Assembly: GCA_902770835.1 (NCBI GenBank)
Contig: CACXUM010000004.1
Span: 25,149 to 89,148 of the forward strand
Origin: an uncultured Bacteroidia bacterium
GTDB lineage: Bacteria; Bacteroidota; Bacteroidia; Bacteroidales; F082
Direction of reading: 5' to 3'
DNA length: 64,000 nt
How positions within the stretch are numbered: position 1 is the first letter of the stretch; each line of letters begins with the position of its first letter. Below are positions 1 through 64,000 of this stretch, piece after piece. The notes beneath the pieces are model-generated. The model searched no databases, had not been told where the DNA came from, and saw only the letters and a list, made by a program, of their open reading frames with translations. Made by a program: the position numbers and the translations under genes.

Positions 1-78
1 GCCCATTCGTTTATAGTGGGCAGTGGCGGAATACCCGTTGAAGAGTTTCTCACGTTCAATTTGGAGCGGCTTTTTTGA
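1..78 (+). CDS. 3' end of an unidentified plus-strand gene (truncated by window edge)
   Basis: The first 25 codons of frame 1 read as a plausible protein C-terminus (…GSGGIPVEEFLTFNLERLF, then TGA at 76-78). The start lies outside the window. The fragment is too short to assign to a family. The Gly-rich turn followed by an amphipathic end looks protein-like rather than random, but that is the only support. It is convergent with the transglutaminase-like gene on the minus strand, with about 170 bases between them in which I see no clear terminator. Confidence 0.35.
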   Translation, partial: AHSFIVGSGGIPVEEFLTFNLERLF

Positions 79-251
79 AAATAAACCGCCAAATGCTCTG
101 CCGTGAGTGCAACCGGCGGAAGAGCGGGAAATGATAATTGGCTAAAAATGAAATCCGAGCTGGGGAGGAGCAATCTTTTCCGGCTTGGGGTGGTTTCGCC
201 CAACATTTTGAGAATTTTGCGGAATCTGGCGAAATAAATTTTTCAATCACT

Positions 252-2822
252 TCATTGTTGCATTTTCGCCATCACTTTCAGCATCTGTTCGCCCAAGCCG
301 ATGGTGTAGCCTTGCTTCACGAAAACCACTTCGCTGTTGGCGTTGGCAATGATGAAGATGGGACGACTGTCGTTGCTCAGATGCAAGCTTTCGACGAGGT
401 CGTCGCGGATGGAGCCGTCGTCTAAGCCGTAGATGATACCATCGGGCAACTCGCTGAAACTCTTCAACTTGAACTTGTCGTAGTCGGCTTTGTCGCTGAA
501 GATGAAGATGAGCGGCAAGTTGCTGGCTTCAAACTCCTTGCGGAAGGCAGCGATGTCTTGCATGGCGTGGGTGGTTGGCTCGCTGCCTTGGTCTAAAAGG
601 CCGAGGATGTAGTAACTGTCCTTGATAAGTTGTTTCGGGTTGTATTCCTCGCCCGTTTCGGGGTCGGTGAAGCGGTTGTTGGAGTAGAAACTCCCGATGA
701 CGCTCAAATCAGCATTCGGCTCGCGCAAAATGAGGTTCACCTTGGTGGTCTCGCCCGCCTTGATGGTGAAGAACTCGCTGTGGGTCAGGGCAGTACCGTC
801 GTCCAAACGGGTGCCAGCAGTGAGGATGTAATAGCCTTCGTCCAAAGGCGTGGGACGCTCGAAGGTGGAGAGCGTCATGCCGTCGTCAATGCCAGGGTCT
901 TTCGCGTCGTAGGCCAAGAGGCGGAAACTCTTGCCGTCAAACTTCTTGATGCTGAAATGTGTGTAGTATTTCGGGTCGGCGACGGATGCGATGGGGCGGT
1001 ATTGGATGTCCAAATAACCGATAGCTGTGCTGGCAGGTTCGGCGGCCTCGAAATCGACATTATTCCATTGTTTGTCAAAGTATTGCACATTGCCGTTCAC
1101 GGGGTTGATTTGCGCCGCGATGCCCAAACTCCGCGCCATGCTGACGAAGAAGATGTTGCGCGAATGGCGGTCGGCCTTGCGGGCTTTCAGCACGCCCAAG
1201 GGCGAGATGGGATAACGTTGCGGATTCAGGTTGTCGCCGGTTTGGATGTTTTTCTTCACCCAATCGACCAACAGCGCGGGGGTGTCGTGAAATTGTTGCC
1301 TTTCCGTTTCGGGGAAAAACTCGGTGAGGGTTTTGCGGTAAGGTATGAGCATTTCGTTGCTCACACGCGGACTGAGGATGTATTGCGCGTAAAGGTCGGG
1401 CGGCATGGAGATAATCGAAGAAGTGAGGTCGGGTGTGTTGTCGAAATGGTCTTTCAGCACTTCGAGGCTGATGTCGCGCAAATCTTTGTCTGAAATGTTG
1501 GAAAGCAACTCCACCGCCTTGATTTCCTGATTCTTGCCTTGGGCGTACTTCACGAAGTCGGCGATGGTTTGGTAGTTGCCCCAAGTCTTTTCGTAGATGC
1601 GGCACAGGGTTTTGTTGCCCGTGTTCATAATCAGTTCTTGCTGGGCTTTCTTGCAGTCGGCGATGTAGGCGTTGCGCAACGAGTCCTCGTAGGCGCAACG
1701 GCGGTCGTTCTCGGCACGCATTTCAGCCGTCACTTCGGGCAAAACGCAGGTCGAGGCGGGCGGCACCATGTCAAACTCAAAACTGTCCATCGTGCCTTGC
1801 TCGTGGTCGAGGGTGATGGTAACATTCTCATTCTCACCCGATTTGAAGACTTGGTAGCCAAACTTTCCGTCTTTGGCGGCGTAGGCCATCATGCAGCCCA
1901 AACCAGAGGTGAGCCAAGTCTGGCCGTTCTCGTCGGTCGTCTTGGTGACCACGGTGCAAAACTCGGCATAGTTGTAAATCTTGAACTCCACAGGCAAATT
2001 GGCTTGCGGCGCTCCGTTCTCGTCCACGACGGTGAAAGTGGTTTTGGCGGTCTTGCTATAAATATCCACCACGTTGATTTCCGTGTAGTTATCGCCGCGA
2101 CTGATGACTTCCTCCGGACCGTCATAGTCGCCGAAAACGCGCGTATGCAGTAACAAGGTGCGCGAAGCCGGCTCGTTGAACCAACCCAAATCCAGCACTG
2201 GTTCAGGCTCGCAGGCGCCGAGGAAATGCCATTGTCCATTGACGTAAGCCTCCACCCAAGCGTGGTTGTCGTCGCAATGTGCCCAGCGGGGCGTATAGAC
2301 TTGTCGCGCCGGGATGCCCACGGTGCGCAAAGCCGTCACCAACAGCGTCGATTCCTCGCCGCAGCGTCCCCACGAGGTCTTGATGGTGGCCATCGGGGCG
2401 GAGGTGCGGCTGTCGCTGCCTTTGTAGTTCACGTGTTCGTGGCACCAATGGTTCACTTCGAGGACAGCATCATACAACGAAAGATCCTTCACGCGGCCTT
2501 TCAGTTCCTCGTAATAGGTTTCGCGGAAGGTATCGAGGTTCTCGTTATTGACACGCACGGGTACCACGAAATGCTTGAACTCGCGCTCAGGGATGCTTGC
2601 ACCCCAAGGCATTTCCGCTTTGGCGCGGAAGGCATAGTTTATACACTCGCGATAGTATTCTTCCGAATAGTCCACGCTGTCGCCGAAGGGCATGTAAGTG
2701 TAAAGGAAGTCGAGGGCTTCTTTTTCGTTGAATTGATGGTTTTGTTTTGTTTCTTCACTTCCCTTGCAGGCTGAAAACAGCAGGGCGGAGAAAGCGACAA
2801 AAATTAATAAGGTGTTGCGCAT
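252..2822 (-). CDS. Transglutaminase-fold lipoprotein with thioredoxin-like C-terminus
   Basis: 856 aa. The N-terminus is a lipoprotein signal (LLFSAC, lipidated Cys at about 19), so it should sit in the envelope. Residues about 110-220 carry a transglutaminase/protease-like core: nucleophile Cys154 in GRCGEESTLL, His187 in DNHAWVEAY, and an acidic stretch (ACEPEP) about 20 residues later. The middle has Ig/carboxypeptidase-regulatory-like segments. The last ~150 residues resemble a thioredoxin fold (LPLIFIFSDKAD, RPIFIIANANSEVVF) but have no CxxC pair, so redox activity is unlikely. The family is known as exported transglutaminase-domain proteins in Bacteroidota; substrate unknown. It starts 12 bases after the stop of the AAA gene at 2835-4421, so the two may be co-transcribed. 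Confidence 0.8.
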   Translation of the reverse strand: MRNTLLIFVAFSALLFSACKGSEETKQNHQFNEKEALDFLYTYMPFGDSVDYSEEYYRECINYAFRAKAEMPWGASIPEREFKHFVVPVRVNNENLDTFRETYYEELKGRVKDLSLYDAVLEVNHWCHEHVNYKGSDSRTSAPMATIKTSWGRCGEESTLLVTALRTVGIPARQVYTPRWAHCDDNHAWVEAYVNGQWHFLGACEPEPVLDLGWFNEPASRTLLLHTRVFGDYDGPEEVISRGDNYTEINVVDIYSKTAKTTFTVVDENGAPQANLPVEFKIYNYAEFCTVVTKTTDENGQTWLTSGLGCMMAYAAKDGKFGYQVFKSGENENVTITLDHEQGTMDSFEFDMVPPASTCVLPEVTAEMRAENDRRCAYEDSLRNAYIADCKKAQQELIMNTGNKTLCRIYEKTWGNYQTIADFVKYAQGKNQEIKAVELLSNISDKDLRDISLEVLKDHFDNTPDLTSSIISMPPDLYAQYILSPRVSNEMLIPYRKTLTEFFPETERQQFHDTPALLVDWVKKNIQTGDNLNPQRYPISPLGVLKARKADRHSRNIFFVSMARSLGIAAQINPVNGNVQYFDKQWNNVDFEAAEPASTAIGYLDIQYRPIASVADPKYYTHFSIKKFDGKSFRLLAYDAKDPGIDDGMTLSTFERPTPLDEGYYILTAGTRLDDGTALTHSEFFTIKAGETTKVNLILREPNADLSVIGSFYSNNRFTDPETGEEYNPKQLIKDSYYILGLLDQGSEPTTHAMQDIAAFRKEFEASNLPLIFIFSDKADYDKFKLKSFSELPDGIIYGLDDGSIRDDLVESLHLSNDSRPIFIIANANSEVVFVKQGYTIGLGEQMLKVMAKMQQ

Positions 2823-2834
2823 AATGCTTGGTTT

Positions 2835-4421
2835 TTATTCTTTGACAATGATCCAATCCGAAACGGTTTTGGTCTCTTGCGAGAAAGCGATGCCTATCTT
2901 GACTATAGGCTTTCCATCTGTTTGGTAGGGAATGGCGTAGTTTTTCGAGTCGATTTGCTCGATAGCCTCTTGCGCCGTTCCGCGCATTTTCAGTTCCATT
3001 ACATAGATGGCGTCATTCATGAACACAACGACGTCGGTTTTGCCTCGTGCCACTTTCACCTGAGTGAAGGTGCGGCAGTTGAAAATGGAAAAGACAATGT
3101 AGGTCAGCACCTCGTAATAGGCTTCGTATTTGGTGATGTCGTCCAATTCCTTCTCGCCGAACTCCAAATAGGGGATGGAGGCGAAGAAGGCCTGCATGGC
3201 TTTCATGGCTCCTTCTATGTCGTGGTGAATCAGGCAGGCGTAGAAACTGCCTGCAAAACCTTGCGCGTTGGCATTGTTGATGCCCATCATCGATGAGAGG
3301 AAATTGTCCAAGAAGCCCACTTTCACCTCTGAGTTGGGGAAGTCGAGCGTATAGTTTCTGCTGTAGAAGTCGTAGCCCTTGATGGTAAGGTAGCCGCTTT
3401 GGTAGAGCAGGGGCAGGGCAGAGGTCATGGCCTCAGTGGGCACGTCGAACTGGGAGGAAGGCACTTGCAGTTTCTCCAATTCCAAAAGGTTGGTGTTGAA
3501 GTGCTTCATCGACTCGAACAGAAAAGAGGGCGTGCCGCTGCCAAACCAGAAATAATCCAACAACTTCGAGCGGAACACGTTCATCAGGCTGAAAGGATTG
3601 AAGACATCGGGCGACTTGTTGCTGAAATGATAGCCGTCATAATTCAGTTTCAGCCTGTCAATCATGGCTTCTTTTGAACACCCGCATTCATCAGCCAAAA
3701 TCTGGATGTCCGCGTCGAAGATGGTCAGAAGTTCGTCCATGGTGATGCCGCAAAGTGACGCATACATTGGCTCCATCGATATGTTGCTCAAGTTGTTCAA
3801 GGTGGAGAAGATGCTCAATTGGCTGAACTTGGTGATGCCAGTGATGAAGACAAATTGCTCGTCGGCATCGCAAGCCTTGACGACTTGGTAAAACTCTTGC
3901 ATAATGCGGCGCACATCCCCAAGAATGTCAGGCTTGTGCAGATGGTCCAGCAATGGTGCGTCGTATTCGTCGAGAATGACTACGGTTTTCGTTCCAGTTT
4001 GCCGATGGGCGCGTTGAATCAGTCCCGCAAAGCGCATTCCGGGTGTTCTTTCTTCCTCGACACGGCCGTATATTTCTTCGTATCGGCGCAATTGAAACTC
4101 CAAGGCACTGATGATTCCTGCTGCGTCCGTTTGGTTTTTGCATAGGCTGATGTCGAAATGCAACACGGGATGTTGTTTCCAGTCCTTTTCCAACTCGGCG
4201 ATGGCGAGGCCTTCAAACAGGTCTTTGCGGCCTTGGAAGTAATACTTTAAGGTGCTGCAAAGCAGGCTCTTGCCGAACCTTCTCGGGCGGCTGAGGAAAA
4301 CGAATTGCGATTCTTTCGTCATTCTGTAGATAAGGTCTGTCTTATCCACATAAATGCGCCCATCTTGGCGGATGCGTTCAAAATCGGCGATGCCGGCGGT
4401 GTAGAGTCTCATGGGTAGCAT
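2835..4421 (-). CDS. AAA-ATPase-like protein with C-terminal PD-(D/E)XK domain (DUF1703 type)
   Basis: 528 aa. The N-terminus matches the AAA-ATPase_like family: LYTAGIADFERIR..., then a Walker A-like SRPRRFGKS (K51, S52) and a Walker B-like VVILDEYDAPL. The last ~70 residues carry a PD-(D/E)XK nuclease-like core (KTDVVVFMND...YVMELKM). These proteins are common in gut Bacteroidales, often in many copies per genome, and their biological role is not settled. Start chosen at the first Met; MRLYTAG three codons later is equally possible. A -7 element (TAATTTTG on the minus strand, 4453-4446) lies just upstream. A similar ATPase-plus-nuclease layout recurs at 25523 and 41552, but those belong to a different family. 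Confidence 0.85.
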   Translation of the reverse strand: MLPMRLYTAGIADFERIRQDGRIYVDKTDLIYRMTKESQFVFLSRPRRFGKSLLCSTLKYYFQGRKDLFEGLAIAELEKDWKQHPVLHFDISLCKNQTDAAGIISALEFQLRRYEEIYGRVEEERTPGMRFAGLIQRAHRQTGTKTVVILDEYDAPLLDHLHKPDILGDVRRIMQEFYQVVKACDADEQFVFITGITKFSQLSIFSTLNNLSNISMEPMYASLCGITMDELLTIFDADIQILADECGCSKEAMIDRLKLNYDGYHFSNKSPDVFNPFSLMNVFRSKLLDYFWFGSGTPSFLFESMKHFNTNLLELEKLQVPSSQFDVPTEAMTSALPLLYQSGYLTIKGYDFYSRNYTLDFPNSEVKVGFLDNFLSSMMGINNANAQGFAGSFYACLIHHDIEGAMKAMQAFFASIPYLEFGEKELDDITKYEAYYEVLTYIVFSIFNCRTFTQVKVARGKTDVVVFMNDAIYVMELKMRGTAQEAIEQIDSKNYAIPYQTDGKPIVKIGIAFSQETKTVSDWIIVKE

Positions 4422-4445
4422 GACATAAATGTGTTTTTACGCTTG

Positions 4446-4453
4446 CAAAATTA
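4446..4453 (-). promoter_or_regulatory. -7 promoter element for the AAA-ATPase-like gene
   Basis: TAATTTTG on the minus strand fits the Bacteroidota consensus TAnnTTTG, 25 bases upstream of the ATG at 4421. No convincing TTTG -33 element was found. Confidence 0.5.
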
Positions 4454-4495
4454 GAAATTTTCTGACATCCAACTTCCTTTTTTGCCTCTCAATGT

Positions 4496-4541
4496 AAAAA
4501 TGTTGGCTAAAGATAGTAGGCCTACCACCTTTTAGCCAACA
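4496..4541 (-). terminator. Intrinsic terminator after the ATP-grasp gene
   Basis: Perfect 11-bp inverted repeat (TGTTGGCTAAA at 4501-4511, complement at 4531-4541). The loop itself holds the 10-bp palindrome GTAGGCCTAC. On the minus strand the stem is followed by TTTTTACATT, a fair U-tract. It lies downstream of the minus-strand ATP-grasp gene and upstream of the AAA gene. Confidence 0.65.
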
Positions 4542-4608
4542 CTTTGTCTGGATTGCTTCGTCGTACCTTATCGCAATGACGCGAATCGGCAACAAGTCCC
4601 AGCGTCAA

Positions 4609-5760
4609 TCAAACCATAAACTCTTCCAAAGTGGAATGCAGAATCTCCTGCAACTCAGCCTTGTGCTCGGGCGTGGTCTGCATGAACAGGAAGCCCCAAA
4701 TGCTCATGGCAGGGTTCATGATGTCGCGGGTTTCGAGCACGCCGTGGAAGTGCCGTTTGATGCGCTCGAAGTCGAGGGCGCGGTTGGTGTCGTAAGGCTT
4801 GTCCAAGACGACGAAACTGAACACGTCGTTTTCGATGCCGTTCCACATGGTGGCATAGTCAGGGCGGGTGCCTTCAAAGTAGGCCTGCACGGGCAATAGG
4901 TGGCAGGTGTGGCGCGTCAGGTCGTTGAGGCACATGCCAGCGAAACGCAACGGGTTCACCTCAATCGGGATGGCGCAGCCCGTGTGCTTGTCCACGCGGA
5001 ACTCAACGTGCATCGGGAAATTCTTCAGTCCGAGCACACTGTTCAAATCGATGCAGAACTGGTTGAAAGCCGGATAGTTGGCCTCAAAAATTTGCTTGCT
5101 CATACAATAGAGGCGGTCGCTCACATCGGTCTCGCTCTTGAAGATGTGGTGGAAGATGTTGATGATGTTGGGCTTGCCCTCGGCATCGTAATAGGCATCC
5201 ACGGCATATTCCTCGCCTTCGATAAACTGCTCAAGCACAAACATTTCGCTGCGCACGACGGTGTCGGGGAACACGGCGCATTGTTTGGCGAAGTTCTGGT
5301 CGATGTCGTCCAAGGCGGCCTGCCATTCTGCCTTGTTACGCACGATGTACACGCCCACGCTGAGGAAGCCCACGGCGGGTTTCAGCACAAGCGGCAAAGG
5401 CAACTCGTCAGGATTGAGGCTGCGCAAGGCCTTCATCTCCACCTCTTTATAATAGAAATCGGGATAAATCTGCTGGCAAATACGGCGGAACTCAGCCTTG
5501 TCTTTCAAAATCTTGACTTTCTTCACCAATTCCGACTCTGGCAGTTGGGCATAAAGCCAAACCAAGGCATTTTCCGAAACGGCATAGAGTTGGCCATATT
5601 GCTGGTATTTCTCAACGAACTGCTTGTCGTCCAAAAGGTTAAGGTTATGGCCTTGCTGCTTCAGCGTTTCGGCCATGTCGTTATGCAAAACTGGAATCTG
5701 TTTTTCTTCCAAATACGCCACCAAAGGGGCGGAAACGTAAGGTTTTTCTAAAATAATCAT
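4609..5760 (-). CDS. ATP-grasp domain protein
   Basis: 383 aa. The pattern is that of ATP-grasp ligases: an N-terminal domain (about 1-110), then a central subdomain with LPLVLKPAVGFLSVGVYIV (ATP-binding Lys and Gly-rich loop, about 130-150), VLEQFIEGEEYAVDAYY (about 190), and MHVEFRVDKHTGCAIPIEVNPLRFAG, whose E-x-N gives the metal ligands. The fold joins a carboxylate to an amine or thiol through an acyl-phosphate; the actual substrate cannot be read from the sequence. It is followed by its own terminator and preceded by a MntA-HepT pair, so context gives no pathway. The start is the Met before IILEKPYVSAPL. Confidence 0.8.
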   Translation of the reverse strand: MIILEKPYVSAPLVAYLEEKQIPVLHNDMAETLKQQGHNLNLLDDKQFVEKYQQYGQLYAVSENALVWLYAQLPESELVKKVKILKDKAEFRRICQQIYPDFYYKEVEMKALRSLNPDELPLPLVLKPAVGFLSVGVYIVRNKAEWQAALDDIDQNFAKQCAVFPDTVVRSEMFVLEQFIEGEEYAVDAYYDAEGKPNIINIFHHIFKSETDVSDRLYCMSKQIFEANYPAFNQFCIDLNSVLGLKNFPMHVEFRVDKHTGCAIPIEVNPLRFAGMCLNDLTRHTCHLLPVQAYFEGTRPDYATMWNGIENDVFSFVVLDKPYDTNRALDFERIKRHFHGVLETRDIMNPAMSIWGFLFMQTTPEHKAELQEILHSTLEEFMV

Positions 5761-5778
5761 CTTTTTCGGTTTAATTGT

Positions 5779-6279
5779 TTACAGCCACTCAATTTCATCA
5801 CGATTGAGCCCAGTGATTTTGCAGATTTCTTCTATACCATAGCCGCGTTTTTTCATGCGGATGGCTGTCTGAATGAGGGTTTTGTGAGTGGCGGATTCGG
5901 TAATCACCACTTCGTTTTTCTCCCATTCTTCCCAATTGGTTTCTGCCAAATAGCGAGAAACTTGTTCGCGAAGTGGGCGAAGGTTATCTTCAATGACATA
6001 AACTACGGCATCTTCATCTATCTGGAAATAGTCGTGTATGAGGATATGGCGCATTTTTACAATGTCATCCCAAGGGGTTTCGGCGTGTTCCTTGCGAAAG
6101 GCTTTTGTCAACTTGTAAGCGGCCTCGCCAACGATTTCAATGTTCTTCACAATGCCATAGAAACGCATTTTGTCGGTTTCAAGTTCTTCCTTCGTTTTCC
6201 CATCGGCATAATCAAGAACGCGGTCAATGGCTTCGATGATGTGCTCTAATCTTTCGTGGTCTCTAACTGGCTCTCTCAT
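5779..6279 (-). CDS. hepT: HepT-like ribonuclease toxin (DUF86) with extra C-terminal tail
   Basis: 166 aa. Residues about 1-115 match HepT (DUF86). They contain the family's RX4HXY RNase motif as RHILIHDY, and EIVGEAAYKL upstream of it. In characterised MntA-HepT systems HepT is an RNase that MntA silences by AMPylating the motif tyrosine. The protein is longer than usual: the last ~45 residues (ITESATHKTLIQTAIRMKKR, then a GLNRDEIEWL end) look like a small helical or HTH-like tail of the kind seen at the end of Rpn-family PD-(D/E)XK proteins. That resemblance is my inference. The gene overlaps the upstream mntA by 17 bases, a tight translationally coupled arrangement. Confidence 0.8.
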   Translation of the reverse strand: MREPVRDHERLEHIIEAIDRVLDYADGKTKEELETDKMRFYGIVKNIEIVGEAAYKLTKAFRKEHAETPWDDIVKMRHILIHDYFQIDEDAVVYVIEDNLRPLREQVSRYLAETNWEEWEKNEVVITESATHKTLIQTAIRMKKRGYGIEEICKITGLNRDEIEWL

Positions 6280-6559
6280 AAATCAGGATTTTATCTTGGT
6301 TAATGCTTTCGGCGATTCTTGGGTACACTCTACCGTCAGGCACAAGATCAACGGAACGGTCGAGCAAGTCTTCCAATTCGTTAATCATTGCGCAATGTTT
6401 CAACAGACTAACTCTCGCGTTCTCATCGAATTGAACAAGCAAATCCACGTCGCTCAAAGGCGTTTCGTCGCCTCGGGCAAAAGAGCCGAAAATCCATGCC
6501 CGCAAGACGGGCTGGGTCTTGAGATAATTGGCTATGGTTTGTTGCATTTCGGTACTCAT
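6263..6559 (-). CDS. mntA: MntA-type nucleotidyltransferase antitoxin
   Basis: 98 aa. A minimal nucleotidyltransferase with GSFARGDETPLSDVDLLV, i.e. the GSX10DXD motif of the DNA polymerase beta superfamily. Characterised homologues transfer AMP to the tyrosine of HepT's RX4HXY motif and so neutralise it. I start at MSTEMQQ (6559) rather than at the ATG at 6631, because a good promoter (TTTG-N19-TAACTTTG, 6615-6585) lies between the two and would leave the longer start untranscribed. The two-gene unit sits just downstream of purA and may be an accessory insertion into the RSH-fur-purA neighbourhood. Confidence 0.8.
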   Translation of the reverse strand: MSTEMQQTIANYLKTQPVLRAWIFGSFARGDETPLSDVDLLVQFDENARVSLLKHCAMINELEDLLDRSVDLVPDGRVYPRIAESINQDKILIYERAS

Positions 6560-6584
6560 AATCGAAACGTTTGTTGAACACGAG

Positions 6585-6615
6585 GCAAAGTTACGAAATA
6601 TTTTCCAAACGCAAA
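6585..6615 (-). promoter_or_regulatory. Promoter of the mntA-hepT operon
   Basis: On the minus strand TTTG (6615-6612), a 19-base spacer, and TAACTTTG (6592-6585), fitting the Bacteroidota TTTG/TAnnTTTG consensus. It lies 26 bases upstream of the chosen mntA start and decides that start. Confidence 0.65.
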
Positions 6616-6621
6616 AATCGT

Positions 6622-7899
6622 TTACCTCCAAACATTCTGCGTCCTGTCTGGCCCGTAAGAAACGAACTTGATGGGCACGCCGACATAGTCTTCAATGAAT
6701 TTGATATAATCCTCCAATTTCTGCGGAATCTTGCCCTCGATTTTCTGCTGCCAGCCTGGGATTTCGGTATAGACAGGTTCCATTGTTTCAGTGCAAGCCG
6801 CGAAAGGCAAGTGATTGGTTTCCTGACCGTTATAGCGATATGCAGTGGCGACTTTCAAGGTCGCGAAGTCGTCCATTACGTCAGATTTCATCATCATCAG
6901 GTCGGTGACGCCACTGAGCATGACGGCATATTTCAGCGCGGGCAGGTCGAGCCAGCCGCAACGGCGCGGACGACCTGTGGTGGCACCAAATTCGTGTCCG
7001 TTTTGGCGGAGTGTTTCGCCCGTTTCGTCAAACAGTTCGGTGGGGAAGGGTCCAGTGCCTACGCGGGTACAATAGGCCTTGAAAATGCCGTACACCTTGC
7101 CGACTCTACTTGGGGCAACACCCAATCCAGAGCAAACGCCCGCCGCAATCACATTCGACGAGGTGACGAAAGGATAGCTGCCGAAATCCACATCAAGCAT
7201 CGAGCCTTGGGCACCTTCGGCGAGGACTTTCTTGCCTGCGTCAAGGGCTTCGTTGAGGTAGTATTCGCCATCAACAAACTGGTATTGCTTCAGATATTCG
7301 ATGCCCTCGAACCAGAGTTTTTCGTATTCGGCGAAGTCGAGGCCGTCGAGTTGGAAGCCTTTCATTTCGAAGCCCAATCCAGCAATATGTTGTAAGTGCG
7401 TCTTTTTCAAGTTTTCGTATTTCTCGCGGAAGTCGGGTGAAGCAATGTCGCCGATGCGCAAACCCTTGCGCGCGGTTTTGTCGGTATAAGTCGGGCCGAT
7501 GCCTTTCAGTGTGGTGCCGACTTTCATCTTGCCCAAAGCCTTCTCGTTGGCGGCATCCATAGCGCGGTGGGTCGGAAGAATCAAGTGGGCACGGTTGGCG
7601 ATTTTCAGGGTTTGGCGCAGGTCGAAGCCCGCCTCGCGCAAACCTTCAATCTCACCTTTTAATATATGTGGCTCGATGATGACTCCGTTGCCGATAAGGT
7701 TGATGCAACCTGGCGTGAGCACACCCGAAGGAATGTTGTGCAACACGAACTTCTTGCCTTCGAATTCGATGGTATGTCCGGCGTTGGGGCCGCCTTGGAA
7801 TCGTGCCACGATGTCATAGTTCGGGGTGAGGGCATCGACCACCTTGCCTTTGCCTTCGTCGCCCCATTGCAAACCGAGGAGAATATCTAATTTGTTCAT
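6622..7899 (-). CDS. purA: Adenylosuccinate synthetase
   Basis: 425 aa, normal length for PurA. It converts IMP, aspartate and GTP to adenylosuccinate in AMP synthesis. Diagnostic segments: LGLQWGDEGKGKVVD at the N-terminus (GTP/IMP site), GGPNAGHTI, the GIGPTYTDKTARKG loop, and GATTGRPRRCGWLD near the C-terminus. I start at MNKLDILLG; the longer reading from 7947 adds 16 residues that look like AT-rich leader. It is third in the minus-strand order RSH, fur, purA, an order I recall as common in Bacteroidales. A palindromic element (7936-7962) lies just upstream of the start. Confidence 0.97.
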   Translation of the reverse strand: MNKLDILLGLQWGDEGKGKVVDALTPNYDIVARFQGGPNAGHTIEFEGKKFVLHNIPSGVLTPGCINLIGNGVIIEPHILKGEIEGLREAGFDLRQTLKIANRAHLILPTHRAMDAANEKALGKMKVGTTLKGIGPTYTDKTARKGLRIGDIASPDFREKYENLKKTHLQHIAGLGFEMKGFQLDGLDFAEYEKLWFEGIEYLKQYQFVDGEYYLNEALDAGKKVLAEGAQGSMLDVDFGSYPFVTSSNVIAAGVCSGLGVAPSRVGKVYGIFKAYCTRVGTGPFPTELFDETGETLRQNGHEFGATTGRPRRCGWLDLPALKYAVMLSGVTDLMMMKSDVMDDFATLKVATAYRYNGQETNHLPFAACTETMEPVYTEIPGWQQKIEGKIPQKLEDYIKFIEDYVGVPIKFVSYGPDRTQNVWR

Positions 7900-7935
7900 A
7901 TATTGGAATTTCAAGATTTCTAATTTCAAGATTTT

Positions 7936-7962
7936 CGGCTGCCACAATGTGACAGCACTACA
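7936..7962. repeat. 27-bp palindromic element, copy 1 (second copy at 23385)
   Basis: Contains TGCCAC-AA-TGTGACA and continues into GCACTACA. It matches 23385-23411 at 21 of 27 positions, mismatches mostly falling in loop or symmetric positions. It lies 37 bases upstream of the purA start. It could be an operator or a dispersed hairpin repeat. Confidence 0.5.
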
Positions 7963-8026
7963 ACTTCACTCTATCAACTCTTTTCCTTTCAACTATAACC
8001 TAACCACATCTCTCAACTCTAAACTC

Positions 8027-8470
8027 TCAACTTTTCTTATGTCCATAAAATATCAGCGAATGATGCGTAATCTCAACGCCGAGTTGCTCCTCAATCGACC
8101 GCTGGATTTCCAGCAGGCGCGGGTCGCAAAATTCCATCACGCTTTCTGTCTCAATATCAATGAAATGGTCGTGTTGTCGGAACTTGTAGGAACGCTCGTA
8201 TTGTGCGCAGTTGTGCCCAAACTGGTGCTTGATGACCAAGCCGCAGTCCAACAGCAAATCGATAGTATTATATAAGGTGGCCCGACTGACGCGGTACTTG
8301 TTGTCCTTCATGCGGTTATACAGCGAGTCGATGTCAAAGTGGCCGTTGGTGGAGTAGATTTCCTTCAGTATGGCAAAGCGCTCCGGGGTCTTGCGCAACT
8401 TCCGCCGTTGCAGGTAGTCGATGAATATCTTCTTGACGGCCAAATAGGTATTGTCAAATGAATCTTTCAT
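8027..8470 (-). CDS. fur: Fur-family metal-dependent transcriptional repressor
   Basis: 147 aa. N-terminal winged helix (RKTPERFAILKEIY, then SRATLYNTIDLL) and a C-terminal dimerisation/metal domain with HDHFIDIE, the sensor-site His/Asp cluster. The paired CxxC structural zinc motifs of many Fur proteins are absent; only isolated cysteines remain (GLVIKHQFGHNCAQYERS, EFCDP). Whether it senses iron, zinc or peroxide cannot be told. It lies between the RSH gene (75-base gap) and purA. A -7 element TACTTTTG lies at 8500-8493. Confidence 0.9.
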   Translation of the reverse strand: MKDSFDNTYLAVKKIFIDYLQRRKLRKTPERFAILKEIYSTNGHFDIDSLYNRMKDNKYRVSRATLYNTIDLLLDCGLVIKHQFGHNCAQYERSYKFRQHDHFIDIETESVMEFCDPRLLEIQRSIEEQLGVEITHHSLIFYGHKKS

Positions 8471-8492
8471 TTTTCAAGTCGTGATGTTGCCG

Positions 8493-8500
8493 CAAAAGTA
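8493..8500 (-). promoter_or_regulatory. -7 promoter element for fur
   Basis: TACTTTTG on the minus strand, 23 bases upstream of the fur ATG. It suggests fur can be transcribed independently of the RSH gene upstream. Confidence 0.45.
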
Positions 8501-8545
8501 GGAATATTTTTCAGACCAATTCTAAATAATCAGCATTATTTTGTC

Positions 8546-10750
8546 TCAATTGCTGTTTTTCCTGACCACTTTTTGGATTTCCTTGAGGTGATTCAATTTG
8601 CTGATGAGGTCGTCAAGTTCGTTGGTGCTGTGGACGTAGATGGAAATGGTGGCCTCAACGAGGTCGTTCTTGGCCTCCATGTGGAGCATGTGCAGATTGA
8701 GTTTCATTTCGTTGGAGAGTAGGTTGGTCATGCGGTTGAGCAATCCGGCTGAGTCCAAAGCAGTGATTTTCAGGTCGGCAAGGAAGGCGATTTCGCTCTT
8801 GGGCTGCCATTTGGCCTTCACGATATTGTTGCCGTAGCGCGACGAGAGTTGGATGGCCTTCGGGCAGTTGCTGCGGTGGATTTGCAGCGGCTCGCCAGGG
8901 AAACTGAAAGCAATCACATCGTCGCCCGGGATGGGGTTGCAGCATGTGGAAACATTGAAATCGAACTCGCCCGACGAGGTGATGGACGGCGTTTCGTCCT
9001 TGTCGCGGCTGTTGTTGTTGCCCAAAAGTCCAAAGGTGATGTAACGCACGAAACTGCTGCTACCCGATTGTGGTTTCAGTACGGTTCTGATGGCACGCTC
9101 GTCGATTTTGCCGGTGGCCACCTGATAGTAAAAGTCGATGGAACTGGTGAGATGTTCGGCAGCCATCACTGTGTTGCGGTTGGCTTTCGAAGGTTCCAAG
9201 TCGAGTTTTCTCATGATTTCCTCGAACTTCGTTTCGCCCTCCTCGCGGAAGGTGCGGCGGTATTCCTTGATGCCATTTTTGAGCCTCGATTTGGCTGTGG
9301 CCGTGGCCAAAAACTCAAACCATTTCTCTTGCGGATGTTGTGCCTCGGAGGTGATGACCTCCACTTGGTCGCCGTTTTTGAGTTTGCAGTCGAGTTGGGT
9401 CAGATGGCTGTTCACGTTGGCCGCAATGCTGTGGTCGCCAATCTCGGAGTGGATGTTGTAGGCGAAATCGAGCACGGTGGAGCCTTTGGGCAGCAATATC
9501 ATCTTGCCCTGCGGGGTGAACACATGGATTTCGTCGGAGAAGAGGTCGAGCTTGAAGTTGTCGACGAACTCGATGGCGTTGTTCGACTCGGTGTTGATGA
9601 GGTCTTGTGCCTTCTTGAGCCAGATGTCGAAACCGCTTTCCGTCATGTTGTCGGCCTTGTATTTCCAATAGGCGGCAAAGCCTTTTTCAGCGATTTCCTC
9701 CATGCGCTGGCTGCGAATTTGCACCTCCATCCAATTGCCGGTCTGACCCATCACCACGGCGTGAAGGCTCTCGTAGCCGTTGGTCTTGGGGAAAGAAATC
9801 CAGTCCTTCAGTTTGGCGGTGTTTGGGCGGTAGAAACCAGTAAGGATGGCATAGATTTTCCAACATTCGAGGCGTTCTTGGTCGACGGGGCAGTCGGTGA
9901 TGAAACGCACCACGAAGGAGCCGTAGAGTTCCTCAAACGAGAGTTCCTTTTCCATCATGCGCTTCCAAATCGAGTTGACCGAGCGTTCCTTGATTTCGGC
10001 ACGCACCTTGATACCCGACTTTTCGAGTTCGGCCATGACGGGGGCGATGAAGTCGCGCGTTTCGCCCATGCGACGCTCGCGCACATCATCCACACGCTTG
10101 CGGATGTTGTTGTAAATGGTTGGATTGGTGTATTTTAGAGATAAGTCCTCCAACTCAATGCGGATGGCATGGAGGCCAAGTCGGTAAGCGAGAGGCGCAT
10201 AAATATAGGAGGTTTCGGAAGCGATTTTCAGTTGTTTGTGCTTGGGCATCGAGTCCAAGGTGCGCATGTTGTGGAGCCTGTCGCTGAGTTTGATGAGCAC
10301 CACGCGCACATCGTAGGTCAGCGAAGTGATGATTTTCTTGAAGTTTTCGGCCTGCATACTCTCCGCGCCCTCCATTTTGTCGAACTTGGTGAGGCCATCC
10401 ACCACTCGCGACACCTTTTCGCCAAACATTTCCTTGATGTCGTCTAAAGTGTAAGGCGTGTCTTCCACCACATCATGCAGCAGGGCGCAGATGATGGAGG
10501 TGCGGCCCAATCCGATGTCGTGCGCGGCAATGGTGGCCACCTCGATGGGGTGGTAGATGTAAGGTTCGCCTGAGCGTCGACGTTGGTCTTTGTGCGCATT
10601 GACGGCAAAGTAGAAAGCCTTGTCGACGGCTTCGAGGTCTTGCGCTTCCTTGCGGGTTTGCCAAACATCGATAAGGTGCTGGTGCCGCCGTTCGATTTCT
10701 TCTTTTTCTTCCTTTGAATAGGTGTCGGGTAAAATAGGCTCCATAGGCAA
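8546..10750 (-). CDS. RelA/SpoT homologue (RSH), predicted (p)ppGpp hydrolase with atypical synthetase domain
   Basis: 734 aa with full RSH layout: HD hydrolase (about 40-200; YIYHPIEV, HDVVEDT at 92-98, LSDRLHNMRTLDSM), synthetase-like region (about 240-350), TGS (about 410-470; HVFTPQGK, LPKGSTVLDFAYNIHSEIGD), zinc-finger/helical part (STCCNPIPGDD) and C-terminal ACT. The hydrolase motifs look intact. In the synthetase region the usual R-P-K-H/S-I-Y substrate segment reads ERSVNSIWKRM. The catalytic Asp of the IYDLFAIR-type strand is replaced (LYGSFVVR, G277), while E342 in MEVQIRS is kept. I infer hydrolase activity with impaired or lost synthesis. Divergent from lepA; fur and purA follow. 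Confidence 0.9.
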   Translation of the reverse strand: MPMEPILPDTYSKEEKEEIERRHQHLIDVWQTRKEAQDLEAVDKAFYFAVNAHKDQRRRSGEPYIYHPIEVATIAAHDIGLGRTSIICALLHDVVEDTPYTLDDIKEMFGEKVSRVVDGLTKFDKMEGAESMQAENFKKIITSLTYDVRVVLIKLSDRLHNMRTLDSMPKHKQLKIASETSYIYAPLAYRLGLHAIRIELEDLSLKYTNPTIYNNIRKRVDDVRERRMGETRDFIAPVMAELEKSGIKVRAEIKERSVNSIWKRMMEKELSFEELYGSFVVRFITDCPVDQERLECWKIYAILTGFYRPNTAKLKDWISFPKTNGYESLHAVVMGQTGNWMEVQIRSQRMEEIAEKGFAAYWKYKADNMTESGFDIWLKKAQDLINTESNNAIEFVDNFKLDLFSDEIHVFTPQGKMILLPKGSTVLDFAYNIHSEIGDHSIAANVNSHLTQLDCKLKNGDQVEVITSEAQHPQEKWFEFLATATAKSRLKNGIKEYRRTFREEGETKFEEIMRKLDLEPSKANRNTVMAAEHLTSSIDFYYQVATGKIDERAIRTVLKPQSGSSSFVRYITFGLLGNNNSRDKDETPSITSSGEFDFNVSTCCNPIPGDDVIAFSFPGEPLQIHRSNCPKAIQLSSRYGNNIVKAKWQPKSEIAFLADLKITALDSAGLLNRMTNLLSNEMKLNLHMLHMEAKNDLVEATISIYVHSTNELDDLISKLNHLKEIQKVVRKNSN

Positions 10751-10767
10751 TCGTCTTTTTCAGTCTG

Positions 10768-10775
10768 CAAAATTA
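10768..10775 (-). promoter_or_regulatory. -7 promoter element for the RSH gene
   Basis: TAATTTTG on the minus strand, 18 bases upstream of the RSH start, in the divergent lepA/RSH intergenic region. Confidence 0.45.
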
Positions 10776-10800
10776 GCGATAATCCTTGACTGATTCCGCT

Positions 10801-10828
10801 TTTGCAAGCAATTTTTTTCCTATTTTTG
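10801..10828 (+). promoter_or_regulatory. Promoter of lepA-dprA-rsgA
   Basis: TTTG (10801-10804), 16-base spacer, TATTTTTG (10821-10828). It ends 8 bases before the lepA ATG at 10837, which implies a very short leader, so the -7 element supports this start only if the transcript is nearly leaderless. Confidence 0.5.
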
Positions 10829-10836
10829 CACCCACA

Positions 10837-12624
10837 ATGAAAAACATCAGAAATTTTTGCATCATAGCCCACATCGACCACGGCAAATCGACCCTGGCGG
10901 ATAGGCTTTTGGAATTGACACACACCCTGAACGACAAAGAATTGGTCGATCAGGTTTTGGACGACATGGACCTTGAGCGCGAGCGCGGTATCACCATCAA
11001 GAGCCACGCCATTCAAATGAAGTATAATTATAAAGGTGAGGAGTTTACGCTGAATCTTATTGACACTCCCGGTCACGTCGACTTTTCCTACGAGGTGTCG
11101 CGAAGCATTGCGGCTTGCGAGGGTGCCTTGCTCGTGGTGGATGCCACGCAAGGTATTCAGGCACAAACAATTGCCAACCTTTATTCCGCACTTGAACATG
11201 ACCTCGAAATCATCCCCGTGATGAACAAAATCGACATGGACAGCGCGATGGTGGACATCGTGGAAGACCAGATGGTGGACTTGCTTGGCTGCGACCCGAG
11301 CGAGATTTTGAAAGTGAGTGCAAGGACGGGCGAAGGCGTTCCCGCCGTTTTGGATGCCATCGTTGAGCGCATTCCTTGCCCCAAAGGTGACCCTGAAGCC
11401 CCGCTTCAAGCCTTGATTTTCGACTCGGTCTTCAACTCTTTCCGTGGCATTATCGCCTATTTCCGTGTGATGAACGGAACGATGCACACCAATGACCTCG
11501 TCAAGTTTTTCGCTACAGGCAAAGAATACCACGCCGACGAAATCGGGGTTCTGCAACTGAAGCAAGTGCCTAAGAATGAGCTTTCTGCGGGCGATGTAGG
11601 ATACATCATCTCTGGCATCAAGACCTCGAAGGAGGTCAAAGTAGGCGACACCATCACGCATGTGGAAAGACCCTGCGCCGAGCCGGTTTCGGGTTTTGAG
11701 AACGTGAAACCCATGCTGTTTGCGGGTATCTATCCCGTGGATGCCGATGATTATGAGGAGCTTAGGGCTTCGTTGGAGAAACTGCAACTCAACGATGCCA
11801 GCTTGGTTTGGGAACCTGAGTCATCGGCAGCTTTGGGCTTCGGCTTCCGATGTGGCTTTTTGGGTTTGTTGCACATGGAAATCGTTCAGGAGCGCCTCGA
11901 CCGAGAGTTTGACATGGATGTTATCACTACGGTGCCAAATGTGTCGTTCAAGTGCTATAAGACTGATGGCGAGATGATTGAGGTACACAATCCCAGTGGT
12001 CTGCCCGAGGTGACGAAGATTGACCACATTGAGGAACCGTACATCATCGCGCAAATCATCTCGAAAAACGACTTCACCGGCCCGATTATGACGCTCTGCA
12101 TCGATAGACGAGGCACTTTGAAAAACCAAGTCTACCTTTCCACCGACCGCGTGGAACTGACCTTCCAAATGCCGCTCTCGGAAATCGTTTTCGACTTCTA
12201 CGACAAGCTGAAATCCATCTCGAAGGGCTACGCCTCTTTCGATTATCATATCGCTGGTTATCAAGACGCTGATTTGGTGAAATTGGACATTATGCTCAAT
12301 GGCGAGTCGGTGGATGCCCTCTCGACATTGATACACCGCGCCCATGCCTACGACTTCGGTCGGCGCATGTGCGAGAAACTGAAGGAATTGATACCTCGTC
12401 ACCAGTTCGACATCGCCATCCAAGCAGCCATCGGAGCGAAGATTATCGCCCGCGAAACGGTGCGCCAAGTGCGTAAGGACGTGACGGCGAAGTGCTACGG
12501 CGGCGACGTGTCGCGTAAGCGAAAACTGCTTGAAAAACAGAAGGCTGGCAAGAAACGTATGCGTCAGGTCGGCAATGTCGAAGTGCCGCAATCGGCGTTC
12601 TTGGCCGTGCTGAAACTGGATTAA
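10837..12624 (+). CDS. lepA: Elongation factor 4 (LepA), ribosome-associated GTPase
   Basis: 595 aa, the usual length. G domain with [15 protein letters not shown] (G1), DTPGHVDF (G3) and NKIDM (G4). EF-G-like domains II, III and V follow, then the LepA-specific C-terminal domain ([20 protein letters not shown]). Start chosen at [16 protein letters not shown]; the longer reading upstream runs through the promoter. LepA acts on the ribosome in the cytoplasm; its exact role (back-translocation or initiation-related biogenesis) is debated. First gene of a plus-strand run with dprA (1-base gap) and rsgA. Confidence 0.97.
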
Positions 12625-12625
12625 T

Positions 12626-13723
12626 ATGATCGACCTCCAATATCAAATAGCATTGACCCTATTGCCCGGCATCGGCGACATCAGCGGGAAGAAATTCGTG
12701 CATTATTGCGGTAGTGCGGAGGCCATTTTCAAGGAGACGCGAAAGTCGTTGGAGAAGATTTCGGGGATGCGCGAGGCTTCCATTGAGGCCATCTGCAACC
12801 CAAAACCTTACCTGAAACGCGCCGAGGAGGAGATTGCTTTCATTGAGAAAAACGACATTAGACCCTTGTTTTTCCTTGATTCCGACTATCCACGCCGACT
12901 TTTGCAATGCGACGACGGCCCGATGATGCTATATTATAAAGGTGCGGCCAACCTCAACGCTAACCGTGTTGTGGCCATCGTCGGGACACGCAACATCACC
13001 GACTACGGCAAGGAAAACTGCAACCAGTTGGTGGAGGATTTGAAAGATGATAATGTTTTGATTGTAAGCGGATTGGCCTACGGTGTGGATACTTGCGCCC
13101 ACAAAGCCTCCGTGAAAAACAACATCCCGACAGTCGGAGTGATGGGCTGTGGAATGCAGCAAGTCTATCCTTCGCCGAACAAAAAATTAGCCAATGATAT
13201 GATTGAGCAAGGCGGCGGTGTCCTTACCGAGTGCCTGAGCGGCACCCAGCCCGACCGCGAGAATTTCCCGCGCCGCAACCGCATCATTGCTGGCATGGCG
13301 GATGCCGTAATTGTCATTGAATCAGCGTTGAAAGGCGGCTCACTGATTACCGCCGACATCGCCAATTCCTACAACCGCGACGTGTTCGCCTATCCAGGTC
13401 GTGTTCTCGACATCTATAGTCAAGGTTGCAATTATCTCATTCGTACCAACCGCGCCCATTTGATGGAGAGTGTTTTGAATTTGCGTTATGCAATGCGTTG
13501 GGATTCAGAGCAAAAGGTTGAGAAACAAACGGCTTTGTTCCGTGAGTTCACCGACGAGGAAAAACTGATTATGGATTGTTTTGGCACGAGCGCGGTGGTC
13601 AATTTGGACGACATCATCGTGAAAACCGAGTTGCCGACCACGAAAATTGCAGCTATACTTTTGAATTTGGAATTCGACGGCGTGCTGATGGCATTGCCTG
13701 GAAAACGTTACCAGAAATGTTAG
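12626..13723 (+). CDS. dprA: DNA processing protein DprA
   Basis: 365 aa. An N-terminal helix-hairpin-helix-like part (LLPGIGDISGKKFVHYCG) precedes the Rossmann DprA core (VAIVGTRNITDYG, VSGLAYGVDTCAHKASV, ENFPRRNRIIAGMADAVIVIE, KGGSLITADIA). A C-terminal winged-helix-like DML1 segment closes it (TDEEKLIMDCFG...). DprA loads RecA onto incoming single-stranded DNA during transformation and is widespread also in bacteria not known to be competent. It starts one base after lepA's stop, and its end overlaps rsgA by 7 bases, so the three genes are likely one transcript. Confidence 0.96.
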   Translation: MIDLQYQIALTLLPGIGDISGKKFVHYCGSAEAIFKETRKSLEKISGMREASIEAICNPKPYLKRAEEEIAFIEKNDIRPLFFLDSDYPRRLLQCDDGPMMLYYKGAANLNANRVVAIVGTRNITDYGKENCNQLVEDLKDDNVLIVSGLAYGVDTCAHKASVKNNIPTVGVMGCGMQQVYPSPNKKLANDMIEQGGGVLTECLSGTQPDRENFPRRNRIIAGMADAVIVIESALKGGSLITADIANSYNRDVFAYPGRVLDIYSQGCNYLIRTNRAHLMESVLNLRYAMRWDSEQKVEKQTALFREFTDEEKLIMDCFGTSAVVNLDDIIVKTELPTTKIAAILLNLEFDGVLMALPGKRYQKC

Positions 13724-14652
13724 GGAAAGTCATTAAATCGACGGGCAGTTGGTACATCGTCTTGGACGGTGAAGGTCGGCAGTGGGAATGCCGCCTGCGC
13801 GGGAAAATCCGCTTGGACGGCTTGCGCTCCACCAATCCTGTGGCCGTGGGCGACAACGTTGAGTTTGAACAGGAACCTGGCAAAGATACGGGAGTTATCA
13901 AGAAAATTGAACCGCGAGAGAATGTAATCGTCAGGCAATCAGTGAATTTGAGCAAGGCTTCTCACATCATCGCCGCCAATGTCGATTTGGCTATTGTAGT
14001 GGCCACTATCGCTCAGCCGCGCACTTCCACGGGTTTCATCGACCGCTTTTTGGTGACCGCTGAGGCCTACCACATTCCCGCCGCCGTCATTTTTAACAAG
14101 TGCGACTTGTACACCGACGAGCAGATAGGGGAGATGTGCGTCTTGATGGAATATTACCAAAGCTTGGGTTACACTTCGTTTGGTGTTTCGGCCAAGACAG
14201 GTTTCCAAGTTGAGGAGCTTAAAACCTTGATGCAAGACAAGATATGCCTGTTTTCAGGACATTCAGGCGTGGGGAAGTCGGCTCTCGTAAACGCCTTAGA
14301 CCCGTCGTTGAACGTCCGCATTGGCGCGATTTCCGACTACCATGAAAAAGGCAAACACACCACGACTTTTGCCGAGATGCACCACTTGAACTTCGGCGCG
14401 TGGATTGTGGATACGCCCGGCATCAAGGAGTTTGTGCTGTATGACCTTGAGAAAGAGACCCTTGCGCAGCGTTTTCCTGAAATGCGCGACCTGATGAGCG
14501 AGTGCCGTTTTGCCAACTGTACCCACACCCACGAACCTGGTTGCGCGGTGAAAGCGGCGGTCGAGAACGGCGACATTGCCGACTGGCGCTATGTGAATTA
14601 CCTTCGCATGATGACCGACGAAAGCCATGAATCTGTGAAGGAAGAAGGATAA
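13717..14652 (+). CDS. rsgA: Ribosome small-subunit-dependent GTPase RsgA
   Basis: 311 aa. Circularly permuted GTPase: N-terminal OB fold (KSTGSWYIVLDGEGRQWECR), G4 NKCDL before G1 SGHSGVGKSALVNAL, G3 DTPGIKEF. The C-terminal zinc site reads CRFANCTHTHEPGC. It assists late 30S subunit maturation. I use the ATG at 13717, inside the last codons of dprA (ATGTTAG overlap), because the product then begins MLGKVIKSTGSW, typical of the family. The in-frame extension to 13576 is dprA sequence read in another frame. Confidence 0.96.
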   Translation: MLGKVIKSTGSWYIVLDGEGRQWECRLRGKIRLDGLRSTNPVAVGDNVEFEQEPGKDTGVIKKIEPRENVIVRQSVNLSKASHIIAANVDLAIVVATIAQPRTSTGFIDRFLVTAEAYHIPAAVIFNKCDLYTDEQIGEMCVLMEYYQSLGYTSFGVSAKTGFQVEELKTLMQDKICLFSGHSGVGKSALVNALDPSLNVRIGAISDYHEKGKHTTTFAEMHHLNFGAWIVDTPGIKEFVLYDLEKETLAQRFPEMRDLMSECRFANCTHTHEPGCAVKAAVENGDIADWRYVNYLRMMTDESHESVKEEG

Positions 14653-14728
14653 CTATACTGTAGGAATAGGCGAACACGCCAACAACGGGGAAGCTCCGTT
14701 GTCCCTACCAGACGAAAATATAAAAACT

Positions 14729-15601
14729 ATGACCATCGCCCTATTTGGAAAAACCATCGCCCCAGAAAACGGGGAATATATGCGGCAATTGTTTGCGGAA
14801 TTGGCCAAAAACCAAGTTGAAATTGTTGTATACCAGCCTTTTGCTGAATTGGTTAAGGCTTTCGTTCCTTCAGGCGTGAACTACAGCGTATTCACTTCCA
14901 ATGCCGACTTGAACGCCGACCTGCTCTTTTCCATCGGGGGCGACGGCACCATTTTGGACACCGTTCCCTTCGTCCTCGATTCGGGCATTCCTGTGGCGGG
15001 CATCAACATGGGGCGTTTGGGTTTCCTTTCGAGCATTTCGAAAAACGAGATTGTCAATGCGGTAAACAGCGTCCTTACAGGCGATTACACCGTTGAGCAG
15101 CGCAGCCTTTTGGAGCTTGTTTCGCCCGAAAAGGTCTTTGACGATGTAAAATACGCTTTAAACGAGTTGAACGTTATCCGCAATCCAGAACATAGTCTGT
15201 TGGCTATCAAGGTGTTTGTCGATGATGTTTACCTCAACACCTATTGGGGCGACGGCATCCTTTTGGCCACTCCGACGGGTTCCACAGCCTACTCATTGAG
15301 TGCGGGAGGTCCCATCATCGCGCCTAATGCGAAAAACTTCGTCATCACGCCCATCGCCACGCACAATTTGACCGTGCGCCCCGTGGTCATCCCTGACGAC
15401 AGCACCATCCGTATTCAGGTGGAAGGAAGGGAGAAAAGTTTTGTGTTCAGCATGGACTCAAGGAATTGTACCTTAGACACTTCCGTGCAGTTGGAGGTGC
15501 GCAAGGCTGGCTTCTGCCTCAACCTCGTCAGGATGCGTGGCGAGGACTTTTTCGGTACCATCCGCAACAAATTGATGTGGGGCAAAGACAATAGAAATTG
15601 A
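14729..15601 (+). CDS. nadK: NAD kinase
   Basis: 290 aa. It phosphorylates NAD to NADP. The GGDGT motif is present in LLFSIGGDGTILDT, followed by GINMGRLGFLSS. The NE/D region reads ALNELNVIRNPEHSLLAI and the substrate-binding segment TPTGSTAYSLSAGGPI. Start at MTIALFGKTIA; the upstream extension to 14699 overlaps a leader hairpin. It heads the nadK-DUF6089-uppS-bamA-ompH-ompH block, an order I recall as conserved in Bacteroidota, which puts a redox cofactor gene ahead of outer-membrane biogenesis genes. Confidence 0.96.
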   Translation: MTIALFGKTIAPENGEYMRQLFAELAKNQVEIVVYQPFAELVKAFVPSGVNYSVFTSNADLNADLLFSIGGDGTILDTVPFVLDSGIPVAGINMGRLGFLSSISKNEIVNAVNSVLTGDYTVEQRSLLELVSPEKVFDDVKYALNELNVIRNPEHSLLAIKVFVDDVYLNTYWGDGILLATPTGSTAYSLSAGGPIIAPNAKNFVITPIATHNLTVRPVVIPDDSTIRIQVEGREKSFVFSMDSRNCTLDTSVQLEVRKAGFCLNLVRMRGEDFFGTIRNKLMWGKDNRN

Positions 15602-15629
15602 TTTCTGTCGTTTTCATTGGAAAATTTCC

Positions 15630-15637
15630 TAATTTTG
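15630..15637 (+). promoter_or_regulatory. -7 promoter element before the DUF6089 gene
   Basis: TAATTTTG, 13 bases upstream of the ATG at 15650. It suggests the envelope genes have their own transcript in addition to any read-through from nadK. Confidence 0.5.
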
Positions 15638-15649
15638 CAGTCTTGAATT

Positions 15650-16492
15650 ATGTATAGAAAGATTCGTATTTTATTGGTTTTGAGTTGCTTGGCTGTTTTT
15701 GTCCAAGCCAATGCCCAATTTGACGACCCCAAAACACTCGAAGTGGGGCCTCATGTCGGGTTGAGTTACTATATGGGCGACCTCAATCCTATGCTGCCTT
15801 TCGCGCAGGCACAGTTGCAATACGGCGGCATCGTCCGCTTCAATTACAACAACCGCTGGACATTCCGTTTCGACTATAGCCGCGCCACGGTGACGGCTTC
15901 CGACGAGGTCATCAAATGGCGGCCTGAGCGCGGACTGAATTTCACCTCGATCATCAACGACTTCAGCCTCATGGCCGAGTTCAACTTCCTCGAATACTAC
16001 ACTGGCAACCCGAAAAAGAATGTGTCGCCATACATTTTCGGCGGCATTTCTGTGTTCCAATACACGGCCTTCGCCGATGTGAACGGCACAATGGTGGACT
16101 TGAGCGACCAAAAGACGGAATATTATGACCCCAACGAGAAATGGTATAAAAGGATGTTTGGCAAGACCAGTACTATCGGCGTTTCCATTCCTTTCGGCAT
16201 GGGCGTGAAGTTCTCGATTTCGCGCCACATGGCGGGCACGGTGGAGTGGAGGATGCAGAAGACTTTCACCGATTATTTGGATGATGTTGCGACGGTGTAT
16301 CCCGAGGAACACGCCTTCTATACCGACGAAAACGGTGCGAATTACGATTTGTCTGACCCCACGGGCAACTATATCCCAGGCCAACAGCGAGGCAATTCCT
16401 CCTTCAACGATTGGTTTGGCATGGCGCGTGTGTCGCTGACTTGGAAGTTTAACTTGCCCGATGGAAGGGGCTGTAACCTTAGCAAATTCTGA
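15650..16492 (+). CDS. DUF6089-type outer-membrane beta-barrel protein
   Basis: 280 aa with a signal peptide (RILLVLSCLAVFVQANAQ). The mature part has alternating beta-strand patterns (VGPHVGLSYYMGDLNP, WTFRFDYSRATV, VRFNYNNR) and ends in an aromatic residue (NLSKF), as outer-membrane barrels do. Proteins of this kind sit directly upstream of uppS and bamA in many Bacteroidota; their function is unknown to me. The gap to uppS is 5 bases. Confidence 0.8.
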   Translation: MYRKIRILLVLSCLAVFVQANAQFDDPKTLEVGPHVGLSYYMGDLNPMLPFAQAQLQYGGIVRFNYNNRWTFRFDYSRATVTASDEVIKWRPERGLNFTSIINDFSLMAEFNFLEYYTGNPKKNVSPYIFGGISVFQYTAFADVNGTMVDLSDQKTEYYDPNEKWYKRMFGKTSTIGVSIPFGMGVKFSISRHMAGTVEWRMQKTFTDYLDDVATVYPEEHAFYTDENGANYDLSDPTGNYIPGQQRGNSSFNDWFGMARVSLTWKFNLPDGRGCNLSKF

Positions 16493-16497
16493 CGACT

Positions 16498-17256
16498 ATG
16501 GAACTGAAAGACCAACTGATGCAACAAATTGACCGTGAGCGGCTTCCGCAGCATATTGCCATCATCATGGACGGCAACGGACGCTGGGCCAAGGAACGCG
16601 GCAAGCAACGCCTTTTCGGGCACCAAAGTGCGATTCAATCGGTGCGCGAGGTGAGTGAGGCCTCGGCGGAAATCGGGGTGCCTTACCTGACTTTGTACGC
16701 CTTCTCCACCGAGAACTGGAATCGTCCTTTCGCGGAGGTCACAGGGCTGATGTCGCTGTTGGCCACGACCATCAGGAACGAGGTAAGCACGATGAACAAG
16801 AACAGCATCAAGCTGAACGCCATCGGCGACCTGAAAAGCCTGCCCAAGTCGAACTACGACCAATTGATGCAAGCCATTGACGACACGAGCCACAACACCC
16901 GCATGGTGCTCACCCTCGCTTTGAGTTATTCGGGCCGTTGGGACCTGAAACAAGCCACGCAGCGCATGGCTGAGGATGCCGCATCGGGGAAAATCAAGCC
17001 GCTGGAGATTGACGACAAGTTGATTTCGTCTTACCTCTCCACGGCCAATATGCCTGATCCTGAATTGCTTATCCGCACCAGTGGCGAGGAACGCATCAGC
17101 AATTTCCTACTGTGGCAGTTGGCATATTCCGAATTGTATTTCACTCCAAAATATTGGCCCGACTTCCGCAAGGCCGACCTCTACGAAGCGATTTTGAATT
17201 ACCAGCACCGCGAGCGCAGGTTCGGGAAAACCAGCGAGCAAGTCGCCACTAAATGA
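16498..17256 (+). CDS. uppS: Isoprenyl transferase (undecaprenyl diphosphate synthase)
   Basis: 252 aa. cis-Prenyltransferase motifs: IAIIMDGNGRWAKERG (catalytic Asp and diphosphate-binding region), YLTLYAFSTENWNRP, and near the end DPELLIRTSGEERISNFLLWQ and SELYFTPKYWPDF. It makes the C55 lipid carrier for peptidoglycan and surface glycans from isopentenyl diphosphate. The DUF6089 gene ends 5 bases upstream and bamA follows 15 bases after its stop. Confidence 0.97.
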   Translation: MELKDQLMQQIDRERLPQHIAIIMDGNGRWAKERGKQRLFGHQSAIQSVREVSEASAEIGVPYLTLYAFSTENWNRPFAEVTGLMSLLATTIRNEVSTMNKNSIKLNAIGDLKSLPKSNYDQLMQAIDDTSHNTRMVLTLALSYSGRWDLKQATQRMAEDAASGKIKPLEIDDKLISSYLSTANMPDPELLIRTSGEERISNFLLWQLAYSELYFTPKYWPDFRKADLYEAILNYQHRERRFGKTSEQVATK

Positions 17257-17271
17257 TTGAAAGATAGAACT

Positions 17272-19911
17272 ATGCGATATAGATTTTTACCCATAATGCT
17301 GTTTTTTGTGGCTCTTTTGGGCTTCGGGAGTAGCACTTTTGCCCAAATCCAAATTGGCGACGACCTCTCGGAAATCGACTATGCCCGACCGCAGAAGTAC
17401 GAAATCGGCGGCATCGTTGTGGAGGGCGCGAAGTACGTTGATGCTTCCATGCTTAGTTTGATTGCCAACTTGAGAGTGGGCGAGACTATCTCCATTCCGG
17501 GCGACGAGATTTCATCGGGCATCAAGAAGATTTGGGAGCAGGGCTTGTTTGAGGATGTGGCCATCAATGCCACTGACTTTGTGGGAAATAAGGTGTTTCT
17601 GCAAATCGCCATCAAGGAAAAACCGCGTGTGTCGAAGTTCTCTTTCAAGGGTATCAAGAAAAGCGAGGCCGACGACATTCGCAACAAAATCAACCTTTCG
17701 CGAGGTGACATTGCCACCGACCACCTTTTGACCAAGACCACCCGAATCATCGAGGATTTCTATTACGACAAGGGCTATCTCAATGTGGACATCGACATTG
17801 AACAAAAGGCCGACACCGCCCGCGAGAACTATGTCGACATGGTCATCAACATCGACAAGGGAAAGAAAGTGAAGATTGGGAAAATCAATGTGAATGGCAA
17901 CGAGAACTTTACGGATGGATTGGTGCTTTCGTCAATGAAGGAAACCAAGGAACGCGGCCATTTCGATCCGCTTGACCCCATCGGTCCGCTGATTGTGAAC
18001 ACCGTTGCCGATTTGGTCACTTTGCATCCTATGCGGGCCATCAATGGCATCGAGGAATATTTCTACGACAATTACCGTCCGCGTATCTTCAAGGCCTCGA
18101 AATATTTGGAAAAGAACTTTGAGGACGACAAGAAACTCATCATTGCGAAATACAACGCCAAAGGTTACCGCGATGCGCGTATCGTGCGCGATTCGGTCTA
18201 TCGCATGGACGACGGAAACCTCGGCATCGACCTCTTCGTTGACGAAGGCAACAAATACCACTATCGCAGCATCAAATGGACGGGCAACACGAAATACAGC
18301 GCCGAAACCCTCAATTCCATCCTTGGCATCAAGCCGGGCGATGTATATAATAAGGAGTTGCTCGACAAGAACCTGAACTACAGCGAGACCAATCTGGACA
18401 TCAGTTCGCTATATATGGACGATGGCTATCTTTTCTTCCGCGTCGACCCCGTTGAGGTGTCGGTTGAGAACGATTCCATCGACCTCGAAATCCGCCTCAA
18501 CGAGGGCAAGCAGGCACGCATCAGCAATGTGACGCTGGCTGGCAACACCAAGACCTACGACCATGTTGTGCTGCGCGAACTCTACACACGTCCCGGGCAG
18601 TTGTACAGCCGCAGCGATGTGGTGCGCTCCGTCCGCGAATTGGCTACGCTGGGTTTCTTCAACCAAGAGAACATCAACCCCAACATACAGCCCAACTTCT
18701 CCGACAACACCGTCGACATTGATTACACGGTTGAGGAGGCTGCCGCCGACCAAATCCGTTTCTCGGCCGGTTATGCTGCTAAAATGTTGATGCTTGAAGC
18801 AGGGTTACAGTTTTCCAATTTCTCCATGCGCAACCTTTTCAACAAGAAGGCATGGCGACCTATTCCCGTTGGCGACGGACAGAAACTCGGCCTGAGCGTG
18901 AGCACTCTTGGAACGCAATACATCACTTATAGCATTTCGTTCACCGAACCGTGGCTCGGTGGCCGCAGGCCCAATGCGTTCAGTGTCTCGTTCTACCAAT
19001 CGTTTTATGCCAAGGCAGTGGAAAAGACTTCCGAAAACTACGGCTATTTCAACATGACGGGCGGCACCATCGGTTTGGGTCGTCGCTTGACTTGGCCTGA
19101 CGACTATTTTTCCGTATATCATGGCCTCAACGTGAAGCGTTACAATTTGAACAACTACCAGACATCCTTCCTGAACGTTGGCGACGGCAAGTACAACCTC
19201 ATCAGTTATAGTTTCGTACTTTCGCGCAACTCCGTGAGCCAGCCCATCTATCCGCGCAACGGTTCCGAGTTCCAATTTGGCCTCGAAATCACGCCACCCT
19301 ATTCGCTGTTGACTAATATGAACTACACTGACCTCCCCGATAACGAGAAGTACAAGTGGATTGAGATGCATAGATGGACTTTCAAGGCAGCGTGGTTCAC
19401 CGAACTCTATGACAAACTCGTGCTTATGACCCGAGTTCGTTTCGGCTATTTGGGCCATTTCAACAGTCAAATCGGTCCCACGCCGTTCCACCGTTTCTTC
19501 CTTGGTGGCGATGGTTTGTCTAACTATTCCGTCGACAGTCGCGAATTGGTCGGTATGCGTGGCTATGCCAACAACTCACTCACGCCGGGCTTCTACAACA
19601 GTTCCAACTCGGGCGGAAACGGCGGCGACATGTTGACGAAATACACGCTTGAGTTGCGCTATCCGCTCTCGCTCAATCCGCAGGCCACCATCTATGCTCT
19701 CACCTTCCTTGAGGCTGGTAACTGCTGGCTTGGGTTCAAGGATTTCAATCCTTTCGATGTGAAACGCTCGGCAGGTGTGGGTGTGCGCATCTATCTGCCC
19801 ATGTTCGGCTTGCTCGGCCTCGATTGGGGTTATGGCTTCGACGAAGTGTATGGCCTTTCGGGCAGCAATGGCAGCCAGTTCCATTTCTCCATTGGAGGAT
19901 CGATTGATTAG
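17272..19911 (+). CDS. bamA: Outer-membrane protein assembly factor BamA
   Basis: 879 aa. Signal peptide (PIMLFFVALLGFGSSTFAQ), five POTRA repeats over about 45-450 (starting YEIGGIVVEGAKYVD), then an Omp85 barrel with GGRRPNAFSVSFYQ-type strands and a GLDWGYGFD strand near the end. It inserts beta-barrel proteins into the outer membrane. I start at MRYRFLP (17272); a TTG five codons earlier is possible. The C-terminus reads FHFSIGGSID: the usual terminal aromatic residue of the last strand is missing or followed by a short extension. Two ompH chaperone genes follow. Confidence 0.96.
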   Translation: MRYRFLPIMLFFVALLGFGSSTFAQIQIGDDLSEIDYARPQKYEIGGIVVEGAKYVDASMLSLIANLRVGETISIPGDEISSGIKKIWEQGLFEDVAINATDFVGNKVFLQIAIKEKPRVSKFSFKGIKKSEADDIRNKINLSRGDIATDHLLTKTTRIIEDFYYDKGYLNVDIDIEQKADTARENYVDMVINIDKGKKVKIGKINVNGNENFTDGLVLSSMKETKERGHFDPLDPIGPLIVNTVADLVTLHPMRAINGIEEYFYDNYRPRIFKASKYLEKNFEDDKKLIIAKYNAKGYRDARIVRDSVYRMDDGNLGIDLFVDEGNKYHYRSIKWTGNTKYSAETLNSILGIKPGDVYNKELLDKNLNYSETNLDISSLYMDDGYLFFRVDPVEVSVENDSIDLEIRLNEGKQARISNVTLAGNTKTYDHVVLRELYTRPGQLYSRSDVVRSVRELATLGFFNQENINPNIQPNFSDNTVDIDYTVEEAAADQIRFSAGYAAKMLMLEAGLQFSNFSMRNLFNKKAWRPIPVGDGQKLGLSVSTLGTQYITYSISFTEPWLGGRRPNAFSVSFYQSFYAKAVEKTSENYGYFNMTGGTIGLGRRLTWPDDYFSVYHGLNVKRYNLNNYQTSFLNVGDGKYNLISYSFVLSRNSVSQPIYPRNGSEFQFGLEITPPYSLLTNMNYTDLPDNEKYKWIEMHRWTFKAAWFTELYDKLVLMTRVRFGYLGHFNSQIGPTPFHRFFLGGDGLSNYSVDSRELVGMRGYANNSLTPGFYNSSNSGGNGGDMLTKYTLELRYPLSLNPQATIYALTFLEAGNCWLGFKDFNPFDVKRSAGVGVRIYLPMFGLLGLDWGYGFDEVYGLSGSNGSQFHFSIGGSID

Positions 19912-19941
19912 GTAGGAAGTAGGAGGTAGGAAGTAGAAATT

Positions 19942-19989
19942 AGTCCCGTAGGGACGACAGAAAAATAGGCAGGCGGTGTAAACCCCTGC
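19942..19989 (+). repeat. Dispersed intergenic repeat, family A, copy 1
   Basis: A small hairpin (GTCCC-GTA-GGGAC), then GACAGAAAAATAGGCAGGCG, then GTGTAAACCCCTGC. Related copies lie at 35616-35663 and 54403-54515. It is preceded by short GGTAGGAAGTA direct repeats at 19912-19937. It sits between bamA and ompH. Confidence 0.65.
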
Positions 19990-20065
19990 AACTTAAAATA
20001 ATGGAATGATTGTTTTTTTGGAACGATTATTGATAAAGAAAAACAGAACAATAATATCAGATAAA

Positions 20066-20713
20066 ATGAAAGCATTTAAAACCTTGGTTTTGACCGCCGC
20101 GATGGTTTGTGGCGGCATTTTGACCGCCAATGCGCAGATTGTTGGCGGCGGACAGAAAATCGTGTATGTCGATTCGGAGTACATCATGGAAAACATCCCG
20201 GAATACGGCGACGCGCAGGAAGAACTCAACGCACTCTCCACGAAATGGCAAAAGGAAGTGAAGGCCGTTTACGACAAGGTGTCGGAGATGTACAGCAAGT
20301 ACCAGACCGAAATGCTCCTCCTTTCCGAAGACCAAAAACGCGCCCGCGAGCAGGCTATCGTCGATAAGGAGCAGGAAGCCAAGAACTTGCAGATGCAATA
20401 CTTCGGCTCGGAAGGCCAGCTCTACCAGAAGCGCACTGAACTGATTCAGCCCATCCAAGAGAAGGTTTACACTGCTATGAAAGAAGTGGCTCAAACCAAA
20501 AACTACGCTTTTGTCCTCGACTTAGCCTCGGGCACTTCGGTGCTTTACGCCTCCGATAAGAACGACATCAGCGACGACGTGCTCGACCAACTCGGCAATG
20601 TGATGCAGACCGTGCGTCGCGAAGACCGTCGCAAGGCTGCCGCTACTACGGGAAGCAATGCAGGCAGTCCGGTGGGTGGAACCAAAGGTGGTGCTGTATC
20701 GCCAAAGAAATAA
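20066..20713 (+). CDS. OmpH/Skp-family periplasmic chaperone, first copy
   Basis: 215 aa. Signal peptide (TLVLTAAMVCGGILTANAQ), then the OmpH pattern KIVYVDSEYIMENIPEYGDA, a long coiled-coil arm (about 55-130), and the closing strand YAFVLDLASGTSVLYAS. The tail is rich in Gly, Ala, Thr and Lys. Skp-like proteins hold unfolded outer-membrane proteins for BamA, which is encoded just upstream. The ORF could be extended to 20006, but MKAFKTLVL gives a clean signal peptide. Confidence 0.92.
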   Translation: MKAFKTLVLTAAMVCGGILTANAQIVGGGQKIVYVDSEYIMENIPEYGDAQEELNALSTKWQKEVKAVYDKVSEMYSKYQTEMLLLSEDQKRAREQAIVDKEQEAKNLQMQYFGSEGQLYQKRTELIQPIQEKVYTAMKEVAQTKNYAFVLDLASGTSVLYASDKNDISDDVLDQLGNVMQTVRREDRRKAAATTGSNAGSPVGGTKGGAVSPKK

Positions 20714-20746
20714 TGGATAATTGGGCGGTTGAACGCGAAAAATTCC

Positions 20747-20754
20747 TATCTTTG
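20747..20754 (+). promoter_or_regulatory. -7 promoter element before the second ompH
   Basis: TATCTTTG, 50 bases upstream of the second ompH ATG, with GTTG about 15 bases further upstream as a weak -33. Confidence 0.5.
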
Positions 20755-20803
20755 CCGCTCAAATGTCAAGTAAAATAGGGTTAATTTATTAAAAATCAAT
20801 AAA

Positions 20804-21319
20804 ATGAAAAGAGTATTCAAAGTATTGTTTTTGGGTGTGGCACTCTTTGTGATGAGTGGAGTGGCCAATGCTCAAGTAAAGATTGCGCACGTCAACACGG
20901 CTGAAATCCTCGATGCTATGCCTGACAAGGCTAAGGCCGAGAAGGATTTGGAGAAGTATTATGGTGAACTTCAGAGCCAATTAGAGACGATGGCCAAGGA
21001 GTATCAGACCAAGATGCAAGACTACGAGGCCAACCAAGCCACCATGTCGAACTTGGTGAAGCAGTCGAAAGAAAAGGAAATCATCGACTTGCAGACCCGC
21101 ATCCAGACCTTCCAGGCCAATGCCGAGAACGAGTTCGAGTCGAAACGTGCCGAATTGCTGAAGCCCATCCTCGACAAGATTCAAACCGCCATCAACAATG
21201 TGGGCAAGGAAAAGGGTTACACATACGTCCTTGATTTGGCCACGGGTGCCGCCGTCTTTGTTGGCGACGATGCCATTAACGCCACCAACGATGTGAAAGC
21301 CAAATTGGGCATCAAGTAA
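20804..21319 (+). CDS. OmpH/Skp-family periplasmic chaperone, second copy
   Basis: 171 aa. Signal peptide (VLFLGVALFVMSGVANAQ), KIAHVNTAEILDAMPDKAKA, a coiled-coil arm over about 45-115, and the closing YTYVLDLATGAAVFVGDD strand, matching Skp. It is shorter than its upstream paralogue and lacks that protein's low-complexity tail. Tandem ompH genes behind bamA are usual in this phylum. A strong hairpin at 21361-21390 ends the block. Confidence 0.93.
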   Translation: MKRVFKVLFLGVALFVMSGVANAQVKIAHVNTAEILDAMPDKAKAEKDLEKYYGELQSQLETMAKEYQTKMQDYEANQATMSNLVKQSKEKEIIDLQTRIQTFQANAENEFESKRAELLKPILDKIQTAINNVGKEKGYTYVLDLATGAAVFVGDDAINATNDVKAKLGIK

Positions 21320-21360
21320 AAAGAGTGGAATTTGTATCAAGGATAGCGCAAAATGCGCAG

Positions 21361-21395
21361 AGCAGCCGACCTCTTTCGGGGTCGGCTGCTTATTT
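21361..21395 (+). terminator. Terminator ending the bamA-ompH block
   Basis: Perfect 11-bp stem (AGCAGCCGACC / GGTCGGCTGCT, 21361-21371 and 21380-21390) with an 8-base loop, followed by TATTTGTGT. The U-tract is weak, so it may work in both directions between the convergent ompH and VOC genes. Confidence 0.65.
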
Positions 21396-21442
21396 GTGTA
21401 GAAATGTTTAAAGTTTGGATTGTCGTTGGTTGCTTTTTGTTG

Positions 21443-22510
21443 TCAATTGATGCTCTCGCGCTTGACTTTGGCGAATCGTAGTAACTTCAAGATTCCCAAT
21501 GGCTTGTGGTCGTCTTTCTTGGCCAAGTTGAGGTAAATCCCGAACTTTTTCGCAATCGGGATTTTGAAGGTTTCTACGAACTCGATAAGCGTTCCGTCAG
21601 GGTCTTCGACGTAGGTGAAATGGCCGTTGGCATCGCCCATGCCGAAGTCGGCGCCGCTGTCGCACACGAAAGGATGTCCCATCGCCTCGGCTTGCGCTTT
21701 CACCGCATCCATATTGCGCACGTCGAAGCAGAGGTGGATAAAACCTGGGTCGCCCCAAAAGCGGTTTTCGTAGAGTTTCTTGCCAGGTCCATCAACGGCT
21801 TGAATCAGTTCGAGATGCGAGGTGCCCATGATCTTGCACAACGGCCCTTCGATGGGTTTGGAGCGTTCGAGGACGACGCGGCGCAACTTCTTTTCACCTC
21901 CGGGCAGACTTTCAAAATCATCGAAAACGTCCGTTTGGTCAAAGACAATTTTGTCGTAATCAAGAAGTTGCGTGTAGAAGGGAAGCGACTTGTCCATATC
22001 GCTCACGCCGATGATGACGCCATTAGCACCGCCGGTCGGTAAGTCCTCATCGACGAAGACATAATTGTCCTGCTCGATTTGGAAGAGGTTGCCGTAAGGG
22101 TCTTTCATCAAGAAATGCCACTGTCCCCAAGGGGAAACGGTGAGTTTGCTGATGATGTCCGCTCCGTTATTAATAAAGGTGCTGTAGGCCTCGTCAATGT
22201 CGGGGCATTTTACTTTGGCGATGAGGATGCCCAAATCGCCGAGTTTGACGGGCTCTTTCAGGTAGTTGAGTGGGCGACCTTTGGGTTGCCAAATCTCGAA
22301 GCCGCCGCCGCCACGGATGTTGACCGCGATGCCCGATCGGCGCGGTTGGGGCTTGCCTCCCGTGTAGGGCAACATTCGTTCTGCAACGCCCTCGTCGTCA
22401 ACGATTTTGATTTCGAAGCCGAAGTTGTCGTAGTACCATTTCCAGGCCTCGACGAAGTCGTTCACGCCGATGCCCACTTGCTGTATGCCGCAGATAACTT
22501 TTGATTTCAT
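21443..22510 (-). CDS. Two-domain VOC (glyoxalase/dioxygenase superfamily) protein
   Basis: 355 aa. Two vicinal-oxygen-chelate repeats: about 1-150 (IQQVGIGVNDFVEAWKWYY, WGQWHFLMKDPYGNLFQIE) and about 160-325 (NGVIIGVSDMDKSLPFYTQL, GTSHLELIQ, DPGFIHLCFDVRNM, VEDPDGTLIEFVE). Candidate metal ligands are the His and Glu residues of those strands. The substrate cannot be named. The ~30-residue basic C-terminal tail is not part of the VOC fold. The start overlaps the SDR stop by 4 bases (ATGA), so the two products are probably made together and act in one pathway. Confidence 0.8.
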   Translation of the reverse strand: MKSKVICGIQQVGIGVNDFVEAWKWYYDNFGFEIKIVDDEGVAERMLPYTGGKPQPRRSGIAVNIRGGGGFEIWQPKGRPLNYLKEPVKLGDLGILIAKVKCPDIDEAYSTFINNGADIISKLTVSPWGQWHFLMKDPYGNLFQIEQDNYVFVDEDLPTGGANGVIIGVSDMDKSLPFYTQLLDYDKIVFDQTDVFDDFESLPGGEKKLRRVVLERSKPIEGPLCKIMGTSHLELIQAVDGPGKKLYENRFWGDPGFIHLCFDVRNMDAVKAQAEAMGHPFVCDSGADFGMGDANGHFTYVEDPDGTLIEFVETFKIPIAKKFGIYLNLAKKDDHKPLGILKLLRFAKVKRESIN

Positions 22511-23298
22511 GTCGCTGATATTTTTCTCGATAGTTTATAATACAAAGGTAAGCAATATTTGTGGATATGCGCCATCAAAAGTTCGGTACGACCGATTAAC
22601 TTCCTGTGTTTCTGTCGCTTGATGGCGCGGACGGCGATTTTGCCGCATTTGTCCACATCGAGGCCGTTGGCTTGTCCGGCATCCATTTTGGCGTGGGCGG
22701 TGCCGTCGCCGTGGAGCGCGCTCTTGCTGATTTGCGTGTTGATGCGTCCCGGGATGAGGAAAGTCACGCCGATGTTGTCATATTCCAATTCCAAGGATTC
22801 ATAAAACCCGAACAAGGCATGTTTGGCCGCGCAATAAGCCGAGCGCAACGGGAAGCCGAAAAGCCCTGATAGGGAAGTGGTTACACTGAACTGGACGTGT
22901 TCCTTCGCTAAAATCATCTCCTTGAACTTCTTGACGAGATACACCCCGCTGAGGAAGTCGATTTTCAGGATTTTTTCGTCCACGCTGATGTCGGTGTCCA
23001 AAGCCTTTTCGCGTTGCGAGATGCCCGCGTTGAGCACGAAAATGTCGATGCTTAATCCATTGGAAACCACGAAGTCATAAAGTCGGTCAATGGAGGCGTA
23101 GTCGTCCAATTGTGTTTCGGTGGCGTAGGCTTTCACGCCGTATTTTTCGCACTCGGCTTTGGCGGCTTCCAAGTCGCTGATGCCCAGTCCAGTTAGGACG
23201 AGGTTGCAGCCCTCTTGCGCCAAGTGGAGTGCGATGCTGCGTCCGATGCCGGTGCCGCCGCCGGTGATGAGTGCCATTTTGTTTTTGAGGTTTAGCAT
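22507..23298 (-). CDS. Short-chain dehydrogenase/reductase (3-ketosphinganine reductase-like candidate)
   Basis: 263 aa. SDR motifs: TGGGTGIGRSIALHL (cofactor loop), NAGIS, and the active-site triad region VTTSLSGLFGF...YCAAKHAL (Ser, Tyr, Lys). Residues after the Rossmann core (HRKLIGRTELLMAHIHKYCL, then PLYYKL) resemble the membrane-near tail of DHRS7/KDSR-type reductases. I start at MLNLKNKMALITGG (23298): the -7 element at 23325-23318 would put the ATG at 23313 at or before the transcript start. It is divergent from an alpha-oxoamine synthase, which fits a 3-keto reductase role, but that is inference. Confidence 0.85.
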   Translation of the reverse strand: MLNLKNKMALITGGGTGIGRSIALHLAQEGCNLVLTGLGISDLEAAKAECEKYGVKAYATETQLDDYASIDRLYDFVVSNGLSIDIFVLNAGISQREKALDTDISVDEKILKIDFLSGVYLVKKFKEMILAKEHVQFSVTTSLSGLFGFPLRSAYCAAKHALFGFYESLELEYDNIGVTFLIPGRINTQISKSALHGDGTAHAKMDAGQANGLDVDKCGKIAVRAIKRQKHRKLIGRTELLMAHIHKYCLPLYYKLSRKISAT

Positions 23299-23317
23299 AT
23301 TCAATAATTTCAACCTG

Positions 23318-23325
23318 CAAAATTA
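23318..23325 (-). promoter_or_regulatory. -7 promoter element for the SDR-VOC operon
   Basis: TAATTTTG on the minus strand, 20 bases upstream of the SDR start at 23298. It supports that start over the Met at 23313. Confidence 0.5.
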
Positions 23326-23364
23326 AAAATAATTCCTTGATGTTAGGATAATCAATATATTTAC

Positions 23365-23372
23365 TAATTTTG
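23365..23372 (+). promoter_or_regulatory. -7 promoter element for the alpha-oxoamine synthase gene
   Basis: TAATTTTG, 92 bases upstream of the ATG at 23464. The implied leader contains the palindromic element at 23385-23411. Confidence 0.5.
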
Positions 23373-23384
23373 TGGCTCAATAAT

Positions 23385-23411
23385 CGGGTGTCACGGTGTG
23401 ACAACCCTACA
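23385..23411. repeat. 27-bp palindromic element, copy 2 (first copy at 7936)
   Basis: TGTCAC-GG-TGTGACA with CCCTACA after it; can fold as a short hairpin. It lies in the predicted leader of the alpha-oxoamine synthase mRNA. 21 of 27 positions match the element upstream of purA. Confidence 0.5.
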
Positions 23412-23463
23412 GAAAAAATTTTGAATCTTAAATCTTTGAATTTTAACTCTTAAATCAAGGAAA

Positions 23464-24726
23464 ATGGACATTTTCGAAAGAATATCAAAGGATTCCGGTG
23501 GCCCGATTGGGCAGTATCGCGAACGCGCAGACGGCTATTTCGCATTTCCGCGCTTGGAAGGCGAGATGGGGCCGCGCATGACCTTCAACGGCAGGGAAGT
23601 GCTCTGCTGGAGCTTGAACAACTATTTGGGCTTGGCCAACCATCCCGAAATTCGCCGCGTGGATGCTGAAGCCGCTGCCAAATACGGCCTCGCCGCACCC
23701 ATGGGCGCGCGTATGATGACGGGTCATACCCGTATGCACGAGCATTTCGAGAAGGAACTGGCTGATTTCGAGAAGAAAGAAGCTGCCTATCTCTTTAATT
23801 TTGGCTATCAGGGTATTGTGTCAACCATCGACACTTTGGTCAATCCTCACGACGTGATTGTTTACGACAACGAGGCCCACGCCTGCCTGCTCGACGGCAT
23901 CCGTCTTCACATCGGCAACAAGTACAAATACCGCCACAACAACATGGAAGATCTTGAGAAGAAACTGAAGGTCGCCACGGAAGTGGTGGCCAAGACGGGA
24001 GGCGGCATCCTCGTTATCACCGAGGGCGTTTACGGCATGACGGGCGCGCTTGGCGACCTTGCCGGCATCGTGGCGCTGAAGAAGAAATACAGCTTCCGCA
24101 TCCTCATCGACGACGCCCACGGCTTCGGCGTGATGGGTCCCAACGGACGCGGCACGTCGGAGCATTTCGGCGTGATGGACGACATCGACATTTACATTGG
24201 GGCATACGCCAAGGCTATGGCCATCATTGGCGGCTTTGTGGCTGGTCCGAAGTATGTGATTGAGTTTTTGCGTTATAATATGCGTTCCCAAATGTACGCC
24301 AAGAGTCTGCCTTTGGCCATTGTGGAAGGGTGCGAGAAGCGTTTGGAAATCATTCGCAGTGCCGAAGGTGATGCATTGCGTGCCCAACTGTGGAAGGTGA
24401 CTCGCGCCTTGCAGCAGGGCTTCCGCGACTTGGGCTTCGACATCGGTCCCGCCGAGGCTTGCGTCACACCGGTTCACGTGCAGGGTGACGTGGTTCAGGC
24501 CACCAACATCGCTATGGACTTGCGCGAAAACTATAGGATTTTCTGCTCGGTCATCACTTATCCGGTCATTCCCAAGGGCATGATTATCTTCCGTATCATC
24601 CCGACTGCAGCCCACACGATGGACGATGTGAACTACACGCTCAATGCCTTCAAGGAAGTGCGCGAGAAACTTGGTCGTGGGTTTTACGACGGTGACGGTC
24701 AGATTCCGAATATGAGGATTGAGTAA
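23464..24726 (+). CDS. Alpha-oxoamine synthase (serine palmitoyltransferase-like, PLP-dependent)
   Basis: 420 aa. Fold type I PLP enzyme of the KBL/AONS/SPT group: LNNYLGLANHPEI, GARMMTGHTRMHEHFEKELA, YDNEAHACLLDGIRL, TEGVYGMTGALGDLA, IDDAHGFGVMG (Asp/His contacts to PLP), and K250 in GAYAKAMAIIGGF as the Schiff-base lysine. Family members condense an acyl-CoA/ACP with Gly or Ser. Bacteroidales sphingolipid synthesis starts with serine palmitoyltransferase, and a ketoreductase-like SDR lies divergently upstream. SPT is therefore likely, but 2-amino-3-ketobutyrate ligase or AONS cannot be excluded. A strong terminator follows. Confidence 0.88.
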   Translation: MDIFERISKDSGGPIGQYRERADGYFAFPRLEGEMGPRMTFNGREVLCWSLNNYLGLANHPEIRRVDAEAAAKYGLAAPMGARMMTGHTRMHEHFEKELADFEKKEAAYLFNFGYQGIVSTIDTLVNPHDVIVYDNEAHACLLDGIRLHIGNKYKYRHNNMEDLEKKLKVATEVVAKTGGGILVITEGVYGMTGALGDLAGIVALKKKYSFRILIDDAHGFGVMGPNGRGTSEHFGVMDDIDIYIGAYAKAMAIIGGFVAGPKYVIEFLRYNMRSQMYAKSLPLAIVEGCEKRLEIIRSAEGDALRAQLWKVTRALQQGFRDLGFDIGPAEACVTPVHVQGDVVQATNIAMDLRENYRIFCSVITYPVIPKGMIIFRIIPTAAHTMDDVNYTLNAFKEVREKLGRGFYDGDGQIPNMRIE

Positions 24727-24745
24727 GCGTTTTTCAAAACCGATT

Positions 24746-24780
24746 AGAAAGGGCTTTCCATCAGGGAGGCCTTTTCTTTT
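24746..24780 (+). terminator. Intrinsic terminator of the alpha-oxoamine synthase gene
   Basis: Fourteen-pair stem including G-U pairs (24746-24759 with 24764-24777), ATCA loop, ending in a TTTTCTTTTT tract. The 33-bp array begins on its 3' edge. Confidence 0.75.
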
Positions 24781-25470
24781 TATTCCCCAAGAAAAGTGTG
24801 GTAATTTGCCGAATATTCCCCAAAAAAAGTGTAGTAAATTGCTGAATATTCCCCGAGAAAAATGTCGTAAATTGCCGAATATTCCCCAATAAAAGTGTAG
24901 TAAATTGCTGAATATTCCCCGAGAAAAATGTCGTAAATTGCCGAATATTCCCCAATAAAAGTGTGGTAAGTTGTCGAATATTCCCAAATAAAAATGTAGT
25001 GATTTGCAGAATATTCCCAAATAAAAATGTAGTGATTTGTCGAATATTCCCAAATAAAAATGTAGTGATTTGCCGAATATTCCCCAAGAAAAGTGTAGTG
25101 ACTTGCCGAATATTCCCCAAGAAAAGTGTGGTAAGTTGTCGAATATTCCCAAATAAAAATGTAGTGATTTGCAGAATATTCCCCAAGAAAAGTGTAGTGA
25201 CTTGCCGAATATTCCCCAAGAAAAGTGTAGTAATTTGTCGAATATTTCCCAAGAAAAGTGTAGTAAGTTTCCAAATATTCCCCAAGAAAAGTGTAGTAAT
25301 TTGTCGAATATTCCCAAAGAAAAGTGTAGTGATTTGCTGAATATTCCCCAATAAAAATGTAGTAATTAGCTGAATATTCCCCAATAAAAGTGTGGTAATT
25401 TGCGGAATATTCCCCAAGAAAAGTGTATAGATTTTCCAAATATTCCCAAAAATATTTGTTCAAATCTGTT
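24778..25470. repeat. Tandem array of about 21 units of 33 bp, upstream of an AAA_14/DUF4143 ATPase
   Basis: Each unit begins with the palindrome GAATATTC followed by CCC, an A-rich stretch, GTGTAGTAA-like bases and TTTGCC. The palindrome (or a one-base variant at 25240, 25273 and 25438) starts at 24811, 24844, 24877 and so on to 25438: 20 positions with every interval exactly 33 bp. One degenerate unit precedes them. Long ORFs stay open in several frames on both strands only because 33 is divisible by three and the unit lacks stops. Those that stay within the array begin at TTG codons, and none has a convincing start, so I read the array as non-coding. It ends at the -33 region of the ATPase promoter, which suggests a phased binding-site array or a recombination-prone minisatellite. 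Confidence 0.92.
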
Positions 25471-25497
25471 GTATGTGTCTAAAATTTAGTATTTTTG
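25468..25497 (+). promoter_or_regulatory. Promoter of the first AAA_14/DUF4143 ATPase gene
   Basis: GTTG (25468-25471) as a weak -33, 18-base spacer, TATTTTTG (25490-25497) as -7. The 33-bp array runs up to the -33 position. The ATG is at 25523. Confidence 0.55.
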
Positions 25498-25522
25498 CAT
25501 CGAAATTCAAAATCAATGGAAA

Positions 25523-26836
25523 ATGAAACGTAGAATTATTAATGATTTAGTGAAGTGGAAAAATTCACCAGGAAGAAAACCCCTCGTTTTGGAGGGTGCC
25601 AGACAGGTGGGAAAAACCTTTATCATAAAAGAGTTCGGAATGGCGGAGTATGAGAACCTGATTTATCTCAACTGCGACAACAACGATTTTATGAAGGAGC
25701 TCTTCTTGCAGGATTTTGACATGGAAAGAATCTTGCGCGCTATCGAGGCTTTTACCAACCAAAGCATCAATGCGGGGAAAACGCTCCTATTTATAGATGA
25801 GATTCAGGAGGCCCCGCGAGCCTTGACCTCGTTGAAGTATTTCTGCGAGAACGCCAGCGACCAGCATGTGGTGGTGGCGGGTTCGTTGTTGGGCATCAGT
25901 TGTCGCACGGGCGAATCCTATCCCGTTGGGAAGGTCGATATTTTGAGCCTTTATCCCATGTCGTTTGAGGAGTTTCTTTGGGCGATGGGCGAGGAACAGC
26001 TCTGTGAGGTGTTGAACGCCAAGCAGTGGGACATTTTGCGCACATTGGACACCAAACTTCAAGACTTGCTCCGCCAATATTTCTATGTCGGAGGGATGCC
26101 GGAGGCGGTGCTGAGCTACATCACCGACCGCGACGTGCCCAAGGTGCGCCGAATCCAGAAGTCGATATTGAAGACCTATGAGCGCGACTTCGCCAAACAC
26201 GCCGGCGGCGAAACGCAACGCATCCGCTTGGTGTGGAGTTCCATACCAGGGCAATTGGCCAAGGAAAACAAGAAGTTCGTCTATGGCGCGGTCAGGAAGG
26301 GGGCGCGGGCCAAGGACTTCGAGATGGCCATTCAATGGCTCGTCGATGCTGGTTTGGTGCTGAAGCTGCGCCGTTGCCTCAATCCCACCATGCCGCTGTC
26401 GTTTTATGAAGACACGGAAGCCTTCAAGCTCTATCTGCTCGACGTAGGGTTGCTGGGTGCTATGTCGAACGCACCGGCGCGGTTGATGGTCATCGCCAAC
26501 AAGGTTTTCGTAGAGTTCAAGGGCGCGTTTTCCGAAAACTATGTGTTTCAGCAACTCAAAACCCTTGGCGACCTGCCGCTCTATTATTTCAGCAAGGACA
26601 ACTCGACGCAGGAAGTGGATTTCCTCATGCAGACCGATGAGCGCATCATCCCGATTGAGGTGAAGGCCGAGGAGAACACGAAAAGCAAGTCGCTGAACGG
26701 CTTCGTGAATGTTGATCATGCCGACAAGCACCTGAAAGCCCTGCGCTGCTCCATGCTGCCCTACGCCGACCAAGGCTGGATGGAGAACATTCCGTTGTAT
26801 TCCGTGTTAGCCTACTTTTCTGACTTGGCGGAATAA
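25523..26836 (+). CDS. AAA family ATPase with DUF4143 (AAA_14 / PD-(D/E)XK-like), first copy
   Basis: 437 aa. N-terminal AAA_14 domain: Walker A LEGARQVGKTFI, Walker B LLFIDEIQEA, sensor-like VVVAGSLLGI, then YPMSFEEFLWAMG. The DUF4143 half has FYVGGMPEAVLSYI, LLDVGLLGAM and a PD-(D/E)XK-like core STQEVDFLMQ...IPIEVKAEEN. The family is abundant in gut Bacteroidota and archaea; its role is unknown, with stress response, defence and mobility all suggested. A gene of the same architecture lies at 41552. Both are preceded by 33-bp arrays ending near their promoters, which is the main reason to think the array and ATPase belong together. Confidence 0.9.
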   Translation: MKRRIINDLVKWKNSPGRKPLVLEGARQVGKTFIIKEFGMAEYENLIYLNCDNNDFMKELFLQDFDMERILRAIEAFTNQSINAGKTLLFIDEIQEAPRALTSLKYFCENASDQHVVVAGSLLGISCRTGESYPVGKVDILSLYPMSFEEFLWAMGEEQLCEVLNAKQWDILRTLDTKLQDLLRQYFYVGGMPEAVLSYITDRDVPKVRRIQKSILKTYERDFAKHAGGETQRIRLVWSSIPGQLAKENKKFVYGAVRKGARAKDFEMAIQWLVDAGLVLKLRRCLNPTMPLSFYEDTEAFKLYLLDVGLLGAMSNAPARLMVIANKVFVEFKGAFSENYVFQQLKTLGDLPLYYFSKDNSTQEVDFLMQTDERIIPIEVKAEENTKSKSLNGFVNVDHADKHLKALRCSMLPYADQGWMENIPLYSVLAYFSDLAE

Positions 26837-26855
26837 AAAAACTGCCTTTTCGTTC

Positions 26856-26882
26856 TTTGTTCCAATATTATCCCTATCTTTG
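26856..26882 (+). promoter_or_regulatory. Promoter of the MarR-family gene
   Basis: TTTG (26856-26859), 15-base spacer, TATCTTTG (26875-26882), 39 bases upstream of the ATG. The spacer is shorter than usual. Confidence 0.5.
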
Positions 26883-26921
26883 CATTTTCGGAGTTTGTGA
26901 TAATCCCAAAAACGTGATAAT

Positions 26922-27353
26922 ATGATACTCGTAAAACAAGCTGGCGTTTATGTCAACATCTTGAATTGTAGGCTCAAGAAACACCTTGCAGAGGTGTTCA
27001 AGAAGCACGGCGTGAACCTGACGGCGGAGCAGTACCTCGTCATGGACACGCTTTGGAACGAGGGTACGCTTACCCAGCAGGCCATCGCCTTCATTATCCA
27101 GAAGGACAAGAACTCGGTGACGCAATTCATTGACAATTTGGAGAAAAAAGGTCTCGTGACGCGCTCCGTGGCCAAAGGTGACCGCCGCGTGAACAACATC
27201 GTCGTGACAGAAGAAGGCATGGCCTTGAAGGATTCGACCAAACAATTGGCCATCGAGACGATGAACAAGGCGATGAAGGACATTCCAGAGGAAGACGTGC
27301 AGACTTTTGTGACGGTTTTGAAGAAGATTTGCGGCAACATCAGCGACTTTTAG
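26922..27353 (+). CDS. MarR-family transcriptional regulator
   Basis: 143 aa. Winged-helix MarR layout: helical dimer part (AGVYVNILNCRLKKHLAEVF), recognition helices (TLTQQAIAFIIQKDKNSVTQ, FIDNLEKKGLVTRSV) and wing (KGDRRVNNIVVTEEG). Such proteins bind palindromic operators near their own gene and release on ligand binding. The ligand and targets are unknown. The nearest plausible target is the exported-protein cluster that follows, separated by a long inverted repeat at 27371-27439. Confidence 0.9.
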   Translation: MILVKQAGVYVNILNCRLKKHLAEVFKKHGVNLTAEQYLVMDTLWNEGTLTQQAIAFIIQKDKNSVTQFIDNLEKKGLVTRSVAKGDRRVNNIVVTEEGMALKDSTKQLAIETMNKAMKDIPEEDVQTFVTVLKKICGNISDF

Positions 27354-27370
27354 ACATAAATTGCCATGAA

Positions 27371-27439
27371 TTAAACACGAATTGAAAGAAATTGAATTTA
27401 TGAAAAATTCGTGATAAATTCCTGATAATTCGTGTTTAA
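27371..27439. repeat. Inverted repeat with 13-bp perfect arms; part shared with 54563-54581
   Basis: TTAAACACGAATT (27371-27383) and its exact complement (27427-27439) flank a 43-base AT-rich loop. The 19-base 3' part (27418-27436, ATTCCTGATAATTCGTGTT) recurs exactly at 54563-54581. It lies downstream of the MarR gene and could act as a terminator or MarR operator; the second copy suggests a dispersed repeat. Confidence 0.6.
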
Positions 27440-27483
27440 AAATGGAATTGGATAATTTTTCTTTCTGTATTCCGTTGAATGAT

Positions 27484-27491
27484 TATCTTTG
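27484..27491 (+). promoter_or_regulatory. -7 promoter element of the exported-protein/VTC cluster
   Basis: TATCTTTG, 21 bases upstream of the ATG at 27513. No exact TTTG -33 was found. Confidence 0.45.
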
Positions 27492-27512
27492 CAGACTTAA
27501 ATATTTGACGAT

Positions 27513-28229
27513 ATGAAGAAAACATTGAAATTATTGTTGTTTTTGGTTGCGGTGGCATTGCTGTTGCCATCGTGCAACAAAGGCGAGGGCATGGGCGGCA
27601 CGGGCACGGTGCAGGGCTTCGTGAAGTTGGTGCATCATCCCGACGACGACTATACCCTGACCCCCGACACCGTGAACGCGGCCAAGACCGATGTTTTCAT
27701 CGTTTATGGCGATGAGAACTTTTTCGGCGACGATATTGAAACAGGTGCCGATGGCGGCTATCGGTTTGAGTATCTGCGTCCTGGCAACTATACCGTGTAT
27801 GCTTATTCCACCTTGCCTTCGGGCCAGAAGGTAGCTGTGAGCGAAACGGTAGAATTGGCGCGAGGCGCTGTGGCTCAGGTGCCAACGCTCTACATTCACG
27901 ATGGCAAGGCATACGGCACTTCCGTCGTGAAAGGGCGCGTTCATGCCTCATATTACCACAACGGCAGTTGGCGCGGTGAGGGCTGGGCTTGCGAACATCG
28001 GGTCTATATCCGTAGGGTGGGAGAGGAGGTTCCTTTCGACGACACCCGCGTGGGACCTGATGGTTATTTCGGTTTCCAAAAACTGCAACCTGGCGAATAT
28101 GTAGTGTTTACCGCTTCCGATGACATCAACACGGAAATCCCTGATTTTGTTTTCCAAAGCATCACCGTCAGCGATGCAGGGCTGATTTATGAGCTTGAGG
28201 AACAGTTTGAAGTCATCATTAATGTATAA
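27513..28229 (+). CDS. Lipoprotein with two carboxypeptidase-regulatory-like (prealbumin-type) repeats
   Basis: 238 aa. Lipoprotein signal (FLVAVALLLPSC, Cys at 21). Two beta-sandwich repeats follow: the first has GTVQGFVKLVHHP and ADGGYRFEYLRPGNYTVYAY, the second SVVKGRVHASYYH and PDGYFGFQKLQPGEYVVFTA. The G-x-Y/F-x-F-x-x-L-x-P-G-x-Y pattern marks CarboxypepD_reg/SdrD-B-like folds, usually structural or binding modules at the cell surface. No catalytic residues are visible. It heads a run ending in the VTC/DUF4956 pair and a DUF2490 barrel, so it may be part of one envelope-linked unit. Confidence 0.75.
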   Translation: MKKTLKLLLFLVAVALLLPSCNKGEGMGGTGTVQGFVKLVHHPDDDYTLTPDTVNAAKTDVFIVYGDENFFGDDIETGADGGYRFEYLRPGNYTVYAYSTLPSGQKVAVSETVELARGAVAQVPTLYIHDGKAYGTSVVKGRVHASYYHNGSWRGEGWACEHRVYIRRVGEEVPFDDTRVGPDGYFGFQKLQPGEYVVFTASDDINTEIPDFVFQSITVSDAGLIYELEEQFEVIINV

Positions 28230-28276
28230 GGAACTGAAATCTTAAATCGTAAATTTTGAATATTAAATCTCTAATA

Positions 28277-28705
28277 ATGAAAAGATTAGTAATAATTATG
28301 GCGTTTTTTGCCATTGGCTTCGGTACTATGGCCCAATCGGTTTCAGATGCCACTATCGCCAAGCGTGAGAATCGTCGAGGTATGGTGCTGAAGGAATGGA
28401 ACACGGCGGCGGGCGACAAACGCGCTTTCCTCGATCGCGTGACGACCTATGACGCGATGGGCCGCAAGATTGAGGAAATCGAATACGCTTCTTACGGCCA
28501 GAAATGGCGTGTGGTGAGCGAGTACCCCGAAAACAGCGACATTTCGGCCAAGGTGGTGCGCGAGATTGAGTACAACGACCGCGATAAAGTGGTCAGAATC
28601 AGAAAGTTCGAGTATGACGAAGACGGTTCCAAGGTGCGCCAACTCAATTATTACCCCAACGGCAAACTGGAATCGGTGAAAACATACGAATACGTCCCGA
28701 AATAA
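28277..28705 (+). CDS. Small exported protein with YwqK/MORN-like repeats, function unknown
   Basis: 142 aa. Signal peptide (LVIIMAFFAIGFGTMAQ). The rest has repeating beta-hairpin-like units of the kind IEEIEYASYGQ, VVREIEYNDRDK, IRKFEYDEDGS, LNYYPNGKLESVKTYEY, which resemble YwqK/MORN-type antitoxin-like repeats. No enzymatic motif is seen. I start at MKRLVIIMAFF (28277). Five bases separate its stop from the GTG start of the VTC-domain gene, so they are probably co-translated. Confidence 0.65.
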   Translation: MKRLVIIMAFFAIGFGTMAQSVSDATIAKRENRRGMVLKEWNTAAGDKRAFLDRVTTYDAMGRKIEEIEYASYGQKWRVVSEYPENSDISAKVVREIEYNDRDKVVRIRKFEYDEDGSKVRQLNYYPNGKLESVKTYEYVPK

Positions 28706-28710
28706 GTCCC

Positions 28711-29496
28711 GTGGAGGAAATTCTTGACATAGTGCAGGGCATGAAGCCGATTTCGCTTGATGAGATGAGCGGTGTGAAATTGATGAACCGCATCGACACG
28801 AAATATGTGGTGACGGAGGCTCAACTGCATGAAATTCTTTTGGGCATCCGCGAAAACTATTATGCCCAAGAGGTGGAAGGCAACCGCCTATCGCCCTATA
28901 GCACTGTGTATTACGACACGCCGGAACTGACCATGTACCTCATCCACCACGACCGTCACTTGGTGCGCGACAAAGTTCGTGTTCGTACCTACGTTGACTC
29001 AAAACTGACTTTTTGCGAGGTGAAGCACAAGAGCAACAAAGGCCGCACGAAGAAGAAACGCATCGCTGTGGAACCCATTCCCAATATCTTGGACAACCCC
29101 GAAGTGGCGGCGTTTTTGGCCGAGAAACAGCCTTACGAGGTCAAGTCGCTCAGCCCGCATTTGGTGACGATTTTCGACCGAATCACCTTGGTCAACTATG
29201 GGAAAACCGAGCGCCTCACTATCGACTGCAACCTACGTTTCGAGAACCTACGCAACGGCGCAACCGCTTCGATGTCGCCTTTGGTCGTGATGGAACTGAA
29301 ACAGGACGGTAGGGCAAAATCTCTCCTAAAGGATGTGCTTTTCGACCTGAGAATCAAGCCGTTCAAGGTCAGCAAGTATTGCATTGGCACCTGCCTGACT
29401 TGCCCCGAGGTGAAGCAGAACCGGTTTAAGAAAAAACTTAGGAAAATGGAGAAAATGCGGAATGATGAATGTGGAATGAAGAATCTTAAATCTTGA
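28711..29496 (+). CDS. VTC-domain (polyphosphate polymerase-like) protein
   Basis: 261 aa, GTG start at 28711; an ATG ten codons on (MKPISLDE) is possible. It matches the bacterial VTC domain: LMNRIDTKYVVTEAQL, YSTVYYDTPELTMYL, VRDKVRVRTYVD, FCEVKHKSNKGR, MSPLVVMELKQDG. In yeast Vtc4 this tunnel fold polymerises polyphosphate from ATP; bacterial members are mostly uncharacterised. The gene pairs with DUF4956 next door, an association I recall as recurrent. The last ~12 residues (MRNDECGMKNLKS) look like translated intergenic filler, so the original stop may have been lost recently. Confidence 0.85.
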   Translation: MEEILDIVQGMKPISLDEMSGVKLMNRIDTKYVVTEAQLHEILLGIRENYYAQEVEGNRLSPYSTVYYDTPELTMYLIHHDRHLVRDKVRVRTYVDSKLTFCEVKHKSNKGRTKKKRIAVEPIPNILDNPEVAAFLAEKQPYEVKSLSPHLVTIFDRITLVNYGKTERLTIDCNLRFENLRNGATASMSPLVVMELKQDGRAKSLLKDVLFDLRIKPFKVSKYCIGTCLTCPEVKQNRFKKKLRKMEKMRNDECGMKNLKS

Positions 29497-29522
29497 AATC
29501 ATGAAATTTTAAATCTCGAAAT

Positions 29523-30251
29523 ATGAACCTGTTACAAATCAACCTGCAGGACTTTGATCCTGACATTGCACGCGAATTTGGTGGCGGTGCCAGCGGAATG
29601 GACTTCCTCGGCGTGCCGCTTTTTGATGCCCAAAGCCTTTGGACGATGCTTATCCGCTTCGTTTTCAACTTCTTGGTCTGTTGGGTCATCATCCATTGCT
29701 TCTATTACAAAAAGGCCAACCGCAAGGACTATTATTTCACCTTCCTCATGTTCGCGGTGGTCATTTTCCTCATCATTTCACTGATGGAGAATATGAAGAT
29801 GAACATTGCATACGCCCTCGGCCTGTTTGCCATTTTCGGGATGATTCGATACCGAACTGAGACCATAAAAATTCGCGAAATGACCTATCTTTTCGTGGTG
29901 ATGGGTCTGAGCATCGTCAATGGCATGGCATTGTCGACGAGCTATTCCGAACTTGTCTTGGTCAACCTGTTTACAGTGTTGATTATCTGGCTTTTGGATG
30001 GCACAAAGTTGCTGAAGCATACCGCAATGAAAATCATCCTTTACGACCGCATTGAGAACACCAAGCACGGCAAGGAGGACGACCTGAAGGCCGACCTTAT
30101 CGAGCGCACGGGGTTGAATATCAGCAAAGTGGAAGTCGGGCATATCGACTATCTGAGAGATGTTGCCTTCGTTAAGGTTTATTACGAACCCATTGATGGT
30201 GAAGTGAATACGATTGACACGATAACGAAGTTGAAGGATTTTGATAATTAA
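29523..30251 (+). CDS. DUF4956 integral membrane protein
   Basis: 242 aa. About four membrane spans between residues 38 and 160 (MLIRFVFNFLVCWVIIHCFY; FLMFAVVIFLIISLM; MNIAYALGLFAIFGMI; LVLVNLFTVLIIWLL), with the family motif FAIFGMIRYRTETIKIREMTY spanning the third helix and loop. The C-terminal ~80 residues form a soluble ferredoxin-like domain (GLNISKVEVGHIDYLRDVAF). It probably serves as membrane partner of the VTC protein upstream, for example as regulator or channel; that is inferred from neighbourhood only. Confidence 0.88.
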   Translation: MNLLQINLQDFDPDIAREFGGGASGMDFLGVPLFDAQSLWTMLIRFVFNFLVCWVIIHCFYYKKANRKDYYFTFLMFAVVIFLIISLMENMKMNIAYALGLFAIFGMIRYRTETIKIREMTYLFVVMGLSIVNGMALSTSYSELVLVNLFTVLIIWLLDGTKLLKHTAMKIILYDRIENTKHGKEDDLKADLIERTGLNISKVEVGHIDYLRDVAFVKVYYEPIDGEVNTIDTITKLKDFDN

Positions 30252-30287
30252 GTTTTGAGTGTTTTGTAGGTTTTGTGAGAAAGGGAA

Positions 30288-30965
30288 ATGAAAAGGCTAC
30301 TCACCATAGTATTATTGCTGCTTTCGGTTGGTGTCTTTGCCCAAAGTGAAAGGTCGACCGACTTCGGAGGCATTGTTTCGGCTGAGGCTGAAGCAGGCTT
30401 GGGTGGACCTTTTGGCCTTTCGGTGGAGGAGGAGTTGCGTTTCGAGAACAATTGCACCCAATTCGACCGTTGGCTCAATTCCGTTGGGGTGGACTATACC
30501 TGCCTGCACAATCGCATGAACATCGGCCTTACTGCCGACTACATCCGCCGCCACAACGACCGAGGCTATTACGAGAACCGTGGCCGCCTCGGTTTGCAAG
30601 TGACTTATACTGAGGATTGGCGCCGTTTCAGGTTCCAAGTGCGCAGCAAAGCCATCGGCACCTTTTTCGACGAGCGCACGGGCGAACACCGCGTCAATCC
30701 GCGTTTGTATTGGCGCAACCGCCTGAAAGTGACCTACCAGCCGATGAATAGCCGCTTCAAGTATGCCCTCTCGACAGAACTCTTTTGGCTCACTAATGAC
30801 CCCAAAAAAGGTGGCATTGACAACCTGCGCACCGTGTTCTCGGTCGACTACCGTTTGGCGCGGCAATACTCGCTTTCCGCCTTCGTCCGAATGGACAACG
30901 ACTTGCAGGTGAAAGAGCCTGTGGATAGGTTTTTTCTTGGGCTGACTTTTAAGGCGAAATATTGA
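30288..30965 (+). CDS. DUF2490 outer-membrane beta-barrel protein
   Basis: 225 aa. Signal peptide (TIVLLLLSVGVFAQS). The rest alternates polar and aromatic residues as barrel strands do (LSVEEELRFENNCTQFDRW, MNIGLTADYIRRHND, YALSTELFWLTND) and ends in Tyr (FKAKY). It fits DUF2490, a family of predicted outer-membrane barrels of unknown function. It follows the VTC-DUF4956 pair by 36 bases, so a shared envelope role is plausible. Confidence 0.8.
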   Translation: MKRLLTIVLLLLSVGVFAQSERSTDFGGIVSAEAEAGLGGPFGLSVEEELRFENNCTQFDRWLNSVGVDYTCLHNRMNIGLTADYIRRHNDRGYYENRGRLGLQVTYTEDWRRFRFQVRSKAIGTFFDERTGEHRVNPRLYWRNRLKVTYQPMNSRFKYALSTELFWLTNDPKKGGIDNLRTVFSVDYRLARQYSLSAFVRMDNDLQVKEPVDRFFLGLTFKAKY

Positions 30966-30975
30966 GATTTTTTCG

Positions 30976-30983
30976 TACTTTTG
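30976..30983 (+). promoter_or_regulatory. -7 promoter element of the DUF4249-TonB receptor operon
   Basis: TACTTTTG, 19 bases upstream of the GTG start at 31003. Confidence 0.5.
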
Positions 30984-31002
30984 CACTCCAAAATCAACCA
31001 AA

Positions 31003-31893
31003 GTGAAAAAAGTGAAGAAAGTATTATTGTTCTCGTTGGTTCTGCTTCTCGCCTCCTGCAGCCGCATCGATGAAGTCGACATCAACAGTTTCGACCAGCC
31101 TAATGGCGAAGCCTTGCAGGGCAAGGTGGCGGTCTTCGGCAACGTGACCACCGAGATGCGCCAACACAGCGTCGTCGTCTCGCCCGTCAAGCAATGGAAC
31201 GAAAGCCCTTCCGCATTGCCCGAAATCAACCGCGTTTTCGTGCTTTGCGAGGGCGACACGATTCCTTATATTGAAAAGGTGAATGACCGTAGCAACAAGA
31301 CCTTCGTTTCGGAGCAACCCTTCCAAGGCGAGGCGGGCAAGACCTACCGACTCGTCGTCGAGACACCCACGGGCGACATCACCGCCGAGGACTATCTACT
31401 GCCTTTGGGCGATACGGACTACTTCCAACTGATGAAAGACAACATCAAATGTCGCACATACGAATCGACTTCAGGGGATGCCATGCATAGTTTCCAGTTC
31501 CCCAAGCACGTCTATACGCTTTCGGAGCAGCCTGCCATCACGGGAGTCACCTTCTATTCGCCCCAAAACACGCCCGTCGACAGCCTCAACTTCTGGACCT
31601 TCGTCCACTCCGACATGTCGCTGCAAGCCCTGTTCTCCGTGCAGTCTTTCACCAACGGCTACGACATGGCCGATTTGAGCCAGGAAGAGTGCTTCATCAC
31701 GGGTTCGGTCTCGCCATCGTTCTACGCCTTCCTTTTGGGCATGTTCAACGAGTCCGACTGGAGCTTAGGCATCTTCTCCACCATTTCGGGCAACGTGCAA
31801 GGTAACGTAAGCAACGGCTTCGGCTATTTCTTCGCCTCAGACGTGCGACGCAAGGGTTTTACTTTCAGTGAATTAATCCCAGAAAACGAATAA
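31003..31893 (+). CDS. DUF4249 lipoprotein, partner of the TonB-dependent receptor
   Basis: 296 aa from a GTG start. Lipoprotein signal (LLFSLVLLLASC, Cys at 19), so it is probably anchored in the outer membrane. Body features of DUF4249: an N-terminal Ig-like part with INRVFVLCEGDTIPY, then FQGEAGKTYRLVVETPTGDITAEDYLLP, and a C-terminal beta-rich domain ending in NGFGYFFASDVRRKGFTF. DUF4249 genes commonly stand next to a TonB-dependent receptor, as here (3-base gap). By analogy with SusC/SusD they may capture a ligand at the surface; no ligand is known. A second family member at 55825 lacks such a partner. Confidence 0.85.
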   Translation: MKKVKKVLLFSLVLLLASCSRIDEVDINSFDQPNGEALQGKVAVFGNVTTEMRQHSVVVSPVKQWNESPSALPEINRVFVLCEGDTIPYIEKVNDRSNKTFVSEQPFQGEAGKTYRLVVETPTGDITAEDYLLPLGDTDYFQLMKDNIKCRTYESTSGDAMHSFQFPKHVYTLSEQPAITGVTFYSPQNTPVDSLNFWTFVHSDMSLQALFSVQSFTNGYDMADLSQEECFITGSVSPSFYAFLLGMFNESDWSLGIFSTISGNVQGNVSNGFGYFFASDVRRKGFTFSELIPENE

Positions 31894-31896
31894 GCC

Positions 31897-34119
31897 ATGA
31901 AACGCATCCTCATCACCATATTGTTCCTTGCCGCTATTGTCGGCCTTCGGGCGCAGACCTATACCCTCAGCGGCCACATCACCGATGCCGCCACGGGCGA
32001 AACGCTCATCGGTGCCACTTTGTTTGAGGCTTCGTCGCAGACAGGCACTTCGGCCAATGGTTACGGTTTCTTCTCGTTGCGTTTGCCTGCCGGGAAACAC
32101 AAGCTGCAATGCGCTTATTTGGGCTACAATACCCAAGAGGTCGAAATCCACATGGATGCCGACAAAACCTTGGAAATCAAATTGGAAGGAAAAGCCGTGG
32201 GTTTGGGCGAAGTCACCGTGGAGGCGGCCTCCGTCGAGCGACCGCAAAAACAAAACGAATTCAACGCCGAGATGCTGACCATCAACTCGATACGGAAACT
32301 GCCGAGCGTGTTCGGCGAGGCCGATGTCGTCAAGGCGGTGCAGATGCAGTCGGGCGTGAAAACCCTCGGCGACGCCTCTTCGGGCATGTTCGTGCGCGGC
32401 GGCACCAACGACCAGAACCTCATCCTCATCGACGAGGCTCCGATTTACAACGCCTCACACCTTTTTGGCATGATCTCCATCTTCAACCCCGAAGCCGTGA
32501 ACCAAGTGACGCTTTACAAGAGCAACATGCCCGCGCAATACGGCGGTCGTGTCTCTGCCGTCCTCGACTGCAAGATGAAGGAAGGCAACATGAACCACCA
32601 CGATTTTTCGGTTGCGTTGAGTCCCTTCGCGGCCACGCTCACGGCCAACGGCCCCATCGTCAAGGAAACGGCCTCTTATTTGGTTTCGGCGCGTCGCAGT
32701 TTCCTTGATTTGTTCGTGAAACCTAACGAGGACATTCCTCTCGTCCCCACTTTCTACGACCTGAACGCGAAAATCAACACCAAAATCGGGCAAAATGACC
32801 GCTTATACGCCTCTTTCTACAGGGGTCACGACGTCATCGAATCGAGGAACGAACTGCTCAACACCTGGGGCAACACCTCCGGCGTCTTGCGTTGGACGCA
32901 CAACTTCGGCAGCCGCTGGTTCCTCAACACGGCCTTCATCGTCAGCGACTACCGCAACAGTCTCGATTTCCTCTACAAAAGGCGGAAATACAACTGGCAC
33001 ACAGGCCTTTCCGACCTCAACCTGAAAGCCGCCTTGAGCTACTACATCGCCCCCGACTGCGAGTTGCGCATCGGAGTTGGTGCCATCCGTCATGCCTTCA
33101 CTCCCGGCGAATCGGACAGCACGGTTTTGAGCCTGCCTCGCTATCAGGCAATGGAATATTCCGCCTTTGTGCTCAACGACTGGAAACCCTTGCGCTGGTT
33201 GGGCTTCAACTATGGCCTTCACCTGTCGGCCTTCCACCCTTTGGGCGGCGGCGGGAAGACTCTGGTTTATCCCGAACCCCGAGTAAGCATGAACGTCATG
33301 CTGGGCGAAAACACGTCCTTGAAGGCCGCGTATGCCCGAAACGTGCAGTACATCCAAGTGCTGGAAAACAACACCTTGGACTATTCCTCTTTGGAGACGT
33401 GGTTTCCGGCTGTCGATGGGCTGAAGCCCGTCATCGCCGACGTGGTTTCGGCGGGCGCGTTTTTCGATTTTGCCGGTCAGTTCTCCACTTCGGTCGAGCT
33501 GTATTACAAGAAAGGCCGGAACCAAATCGACTTCCTCGACCATGCCCAACTCATCAGCAACCCGAATGTGCTGAGCCAAGTGAGAAGCGGCAACTCGAAG
33601 GCATACGGCGTTGAGATTAACCTTGCGAAGAGGGTCGGGAAATTCACTGGCGCCATGAGCTATACCTACTCAAGGGTGACTTATACCATCGACGGTATCA
33701 ACGACGGCAACCCATATCCGGCCTTGTCTGACATTCCTCACGACTTCCGCATCAACGGCAATTACCAGTTCACGCCGCGTTGGAGCGCAAGTGCGGCATG
33801 GCAATATTCGAGTGGGCATCCCGTCACATTGCCTGTGGGTTTCTATGAATACTTGGGCCAGACCGTCCCGATTTACACCGAGCGCAACGCAAGCCGCACC
33901 CCAGCCTATCACCGTTTGGACCTTTCGTTTGCCTATCATTCGCCAAAGTACAACAACAGTTTCAACTGGAGCGCAAGTGTCGGAGTGTTCAATGCCTACA
34001 ACCGCTTGAACCCGTTAGGGTATCAGTTTGAGACCAATACCAGCATGAACGAAATGCGGGTTTATGCCTACTCGATGTTCGGCATTATGCCCCATGTGTC
34101 GCTGCGGGCGGGGTGGTGA
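31897..34119 (+). CDS. TonB-dependent outer-membrane receptor with CarboxypepD_reg N-terminus
   Basis: 740 aa. Signal peptide (ILFLAAIVGLRAQ), CarboxypepD_reg-like domain about 20-105 (SGHITDAATGETLIGATLFE), plug about 115-220 (SVFGEADVVKAVQMQSGVKT; MFVRGGTNDQNLILIDEAPI; YNASHLFGMISIF), then a 22-strand-type barrel with GVEINLAKRVGKF and a C-terminal Trp (SLRAGW). No SusC-specific features and no SusD gene, so it is not a classic polysaccharide utilisation pair. It is coupled to the DUF4249 lipoprotein upstream. Import is powered by TonB-ExbBD encoded elsewhere. Confidence 0.9.
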   Translation: MKRILITILFLAAIVGLRAQTYTLSGHITDAATGETLIGATLFEASSQTGTSANGYGFFSLRLPAGKHKLQCAYLGYNTQEVEIHMDADKTLEIKLEGKAVGLGEVTVEAASVERPQKQNEFNAEMLTINSIRKLPSVFGEADVVKAVQMQSGVKTLGDASSGMFVRGGTNDQNLILIDEAPIYNASHLFGMISIFNPEAVNQVTLYKSNMPAQYGGRVSAVLDCKMKEGNMNHHDFSVALSPFAATLTANGPIVKETASYLVSARRSFLDLFVKPNEDIPLVPTFYDLNAKINTKIGQNDRLYASFYRGHDVIESRNELLNTWGNTSGVLRWTHNFGSRWFLNTAFIVSDYRNSLDFLYKRRKYNWHTGLSDLNLKAALSYYIAPDCELRIGVGAIRHAFTPGESDSTVLSLPRYQAMEYSAFVLNDWKPLRWLGFNYGLHLSAFHPLGGGGKTLVYPEPRVSMNVMLGENTSLKAAYARNVQYIQVLENNTLDYSSLETWFPAVDGLKPVIADVVSAGAFFDFAGQFSTSVELYYKKGRNQIDFLDHAQLISNPNVLSQVRSGNSKAYGVEINLAKRVGKFTGAMSYTYSRVTYTIDGINDGNPYPALSDIPHDFRINGNYQFTPRWSASAAWQYSSGHPVTLPVGFYEYLGQTVPIYTERNASRTPAYHRLDLSFAYHSPKYNNSFNWSASVGVFNAYNRLNPLGYQFETNTSMNEMRVYAYSMFGIMPHVSLRAGW

Positions 34120-34162
34120 CGAATGACAAGGAAGTTTGCCGTGTTTTGGGAAATCAAAAGCG

Positions 34163-34186
34163 TTGGCGCATAAAAATGCGTTTTCG
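34163..34186 (+). terminator. Possible terminator after the TonB receptor gene
   Basis: CGCAT-AAAA-ATGCG stem-loop (34167-34180) followed by TTTTCGCC. The stem is short, so this is tentative. Confidence 0.35.
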
Positions 34187-34229
34187 CCTTGGAATAATGT
34201 GGTTTCGTATCGATTAGTTTCCCGTTCTC

Positions 34230-34276
34230 CCGAATTTGCAATGCGGAAGCCGTGAGGCTAGCATTTGCAATGCGGG
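34230..34276. repeat. Three-hairpin palindromic element (REP-like), copy 1
   Basis: Successive small palindromes: CCGAATTTGCAATGCGG (one mismatch), AGCC-GTGA-GGCT, and GCATT-TGC-AATGC. A similarly built element lies at 47514-47582. It resembles REP-type repeats; assignment to a family is inference. Confidence 0.5.
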
Positions 34277-34334
34277 ATGAAACAAAAACAACACTCAAAA
34301 CATAGCAATAACAACAAAAAATACACAACGACAA

Positions 34335-35321
34335 ATGAAAGCATTAAACCATCTGAAACAAAAAGCCCTACTCCTCTTGCTGCTGGTGGCTGCGGGGAAT
34401 GGAATAGGACAACATAAAACCCCATCCAAGAATGATGCATGGCCCGAGCAAGGTGCCCAATGGACCTATTGCTTATACACCGAATTAGGTGAGGTTTATG
34501 GTAAGGAAGTATGGCAAACGACAGGTGACAGTTTGATTGGAAACAAAATATACAACATAATCCAACCCGTCGATTCGATAGGACAACCTCTCTCTAATTC
34601 CAGAAAGATGCTCCTCTCTCGTTATGAAAACAATAGGGTCTTCCGTTATGTAAACGACAAGGAATATTTGTTCTTCTCTTTCGATCTCAACGAAAGTGAT
34701 GTGTTTACCACATTCCGGTCGGCTGGGTGGGGTGCAAATGGTGTTCCCAATTACGGAAACGATTCCGCTTGTTGCTCGATGAAACCTCTCTTGGTAATTC
34801 AAAAACAAGAGGTAGAGTTAGGCGGGCTTCTTTTGAACTAATATGTTTTGAAAGACACATTGTTCACTGCTTTATATGGTCTTGAATCCGAACAAATGTA
34901 TTGGAAAATGATTGACAGAATCGGCCCTATCGGCACCTATCCGTTCATCGACCTCAAAGAATCTGGATTCTCTGATGGAGCGGGTATTTGTGTTTATCAA
35001 ACATGTCATCCCTATGCCCTTTTATCTGCCTATCAAGATGATGGTTTCAAGCAGACTTGGTTCGAATGCCATCCAACTGCTATCGCGGAGAACATCGCGG
35101 AAAAAGAAATCGAGGTTTATCCCAATCCTACTACTGGTGTTGTCTGCATCGAAGGAATTCCTGTTTCTGAAATTTTTGTTTACAACAGTTTGGGCAATAG
35201 GGTAAAAGTAATCCAAAACACGAATGATTTCGATATGGGATTCTTGCCCAAAGGTCTATATTTGCTTAGAATAATCGACAATAAAAACGATAGTTTTACG
35301 ACTAAATTAATACTGAAATGA
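34335..35321 (+). pseudogene. T9SS cargo protein gene interrupted by an in-frame stop
   Basis: Two ORFs (34335-34841 and 34848-35321) share one frame and are separated by a TAA at 34839-34841. Read through, they form about 328 residues: signal peptide (ALLLLLLVAAGNGIGQ), a beta-rich region (WPEQGAQWTYCLYTELGEVY...), and a C-terminal type IX secretion sorting domain (EVYPNPTTGVVCIEGIP, GLYLLRIIDNKNDSF, then TTKLILK). Without the second half the product could not be sorted by T9SS. The second ORF has only a TTG start and no signal peptide. A recent nonsense mutation or a sequencing error would both explain it; I see no other lesion. Confidence 0.75.
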
Positions 35322-35334
35322 CAAAAGACTCAAG

Positions 35335-35613
35335 GTGTTGGCGGACGGCACGGTAGGCTGTCAGGAAACTGGAATCCAAATCCGCCCCTACCTCTTCTAC
35401 CCCAACCCCACCCAAGACGAGCTTCACCTGCAATTCTCCCCTGATGTAACGCCCAAAACCATAGAGCTTTACGACCTGCAAGGCCGCATCGTGCGCACGC
35501 AGCGCAATGGCCTCGAAAGCCTCAATCTGCAAGGTCTTTCGGCAGGGCAATATGTGATGAAGGTGACATTGGAGAACGGCAAGGTGTTTTCGGATAAGGT
35601 GGTGAAGGAATAA
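35335..35613 (+). pseudogene. Orphan T9SS type A sorting domain (3' remnant of another cargo gene)
   Basis: 92 codons from a GTG, with no signal peptide. It consists almost wholly of a sorting domain: LADGTVGCQETG, PYLFYPNPTQDELHLQF, KTIELYDLQGRIVRTQ, LSAGQYVMKVTLENGKVFSD and the final KVVKE. The start directly follows the stop of the broken cargo gene (13 bases). This looks like the 3' end left after an upstream cargo gene was replaced or duplicated, since sorting domains only work at the end of a secreted protein. Confidence 0.75.
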
Positions 35614-35615
35614 GA

Positions 35616-35663
35616 ACCTCGTAGGGATGGCAAGATAGGAGGCTGGAGGTTTCAACCCTTGCC
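35616..35663 (+). repeat. Dispersed intergenic repeat, family A, copy 2 (diverged)
   Basis: CCTCGTAGGGATGGCAAGAT, then AGGAGGCTGGAGGTTTCAAC and CCTTGCC. Aligns over its length with copy 1 at 19942 but with many substitutions. Confidence 0.5.
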
Positions 35664-35731
35664 TTTCACAGACCAAAGTAAAAAAGTCGTTTTTCTTCGC
35701 GAAAAGCGGCTTTTTTCTCAAATAGGTTTCC

Positions 35732-35739
35732 TATTTTTG
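35732..35739 (+). promoter_or_regulatory. -7 promoter element of the alpha-2-macroglobulin gene
   Basis: TATTTTTG, 30 bases upstream of the ATG at 35770. It excludes the in-frame ATG at 35659 as start. Confidence 0.55.
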
Positions 35740-35769
35740 TACTCTCGAAAACAATCAAAGTTTTACGAT

Positions 35770-38700
35770 ATGAGTACAAATCAAAAAATGAGAAAATTCG
35801 GCGGCATCAGCCTGATTGTCACTGCATTGCTGCTGGCCTTCATGCCCTCGTGCGGCAAGAAGGGAACGACGAAAGGTTCGGAAATGTTCGTGGAGCGCAT
35901 CCAGCCTTTGAATGAGGCCATGTTGGCCTTGCTCGACAGTTACACTTCGGGCATCATTGCGGCGGGCGAGCCTGTCATGGTGCGGTTCAACAATCCCGCG
36001 ACGCTGAAAGTGAAGTACGGCGAACCCATCCCCGCCAAGGCTTTCGACTTCAAGCCCGCTTTGAAAGGCAAGGCCGTTTGGATTGACGAGAACACCATCG
36101 GTTTCCAGTACGACGACATCGACAAGGACCAGAACTATGTCTGCCAGTTCAAGATGGCCGACTTCGTGGATGTGCCTGCTGACCAGCAACTTGAGTTTGG
36201 CTTTGGCGTGCGCCGGCAGAATTTCAGCCTCGTCACGATGCAGCCCGTTTGCACCTCCAACGAAGAGATGAGTTATCTCATGCAGGTTGCCTTTGCCACG
36301 CCCATCGACCTTGAGGATGCCGTCAAAATCTTTGATGACGCTTTCCGCAAAGCCCATCCCGTGGAGGTGGCTTCGTTGGGCAACAACCTCTTTGAGTTTG
36401 AGTTGCAAGGCTTTAAGCGCCAGAAAGACGAATATGAGATGCCCGTCGTTCTCGATGGAAAGGCCATTGACTGCAAGGCGAGGATGGAGCGCAGCCTGAC
36501 CGTTTATGCTCAGGATGTCTTCAAGCCCGTGATGTTCGATGTGGACAAGGCGGGAAGCAAGGGAACTTTGCTTTTCTCGCAGCCGCTGAAGGAAAACCAA
36601 AACCTTGACGGCTTCGTGAATTTCGACCAAAAAGTTGGCTATAAGGCTGACATTAAGGGAAATAAGGTGGATTTCTATTTCGATAAGTCCAACCTTTATC
36701 CTTACCAGTTGGAAAGCCTTCAACTGACCGTGGGCAGTGGTATTCGTGCCGCCAACGGCATGTTGCTGCAAAGCGATTATCAGTATGATTTCGACCTGAC
36801 CGACAACCTCCCGAAGGTGCGTTGGACTGACGATGGTGTCATCATCCCCGATGTGAACGAAACTACCATCTATTTCGATGCCATCTGCCTTAACTCGGTG
36901 ACTTTGAGGATTGTGCGTATCTTCGACGACAACATCCTTTCCTTCTTGCAGGACAACGAATTGAACGAAACTTACGGCGTGCGCAAGGCAGGTCGATTGG
37001 AGAAAAAGGTGCGTTTGGCCATCGACAACCCATACGCCAACCAGTGGAAGACCTTCCCGATTGTGCTTTCCGACTATATCAAAGTGGAACCGGGTGCGAT
37101 GTACCAGTTGAGCCTCAATTTCGGTCCCGCCGACTACACTTTTGCATCTGATGAAATGCGTAGCGCAGTGTCTGAAAACGAGGCACTTGAGGCTTCCTAT
37201 TGGGACGGCAATGCCTACGATTACAAGGAATACCGCTACGATGGCGAGTGGGGCGACCCGAATGGCTTCTATTATTATAATTATGTGGAGCAGAAAAAGA
37301 ACATCGTCGTCAGCGACTTGGCCGTGACCGCAAAAATGGGTCGCAGCGACGCGGTTGATGTGTTTGTCTACAGGATTTCCGATGCCATGCCGGTTGCGGG
37401 CGCGCAAGTGACGGCATACAATTTCCAGCGTCAGGAATTGGTCAAAGGTAGCACCGATGTGCAGGGTCATGCGCAACTGAAGTGCGAAAACCGTCCTGCC
37501 TTCGTGATGGTCACGGACAAGAAAGGAAGCAAGTCGGTGATAAAGTTGAACGATGGCAATGCGCTCTCTTACAGCCGTTTCGATGTGGCGGGCGAGCCTG
37601 TCGAGAAGGGCGTTTCGGGATTTGCCTACAGCAACCGAGGCGTTTGGCGGCCAGGTGATGAGATGCAACTCAACCTGATGCTGAACGATTTCGAGTCGAG
37701 CGTGCCTGCCGACTATCCTGTTGTCCTTGAGGTGGTTGACGCGACAGGTCGCCTCTATGCCAAGCAGGTGAACACCAAACCTGTGAATGACATTTATTGC
37801 TTCCGCGTCCCGACCAATGTCAGCGACGAAACGGGAGTGTGGACGGCGCGTTTCAAGGTGGGCACAAGCACCATCACCAAGAACCTCCGCGTGGAAACCG
37901 TGAAGCCTAACCGCTTGGAAATCAACTTTAACTTGCCCGAAGTGGTCAGTTTGTCACGCAATGAGCGTGTCAATCTGACTTCGAGATGGCTCAATGGCAT
38001 GAAAGCCAACGGCTTGAAGGCTGAAGTGGATGTGAAATTGCGCGGCGGCGAAACCTCGTTCAAGAATTTCGCCAATTATTCCTTCGTCAACGAAACGCAA
38101 AGTTTTGAGCCACAGGAGATTTCGCTGTTAAGCGGCAACCTCAATTCGGAAGGCGTCGCCAACATAGGTTTTGGCCCGATGAAGGACGTTTACGCCTCGC
38201 AGATGATGAACGGTATCTTCACGGTGAAGGTTTTCGAGCAGGGCGGCGACTTCAGCATTGCTTCCTTCAAGGCAAAACTTTCTCCCTTCCAGCGTTATGT
38301 GGGCGTGGATTTGCCCGAAACTTCCTCAAAATACGGCAGTTACTACGACACGGGCAAGGATTGGAAGTTCAATATCGCGATGGTCGGCGAGGACGGCGCG
38401 GCTTATCAGTCGGCGGTTGCCCTGGAATATGCCTTGTATAAGTTGGATTCCTATTGGTGGTGGTCGAGTGAGGATCAGTATTCGCTGCAACGCTATGCTT
38501 CAGGCACTTACAAGGCTCCCGTGCAAAACGGCACCTTGACCTGCAACGGAACGACTTCAGTCACTTTCAACATTCCTAACGAAAAATGGGGCAGTTATCT
38601 CTTTGTGGTGAACGACAAGCAGGGCGGCCATCAGTTCGCCAAAGTCATCAGTTTCGATTGGGGCTATGGACATTCTTCGTCCGCTTCTGGTGCGCCTGCG

Positions 38701-41292
38701 CAATTGGCCATGAAAACCACTGCCGAGAGTTATCAGGTGGGCGAGAAGATGGTCGTCACGTTCCCTGCCAACGACAAGGCCAAGGCACTCGTAACCGTTG
38801 AGGCTAACGACAGGGTTTTGCAGACCATGTTGGTCGAAAATCTCGGTCAAGAGGGCAAGGTGGAAATCACCACCACGGAGGAGATGGTTCCGAATGTGTA
38901 TGTCTATGTCGCTCTGATTCAGCCACATGATGCCGCCAACGACATGCCGATTCGTTTGTATGGCGTGGTGCCGGTGAAGGTGGAGAAGAAGGATTTGCAG
39001 TTGCAACCCAATCTCCAAGTGCCCGAAACGGCCAACACGAACAAGAAGATTGAAGTGAAGGTGAGCGAGGCCCGCAAGCAAGCCATGACCTACACTTTGG
39101 CCATCGTTGACGAAGGCATTCTCGGCCTCACCAATTTCAAGACCCCGAACCCTTACGGCTATTTCAACAGCAAGCAGGCCTTGAGCGTCCGCACTTGGGA
39201 CAACTACGCCAACATCGTTGATGCGTTCAGCGGCGAGTTGGGTTCCGTTTATGCCATCGGTGGCGACGGTATCCTCAATCAGGAAATCACTTTGGACAAC
39301 CGTTTCAAGGCCTACGCCGTCACTTTGGGACCTTTCGAGTTGAAGGCGGGACAAGAAAACACCCATAGTTTTGAAGTGCCGCAATGCTCTGGTGCCCTGC
39401 GCTTTATGGTGGTGGCCAAGGGCAATGGAAAGGCTTTTGGCTCGTCCGAAAAACAGATGAAGGTCGTCGACCCGATTACGCTCTATCCTTCTCTGCCGCG
39501 AGTGGTTGCTCCCGGCGATGAACTGAACCTGAAAGTCCAAGTGCAAGCCCCGACGATGAAGAACAAGACCCTTGAGGTGAAGTTCAACAATAAGAACCTT
39601 GAATCTATAGATCCATTGCCTACCACAGTGAAAACAGTGGAAATTGATGGCAACGGCGAGGGTTTGATTGTCGTTAAGACCAACATCCCTAATACCATAG
39701 GTAATGCCGTACTCGACGTTTCGGTGCGCGGCGAAGGCTACACTGCCCAATCCATAACCGAGATGCCAATCCGTATGCCTTACGCTGAACGCAGAAGCAC
39801 CGTCACCAAGGAGATCGAGGCTGGACAGACATTGACTTTGCCCTTCAACCTTGGAGGTATGGCGGGCACGCAGCAGGGCAACATCACTGTTTCGAGCCTG
39901 CTGCCTGTCGACCTCTTTGGCCGCATTGACTACTTGATGGATTATCCTCACGGCTGCCTTGAACAGTTGACTTCCAAGGCTTTCCCGCAACTTTACCTCA
40001 ATTATTTCGTCCAACTCGACGACAAGGAAAAGGAAGCGATGCGCAGCAATATTGAAGCCGCCATCACCAACCTGAAGGCCTATCAGAAAGCCGACAATTC
40101 GATGACCAACTGGATTGGAGGCACTTACACAGACCCGTGGACGGAGATTTACGCTTTGCACTTCTTGGTGGAGGCTCAGAAACAAGGTTTTAACGTGCCG
40201 CAATACTTCATTGACGGTCTGCTGAAATACCAAGGCGACCGTGCCAAGCAGTGGAAGAACAACCCCGACTTCAAGCAAGGCGAAACGATCCAAGCCTACC
40301 GTCTCTTTGTGCTGGCATTGGCTGGCAAGGCCGAAATGGGCGCGATGAACCGCTTCAAGGAAATCGAGATGCACTATCCGCTGACCAAGGCGTTGGCCGC
40401 TGCCGCCTTCGCGCAAACGGGCAAGACCACCATTGCGCAGAACCTGCTGCCCAATGTGGAGGAAGGCGAAAGGATGTCTGACTATTACACTTCCTTCGGG
40501 TCCCGCACCCGCGATTTGGCTTTCCTGACCTACGTCCAAATGCTCTGCGACATTGACCAGCAAACGGTGCAGAACAACATCAACAGCGTTTGCGGTATGA
40601 TTAGCGGCGACCGCTGGATGGACACCCAGACCACGGCCTTCTCGCTCTTTGTCTTAGGCAAGTATGCCGAAAAGATGAACCTAAGTAACGTCAACCTCTC
40701 CGCCACCGTAAAGGTGAACGGCGAGGAGCGCACGCTGAACACCAATATGGCTTCTGCTGGCTTTGGCTTCACACCTAAATTGGGCAACAACACTTTGGAA
40801 ATCAAGAACAACACCAACGAGAAGATGATTGCCAACCTGTTCACCAAGACTGCCGTTGCCGAATACGATATGAACGAAAGCGGCAATTTCATCACAATGA
40901 CGGTGAACTACACCGACAAGAACGGCAATCCCGTGAACCTCACCAACTTGACCGCTGGCACCGACCTGAAAGTCCAGATGACGGTGACCAACCCGAGCGA
41001 GTGGCAAGTCACGGAGTTGGCCTTGTCGTACTACCTGCCTTCGGGCTGGGAGTTGGTGAACGACCGTTTGAGTGGCGATATGACCGGCAACGAAGGCGCG
41101 AAGCACATCGACCTCCGCGACGACCGCGCCTACATCTATTTTGACCTGATGCCGCGCTCGAAGAAGACCTTCACCCTGAAGGCCAACGCCACCTACGAAG
41201 GCAACTACATGATTCCCGCCGTGCGCTGCGAGGATATGTACAATAACGAGATTTATTACCAGATTCCCGCTCGTGGGTGTGTGGTGAAGTAA
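35770..41292 (+). CDS. Alpha-2-macroglobulin family lipoprotein (thioester type)
   Basis: 1840 aa. Lipoprotein signal (VTALLLAFMPSC, Cys at 28). MG-like beta domains lead to an MG2 region (YSNRGVWRPGDEMQLNLML), a central A2M family block (VDEGILGLTNFKTPNPYGYF, then RFKAYAVTLGPFELKAG) and the thioester motif GCLEQ (C1396) in DYPHGCLEQLTSKAF, followed by an alpha-helical TED and a receptor-like end. Bacterial A2Ms trap attacking proteases by covalent capture in the periplasm. They are often next to pbpC, the periplasmic repair synthase; here pbpC is about 7 kb downstream on the same strand. A strong terminator follows. Confidence 0.95.
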   Translation: MSTNQKMRKFGGISLIVTALLLAFMPSCGKKGTTKGSEMFVERIQPLNEAMLALLDSYTSGIIAAGEPVMVRFNNPATLKVKYGEPIPAKAFDFKPALKGKAVWIDENTIGFQYDDIDKDQNYVCQFKMADFVDVPADQQLEFGFGVRRQNFSLVTMQPVCTSNEEMSYLMQVAFATPIDLEDAVKIFDDAFRKAHPVEVASLGNNLFEFELQGFKRQKDEYEMPVVLDGKAIDCKARMERSLTVYAQDVFKPVMFDVDKAGSKGTLLFSQPLKENQNLDGFVNFDQKVGYKADIKGNKVDFYFDKSNLYPYQLESLQLTVGSGIRAANGMLLQSDYQYDFDLTDNLPKVRWTDDGVIIPDVNETTIYFDAICLNSVTLRIVRIFDDNILSFLQDNELNETYGVRKAGRLEKKVRLAIDNPYANQWKTFPIVLSDYIKVEPGAMYQLSLNFGPADYTFASDEMRSAVSENEALEASYWDGNAYDYKEYRYDGEWGDPNGFYYYNYVEQKKNIVVSDLAVTAKMGRSDAVDVFVYRISDAMPVAGAQVTAYNFQRQELVKGSTDVQGHAQLKCENRPAFVMVTDKKGSKSVIKLNDGNALSYSRFDVAGEPVEKGVSGFAYSNRGVWRPGDEMQLNLMLNDFESSVPADYPVVLEVVDATGRLYAKQVNTKPVNDIYCFRVPTNVSDETGVWTARFKVGTSTITKNLRVETVKPNRLEINFNLPEVVSLSRNERVNLTSRWLNGMKANGLKAEVDVKLRGGETSFKNFANYSFVNETQSFEPQEISLLSGNLNSEGVANIGFGPMKDVYASQMMNGIFTVKVFEQGGDFSIASFKAKLSPFQRYVGVDLPETSSKYGSYYDTGKDWKFNIAMVGEDGAAYQSAVALEYALYKLDSYWWWSSEDQYSLQRYASGTYKAPVQNGTLTCNGTTSVTFNIPNEKWGSYLFVVNDKQGGHQFAKVISFDWGYGHSSSASGAPAQLAMKTTAESYQVGEKMVVTFPANDKAKALVTVEANDRVLQTMLVENLGQEGKVEITTTEEMVPNVYVYVALIQPHDAANDMPIRLYGVVPVKVEKKDLQLQPNLQVPETANTNKKIEVKVSEARKQAMTYTLAIVDEGILGLTNFKTPNPYGYFNSKQALSVRTWDNYANIVDAFSGELGSVYAIGGDGILNQEITLDNRFKAYAVTLGPFELKAGQENTHSFEVPQCSGALRFMVVAKGNGKAFGSSEKQMKVVDPITLYPSLPRVVAPGDELNLKVQVQAPTMKNKTLEVKFNNKNLESIDPLPTTVKTVEIDGNGEGLIVVKTNIPNTIGNAVLDVSVRGEGYTAQSITEMPIRMPYAERRSTVTKEIEAGQTLTLPFNLGGMAGTQQGNITVSSLLPVDLFGRIDYLMDYPHGCLEQLTSKAFPQLYLNYFVQLDDKEKEAMRSNIEAAITNLKAYQKADNSMTNWIGGTYTDPWTEIYALHFLVEAQKQGFNVPQYFIDGLLKYQGDRAKQWKNNPDFKQGETIQAYRLFVLALAGKAEMGAMNRFKEIEMHYPLTKALAAAAFAQTGKTTIAQNLLPNVEEGERMSDYYTSFGSRTRDLAFLTYVQMLCDIDQQTVQNNINSVCGMISGDRWMDTQTTAFSLFVLGKYAEKMNLSNVNLSATVKVNGEERTLNTNMASAGFGFTPKLGNNTLEIKNNTNEKMIANLFTKTAVAEYDMNESGNFITMTVNYTDKNGNPVNLTNLTAGTDLKVQMTVTNPSEWQVTELALSYYLPSGWELVNDRLSGDMTGNEGAKHIDLRDDRAYIYFDLMPRSKKTFTLKANATYEGNYMIPAVRCEDMYNNEIYYQIPARGCVVK

Positions 41293-41319
41293 CGCTTCTG
41301 TAGTTTGCAAATGGCAATT

Positions 41320-41368
41320 GATTCCGCAGCTTTCCCGATGTTTGGAAGGCTGCGGAGTCTTTTTTTTG
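41320..41368 (+). terminator. Strong intrinsic terminator of the alpha-2-macroglobulin gene
   Basis: Sixteen-pair stem (41320-41335 with 41344-41359, some G-U pairs), 8-base loop, then an uninterrupted run of about eight T. Confidence 0.85.
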
Positions 41369-41396
41369 TCTATCACGACGATGAAAGCGATAGAGT

Positions 41397-41495
41397 AAAA
41401 TTGCGCTCAGGGAACATTTTGCTGTTTTGAAAATTGCGCTCAGGGAACATTTTGCTGTTTTGAAAATTGCGCTCAGAGAACATTTTTATAAAATT
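41397..41495. repeat. Three tandem 33-bp units upstream of the second AAA_14/DUF4143 ATPase
   Basis: Units begin at 41397, 41430 and 41463 with AAAATTGCGCTCAGGGAACA. The first two are identical over 33 bp; the third differs (AGAGAACATTTTTATAAAATT). The core GGGAACATTTTGC resembles the core of the first array read on the opposite strand (GGGAATATTCGGC). The last unit ends next to the TTTG -33 element of the ATPase promoter. Unlike the first array, the unit contains stop codons. Confidence 0.9.
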
Positions 41496-41496
41496 G

Positions 41497-41528
41497 TTTG
41501 CACAACTAAAAGATGATCAGTAATTTTG
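41497..41528 (+). promoter_or_regulatory. Promoter of the second AAA_14/DUF4143 ATPase gene
   Basis: TTTG (41497-41500), 20-base spacer, TAATTTTG (41521-41528): an excellent fit to the Bacteroidota consensus. The ATG is at 41552. The 33-bp array ends at 41495, two bases before the -33 element. Confidence 0.75.
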
Positions 41529-41551
41529 CAACGGATTTAAAATAGTTTACT

Positions 41552-42889
41552 ATGTCAGATTATGTATTTCGGCGCAAGGCATACCAAAAGATGCTGCAAT
41601 GGAAGGAGGAATCGCAGGGCGAAACGGCACTTTTGATTGAAGGTGCAAGGCGCGTGGGCAAGTCCACGCTTGTGCGGCAATTCGCCCAAAACGAATACAA
41701 ATCGTTTGCGCTTTTTGACTTTTCTAAAGTCTCGAAAGAAGAAAAAGCCTTGTTTGAGGATTTGTCGGACATGGATTTTTTCTTCAATCGTATGAGACTG
41801 TTGAAAGGCATATCGCTTTATGAGCGCGAAACGGCTATTGTGTTCGACGAGGTGCAGAAATTTCCTGTCGCTCGTCAAGCGATTAAGGCATTGGTGGAGG
41901 ATGGCCGATACGATTACATCGAGACGGGTTCGCTCATCAGCATCCACAAGAATGTGGATAATATCATCATTCCGTCAGAAGAGGAGGTAATTGATTTGTA
42001 CCCAATGGATTATGAAGAGTTTTTGTGGGCAATGGGCGATGCCGAAAGTATGGACTTGTTTCGCGAGGCATGGCAGAAAAAACGTGGCTATGGCGATGCT
42101 GTCAACCGAAAACTGATGCGTGATTTCCGTTTGTACATGCTTGTTGGCGGGATGCCGCAGGCGGTGAGCAAATACATCGTCACCAAGGATTTGTCTGCCG
42201 TTGACAAGACCAAGAGAGGCATTATTCGTCTGTATCGCAATGATTTTCAAAAGATTGACAAAACGGGCAAGGCGACAACGCTTTTCATGTCTATTCCATC
42301 GCAGTTGGCCAATAACGCCAATCGTTTTCAACCTTCCACGGTTATCGACAAAACCCGTGCAGAGCAGTTGGAAAGCCTCGTTTTCATGATGCAGGACAGC
42401 AAGACGGTCAATGTGTGCTATCATGCCAACGACCCCAATGTTGGGATGGACTTGTCCGCCAACCGATCTGCCTACAAGATGTTCATTGCCGACACGGGGC
42501 TTTTTGTGACACTGGCCTTCTGGGACAAGAACTTCACAGAGAATGTCATTTATCGGAAATTGCTGAATGACAGTCTTTCTGTCAATCTTGGGTATGTTTA
42601 TGAGAATATGGTGGCGCAGATGCTTGTGGCGGCGGGCAACCGCTTGTTTTATTACACTTTCCCTGACGGCAACAAGCACAATTATGAAGTGGATTTCCTG
42701 TTGTCGCGTAAGGCGAAAATTTGTCCTATCGAGGTCAAGTCGGAAGGCTATAACACCCACCGCTCTTTGGATGAGTTCTGCAAGAAATTTTCCTCGCGCG
42801 TTGATGAACGTTACCTTGTTTATGCCAAAGACTTGCGCAAAGACAGCGAAACCACGCTTGTACCGTTTTATATGACGGGGTTGATATGA
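41552..42889 (+). CDS. AAA family ATPase with DUF4143, second copy
   Basis: 445 aa. Same layout as the gene at 25523: Walker A IEGARRVGKSTL, Walker B AIVFDEVQKF, sensor-like YIETGSLISI, YPMDYEEFLWAMG. DUF4143 then carries YMLVGGMPQAVSKYI, KMFIADTGLFVTL and a PD-(D/E)XK-like core (NYEVDFLLSRKAKICPIEVK). Sequence divergence from the first copy is large, so these are old paralogues or independent acquisitions, not a recent duplication. It is the first gene of the accessory island between the alpha-2-macroglobulin and pbpC genes. Confidence 0.9.
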   Translation: MSDYVFRRKAYQKMLQWKEESQGETALLIEGARRVGKSTLVRQFAQNEYKSFALFDFSKVSKEEKALFEDLSDMDFFFNRMRLLKGISLYERETAIVFDEVQKFPVARQAIKALVEDGRYDYIETGSLISIHKNVDNIIIPSEEEVIDLYPMDYEEFLWAMGDAESMDLFREAWQKKRGYGDAVNRKLMRDFRLYMLVGGMPQAVSKYIVTKDLSAVDKTKRGIIRLYRNDFQKIDKTGKATTLFMSIPSQLANNANRFQPSTVIDKTRAEQLESLVFMMQDSKTVNVCYHANDPNVGMDLSANRSAYKMFIADTGLFVTLAFWDKNFTENVIYRKLLNDSLSVNLGYVYENMVAQMLVAAGNRLFYYTFPDGNKHNYEVDFLLSRKAKICPIEVKSEGYNTHRSLDEFCKKFSSRVDERYLVYAKDLRKDSETTLVPFYMTGLI

Positions 42890-42931
42890 AGAATGTTTAT
42901 GGGAATTGGGAAAGAGTATAGGGAAAAATGC

Positions 42932-42939
42932 TAATATTG
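42932..42939 (+). promoter_or_regulatory. -7 promoter element of the DUF1016 gene
   Basis: TAATATTG, one mismatch to TAnnTTTG, 20 bases upstream of the chosen ATG at 42960. It argues against the in-frame start at 42906. Confidence 0.4.
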
Positions 42940-42959
42940 CAGTTTCAAAAGGCAACACT

Positions 42960-44099
42960 ATGAGTAAGTCGATAAACATTTTGGACAAGGATTATATCCA
43001 ATGGATCAAAGAATTGAGCAGCCGTTACCGCAGAAGCCAGATTAAGGCGGCGGTGAAGGTGAACGAGGAGATGCTACGGTTTTATTGGGAACTGGGGCGG
43101 GATATTGTGGAGAAAAAGGCCGAAAGTCGATGGGGCAGCGGGTTTATGAAGAATTTGAGTTATGATTTGAAAGCAGCCAACCCTGATGCTACTTGTTTTT
43201 CGCAAACGAACTTGTTGTATATGAAGAACTTCTATCTTCTTTTTCCTCCCCAAACGGAAATTGCTCCCCAAGTTGGGGAGCAATTGGAGCCAGCAAACAA
43301 AATCACTCCCCAACTTGGGGAGCAAAATAAAACTGTTCAAGTTGAACAGGCTGGCACTCCTTTGTTTATGATTCCTTGGGGACATTATAAACTCTTGATT
43401 GATAAATTCAAAAAGAAAATGTCTCACAAAGAAGCCTGGTTTTATGTGACAAAAACCATAGAAAACGATTGGAGTAGAGATATGTTGCTTAATGTTATTG
43501 ACTCCGACCTTTATCATCGTGAAGGAAAGGCTTTGTCAAATTTTTGTTCAACATTGCCCAAGGAATTAGGAAGTCTCGCCCAAGAACTTACAAAGGATCC
43601 ATACAATTTCGCTTTCACGGGAATAATGGGGCGCTACAACGAGCGTTTGTTGAAGGATGCCTTGTTAGACAACATTACCCGATTCTTGGTGGAGCTTGGG
43701 ACGGGATTTGCATACGTTGGCAAGGAATATCGTTTGCAAGTGGGCGAAAGGGAGCAGTTTATAGATTTGCTGTTCTATAACCTGAATCTGTCTTGTTATG
43801 TGGTGGTTGAGGTGAAAATCGGGAAGTTCGAGTTTGCCGACGTGGGGCAGTTGGGAGGCTATGTCGTTTCGTGCAACCATATTCTCCGCAAGGAAGGCCG
43901 CGACAATCCCACCATTGGCCTGCTCATCTGCAAGGAGAAAGACCGCATCCAAGCCCAATATGCCTTGGAATCGAGCAGCCAGCCTTTGGGAATCTCGGAG
44001 TACGAGTTGGAAAAGTTCTATCCCGAAAAAATAGAAGGCACGATTCCGACCATCAAGGAGATTGAGGAGAAGTTGAAGGAAATGAATAAAACCCATTGA
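42960..44099 (+). CDS. DUF1016 (YhcG-type) PD-(D/E)XK nuclease-domain protein
   Basis: 379 aa. The N-terminal DUF1016_N domain (about 1-160) has the pattern IKAAVKVNEEMLRFYWELGR, KNLSYDLKAANPD, FSQTNLLYMKNFY. The C-terminal nuclease-like domain (about 195-355) has YRLQVGEREQFIDLLFYNL, then CYVVVEVKIGKFEFADVGQL, with the D...ExK core. Such genes are frequent in accessory and defence regions, often next to restriction-modification loci as here; activity is mostly unproven. The linker holds two copies of a PQ(V/L)GEQ peptide encoded by strong palindromes (43259-43285, 43306-43322). Convergent with the methyltransferase gene. Confidence 0.88.
   Translation: MSKSINILDKDYIQWIKELSSRYRRSQIKAAVKVNEEMLRFYWELGRDIVEKKAESRWGSGFMKNLSYDLKAANPDATCFSQTNLLYMKNFYLLFPPQTEIAPQVGEQLEPANKITPQLGEQNKTVQVEQAGTPLFMIPWGHYKLLIDKFKKKMSHKEAWFYVTKTIENDWSRDMLLNVIDSDLYHREGKALSNFCSTLPKELGSLAQELTKDPYNFAFTGIMGRYNERLLKDALLDNITRFLVELGTGFAYVGKEYRLQVGEREQFIDLLFYNLNLSCYVVVEVKIGKFEFADVGQLGGYVVSCNHILRKEGRDNPTIGLLICKEKDRIQAQYALESSSQPLGISEYELEKFYPEKIEGTIPTIKEIEEKLKEMNKTH
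43259..43322. repeat. Two palindromes inside the DUF1016 gene linker
   Basis: 43259-43285: 13-bp perfect arms (AATTGCTCCCCAA and its complement) around a single G. 43306-43322: 8-bp arms (CTCCCCAA / TTGGGGAG) around a C. They encode a repeated PQVGEQ/PQLGEQ peptide. Confidence 0.7.
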
Positions 44100-44180
44100 T
44101 GGTATTGATTATCAATGCAATCACCAAATTGGCAGAAGATTCTTGCGACGCTGTCGCAAAGATTCTCAGATGGCAAACAA

Positions 44181-46172
44181 TTAGTTCAAAACTATGTTAT
44201 TAATGAGTTTAGAACTCTCAATACGCAAAGCAAACGAATGCTCCATTTTTTGAGCAATATCACGAATGGTTTCATCGTCTGGCAAATAGACCAAAACATT
44301 CATCAAATCATTGTCGGAAACATTTGGTATGGCAGCACCGGTACGGTACATCATCATTTGTTTCAGAAACAACTCACTATGTAAATAATAAAGTAAATAA
44401 TAGGGATTGATTTGAGGATTGCGTAAAACTCTAAAGCCATTTGTGCATATTGCACCCTCATATTCGGAGTTGACCAATGCTGTTGCGTGTTTTTTCGTCC
44501 CCACGGAGTTGCCAGCAATGGCAGTGACAATATCGTTTTGTTTCAATTCGTATGAGGCTCTACTGGGCAACTCGTGAACCAAATACGGTGTTGAATTAAT
44601 TATTTCAAAGGAATTGGCATTGATGTCTGACAATTCAACGTACTCAACGGTGGCGTTTTTGTCTTTCAATTTTGAGCTTTTCGATTTCACTATTTCCACG
44701 ATGTCGCCAAGTCGGACGGAGTTTTTTGACAGTTTGTCAAGAATCATTTGGTTTTCAGGAGAATAAAAGTCATAGTCGAAGCGTCCGTTCAATTCATTGT
44801 AATTGATGGAAAAAGAGTTGTCGCTATGGATTTCTCCTGCCTTTTGGAATTGTTTGTAGTCAATCACAATTTGGCTGAAATCTTCGTCTAAAACGGGAAC
44901 GCCATTTTCAGAAATCACTTGACCGTATTTGTCTTTTTTATAAGTAGGTGTTCCGTTTTTGTTGCCCATGTAGCCAAGTTTTTTGACTTTCCCAAAAAAC
45001 AATGGGTATTGCTGACGAAGATTGGTGGTTTCTTTTTCCAAAAACAACAGCGAAGTCTTGACCCCTGTACCGTATGGAATAAAAGTTTCTTGTGGAAGAT
45101 TTACAATTCCCAATATCTTGGCTTTTTGCTTGATGTAATAACGAAGATACTCTAAAGAGGGATTCTCAAAATGACCATTGGGCAAAACTATGGCCATCCT
45201 CCCGCCTTCTTTTAGAAGTTGCAGGCATCGCTCTACAAAAAGGATTTCGGCGGGTTGTCCATTGGTCAAGGTTCTAGTTTTGATAAAACCGTTTGGGGTT
45301 TTTGTCCATTTGTAACCTAAATCAAATTTGGTAAGAATCTGGTTGTCTGTGATTTTTCCAGCAGTGCCAAACGGAGGGTTGGTCAAAAGGACATCAAAAC
45401 CTTTATTGATGTTTTCGTTGTGTTCAGACAAAAGTAATTTGACAGCATCAAGGTCATCAAGCGAGTTGTGACAAACGATATTGCTTTTCACATTGGCTTC
45501 AAGCAATAGTTTCATTCTCGCTATTTTGGTGATATCCTTGTTAATATCCATGCCAAAAATCAGGTTCGAAATCAAGTCTTCTTTTTTTGCGTGTGGGGCG
45601 TTTTTCAAAATATGGCGAAAAGCGGAAAAGATGAATCCTCCACTGCCGCAACAAGGGTCTATTATGCTTTCGCCCAGTTTTGGGTCAATCATTTCAACAC
45701 AGAAATCAATTACTGGTTCAGGTGTGAAAAACTGTCCTTTCCCGTCTTTTTCTTTGTGGGAAAGGAATTTTTGGAAAGCCAATCCTTTGGCATCGTTTGT
45801 CGAATCGGTCAAAGAGATGGCTTGCAGTTTGTTAACCACAAATCCTAATGACATATTTGACAATTTGATTCTTTCGTCAGAATCAAACATGTCAGGGTAT
45901 TCGGTTTTGGTTTGCTCAAACAATTCCGTTATCCTTTCATAGATGTTTGTGACGGAATTGTTCTTCCGTAAAGCCTGAAACTCGTCGGAAGAGATATGGA
46001 ACAGCCTCAAATGATTGTTCTCGTCGAAAATCTTGACGAATAGTATTTTTAAGAACTCATTTAACGTTTGTTGAGGCGACAAGCCATCGTTGGCATATAT
46101 GAAATCGTGAATCTCCTCAAACCTTTTAAGCAGGTTGTCTTCAGGTTTTAGTTCAAAATCAAATAATTGCAT
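44181..46172 (-). CDS. N6-adenine DNA methyltransferase fused to a target-recognition (HsdS-like) domain
   Basis: 663 aa. Helical HsdM-like N-terminus (about 1-120), then a class gamma amino-methyltransferase: GKGQFFTPEPVIDF, DPCCGSGGF (172-180, SAM site) and TNPPFGT (265-271, catalytic NPPF). From about 455 a specificity module with one recognisable HsdS-type TRD follows (VRLGDIVEIVKSK, KQNDIVTAIAGNSVGTKKHA, GAICTNGFRVLRNP, IPNVSDNDLMNVLVYLP). M and S functions in one chain are seen in Type IIG-like enzymes and some Type I-derived systems. I start at MQLFDFELKP (46172). A good promoter lies upstream at 46232-46201. The partner nuclease is separate, immediately upstream. Confidence 0.9.
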   Translation of the reverse strand: MQLFDFELKPEDNLLKRFEEIHDFIYANDGLSPQQTLNEFLKILFVKIFDENNHLRLFHISSDEFQALRKNNSVTNIYERITELFEQTKTEYPDMFDSDERIKLSNMSLGFVVNKLQAISLTDSTNDAKGLAFQKFLSHKEKDGKGQFFTPEPVIDFCVEMIDPKLGESIIDPCCGSGGFIFSAFRHILKNAPHAKKEDLISNLIFGMDINKDITKIARMKLLLEANVKSNIVCHNSLDDLDAVKLLLSEHNENINKGFDVLLTNPPFGTAGKITDNQILTKFDLGYKWTKTPNGFIKTRTLTNGQPAEILFVERCLQLLKEGGRMAIVLPNGHFENPSLEYLRYYIKQKAKILGIVNLPQETFIPYGTGVKTSLLFLEKETTNLRQQYPLFFGKVKKLGYMGNKNGTPTYKKDKYGQVISENGVPVLDEDFSQIVIDYKQFQKAGEIHSDNSFSINYNELNGRFDYDFYSPENQMILDKLSKNSVRLGDIVEIVKSKSSKLKDKNATVEYVELSDINANSFEIINSTPYLVHELPSRASYELKQNDIVTAIAGNSVGTKKHATALVNSEYEGAICTNGFRVLRNPQINPYYLLYYLHSELFLKQMMMYRTGAAIPNVSDNDLMNVLVYLPDDETIRDIAQKMEHSFALRIESSKLINNIVLN

Positions 46173-46200
46173 GTCAAATGTGTTTTTGTCATTTAGATGG

Positions 46201-46232
46201 CAAAAATAACACACATTTGTGTAATATGCAAA
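46201..46232 (-). promoter_or_regulatory. Promoter of the methyltransferase gene with internal palindrome
   Basis: On the minus strand TTTG (46232-46229), 20-base spacer, TATTTTTG (46208-46201). The spacer contains the palindrome ACACA-TT-TGTGT (46211-46222), well placed for an operator. The promoter overlaps the 3' flank of the restriction gene, so the methylase can be made without the nuclease. Confidence 0.65.
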
Positions 46233-47189
46233 TTATCGTCTGTCTAATTGCGATTCGTCCATTTTTCTTGGTTTTGGATTTGATTCTTTGATGCAGGTGT
46301 CCAAATCGTCATACCAAGGTCGTAACAATTTGTGTCGTTCGAAGTTGTCTTTAGCGGTCAAAATGTCAATGGTGTAGTTTTGTTGTAAATGGTTCGGTGC
46401 TTTGGCTTGATGGTTTAAGTCTTGGCTGTTTACAAACACAAACTCATGTTTTCCAGTCCTTAAGAACAAGTCGAGGCATAAGATGTTGAATTCGGATGCC
46501 AAAGGGCCAGTGCTTTTGATGCCCAACTCGTCGGTTCGCGTTGAAGGCATGTGTGTTTGTATAAGGCGAATTGGGGCTTTTAGATCCCAATAGGCGTCTT
46601 CCGAAAAGTCTTTTTCTTGAAAACCATCAAGCCATTTCTTGATTTCTTCTTTTGAATTCCATAAACCTGACAGATTCGGAATACCTGGACCCGGATTTTC
46701 TTTCAACCATTTGAAGTCAGGGAATGGTTTCCCATGATTAGCAGCCAACCATGCTTCTTTAGCCATGTTGTATGCTCTTATTCCACTATTATAGATACTA
46801 TTGATATGTTCTCCTCTTTTAACCGAGTGTTTTTCAAGCATTGTCAGGCATGATGAAAGTTTTGTTAGATTGGCTCGTTTTTCAGCATTGGATTTTACGC
46901 TTTTACATTCAACAACAAACCATTCGTCTTTCTTGTTTCCTTTGTTCCTTATGTAAAAGTCGCCTCGTGCATCTTCGCTTTTCGCATCATAGCCGCCGTC
47001 GGGCTTCTCCTTGATTCTCAATACTTCATATCCTTTTTCTTCAGCATATTTCTTGAAAAGTTGCTCTCCGATGGCACCGAAAAGATATCCTTCAGCACCA
47101 TGACTGTTTGTCAAAATATCAAGAAGAGAGTTCCCGTCAATTCCAAACTTGTTTTTTGCTAAGTCATCTAATGTAGTCATGGTTTTCAA
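46233..47189 (-). CDS. Restriction endonuclease of the C-R-M system (PD-(D/E)XK)
   Basis: 318 aa. A PD-(D/E)XK core lies at about 65-97: KPDGGYDAKSEDARGDFYI (D77) followed by DEWFVVECKSVKS (E94, K96). Preceding helices (GYLFGAIGEQLFKKYAEEKG) fit the start of a restriction fold. The remaining ~220 residues include PGPGIPNLSGLWNSKEEIKK and an apparent partner- or DNA-binding region I cannot assign. The gene overlaps the controller gene by up to 26 bases and is followed 60 bases later by the methyltransferase. Specificity would come from the methylase TRD or from its own C-terminus. MTTLDDL three codons in is an alternative start. Confidence 0.82.
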   Translation of the reverse strand: MKTMTTLDDLAKNKFGIDGNSLLDILTNSHGAEGYLFGAIGEQLFKKYAEEKGYEVLRIKEKPDGGYDAKSEDARGDFYIRNKGNKKDEWFVVECKSVKSNAEKRANLTKLSSCLTMLEKHSVKRGEHINSIYNSGIRAYNMAKEAWLAANHGKPFPDFKWLKENPGPGIPNLSGLWNSKEEIKKWLDGFQEKDFSEDAYWDLKAPIRLIQTHMPSTRTDELGIKSTGPLASEFNILCLDLFLRTGKHEFVFVNSQDLNHQAKAPNHLQQNYTIDILTAKDNFERHKLLRPWYDDLDTCIKESNPKPRKMDESQLDRR

Positions 47190-47394
47190 TCATTTTAAAT
47201 AGTTCGCTTATTGGTATTTGAAAGTAATTGCAAAGCTTTTCGATTATTTCCAAAGACACATTTCGAGAGCCTTTTTCGATGTCACCAATGTAGGTTCTGT
47301 CGATTTCGGCATCAAGAGCCAAACGTTCTTGAGATATGCCTTTGTTGTTCCGTAATTCTTTGATTACCAATCCAAATCTTTCTTGTATTTTCAT
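47164..47394 (-). CDS. XRE-family controller (C) protein of the restriction-modification system
   Basis: 76 aa. A single HTH_3 domain: MKIQERFGLVIKELRNNKGI, SQERLALDAEIDRTYIGDIEKG, SRNVSLEIIEKLCNYFQI, close in size and pattern to C proteins of Type II systems. These activate their own and the nuclease gene after a delay, so that methylation comes first. Start at MKIQERFG; the longer reading from 47436 would run through the likely operator (47422-47442). Its stop overlaps the nuclease start, so the two genes are translated together. Confidence 0.85.
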   Translation of the reverse strand: MKIQERFGLVIKELRNNKGISQERLALDAEIDRTYIGDIEKGSRNVSLEIIEKLCNYFQIPISELFKMIENHDYIR

Positions 47395-47421
47395 TTTGCA
47401 AAGTTCTATAAATGAGGATGA

Positions 47422-47442
47422 TTGTACAACGGACAATAGTCC
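47422..47442. promoter_or_regulatory. Candidate C-box operator of the controller gene
   Basis: Two adjacent palindromes, TTGTACAA (47422-47429) and GGAC-AATA-GTCC (47431-47442), 28-48 bases upstream of the controller ATG, where C-protein operators usually lie. The match is by layout; the bases differ from the best-known C-boxes. Confidence 0.45.
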
Positions 47443-47472
47443 TCAAATTACTTGTTTGTATTAAAACATTTT

Positions 47473-47505
47473 TTTGTGAATAGAACAAGAATTTCTGTAA
47501 TTTTG
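47473..47505 (+). promoter_or_regulatory. Promoter directed at the DUF1016 fragment
   Basis: TTTG (47473-47476), 21-base spacer, TAATTTTG (47498-47505). It faces the DUF1016 remnant at 47657 and pbpC beyond it. Confidence 0.6.
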
Positions 47506-47513
47506 CATTCAAG

Positions 47514-47582
47514 TTGGGGCCAATCCCCAATTCAGGCGAATTTGCAATTCGCCCGCAGTGAGTATAAGAATTTGAAATTCGG
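47514..47582. repeat. Three-hairpin palindromic element (REP-like), copy 2
   Basis: TTGGGG-N5-CCCCAA (47514-47530), GGCGAATT-TGC-AATTCGCC (47535-47553, perfect) and GAATTT-G-AAATTC (47568-47580). Built like the element at 34230-34276, with shared GAATTTGCAAT bases. It would lie in the leader of the DUF1016 fragment. Confidence 0.55.
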
Positions 47583-47656
47583 AAACAACAAATGAAAAAT
47601 AGTAGGATAAACCTGATGCTTACCGTTTCGAGATAAAAAGACAACAAAGTAGAAAT

Positions 47657-48088
47657 ATGGAACAATCTCAAATAACAAAGGAATATTTTCAGGCAGTAAA
47701 AGCCATCAAACAGGCCATTTTGGAGAGCCGTTATAGGGCGGCTCGTTTGGTGAACAAGGAGGTGCTTGCCCTTTATTATGCCATCGGAGGCTTTATTTCG
47801 TTGAGAAGTAGGACAGCCCAATGGGGCACCAATGCCATCGGGGTCATTTCCGAATTGTTGCAGCAAGAACTGCCTGGATTGCGCGGCTTTTCGGAAACGA
47901 ACATCAAGCGAATGCGTATTTTTTACGAGGAATGGAGAGGTCTGTTTGAAAATCGTCCGCCAGTAGCGGACGAATTAACCGACGTGATTATCCCTATGGG
48001 TAGCAATTTTATCAACTATCGAAAAAGATCCTGGTTCACGAACTACAACGATAAACGCCAGTACTGGCATACCCGTCAAGAGTGTTGA
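47657..48088 (+). pseudogene. Truncated DUF1016 N-terminal domain, joined out of frame to other sequence
   Basis: 143 codons. Residues 1-100 match the DUF1016 N-terminal domain (AVKAIKQAILESRYRAARLV, LALYYAIGGFIS, FSETNIKRMRIFYEEW), a divergent relative of the gene at 42960. After about residue 110 the match ends and the frame runs through sequence that, in a different frame, encodes the tail of another gene (47988-48188). The nuclease domain is absent, so this is a remnant. The promoter at 47473-47505 could still express it. Confidence 0.75.
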
Positions 48089-48188
48089 ACGTCATCTTTC
48101 TGAATTAAGTCGTGTAGGTATAATACATTATCAAGGGTCAAAAAAGACAGGAGGATATTACATTGCAAATCAGGATAATAATTTGTAG
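47988..48188 (+). pseudogene. 3' fragment of an ATP-binding/winged-helix protein gene
   Basis: In the frame of 47988 the sequence reads WVAILSTIEKDPGSRTTTI, NASTGIPVKSVERHLSELSR, VGIIHYQGSKKTGGYYIANQ and ends at TAG 48186-48188. This is a typical C-terminal winged helix of AlbA_2/HATPase-type predicted regulators (…RHLSEL..VGII.Y.GSKKTGGYY). No start and no upstream part of the gene are present, so the fragment was joined to the DUF1016 remnant at about 47985-48000. Confidence 0.7.
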
Positions 48189-48197
48189 TATGTAAAA

Positions 48198-48245
48198 ATG
48201 AGGGAGTAAGTGAGGGAATAAATGAGGGAGTAAATGAGGGAGTAA
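48198..48245 (+). repeat. Four tandem 12-bp units directly abutting the pbpC start codon
   Basis: ATGAGGGAGTAA, GTGAGGGAATAA, ATGAGGGAGTAA, ATGAGGGAGTAA, then the pbpC ATG at 48246. In one frame each unit is a complete start-Arg-Glu-stop mini-ORF with an internal GGGAG that could act as a ribosome-binding site. In another frame the units read Val-Asn/Ser-Glu-Gly, the repeat found in AlbA_2-type regulators, fitting the fragment just upstream. Confidence 0.85.
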
Positions 48246-50561
48246 ATGCAACCATTCAAAAAACATAAAAAACTCAAAATAGTATTGCTGGTTTTGGTCG
48301 GCCTTTTCATAGCCTTCCTCTGCATCCCCACGCCACGTTTCGACAAGCCGTATTCCACCGTCCTGACCGCGAAGAACGGCGAACTGCTCGGCGCAAAAAT
48401 CGCGGATGACGGACAATGGCGCTTCCCCGCAACGGACTGTTACTCACCGAAATACACGGCCTGCCTCTTGGAATACGAAGACCGCTGGTTTTTCTTGCAC
48501 GGGGGCTTCAACCCGATTTCGTTTGTCAAGGCGTTTCGCGACAATATGAGGGCAGGGGAGGTGGTGCGCGGCGGCAGCACGATTTCGATGCAGGTGGTGC
48601 GCATGTCGCGCGACAACCCACCTCGGACTTACGGCGAGAAACTGCTTGAAATCATTTTGGCCATGCGGTTGGAGTTGCATTACTCCAAGCGGAGCATCCT
48701 CAACCTTTATGCCGCCAACGCGCCTTTTGGGGGCAATGTGGTGGGCATCGACGCGGCGGCGTGGCGTTATTTCCACACCACGCCCGACGAACTCTCGTGG
48801 GGCGAGGCGGCGACTTTGGCCGTACTGCCCAACGCGCCGGCACTGATTCACCCCGGACGCTCTCGCAATCGTTTGGAACAGAAACGAAACGAGTTGCTTC
48901 AACGTTTGCCATACTCGAAAGCCTTCATTCCCAAGCGGTTCAACCTGCCAAAACTCTCCGAAGAGGATGCCGAATTGGCTATGATGGAAGACATTCCCGC
49001 GAGGCCTTTCGAGATGCCGATGTTGGCCTATCATTACCTCGCCGACCAAGAAAAACGACACCACGGCGAACAAATCAGCTCCACCATCGACATTAATTTG
49101 CAGCAGGCCGTTTTGGACATCATGAAGCACCATCATGTGGTGAATGTGATGAACAGTATCGACAATGCTGCCGTGTATGTGGTTGATTACCTGAATGATG
49201 AAATCCTTGCCTACGTCGGCAATAACCTCGATGCCGAGGATGCCGCGATGGTCGATATGGTGAAGGCACAACGCTCCACGGGCAGCATTTTGAAGCCTTT
49301 CCTCTTCGCCGCCATGCTCGACGAGGGAACGCTTTTGCCGCAAATGGTCTTGCCCGATGTGCCGATGAACCTTTACGGCTTCACTCCGAAGAACTACAGC
49401 GGCGAGTATTGGGGCGCGGTGCCCGCCGACAAAGCACTGCAAAACTCGCTCAACGCGCCGTTTGTACACCTGTTGCGCGAATACGGCCAACAGAAATTCC
49501 ACGCTTTGCTGAAGCAACTCCCGCTTCGTGGCATCGTTTTCGACGCCGACCACTACGGCCTCTCGCTCATCGTGGGTGGCAGCGAGGCTTCGCTGTTCGA
49601 CATCACCAATGCCTACGCGAAAATGGGGCGCAAGTTGGCCTCGTATGTCAATGAGAATTACAATGTTAAGGTCGATGAGAAGGAGTTGCCGTTTTCGGCG
49701 GAGGCCATCGCCGAGACTTTCAATGTAATGAAAGGCCTGACGCGCCCCGTGAGCCAGATAGGGTGGGGCGGTTTCGCCTCGTCGAAGCAGGTGGCGTGGA
49801 AAACGGGCACCAGTTTCGGCTTCAAGGACGCTTGGGCGGTGGGCCTCACCGACCGCTACGCCGTGGGCGTGTGGGTGGGCAACTCCGACGGCGAAGGTCG
49901 CCCGGGACTGACGGGCGTGGGCGCGGCGGCCCCCTTGCTGTTCGACGTGGTTTCCAAGTTGAACGACAGTTACCGCTATCCCGCCAATACCTCGGAAAGC
50001 ATTGAGATTGAGGTTTGTGCGGAGTCGGGCTACCCCAAGTCGGAGTATTGCCAAAATACCAAGAAAATCCGCGCTTGCAACGTGGAAAACCACACGGGCG
50101 TGTGCCCATATCATAAAAAGGTGTTCCTTGACGAATCGCGACAGTTCCGCGTGCAGCCCGACTGCTATCCTGTCGATCAAAAATGCTTCGAGGTGTACTA
50201 CGTTTTGCCGCCCGTGATGGAGTGGTTCTACAAGAGACATTCGCCGCTGTTTCGCCCGCTGCCGGCCTTCTATCCGGGCTGTGGCGCGGCGCACCCCGAC
50301 GAGGTGATGGCCTTCGTTTATCCCAAGAGCGATGCCAAGGTGACCATCCCCATCGGCATTCGCGGCGACCGCCAGCAGGTGATTTTCGAAATTGCGCACC
50401 GCAACCCGCAAAAGACCATTTTCTGGACCTTGAACGACCAATTCTTGGGTCAAACGCGCCTCAACCACCAAATGCCCATCGATGTGGAAAAAGGCACTTA
50501 TCGCCTTCGCTGTGTGGATGAAGATGGGGTTGAGTTAAATCGCAGAATTATAGTGCAATAA
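48246..50561 (+). CDS. pbpC: Penicillin-binding protein 1C (bifunctional glycosyltransferase/transpeptidase)
   Basis: 771 aa. One N-terminal membrane anchor (KIVLLVLVGLFIAFLCIP). Glycosyltransferase 51 domain (about 50-225) with LLEYEDRWFFLHGGFNP, RGGSTISMQVVRM and a PFGGNVVG loop. Transpeptidase with SILK (S347, K350), SLN (401-403) and KTG (519-521). The C-terminal BiPBP_C domain (about 680-771) ends VDEDGVELNRRIIVQ. It works in periplasmic peptidoglycan synthesis or repair. In E. coli the homologue is next to an alpha-2-macroglobulin gene; here about 7 kb of accessory DNA separates them. Its start codon follows directly on four 12-bp repeat units. Confidence 0.96.
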   Translation: MQPFKKHKKLKIVLLVLVGLFIAFLCIPTPRFDKPYSTVLTAKNGELLGAKIADDGQWRFPATDCYSPKYTACLLEYEDRWFFLHGGFNPISFVKAFRDNMRAGEVVRGGSTISMQVVRMSRDNPPRTYGEKLLEIILAMRLELHYSKRSILNLYAANAPFGGNVVGIDAAAWRYFHTTPDELSWGEAATLAVLPNAPALIHPGRSRNRLEQKRNELLQRLPYSKAFIPKRFNLPKLSEEDAELAMMEDIPARPFEMPMLAYHYLADQEKRHHGEQISSTIDINLQQAVLDIMKHHHVVNVMNSIDNAAVYVVDYLNDEILAYVGNNLDAEDAAMVDMVKAQRSTGSILKPFLFAAMLDEGTLLPQMVLPDVPMNLYGFTPKNYSGEYWGAVPADKALQNSLNAPFVHLLREYGQQKFHALLKQLPLRGIVFDADHYGLSLIVGGSEASLFDITNAYAKMGRKLASYVNENYNVKVDEKELPFSAEAIAETFNVMKGLTRPVSQIGWGGFASSKQVAWKTGTSFGFKDAWAVGLTDRYAVGVWVGNSDGEGRPGLTGVGAAAPLLFDVVSKLNDSYRYPANTSESIEIEVCAESGYPKSEYCQNTKKIRACNVENHTGVCPYHKKVFLDESRQFRVQPDCYPVDQKCFEVYYVLPPVMEWFYKRHSPLFRPLPAFYPGCGAAHPDEVMAFVYPKSDAKVTIPIGIRGDRQQVIFEIAHRNPQKTIFWTLNDQFLGQTRLNHQMPIDVEKGTYRLRCVDEDGVELNRRIIVQ

Positions 50562-50576
50562 CCCTGAAAACCATCT

Positions 50577-50640
50577 AACGATAGTAGTCGGAATCGCACT
50601 TTTTTTTCGAGATTCCGACTACTATCGTTTGGATTTTTAC
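50577..50640. terminator. Long perfect hairpin between convergent pbpC and kdsC
   Basis: 19-bp perfect arms (50577-50595 and 50611-50629; AACGATAGTAGTCGGAATC and its complement) with a T-rich 15-base loop. On the plus strand it is followed by TTGGATTTTTAC. It probably terminates pbpC and may also act on the convergent kdsC transcript. Confidence 0.75.
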
Positions 50641-51158
50641 CACGAATAAGCCTCCGCAGTCATCCATTTGCCTTGCGCTTTCAAAACATGCTCAATCACA
50701 TCGCGGACGGCACCTTTCCCTCCCGGTCTTTCGCTGATGAACTTGCTGATTTTCTGCACCTCGGGCACGGCATCGGCGGGGCAGGCGGGCAGGCCCACGC
50801 ATTGCATCACGTTCAGGTCGGGGATGTCGTCGCCCATGAAGATGATTTCCTCCGGCTTCAGGCCTTTCGTTTGCATGTATTCGTTGAGTTTCAACACCTT
50901 GTCGGGGATTCCTGTGAACACGTCCGTCACGCCGAGGCTGTTCATCCTGACGATGGTCGAGGGGCAGACCGCGCCCGAAATGACGGCCACGTTGTAGCCC
51001 AATTTCGAGGCCAATTGCAGGGCGTAGCCGTCTTTCACGTTGGTGGCGCGCAAGGGATGCCCTTCAAAGTCGCAAAAGACGGTGCCGTCGGTCATCACGC
51101 CGTCAAAATCGAAGATAAAAGTGGTGATTTTGGAAAACAGGGATTCAATTTCTGTCAT
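50637..51158 (-). CDS. kdsC: KDO 8-phosphate phosphatase (HAD family, KdsC)
   Basis: 173 aa, the normal KdsC length. HAD motifs: FIFDFDGVMTDGTVF (nucleophile Asp and acid/base Asp), VISGAVCPS (motif II), KPEEIIFMGDDIPDL (motif IV), and a C-terminal lid segment ERPGGKGAVRDVIEHVL. It dephosphorylates KDO-8-P for lipid A core synthesis. I start at MTEIESLFSK; the in-frame extension to 51401 covers the divergent rsfS gene. A -7 element (TATTTTTG, 51187-51180) lies upstream. Confidence 0.95.
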   Translation of the reverse strand: MTEIESLFSKITTFIFDFDGVMTDGTVFCDFEGHPLRATNVKDGYALQLASKLGYNVAVISGAVCPSTIVRMNSLGVTDVFTGIPDKVLKLNEYMQTKGLKPEEIIFMGDDIPDLNVMQCVGLPACPADAVPEVQKISKFISERPGGKGAVRDVIEHVLKAQGKWMTAEAYSW

Positions 51159-51179
51159 GGTGAGGTTGTTTTTATGCCC

Positions 51180-51187
51180 CAAAAATA
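51180..51187 (-). promoter_or_regulatory. -7 promoter element of kdsC
   Basis: TATTTTTG on the minus strand, 22 bases upstream of the kdsC ATG. Confidence 0.5.
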
Positions 51188-51208
51188 GGGAATTTTTGGC
51201 AAATAAGG

Positions 51209-51236
51209 TTTGATAACGCAAAAATGCGTAAATTTG
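51209..51236 (+). promoter_or_regulatory. Promoter of rsfS-ftsH-LUD
   Basis: TTTG (51209-51212), 16-base spacer, TAAATTTG (51229-51236), 18 bases upstream of the rsfS ATG. A second TATTTTTG lies at 51242-51249, very close to the ATG. Confidence 0.5.
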
Positions 51237-51254
51237 CACCCTATTTTTGAAATT

Positions 51255-51632
51255 ATGAGAGTCAGACATCAAACGGATAACGTAGAAGAGATTGTGGCCG
51301 CAACGATTGAGGCCATGGAAGCCGTGAAAGGCAAGGACATCGTCACCCTCGATTTGAGGGAAATCACTACTGCTGTGACGGACTATTTCGTCATCTGCCA
51401 CGCGCCATCGAAGACGCAGGTGGATGCCATCGCCGACAAGGTGGAGGAATTAGTGTTTAAAAAAACGCAAAACAAGCCCTACCATGTGGAGGGCCGCGAC
51501 AATACGGAATGGATTTTGATAGACTTCGTCGATGTTGTCGTTCATGTGTTCTTGGAGTCGAAGCGGAGTTACTACAAATTGGAGGAACTTTGGGCCGATG
51601 CCGAGAGAATCGTGAAGGAAGCGGAAGAATAA
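51255..51632 (+). CDS. rsfS: Ribosomal silencing factor RsfS
   Basis: 125 aa. Motifs of the RsfS/Iojap family: GKDIVTLDLREITTAVTDYF, VICHAPSKTQVDAIADKVEE, EGRDNTEWILIDFVDVVVHV, YYKLEELWADAERI. It binds uL14 on the 50S subunit and blocks subunit joining in stationary phase. Start at MRVRHQTDN (51255), just after the promoter; the reading from 51210 is excluded by it. ftsH follows after 25 bases. Confidence 0.96.
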   Translation: MRVRHQTDNVEEIVAATIEAMEAVKGKDIVTLDLREITTAVTDYFVICHAPSKTQVDAIADKVEELVFKKTQNKPYHVEGRDNTEWILIDFVDVVVHVFLESKRSYYKLEELWADAERIVKEAEE

Positions 51633-51657
51633 TCTTTTCAAAATCAATTGTTTACAA

Positions 51658-53709
51658 ATGGAGAATAAAGAGACTCAAAAGACTGGCGACAACCCGAGCC
51701 AGCCTTCGCAGCCCAACCAACCGAACCAGCCCAACCAGAGACCGAATGGCAAAAGGCGGTTCAATCTGATGTGGATTTATGCCATTTTGTTCGCCGTGCT
51801 GATCGGTATGCAATTTTTTGGCAGGGATGCTGTCACCCCGACAGAGGAAATCGACCAAGGCAAGCTCATCGAACTGCTGAAAAACGAAGAGGTGGGCAAG
51901 ATTGAACTCGTCAATCGTGAGGATGCTGAAATCTACCTGAATCGGAAGGGCTTGGGGGGCAAATTCTCTGACGCGAAGACCGATTCGGACGGACTCACCC
52001 TCACTCCGAACTACACCTATAAAATAGGTTCGCTCGACCGTTTTGAGGAAATGGTGGAGAACGCCCAGCAGGATGTTTCTAACCCAGTGTATATCAGCAA
52101 TGTAAGGCGTAGCAACTGGATGGGTAGCATCTTGGAATGGATGATTCCTTTGGCCCTGCTCGCCGTGTTCTATATCGTGCTGATTCGTGGCATGGGGCGC
52201 AGCATGGGCGGCGGTCCCGGCTCGATTTTCAACATTGGAAAATCGAGGGCGCAACTCTACGACAAAAACACCAATGTCAATGTCACTTTCAAGGATGTGG
52301 CGGGCTTGGAAGAAGCCAAGGTGGAGATTATGGAAGTGGTTGATTTCCTGAAGAATCCGGAGAAATACACCAAATTGGGCGGCAAGATTCCCAAGGGCGT
52401 GCTGCTTGTAGGCCCTCCCGGAACGGGTAAGACCCTGTTGGCCAAGAGCGTAGCAGGTGAAGCCAATGTGCCTTTTTTCAGCCTTTCGGGTTCCGACTTC
52501 GTGGAAATGTTTGTCGGTGTGGGTGCTTCGCGCGTCCGCGACTTGTTCAACAATGCCAAGTCGAAATCGCCGTGCATCATCTTCATCGATGAAATTGACG
52601 CCATTGGTCGCGCCCGTGGCAAAAATGCTCTCACAGGCGGCAACGACGAGCGCGAAAGCACGCTGAACCAGTTGCTTACGGAAATGGACGGCTTCGGCAC
52701 CAATTCGGGTGTCATTGTGTTGGCCGCCACCAACCGTGCCGACATTCTCGACAAGGCGTTGCTCCGTGCAGGTCGTTTCGACCGTCAAATCTATGTGGAA
52801 CTGCCTGACATTGTGGGTCGTAAGGAAATCTTTGAGGTTCACATGCGCAACCTGAAACTTGGCAACGATGTCGATAAGGAGTTTTTGGCCAAGCAGACCC
52901 CGGGCTTCTCGGGTGCCGACATTGCCAACGTGTGCAACGAGGCCGCACTGATGGCCGCCCGTAAAGGCAAGGAAGAGATTGACAAACAGGACTTTTTGGA
53001 TGCCGTCGACCGCATCATCGGGGGCTTGGAGAAGAAGAACAAAATCATCACCGCAGAGGAAAAGAAGGTCATCGCCTTCCATGAGGCAGGCCATGCCACC
53101 ACGAGTTGGCTGCTGCAATACGCCCATCCTTTGGTGAAAGTGACCATTGTGCCGCGTGGCAATTCGCTCGGTGCGGCTTGGTATCTGCCCGAAGAACGTC
53201 AGATTACTACCAAGGAGCAGATGTATCACGAAATGATTGCCACCTTGGGCGGTCGCGCTGCCGAGCAGGTGGTCTTCGGCCAAATCTCGACAGGAGCCCT
53301 TTCCGACCTCGAAAAGGTGACCAAACAGGCCTTCGCTATGGTCACTTATTACGGCTTGGACGACGAAATCGGAAACATAAGTTACTATGACTCAACGGGT
53401 CAGCAGGACTATAGTCTGACCAAACCCTACAGCGAAAAGACTGCCGAAACCATCGACCAACAGGTGAGCAAAATCATCGAGAAGGCTTATCAAGAGGCCA
53501 TTGCCATTTTGACATCCCATCGTGACGGTTTGTCGCAATTGGCCACCAAACTCATCGAGGAGGAAGTCATTTTCGGCGAAGACTTGGAACGCATCTTCGG
53601 CAAGCGTCCGTGGGGCAACTCCGACGATGAGAAACTGAAGAACGCTGCACTGAAAGCGGCGGAACAACAGACCGGGAACGAACCCGTTAACGAACCCGAA
53701 AACGCATAA
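51658..53709 (+). CDS. ftsH: ATP-dependent zinc metalloprotease FtsH
   Basis: 683 aa. A Pro/Gln/Asn-rich N-terminal tail ([15 protein letters not shown]), two membrane spans ([17 protein letters not shown] at about 38 and [16 protein letters not shown] at about 160) and a periplasmic segment between them. AAA domain with Walker [13 protein letters not shown], Walker [12 protein letters not shown] and [22 protein letters not shown]. Zinc protease motif HEAGH near 476. It degrades membrane proteins and regulators. It overlaps no gene but is closely spaced with rsfS and the LUD gene (4-base gap), so one transcript is likely. Confidence 0.97.
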
Positions 53710-53713
53710 GGCC

Positions 53714-54388
53714 ATGACTTGGGACAACAAAGAAGAGAACAACGACATCACCCTTAAGGAACAAATGCTCGCCAAGGTGCGCAACGCCCTCATCGAGCGG
53801 CAGGAGGCCTTGTTCAAGGACATCGACCAGCGCACCGAAACGTGGATACCCATCAAGGAGGAGGACGGTACGGCCATCACTTTCGTGCAAAATTTCAAGG
53901 AACACGGGGGCATTTTCATCTACCTTGAGAGCGAGGCCGAATTTGTCGATTGTCTCAAGCAATTGGCCTCAGAAAACGGATGGGAGCCGCTATGGTGTAC
54001 ACAACCCGAAATGCAAAGCCTGCTCAGTAGATACAACATCCCGTTTACGGAAAGCAAGGAACGCGAGCCGAAGCAGAAACTCGTCAGCCTGACGGGTTGC
54101 GAGTGCCTCGTGGCGCAAACGGGCAGCATCATCCTCTCCGATTCGCTCACCAAGACCCGCGAGGCCTATGCCATCCCCGACATCCTCCTCGTGTATGCCA
54201 CTACGGAGCAAATCGTGCCGGGAATGAGGACTGCGTTCCAAACCATGAAAAGAAAATACGCCAAAAACCGGCCTTCGCAAATGACCATCATCACGGGGCC
54301 GAGCCGCAGTACCGACATTGAGCAGACTTTGGTCATCGGGGCCAGCGGCATCCGCCAAGTGGCGGTGTTTTTGGTGGATGAGGAGTGA
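53714..54388 (+). CDS. LUD-domain protein (LutC/YkgG type)
   Basis: 224 aa. A lactate-utilisation (LUD) domain over most of the length: GGIFIYLESEAEFVDCLKQL, GCECLVAQTGSIILSDSLTK, ILLVYATTEQIVPGMRTAF, and ITGPSRSTDIEQTLVIGASG near the end. LutC works with the iron-sulphur subunits LutA and LutB in lactate oxidation, but neither is nearby. Stand-alone copies behind ftsH may have another role. The insertion sequence at 54599 lies about 210 bases downstream. Confidence 0.85.
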   Translation: MTWDNKEENNDITLKEQMLAKVRNALIERQEALFKDIDQRTETWIPIKEEDGTAITFVQNFKEHGGIFIYLESEAEFVDCLKQLASENGWEPLWCTQPEMQSLLSRYNIPFTESKEREPKQKLVSLTGCECLVAQTGSIILSDSLTKTREAYAIPDILLVYATTEQIVPGMRTAFQTMKRKYAKNRPSQMTIITGPSRSTDIEQTLVIGASGIRQVAVFLVDEE

Positions 54389-54402
54389 GCGTTTTGGATT
54401 GT

Positions 54403-54515
54403 GCAGGGACTAACGTCGCCTGCTTAATGATATGCCATCCCTCCGGGACTTTGTTTCGGTACGAAGGAGCCCCAAAGGGGTGACAGCATAGTAGGCAGGC
54501 GGTGTGAACCCCTGC
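54403..54515. repeat. Dispersed repeat family A, copy 3: two inverted copies forming a long hairpin
   Basis: The right half (54467-54515) carries the family A sequence: GAGCCCC-AAA-GGGGTGAC hairpin, then GCATAGTAGGCAGGCGGTGT and GAACCCCTGC. The left half (54403-54450) is its imperfect reverse complement (GCAGGGAC...GCCTGCTTA...CCCTCCGGGAC). The whole could fold as one long hairpin, like paired REP units. Twenty bases around TAGGCAGGCGGTGT match the copy at 19942 nearly exactly. Confidence 0.65.
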
Positions 54516-54562
54516 CGAAAAGCGAATCAACGAACCAAAAATTCATGGAAAATTCTTGGTAC

Positions 54563-54581
54563 ATTCCTGATAATTCGTGTT
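54563..54581. repeat. 19-bp sequence shared exactly with 27418-27436
   Basis: ATTCCTGATAATTCGTGTT is identical in both places, with looser similarity just 5' of it. It lies about 10 bases left of the insertion-sequence target duplication. Confidence 0.55.
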
Positions 54582-54598
54582 GACGGAAAAATACAATA

Positions 54599-55713
54599 CG
54601 CTATAGTTTATTTTTCGACTGTTTTTTTACAAGGATTGGCAAAGGCGACCTTTTAGGTATGGCCAAGGAGGTTTCGGAGAACAAGGCTGAAACGGCAATA
54701 TCCATCAGTGCCGAGGCCTTTTCCGTCAGGCTGCGAGCGGCTTCCATTACGTTGTTCCAGGTCAGGTAGTTGTTGAGGTACTTGGTGGACACGCCCCTGA
54801 ACGAGGCGAGGAAGGCCTTCAGCCTGGAGTGGTAGGCGTTGAGGTGCTGTATGTGGTAGATTCCCTTCACCGTGCCCTTCCCGCCCTTGATCTGCACCAG
54901 CCCGTTGCCGTTGCCCTTCGAGAACTTGCGGTACGAGGCCTCGCCGTCCGTGCAGAGCGTGGCCTTGGCGGACACGTGGCCTCCAAGGACGGCCTTGACG
55001 GCGGCAGCCGAGCACTTGCCCAGCTTGGCCACCCTGCCGATGGCCTTGCCCTTGCGGTCGACGGCGCACGGCAGGCAGACCAGCTCGTCCGACAGCCCGC
55101 GCTTGTGGTTGCAGCCGCCCCGCTTCCTCGGCTTGCGACCGCACCCGCCGCCGTCGAACGCCTTCCTGTCGCCCTTGTACGAGACCGGCAGGAAAGCCTC
55201 GTCGGCCTCCACGATGCCCGTCAGTTCCGTATCCTTCAGCGCATCGCCTATCGCGTCCAGCACCTTGTGCCTCCACACGAAGGCCGTCGCGTGCGTGATG
55301 CCGCAACGCTCCGCCGTCTTGTCCAGCGACAGGCCCTCCGACATGCACCGCAGGAACTCCTTCCACACCGACGCGCTCTTGTGCGTGCCGCTGAATATCG
55401 TGTTCTTCCTGATGGAGAACGTCTTGCCGCAGTCCTTGCAGACGAACTTCTGGCTGCCGTTGGCACGCCTGCCGTTGCGCTGAACATGGACGCCTCCGCA
55501 TATCGGGCATACCCGACCGCCAGAGAACCGCTTCTCCGTCAGCATCGTCTCCAAATCCTCATTGCCGTCTTGGGCTTCTTCGAGCATCTTCAGGAGCTCG
55601 GCACGCTCTCCTTCCGGCAACTGCCTGAACAGTTCCATTACGCTCTCCGCCGTGTGTCTTTGCTTTTCCATGACTCAATAACGAAATAATCGGTCTATTA
55701 TTGTACTACAGCC
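54599..55713 (-). mobile_element. Complete IS1595-family insertion sequence (1115 bp) with 8-bp target duplication
   Basis: The element is bounded by the direct repeat ATACAATA at 54591-54598 and 55714-55721; 8 bp is the usual target duplication of IS1595 elements. The ends are short imperfect inverted repeats (CGCTATAGT on the left, GGCTGTAGT on the right read inward). It carries one transposase gene on the minus strand. GC content is visibly higher than the flanks. The intact target duplication and open transposase suggest a recent insertion. The insertion lies in the LUD-DUF4249 intergenic region. Confidence 0.88.
54601..55671 (-). CDS. IS1595-family transposase (ISXO2-like)
   Basis: 356 aa. 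An N-terminal region with a zinc ribbon (CPICGGVHVQRNG...FVCKDCGKTF), a helix-turn-helix-like stretch (GLSLDKTAERCGITHATAFV), then the DDE_Tnp_IS1595 domain: GIVEADEAFLPVS (first Asp), ATLCTDGEASYRKF (second Asp), and HIQHLNAYHSRLKAFLASF, where the family's Asn/His replaces the Glu of other DDE enzymes. The stop codon (TAG, 54603-54601) lies inside the left terminal repeat, two bases from the end of the element. Codon use is GC-rich compared with the neighbours, as expected of a transferred gene. Confidence 0.93.
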   Translation of the reverse strand: MEKQRHTAESVMELFRQLPEGERAELLKMLEEAQDGNEDLETMLTEKRFSGGRVCPICGGVHVQRNGRRANGSQKFVCKDCGKTFSIRKNTIFSGTHKSASVWKEFLRCMSEGLSLDKTAERCGITHATAFVWRHKVLDAIGDALKDTELTGIVEADEAFLPVSYKGDRKAFDGGGCGRKPRKRGGCNHKRGLSDELVCLPCAVDRKGKAIGRVAKLGKCSAAAVKAVLGGHVSAKATLCTDGEASYRKFSKGNGNGLVQIKGGKGTVKGIYHIQHLNAYHSRLKAFLASFRGVSTKYLNNYLTWNNVMEAARSLTEKASALMDIAVSALFSETSLAIPKRSPLPILVKKQSKNKL

Positions 55714-55776
55714 ATACAATATATGGCAATCAGTGTTGCTTTAATTAGAGAAAAATTAAAAATAAAGCGGAAAAAA

Positions 55777-55807
55777 TTTGTTTGAAAAAATTTAATCCGT
55801 ATTTTTG
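55777..55807 (+). promoter_or_regulatory. Promoter of the orphan DUF4249 gene
   Basis: TTTG (55777-55780), 19-base spacer, TATTTTTG (55800-55807), a very good consensus match. A second TTTG follows the first directly. It lies 56 bases right of the insertion-sequence target duplication and 17 bases upstream of the ATG, so the IS did not damage it. Confidence 0.75.
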
Positions 55808-55824
55808 CAGCGATTATCATCAAA

Positions 55825-56871
55825 ATGTCTAAGAAGATGAAAAGAACTTTACTGCTGCTTTGCTTGCCCCTCGTGACATTGTTTTTCTCCTGCTCGACCG
55901 ATGTCGACCTTTACGCCGAGTATAAGGAAATGCCCATCATCTACGGCCTGCTCGATGCCACCGCCGACACCAATTTCGTCAAGATCACTCGAGCCTTTTA
56001 TGTGCAGGGCGACGCTTACCAGTCGGCACTCAACCCCGATTCGAGCAACTACGCGGGCAAACTTGACGCTCGCCTCATCGAGTATTGCAACGGCGACAGC
56101 GTCCGCGAAATCATCCTCGACACCATCACGCTCCACGGCAAGCAGCAGGGCACGTTCTATTCGCCCGACCAGAAAATGTATTACACCACTGAGCCGTTGA
56201 ATATGAACCAATCGGGCAAGGAATACGCTTACGAATTGAAGGTCGTCTTGCCCCATCGCACCTTGGTCGCCACGACCGACATGGTAGGCAACAGCGCATT
56301 TGGGCCGCAAAGTCTGGCCGTGAATTTCTCCAAGCAATACACCTACTTCGGCGCACCTCCAAGGCAGTTCCTGTTTCGACCTGCTAAGGCTGCCACCTTC
56401 TACGATGTCAGCATGTCGTTCACTTTCTTTGAGCAACGCACGCCCGACGATGACTCGGTGTCGCGCTCCTTCACTTGGAAAATCGGCACCTTCACAGAAG
56501 ATTATTTCTTCCTCCACACCGAAGGCGATGCCTATATCTTCCCGTACCATCCTGCGGATTTTTACAACGAGTTGCGTGAGTTTCTCGGTGCCGACACGGC
56601 TGTGGCCGGCCTGAAACGCTACATCAGCGACTTCCCCGTTGAGGTCACCATTGCGGCGGGAGGGGAGAATCTACGGCAATACATTTACAATAATGACGTA
56701 TCCCTTGGTTTCAACCCGGGCGACAACGAGTTCTCGCTCATCCCAGGCGGCTATGGCGTGTTCTCGTCGCGGATGACGGCGAGATTGAAAGTGCGCTTGG
56801 CGGGTGAAACAATTCCCGAAATGGTAGCAAATCCCTATTGGGGTTTCAAGTTCATAGGTGGTCAGGAATGA
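55825..56871 (+). CDS. DUF4249 lipoprotein without adjacent receptor gene
   Basis: 348 aa. Lipoprotein signal (LLLLCLPLVTLFFSC, Cys at 23). DUF4249 features: DVDLYAEYKEMPIIYGLLDA, TADTNFVKITRAFYVQGD, SGKEYAYELKVVLPHRTLVA (a core shared with the gene at 31003, there YRLVVETPTGDITA), and a C-terminal FSLIPGGYGVFSSRMTARLK. The usual TonB-dependent receptor partner is not beside it: upstream is the insertion sequence, and moxR is convergent with a 2-base gap. It may work with a receptor encoded elsewhere. Confidence 0.85.
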   Translation: MSKKMKRTLLLLCLPLVTLFFSCSTDVDLYAEYKEMPIIYGLLDATADTNFVKITRAFYVQGDAYQSALNPDSSNYAGKLDARLIEYCNGDSVREIILDTITLHGKQQGTFYSPDQKMYYTTEPLNMNQSGKEYAYELKVVLPHRTLVATTDMVGNSAFGPQSLAVNFSKQYTYFGAPPRQFLFRPAKAATFYDVSMSFTFFEQRTPDDDSVSRSFTWKIGTFTEDYFFLHTEGDAYIFPYHPADFYNELREFLGADTAVAGLKRYISDFPVEVTIAAGGENLRQYIYNNDVSLGFNPGDNEFSLIPGGYGVFSSRMTARLKVRLAGETIPEMVANPYWGFKFIGGQE

Positions 56872-56873
56872 CC

Positions 56874-57839
56874 TTATTTCAAGGTGTCGATAATCGCCTC
56901 AATCGTAACCCCTTCGGCTTCGGCAGTGTAGTTGCGGATGATGCGGTGGCGCAAAATCGGGACGGCCACGCGCTGCACGTCCTCAATGTCGGGGGAGTAT
57001 TTGCCCGTCAACAGGGCGTTGGCCTTCGCACCGATGATGAGGTATTGCGAGGCACGCGGACCGGCACCCCAACTCAAATAACGGTTGGCCCAATCGTGGG
57101 CTTTCGCGGTGTGCGGACGGGTCTTCGCGACCAGATTCACCGCATATTCATACACATTGTCGGGCACTGGCACACGGCGCACCAATTGCTGGAAATACAG
57201 GATTTCTTCAGGCGAAAGCACTGGGTTCACCTCGGCAACCTTGCCCACAGTGGTGCTCTTCACGATGTCGATTTCCTCCTCATAGGATGGATAGTCGAGC
57301 AAGAGGTTGAACATGAAACGGTCCAACTGGGCCTCGGGTAGGGGATAGGTGCCTTCCTGCTCGATGGGGTTTTGCGTGGCGAGGACGAAAAACGGCTCCT
57401 GCAACTTGTAGGTTTTGCCCGAAACGGTGATGCACTTTTCCTGCATGGCTTCCAAAAGGGCGGCTTGCGTCTTGGGCGGTGTGCGGTTGATTTCGTCAGC
57501 GAGGACGATGTTGGCGAACACGGGGCCTTTGATGAACTTGAACTGCCGCGACTCGTCCAGAATCTCAGTTCCTACGATGTCGGAAGGCATCAGGTCGGGG
57601 GTGAATTGGATGCGGCTGAAACTCAAGCCCAAGGCTTTTCCTATCGTATTGACCAACAAGGTTTTGGCCAATCCGGGCACGCCCACAAGCAGCACATGGC
57701 CTTGGCAGAAGATGGACAGGATGGTGTTGTGGATGATGTCATGCTGTCCGACGATCACTTTTCCGATTTCCTTGCGGAGGGTTTCATATTTCTCGACCAA
57801 TGCCTTGGCACCGTCGACGTCTGAAGTGTAGTTTGTCAT
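56874..57839 (-). CDS. MoxR-family AAA+ ATPase
   Basis: 321 aa. AAA_3 domain: IVGQHDIIHNTILSIFCQGH, Walker A-type GVPGLAKTLLVNT (Ala in place of Gly, as in MoxR), IVLADEINRTPPKTQAALLE (Walker B region), VLATQNPIEQEGTYPLPEAQ (sensor 1), then the AAA lid domain with GAGPRASQYLIIGAKANAL. MoxR ATPases act as chaperones for von Willebrand-domain partners; no such partner gene follows within the window. Start at MTNYTSD, overlapping the surA stop by one base (TAATG), which indicates translational coupling. Confidence 0.94.
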   Translation of the reverse strand: MTNYTSDVDGAKALVEKYETLRKEIGKVIVGQHDIIHNTILSIFCQGHVLLVGVPGLAKTLLVNTIGKALGLSFSRIQFTPDLMPSDIVGTEILDESRQFKFIKGPVFANIVLADEINRTPPKTQAALLEAMQEKCITVSGKTYKLQEPFFVLATQNPIEQEGTYPLPEAQLDRFMFNLLLDYPSYEEEIDIVKSTTVGKVAEVNPVLSPEEILYFQQLVRRVPVPDNVYEYAVNLVAKTRPHTAKAHDWANRYLSWGAGPRASQYLIIGAKANALLTGKYSPDIEDVQRVAVPILRHRIIRNYTAEAEGVTIEAIIDTLK

Positions 57840-59218
57840 TATTGAATGTTCCAATCGTAATAAAAGTCGTTGTTTTTGTATGTGTCGTCAAGGCGGATGT
57901 AGGCCTTGGCGGCCTTGTCTTTCACCCATTTTATGATGGCTTGCTGGCGTTTATGGTTCAAGGCCCAACTCTGGATGAGGTTGTAGTCGTCCTTCAGGTT
58001 GGCTTGGTGGGCTTCGGTCTTGCTTTTCACCATGACGAGGCGGAATGCGTCGTTGTTCTCGTTGGTGGTCATGGGCAAGGGGTCGCTCACCTCACCGACT
58101 TCGAGACGACCGACGACGAAGGCCAAGTTTTTGTATTCGGAGTAGCTTTGCTCCAATTCCTGCAAGTCTTGTAGGCTGAGGCGGTTGCTGCCTGTGGCGG
58201 CGTTGGTGAGGTAGCCGCCGTTGCTCTTCGAGTCGTCGTCGCTGAATTTCTTGCAGGCTTCCTCAAAAGTCATGTCGCCGTTGCGGATGAGTTGTGCCAC
58301 CGAATCCAATTGGTTTTGGGCTTTTTCAAGCGATTCGATAGGCACTTTCGCGGTGAGCAAAATGTGGCGGCAGTTGACCATGTTGTCTCGTTTTTCAATG
58401 AGTTGGATGATGTGGAAACCAAACTGTGTTTCCACCACGTCAGAGATTTCGCCGTCGCGTAGGTTGAAGGCCACGTTCTCAAATTCGGTGGCCCATTCGC
58501 CTCTTTCCGTGAGTCCGAGTTCGCCGCCCTGACGCGCCGAGCCGGGGTCTTCGGAATAGAGCACGGCCATGGTGGAGAAACTGCTTTCGCCCTCAAGGAT
58601 GCGCTTGCGGATTTGGTAGAGGCGGTCTTTCACCTGAAGTTTCTCGTCGATGCTAACGGGCGGACGCTTCACGATTTGCACGATTTCATACTCGGGACTG
58701 ATGGTCGGGAGGCTGTCTTTCGGGATGTCGTTGTAGAAGATTCTCACTTCGTTGGGCGTCACCACCACGTTTTCCATGATTTTGGCTTGCACCTGCTCTT
58801 GAAGCATGTTGTCTTTCGAGGCTTGCCGCACTTCGTCCTTGATTTCGGCCATGCTCTTGCCGAATTGGGCTTCCATCTTTTCTTTCGACCCGAAGCGGCT
58901 GACAAACCATTGGATTCTGCGGTTCAGTTCGGCCTCCACTTGCTCGTCGGTGACGGTGATGCTGTCCATCTCGGCTTGGTTGAGCATGAGCTTTTGCAGC
59001 AGCAGGTCTTCCAGAATACGACTCCTGATTTCCTTTCCCGAGCCTTCGGCAATGCCTTGCACGCGGTATTGGATGTATTGGTTCTCGATGTCGGATTGCA
59101 GGATGATGTTCTTCCCGACCACGGCCACCACCTTGTCAATGACTTGGGGCTGACGGTTTTGCGCCATCGTCGGCAAGGCCAAGAACAATAGTGCTAAGAT
59201 AATCCAGTTTCTTTTCAT
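57839..59218 (-). CDS. surA: Periplasmic peptidyl-prolyl isomerase, SurA type
   Basis: 459 aa. Signal peptide (IILALLFLALPTMAQ), SurA N-terminal helical domain (IDKVVAVVGKNIILQSDIEN, then QMQ-like helices to about 165), first parvulin domain about 175-275 (ARQGGELGLTERGEWATEFE, FGFHIIQLIEKRDNMVNCRH), second about 280-385 (FEEACKKFSDDDSKSNGGYL). It escorts outer-membrane proteins to the BAM complex. Start at MKRNWIILALL; the reading from 59254 is leader. Third of a run of related envelope chaperone genes (60195, 59314, 57839), ahead of moxR. Confidence 0.92.
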   Translation of the reverse strand: MKRNWIILALLFLALPTMAQNRQPQVIDKVVAVVGKNIILQSDIENQYIQYRVQGIAEGSGKEIRSRILEDLLLQKLMLNQAEMDSITVTDEQVEAELNRRIQWFVSRFGSKEKMEAQFGKSMAEIKDEVRQASKDNMLQEQVQAKIMENVVVTPNEVRIFYNDIPKDSLPTISPEYEIVQIVKRPPVSIDEKLQVKDRLYQIRKRILEGESSFSTMAVLYSEDPGSARQGGELGLTERGEWATEFENVAFNLRDGEISDVVETQFGFHIIQLIEKRDNMVNCRHILLTAKVPIESLEKAQNQLDSVAQLIRNGDMTFEEACKKFSDDDSKSNGGYLTNAATGSNRLSLQDLQELEQSYSEYKNLAFVVGRLEVGEVSDPLPMTTNENNDAFRLVMVKSKTEAHQANLKDDYNLIQSWALNHKRQQAIIKWVKDKAAKAYIRLDDTYKNNDFYYDWNIQ

Positions 59219-59313
59219 CAATTCAAAATTCCAAGATTCAAATTTTAGATTCATAATTCAAAGATTCGATATATCGTTGATTCTGTGGTCGTTGAGCCTT
59301 TCGAAACGACATT

Positions 59314-60198
59314 CTATTGGTCGGCTTTGTATAATGTTGGTGAACCCACATACACCTCAAACGCCCTTTCCTTTCTCGCTTTTTCGTAGAGTGCGACATT
59401 CATCTTTTCGAGCAGGGCTTCTTTGCGTTGGGCCAGAATGACGCTCTTGATGTTGTCGCTCACCATTTCCAGCGGCGAGATGCTTTCTTCAAGGATATAA
59501 TCGACGAAGCGTACCATGTAGGTGTATTCGTTCATGTCGAAACAAACGAACTTCTTCTTTTTCAGGAAACTCTCGGCATTGAAGATTTCAATCGGGATGA
59601 TGTTGGTCAACTCGTCAAGGCGTACCCACTTGTCAACATCGACATTACTCTTTACGGCATAGTAAGTGGCTTGAATGTCAATGTTTTGCAGCAACAAAGT
59701 GTCGGGGTCTGACAGCAGTTTCTTGAAATCGGCCTTTTGTTTGCAGTCCTCCTTGAGGATGACGTAAGCCACGCGAACCATCGTGCTGCGCAGTTGGAAA
59801 TCCTCCTTGTTCTGCTCGTAATAGTCGGCGATTTCGTCTTCGCTGATGACGGTGTCCAACTTTTGGTTGATGAGTTGGCTCTCGTAGGCATAGATGACCA
59901 ACGAGTTTCGGTATTCCTCCAGTTGTTTTTTCAGGTCGAGTTCTTCTTTGTTGAGGTTGATTTCGGCCTGATGCACAAGCACTTGTCTCTTAATCCATGA
60001 GTCGATGAAGTTGCTCACGCGCTGAATGCTGTCCATGATGGGGGTGTTTTCGGGTACAATCCCCACGAGATCCGACTCATAGAGATATTTGCCGTAGCAC
60101 TCGGCCACCACCACTTCCTTCGAGTTTTTCTGGAAGTAGTCGCAGCCGCCCAGCAGCATTAGGAAGACGATACCGATGAGAGCCACCAACTTGTTCAT
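59314..60198 (-). CDS. SurA/PpiC-like lipoprotein lacking a recognisable isomerase domain
   Basis: 294 aa. Lipoprotein signal (LIGIVFLMLLGGC, Cys at 19). The N-terminal half resembles the helical chaperone part of SurA/PrsA (VSNFIDSWIKRQVLVHQAEI, then LNLNKEELDLKKQLEEYRN, DTVISEDEIADYYEQNKEDF). The C-terminal part (VRLDELTNIIPIEIFNAESF...) has no clear parvulin core. Its start overlaps the stop of the upstream isomerase gene by 4 bases, and surA follows 95 bases later. I infer a non-enzymatic chaperone subunit acting with the two isomerases; no direct evidence. Confidence 0.7.
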   Translation of the reverse strand: MNKLVALIGIVFLMLLGGCDYFQKNSKEVVVAECYGKYLYESDLVGIVPENTPIMDSIQRVSNFIDSWIKRQVLVHQAEINLNKEELDLKKQLEEYRNSLVIYAYESQLINQKLDTVISEDEIADYYEQNKEDFQLRSTMVRVAYVILKEDCKQKADFKKLLSDPDTLLLQNIDIQATYYAVKSNVDVDKWVRLDELTNIIPIEIFNAESFLKKKKFVCFDMNEYTYMVRFVDYILEESISPLEMVSDNIKSVILAQRKEALLEKMNVALYEKARKERAFEVYVGSPTLYKADQ

Positions 60199-62216
60199 TG
60201 ATACATCTTTCTGACCTTCTCCAACACGCTCTCGTTGATTTTTACGGGATATTTTTCCTTCAGCGTCTTCACCCAATTTTGTTCCAGCTCCACTTGATAG
60301 TCGGAGGTGACGAGGCCACGGGCTTCCTTGAGTGTCTTTTGCTCAGGCTTGCGCACTTCACGAATGCACACGATGACTGTAGATTGGTCGACGGTGGAAG
60401 GAATTTCGTTTCTCACCCCGACCTTCCATTCGGTTTGGTCAACAAATTGGTTGTCACCCTTTTGGTAGTAACCTTTGCGCACAAAGGCATTGGTGATGGA
60501 GTCGCGCTGGAAGGCGTTTCTGAGGCTGTCAAGTTCAACGCCCTTGTCGAGCAAAGCTTTCACTTTGGGTAGTGCCTCGGGGCGCGTCACGGTGATGATG
60601 GTGGCATAGGCGCGGTCGCCCCACATGTATTTGGAGGCGTTGCGCTTGTGGAACTCGGCGAGGCCGACGGTGTCTTTCACGGCCTTGTTCCACACTTCGC
60701 GGTCCATGAGGTCGAAGAGCAGGATGCCGTCCTTGTATTCCTGAACCAAAGCCTTGAACTCGGGATATTTGTCCTCCAGATGGGCGTCGGCGTAGTTCAT
60801 CACGGTTTCGTTACGGAAGTTCTCATACAATTGGTAGCCGTAGGTGGCTGGCGTGACGTATTTTTGTGTGGTCATATTGGCCTTGATGTAGGTCACGAAG
60901 TCGCTCACTTTGGTAGGGTTGTTCTCCAAGCTGAACAGGGTGGCGTTCATGTCGACTTCGGCGGCGGGTTCGTAGGCGTTGCGGAGGATGCTGCTGTCGA
61001 TGGTGGCTAAGAAAGCCTCAAGGTTCTTGTCATTCTGCTTGAACTTGTATTCGCTTTTCACTTGCCTGAGCACCAGTTCTTCCGACTTCTTGGAGCGCAT
61101 GTCCTTCTCGATGCGCTCGCTCAGGGCCTTGCTTTCCTTTTCAAACGAACTTACGCCCGACTTGCCCAGCAGTTTGATGATGTGGAAACCGTAATTGGTG
61201 CGTATTGGTTTTGAAATTTCGTTGATTTCCAATGATTTGCAAGCCTCAATGAACTCGGGTACGATGCGGCTGACGGTGAAGTTGCTCAATGCACCGTTGC
61301 GGGCTACTGTGCCTTTGTCGTCGGTGTATTGCTTCACCATTTCGTTCCAGTTCTTGCCGTCTTTGGCCATCAGCTCCTTGTAGATGTTGTCGGCTTTCTG
61401 CTTCATGGCGGCCACATCCTCGGCGGGCGCGTCGAAGGGCAGTTGCAGGAAGATGTGGGCGGCTTGGATGCTGCCCATAGCATCAGTCACGCTATTCACT
61501 TTGATGATATGGTAGCCGAAATCGCTGCGCACTGGCATTGAGATTTCGCCTTCCTTGGTGTTGTAGGCACCTGTCTCAAAAGGATATACCATGTCGAAAA
61601 CGGTGAAATAGCCGAGGTCGCCGTGGTTGCCCGGGCGGGCAGGGTTTTGGTCGGTGGCTTTCATGCCTTTGGCCGAGGGGTCGTCGGAGTATTGGTCGGC
61701 CAACGCGCCGAAGTCAGCGCCTTTGGCAAGGGCTTTCTTGCGGATGTCCATAGCCTTGTTGTAGGCCTTCAGGGTGTCCGACGGCAGGGCGTTCTTGTCG
61801 CAGCGGATGAGGATGTGCGAGGCGCGTATGTCCTTGAGTTTGCGCTGATAAGCCTCTTCGATCAGTTCGTCGGTGATGTCGTCGCTGCTCATAAAAGGCT
61901 TGGCCAATTGCTTGCGGTAGCCAGCCAGTTCCTTCTTGAACTTCGCGCTGGTGTCCAATTGCAGCCGCTCGGCCTCCATCACCTTCATGCGGAAGGTGGT
62001 GAAAAGTTCGAGATAGTCGTCGACGGACTTCTTCTCAATGACATCGCTTTTGAGGTTGTTCTTGTAGTAAACATCGGTGAAATCCTTCACGGTGATGCTC
62101 TGGTCGCCGATGGTCATCAGCACTTCCTTGTCGGTTTTCGACTGTGCCTGGGCGAAAAAGGCTGGCATGACAAGTGATGCCAACACAAACATTTTCAAAA
62201 AGTTACGGTTTTTCAT
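60195..62216 (-). CDS. Multidomain periplasmic peptidyl-prolyl isomerase (parvulin type)
   Basis: 673 aa. Signal peptide (MFVLASLVMPAFFAQAQ), an N-terminal SurA-like helical part, then two parvulin domains: about 125-235 (IRASHILIRCDKNALPSDTL, GNHGDLGYFTVFDMVYPFE, SDFGYHIIKVNSV) and about 240-345 (IQAAHIFLQLPFDAP, NGALSNFTVSRIVPEFIEA, YGFHIIKLLGKSG). A long C-terminal region with another degenerate PPIase-like part follows (GDRAYATIITVTRPEALPKV...). It is larger than E. coli SurA (428 aa). Start at MKNRNFLKMFV. Encoded between a small conserved gene near guaB and the chaperone lipoprotein. Confidence 0.9.
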   Translation of the reverse strand: MKNRNFLKMFVLASLVMPAFFAQAQSKTDKEVLMTIGDQSITVKDFTDVYYKNNLKSDVIEKKSVDDYLELFTTFRMKVMEAERLQLDTSAKFKKELAGYRKQLAKPFMSSDDITDELIEEAYQRKLKDIRASHILIRCDKNALPSDTLKAYNKAMDIRKKALAKGADFGALADQYSDDPSAKGMKATDQNPARPGNHGDLGYFTVFDMVYPFETGAYNTKEGEISMPVRSDFGYHIIKVNSVTDAMGSIQAAHIFLQLPFDAPAEDVAAMKQKADNIYKELMAKDGKNWNEMVKQYTDDKGTVARNGALSNFTVSRIVPEFIEACKSLEINEISKPIRTNYGFHIIKLLGKSGVSSFEKESKALSERIEKDMRSKKSEELVLRQVKSEYKFKQNDKNLEAFLATIDSSILRNAYEPAAEVDMNATLFSLENNPTKVSDFVTYIKANMTTQKYVTPATYGYQLYENFRNETVMNYADAHLEDKYPEFKALVQEYKDGILLFDLMDREVWNKAVKDTVGLAEFHKRNASKYMWGDRAYATIITVTRPEALPKVKALLDKGVELDSLRNAFQRDSITNAFVRKGYYQKGDNQFVDQTEWKVGVRNEIPSTVDQSTVIVCIREVRKPEQKTLKEARGLVTSDYQVELEQNWVKTLKEKYPVKINESVLEKVRKMYQ

Positions 62217-62267
62217 TCTTGATATTAGTTGTTTGTTCATTATTCCAATAACGCAAAACGGTGGATT

Positions 62268-62675
62268 TTATTTCAATCCGCCGTCCACTTCCAATCCGTT
62301 GGCCAATACGCTGATGTCGTTGACTTGGATGGCCTCAAAAACAGTCTTCACCTGCTCGATTTGGCCGAGATGGAGCATCAATCGCTTGTCGGGACGCTTC
62401 TCAATCAAGCCTTCGGGAATCTTGTTTTTCAGCAGACCGAGTACTGTGTTGAGCATGGTGTCGGTGCCGAAGCCCGCGTCGATGCTTACCAATAAGTCGC
62501 TGCCAATCAATTCGATAATGGTGAGGTTGGCGGAGATGTCCTTCTTGACGAAACCCAAATTAAGCGGATAGGTCACGCGGACGGTCTTTGAATCCACGGT
62601 AGAAAATGAAATCTGTTGGTTGGTCTTTTCTTGCAGTATCGACTGTAGTTCGGGAAAAGTAATTGATGCTTTCAT
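62268..62675 (-). CDS. Small protein of unknown function between guaB and the isomerase gene
   Basis: 135 aa, no signal peptide or membrane span. The pattern alternates short beta-strands (QISFSTVDSKTVRVTYPLN, ANLTIIELIGSDLLVSIDAG) with a C-terminal helical part (NTVLGLLKNKIPEGLIEK, LHLGQIEQVKTVFEAIQV), suggesting a compact alpha/beta or SH3-like cytoplasmic protein. I do not recognise the family. It starts one base after the guaB stop and ends about 50 bases before the isomerase start, so it is probably co-transcribed with guaB. Confidence 0.75.
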   Translation of the reverse strand: MKASITFPELQSILQEKTNQQISFSTVDSKTVRVTYPLNLGFVKKDISANLTIIELIGSDLLVSIDAGFGTDTMLNTVLGLLKNKIPEGLIEKRPDKRLMLHLGQIEQVKTVFEAIQVNDISVLANGLEVDGGLK

Positions 62676-62676
62676 G

Positions 62677-64000
<1,324 letters not shown>

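Follow-up and report, generated by a model that had tools for sequence, protein, structure and literature searches.

Tandem repeats upstream of PDC-S01 ATPase genes as probable private operators in a Bacteroidales genome

The 33-bp repeats that precede an AAA_14/DUF4143 ATPase gene (ATPase gene 2) in the 64,000-nucleotide stretch of Bacteroidia DNA analysed here (the window) probably form a private operator of that gene, a reading to which we give a probability of about two in three. The gene's own AAA+/winged-helix/PD-(D/E)XK protein would bind its boxes, probably through the winged helix, as an oligomer with subunits spaced two or three helical turns apart along the same side of the double helix. 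Bound there, it would keep its own promoter silent, and a trigger, perhaps phage infection, would lift this repression by altering the ATP state of the protein or by drawing it elsewhere. The assignment of the array to the ATPase is well supported, and repression of the gene's own promoter is likely from the comparisons reported below, from which we also infer binding, repression rather than activation, the oligomer, the trigger and a role in defence. The sequence-only reading of this stretch had proposed a module of repeats plus ATPase in which the array controls the gene or is its DNA target. This proposal is supported by an excess of repeats across the family, by periods that are bound to protein clades, by units that are mostly private to one gene, by a register fixed to the promoter in the clade of gene 2 and by box cores kept in relatives; genome comparison also revealed that the genes are inserted singly.

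Array 2, its promoter and its ATPase

Table 1. Features at the two ATPase loci of the window (positions of the window, forward strand read 5' to 3')
Feature	Position	Strand	Details and basis
Array 1	24781..25447	+	33 bp x 20.2 copies; TRF
-7 element TATTTTTG of gene 1	25490..25497	+	TAnnTTTG scan; -33 from ATG
ATPase gene 1, 437 aa	25523..26836	+	AAA_14 + DUF4143 (Pfam); PADLOC PDC-S01 E 3.1e-176
Alpha-2-macroglobulin-like gene, left neighbour of gene 2	35659..41292	+	Pfam; 3' end marks insertion site
Array 2	41397..41486	+	33 bp x 2.7 copies, 98% matches; TRF
-33 promoter element TTTG of gene 2	41497..41500	+	sequence
-7 promoter element TAATTTTG of gene 2	41521..41528	+	sequence; TAnnTTTG scan
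ATPase gene 2, 445 aa	41552..42889	+	AAA_14 + DUF4143 (Pfam E 4.7e-23 and 5.5e-19); PADLOC PDC-S01 E 1.1e-99
Region read as winged helix, residues 236-312	42257..42487	+	structure model; presumed DNA reader
PD-(D/E)XK-like domain, residues 313-445	42488..42886	+	17-sequence alignment; structure model
YhcG/DUF1016 PDDEXK gene, right neighbour of gene 2	42906..44099	+	likely ATG 42960; Pfam; PADLOC PDC-S02

The three-unit array that had been described before the ATPase was recovered by TRF (Table 1), with units beginning at 41397, 41430 and 41463, the third of which is incomplete and diverges from the unit after about 24 bases. Each unit consists of a core, AAAATTGCGCTCAGGGAACATTTT, followed by a 9-bp spacer, and the core, searched as a 20-mer with up to 3 mismatches, has three matches in the whole genome, all inside array 2. 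The units follow one another head to tail with 98% matches, whereas CRISPR repeats are parted by unique spacers. The promoter, TTTG-N20-TAATTTTG followed by the ATG at 41552, is present in the sequence just as it had been reported, its -33 and -7 elements being assigned by a promoter consensus that we assume to apply here.

An equal distance between array and ATPase had been claimed for the two loci from figures of 57 and 53 bp to the ATG of genes 2 and 1; by TRF these become 65 and 75 bp, and it is the distances to the -7 box, 35 and 40 bp, that are alike. At gene 2 the detected repeats stop at that distance and cover none of the promoter window, for which reason activation is possible at this gene. 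The two proteins, both AAA_14 + DUF4143, are 26% identical, in agreement with the view of two strongly diverged ATPases of one architecture. A core common to both arrays, GGGAAYATT, did not withstand comparison: the best match of the units in opposite orientation (17/33) was equalled in 215 of 2000 letter shuffles and the best match in the same orientation is 15/33, and the common core was rejected as being at chance level. The copy number of array 1 changes fast, from 20.2 here to 10.6 in a 98% identical orthologue (L149). Just outside the window, about 50 bp from its start, is a third gene of the PDC-S01 type (DUF4143), which has a 22-bp array (G000:C4:24621-25097, in L044); the domain match of this gene ends 52 bp outside the left edge, and its boxes resemble those of the paralogue C47:14741.

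Relatives with 72-83% protein identity share the box core of gene 2, at 22/24 positions in L198, 21/24 in L204 and 20-21/24 in L199, and at 68% identity (L119) the match is down to 15/24. The spacer matches at 2-4/9 positions in L198, 8/9 in L204 and 2-6/9 in L199; since it is lost in the first but kept in the second and partly in the third, the core is not clearly the sole constrained part of the unit. In L199, the 72% relative, arrays of the same box flank the gene in the same orientation (2314-2436 and 3841-3930).

Both window ATPases match the PADLOC models of PDC-S01, a family (AAA_14 + DUF4143) that we take to be COG1373, over nearly their full length. The structure model of the gene 2 protein (pLDDT 86) comprises an AAA+ domain, a helical lid, a predicted winged-helix region, read from predicted secondary structure, and a PD-(D/E)XK-like end whose residues D381, E394 and K396 are invariant in 17 aligned sequences, which makes nuclease activity possible. 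Within the clade of gene 2, mean column entropy is 1.68 in the winged helix vs 1.03 in the AAA+ domain and 0.97 in the nuclease domain, with its peak at residues 260-280. Covariation between residues and boxes peaks in the nuclease domain (residue window at 401, partial correlation 0.228, permutation maximum 0.176) and amounts to 0.116 in the winged helix, measured with a similarity that lumps the constant core together with the variable part and the spacer, some units being badly extracted. Foldseek matches of the model include the STAND protein EfAvs5, Avs4, MuB, Orc1/Cdc6 on DNA, TnsC, Apaf-1 and the maltose-system structure 8bob, presumably MalT, all with low TM scores of about 0.2-0.36 by query; a sequence search for a solved relative returned no credible match (best E 0.28).

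According to the available part of PMC12988326, PDC-S01 is an ATPase fused to PD-(D/E)XK and the fourth most common defence across prokaryotes, and most PDCs still await experimental validation; in rumen genomes it is the most frequent individual locus, as stated in the available part of PMC13356809. Promoter, operator, autoregulation and tandem or direct repeats are absent from the main texts of these two surveys, one of which mentions palindromes solely in the name of CRISPR. Among open-licence papers on DUF4143, COG1373, AAA_14 or PDC-S01, represented mostly by titles and abstracts, no report of operators, repeats or mobility was found. We consider PDC-S01 an abundant, largely untested defence candidate, and phage protection by the window genes putative.

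Upstream repeats across the family

The genome (3.26 Mb, 85.8% complete) contains 54 DUF4143 matches, 51 of which were usable after exclusion of one that is cut by a contig end (C62) and of two fragments. Upstream regions of 250 bp were searched for direct repeats of at least 16/18, with the start set about 24 codons before Walker A, and the same was done for 227 other genes of the genome as controls. The excess of repeats that had been predicted upstream of AAA_14/DUF4143 genes was found, with repeats at 37/51 family genes vs 14/227 other genes (Fisher p 4.5e-23); by TRF the figures are 31/51 and 13/227. Lags among the 37 genes are 22, 23 and 32-34 bp only; one of these genes, C14:46296, counts through the array of C14:48135, its divergent neighbour. 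A coding role of the arrays was rejected, the periods 22, 23 and 32 not being multiples of three. Of the 14 repeat-positive controls, eight face a DUF4143 gene across the intergenic region that the two share, and two (L050:1849 and L062:7472) are genes of the sister family ATPase_2. A kinase gene that neighbours both an array and an ATPase_2 gene accounts for another, and the remaining three have no such connection, two of them lying at one and the same intergenic region of the window. Eleven control stretches (220 kb) were also taken, and no 22-, 23-, 32- or 33-bp array scoring at least 70 was present in them.

At a looser cut-off of 16/20, which 2 of 1080 shuffles reach with all sets pooled, a repeat was found in 42/51 own genes vs 23/227 controls and in 62/96 genes from relatives, leaving 9/51 and 34/96 without one. 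A set of named genomes, mostly Bacteroidales plus some MAGs labelled otherwise, provided 80 loci, 70 full genes and 69 with enough upstream DNA; here 60/69 members of the gene-2 clade carry a repeat at this cut-off, always of 32 or 33 bp. Nine of ten loci from IMG/VR viral contigs were usable, and all nine have a 33- or 34-bp repeat, corresponding to about five distinct arrays, and in a phylum sample, whose genes are mostly of the palindrome type described below, direct repeats occur in 1/23 (23 of 29 loci being usable). Plasmid-borne relatives, sampled as 8 of 59 matching records, reach 16/20 in 5/8 cases. TRF reports arrays for Agathobacter (33 bp x 3.6), Acinetobacter (32 x 2.0) and Fusobacterium (32 x 1.9), Glaesserella and one Parabacteroides (L315) reach the cut-off with a lag of 33, and the other Parabacteroides (13), Vibrio (14) and R. 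albus (15) stay below it.

Promoter repeats are also carried by sister ATPases (ATPase_2; AAA_14 without DUF4143) at L051:2317-3762, L060:1697-2899, L050:1849-3093 and L062:7472-8899, so the habit may extend beyond PDC-S01. At L051:2020-2141 (G000:C15) a 33-bp array of 3.7 copies lies between a gene of the amino-acid-kinase family, which we take to be pyrH, and the 3' end of an ATPase_2 gene; no family gene was found behind this array, which is possibly a relic operator.

In a tree of the 51 proteins (a quick tree with two long branches, in which C14:46296 is labelled by its neighbour's array) the 23-bp group forms one clade (7/7), and the period labels require 12 changes vs a shuffled mean of 20.7, a number as low being obtained in 0/200 shuffles. 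On this tree the repeat period belongs to the ATPase clade.

The units themselves were compared within the genome by scanning the best-conserved 20-mer of each unit, at 17/20 or better, for 41 genes over 0.8 Mb, and for 25 of the 41 cores no match was found in the scanned DNA more than 800 bp from the gene's own start. Among the matches listed, all multi-copy outside matches precede another family gene, and the remainder are single, isolated sites at 17/20, of which one lies downstream of the C13:5321 gene. Boxes are shared in three sets, namely array 1 with C2:37381, C4:24621 with C47:14741, and C12:45896 with sites in L070, where two boxes of this type lie just upstream of a truncated family gene (C75:20-835). 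Boxes are mostly private to each gene, and since box sequences differ between paralogues in all but a few cases, the dozens of modules of a cell would hardly cross-regulate.

Between genes, unit similarity declines with protein identity. It is at least 0.7 in 51 of the 79 pairs with 80% identity or more (means 0.71 and 0.79), and pairs below about 65% identity come near the level of shuffled letters (0.48); the result is the same after dropping one ambiguous locus. The other 28 of the 79 pairs fall below 0.7, some of them because units were badly extracted. It was also asked whether modules with the same boxes avoid each other: among the sampled loci, pairs with at least 80% identity number 0 within a genome vs 33 between genomes, 27 of which share units, a pattern that is only suggestive because sampling is uneven and because coexistence of genes with similar boxes was also seen.

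With regard to the promoter, a box motif of about AAANATTTNGNGG was learned, without promoter information, from 81 non-redundant array-bearing upstream regions of the gene-2 clade. In the 61 of these regions where a -7 box was found, cores lie near -25, -58, -91 and -124 bp from it, nearly all within 1-2 bases, and in 47/61 the proximal core stands at -24 to -26, over the -33 element. The TTTG of the promoter itself may account in part for this proximal position but does not account for the farther ones; at gene 2 the TTTG at 41497 occupies the fourth core position of the 33-bp register. The 23-bp clade has no fixed distance between box and promoter. Among the 41 array genes of the genome, 39 of which have a -7 box, 22 have repeats that extend over more than 25% of the promoter window. 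Repeats follow the -7 box in C58:18479 and C12:45896, run through it in C47:14741 and C5:67377 (by the box chosen in the scan), and stand upstream of the promoter window in both window genes and in 6/7 23-bp genes. In the sister subfamily with GPRQ[ST]GK, palindromes of at least 12/14 pairs are present in 25/40 genes from the relatives and phylum sets, vs 16/227 controls (genes of the window's genome) and 2/159 shuffles, and in all 25 the palindrome ends 0-30 bp before the ATG. Judged by their sequence positions, these repeats and palindromes would fit a repression operator better than activation, and a gene-specific repeated site at the gene's own promoter is what an autorepressor would use.

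Insertion of single genes

The module of gene 2 is absent in two close relatives (G018 and G033; L279 and L284), in which the YhcG gene directly follows the left neighbour, and in G021 the same site holds a 62% identical ATPase with boxes of its own. Across relatives (L278-L307) the alpha-2-macroglobulin gene is followed directly by a pbpC-like gene, a label read from sequence, or by YhcG, an ATPase or others, and the gap behind it looks like an insertion hotspot. Copy number across genomes of the genus ranges from 0 (two genomes, one of them 99% complete) to at least 50.

We compared 900 bp upstream with 900 bp downstream by BLAST for 206 modules and found a flanking repeat at 57, vs 9/233 in controls. 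The repeats are direct in 55 modules, with lengths of 25 to 317 bp, and in 40 of these 55 the right copy begins less than 100 bp from the stop. Seven of the nine positive controls are ATPase_2 (3), YhcG, PDDEXK_4, Schlafen or DDE transposase genes, and two have no family match. Genes 1 and 2 of the window show no flanking duplication at this cut-off. Other candidate defence genes (ATPase_2, YhcG, PDDEXK_4, Schlafen AlbA_2) are also seen between long direct repeats, as after insertion, at L062:7472, L068:9123, L072:2260, L073:4264, L075:4288 and L050:1849.

The paralogue C15:42914 has a target duplication of 167 bp, the copy being the end of the neighbouring gene, presumably secA, and ending in a CPCGSGKKYKQCHG motif. 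The site is present as a single copy in 17/17 matching relatives, often only partly alignable and in L359, which also has the left flank, split in two; no ATPase was found at the site in the examined DNA of these 17 relatives. C15:42914 has therefore the structure of an insertion with long target duplication, and gene 2 that of an insertion with no duplication at the cut-off used. Of 152 array modules, 12 carry the same boxes in the same orientation downstream of the stop codon and none carries them inside the gene. That these downstream boxes are relics of a tandem duplication of the whole module was considered and rejected, no ATPase remnant being detected in the 0.2 to 2.5 kb downstream of 13 modules, and insertion fits better than tandem duplication because empty sites were found. 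As far as aligned genomes can tell, PDC-S01 genes move as single-gene insertions, some of them with target duplications.

Readings of the array and known systems

If the array were an activation site, the ATP form of the ATPase would multimerise on the boxes, as MalT multimerises on its repeated boxes, and recruit RNA polymerase. We judge this unlikely, although repeats upstream of the promoter window (in the two window genes and most 23-bp genes), the box register locked to the promoter in the gene-2 clade and the maltose-regulator structure among the fold matches would all suit it, given that repeats cover or follow the -7 box in the four genes named above and that the palindromes of the GPRQ[ST]GK subfamily, 25 of 25, stop no more than 30 bp short of the ATG, an unexpected place for an activator. 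The array could also be a nuclease substrate or integration site, where the ATPase-nuclease cuts or joins DNA to move the module, as could be argued from the boxes behind some stop codons and never inside the gene, from the modules being insertions and from the invariant catalytic D, E and K. This seems improbable to us: boxes are on one side only in 140/152 modules, the duplication at C15:42914 is the end of a neighbouring gene and not boxes, and the boxes overlap promoters, which a substrate has no need to do.

Two further readings appear hardly credible. Repeats that are neutral products of slippage, travelling with the gene and without function, would account for the fast shift in copy number of array 1, for a unit similarity that declines with protein identity like that of any linked DNA and for the retention of spacer as well as core in the close relative L204, but not for an excess at one gene family and its sisters, for clade-bound periods in a fixed register to the promoter, or for L198, which retains the core and loses the spacer. 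Boxes that imitate phage or plasmid sequences attacked by the nuclease, as in CRISPR, would agree with a family that is a defence candidate and with units that vary from gene to gene; the units of array 2, however, are near-identical and have the position and register of an operator. Two exact patterns, those of arrays 1 and 2, had zero matches in viral contigs, and an origin of the boxes from phage was rejected.

The reading as a private operator allows a bolder extension, which we put forward as tentative: PDC-S01 genes could be self-mobile one-gene elements, in which one protein represses at private boxes and drives its own insertion, and an element already present shuts down any incoming one that has identical boxes. 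Modules would then coexist mainly by having different boxes, which would account for how extremely diverse the operators are. Such silencing of newcomers by a resident would resemble phage immunity or plasmid incompatibility.

The family is very common, and no mechanism for it was found in the literature searched, as far as its accessible parts go. Should every gene prove to carry an operator of its own, the upstream sequence of any family member would reveal which DNA it targets. This would be a direct starting point for binding assays, for the search for the inducing signal, and for working out a protein-DNA recognition code from thousands of natural pairs. Private boxes also suggest how dozens of paralogues stay insulated within one cell, and defence genes may gain a further way to spread through the insertion of single genes with target duplication.

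The window ATPases match the PDC-S01 models and share the ATPase-PD-(D/E)XK architecture of that family. Fold matches to EfAvs5, Avs4, 8bob and Apaf-1 may relate them to STAND regulators and antiviral STAND proteins (MalT, Avs), but the TM scores are low, and the window ATPases differ in being single genes with their own promoter and no regulon. Iteron plasmids and phage repressors under autorepression offer a parallel, in which the product of the neighbouring gene binds palindromes or direct repeats of about 20 bp with a specificity private to each element. Here too repeats or palindromes lie beside the gene and are mostly private to each element, as known from sequence, but PDC-S01 modules are mostly in chromosomal contigs, with dozens per genome. 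Restriction-modification genes are described as inserting with long target duplication (Nobusato et al. 2000, as cited in the available parts of PMC1643837 and PMC4978471). The likeness to these, within what those parts describe, is an insert between long direct repeats with a single copy at the empty site, and the difference is that a single ATPase-nuclease gene is inserted here, with direct repeats of 25-317 bp at 55/206 modules. Beyond the reach of the sequence-only reading were the match of the ATPases to PDC-S01, the 22/23-bp arrays or palindromes in paralogues, and the insertion of modules as single genes, some of them with target duplications.
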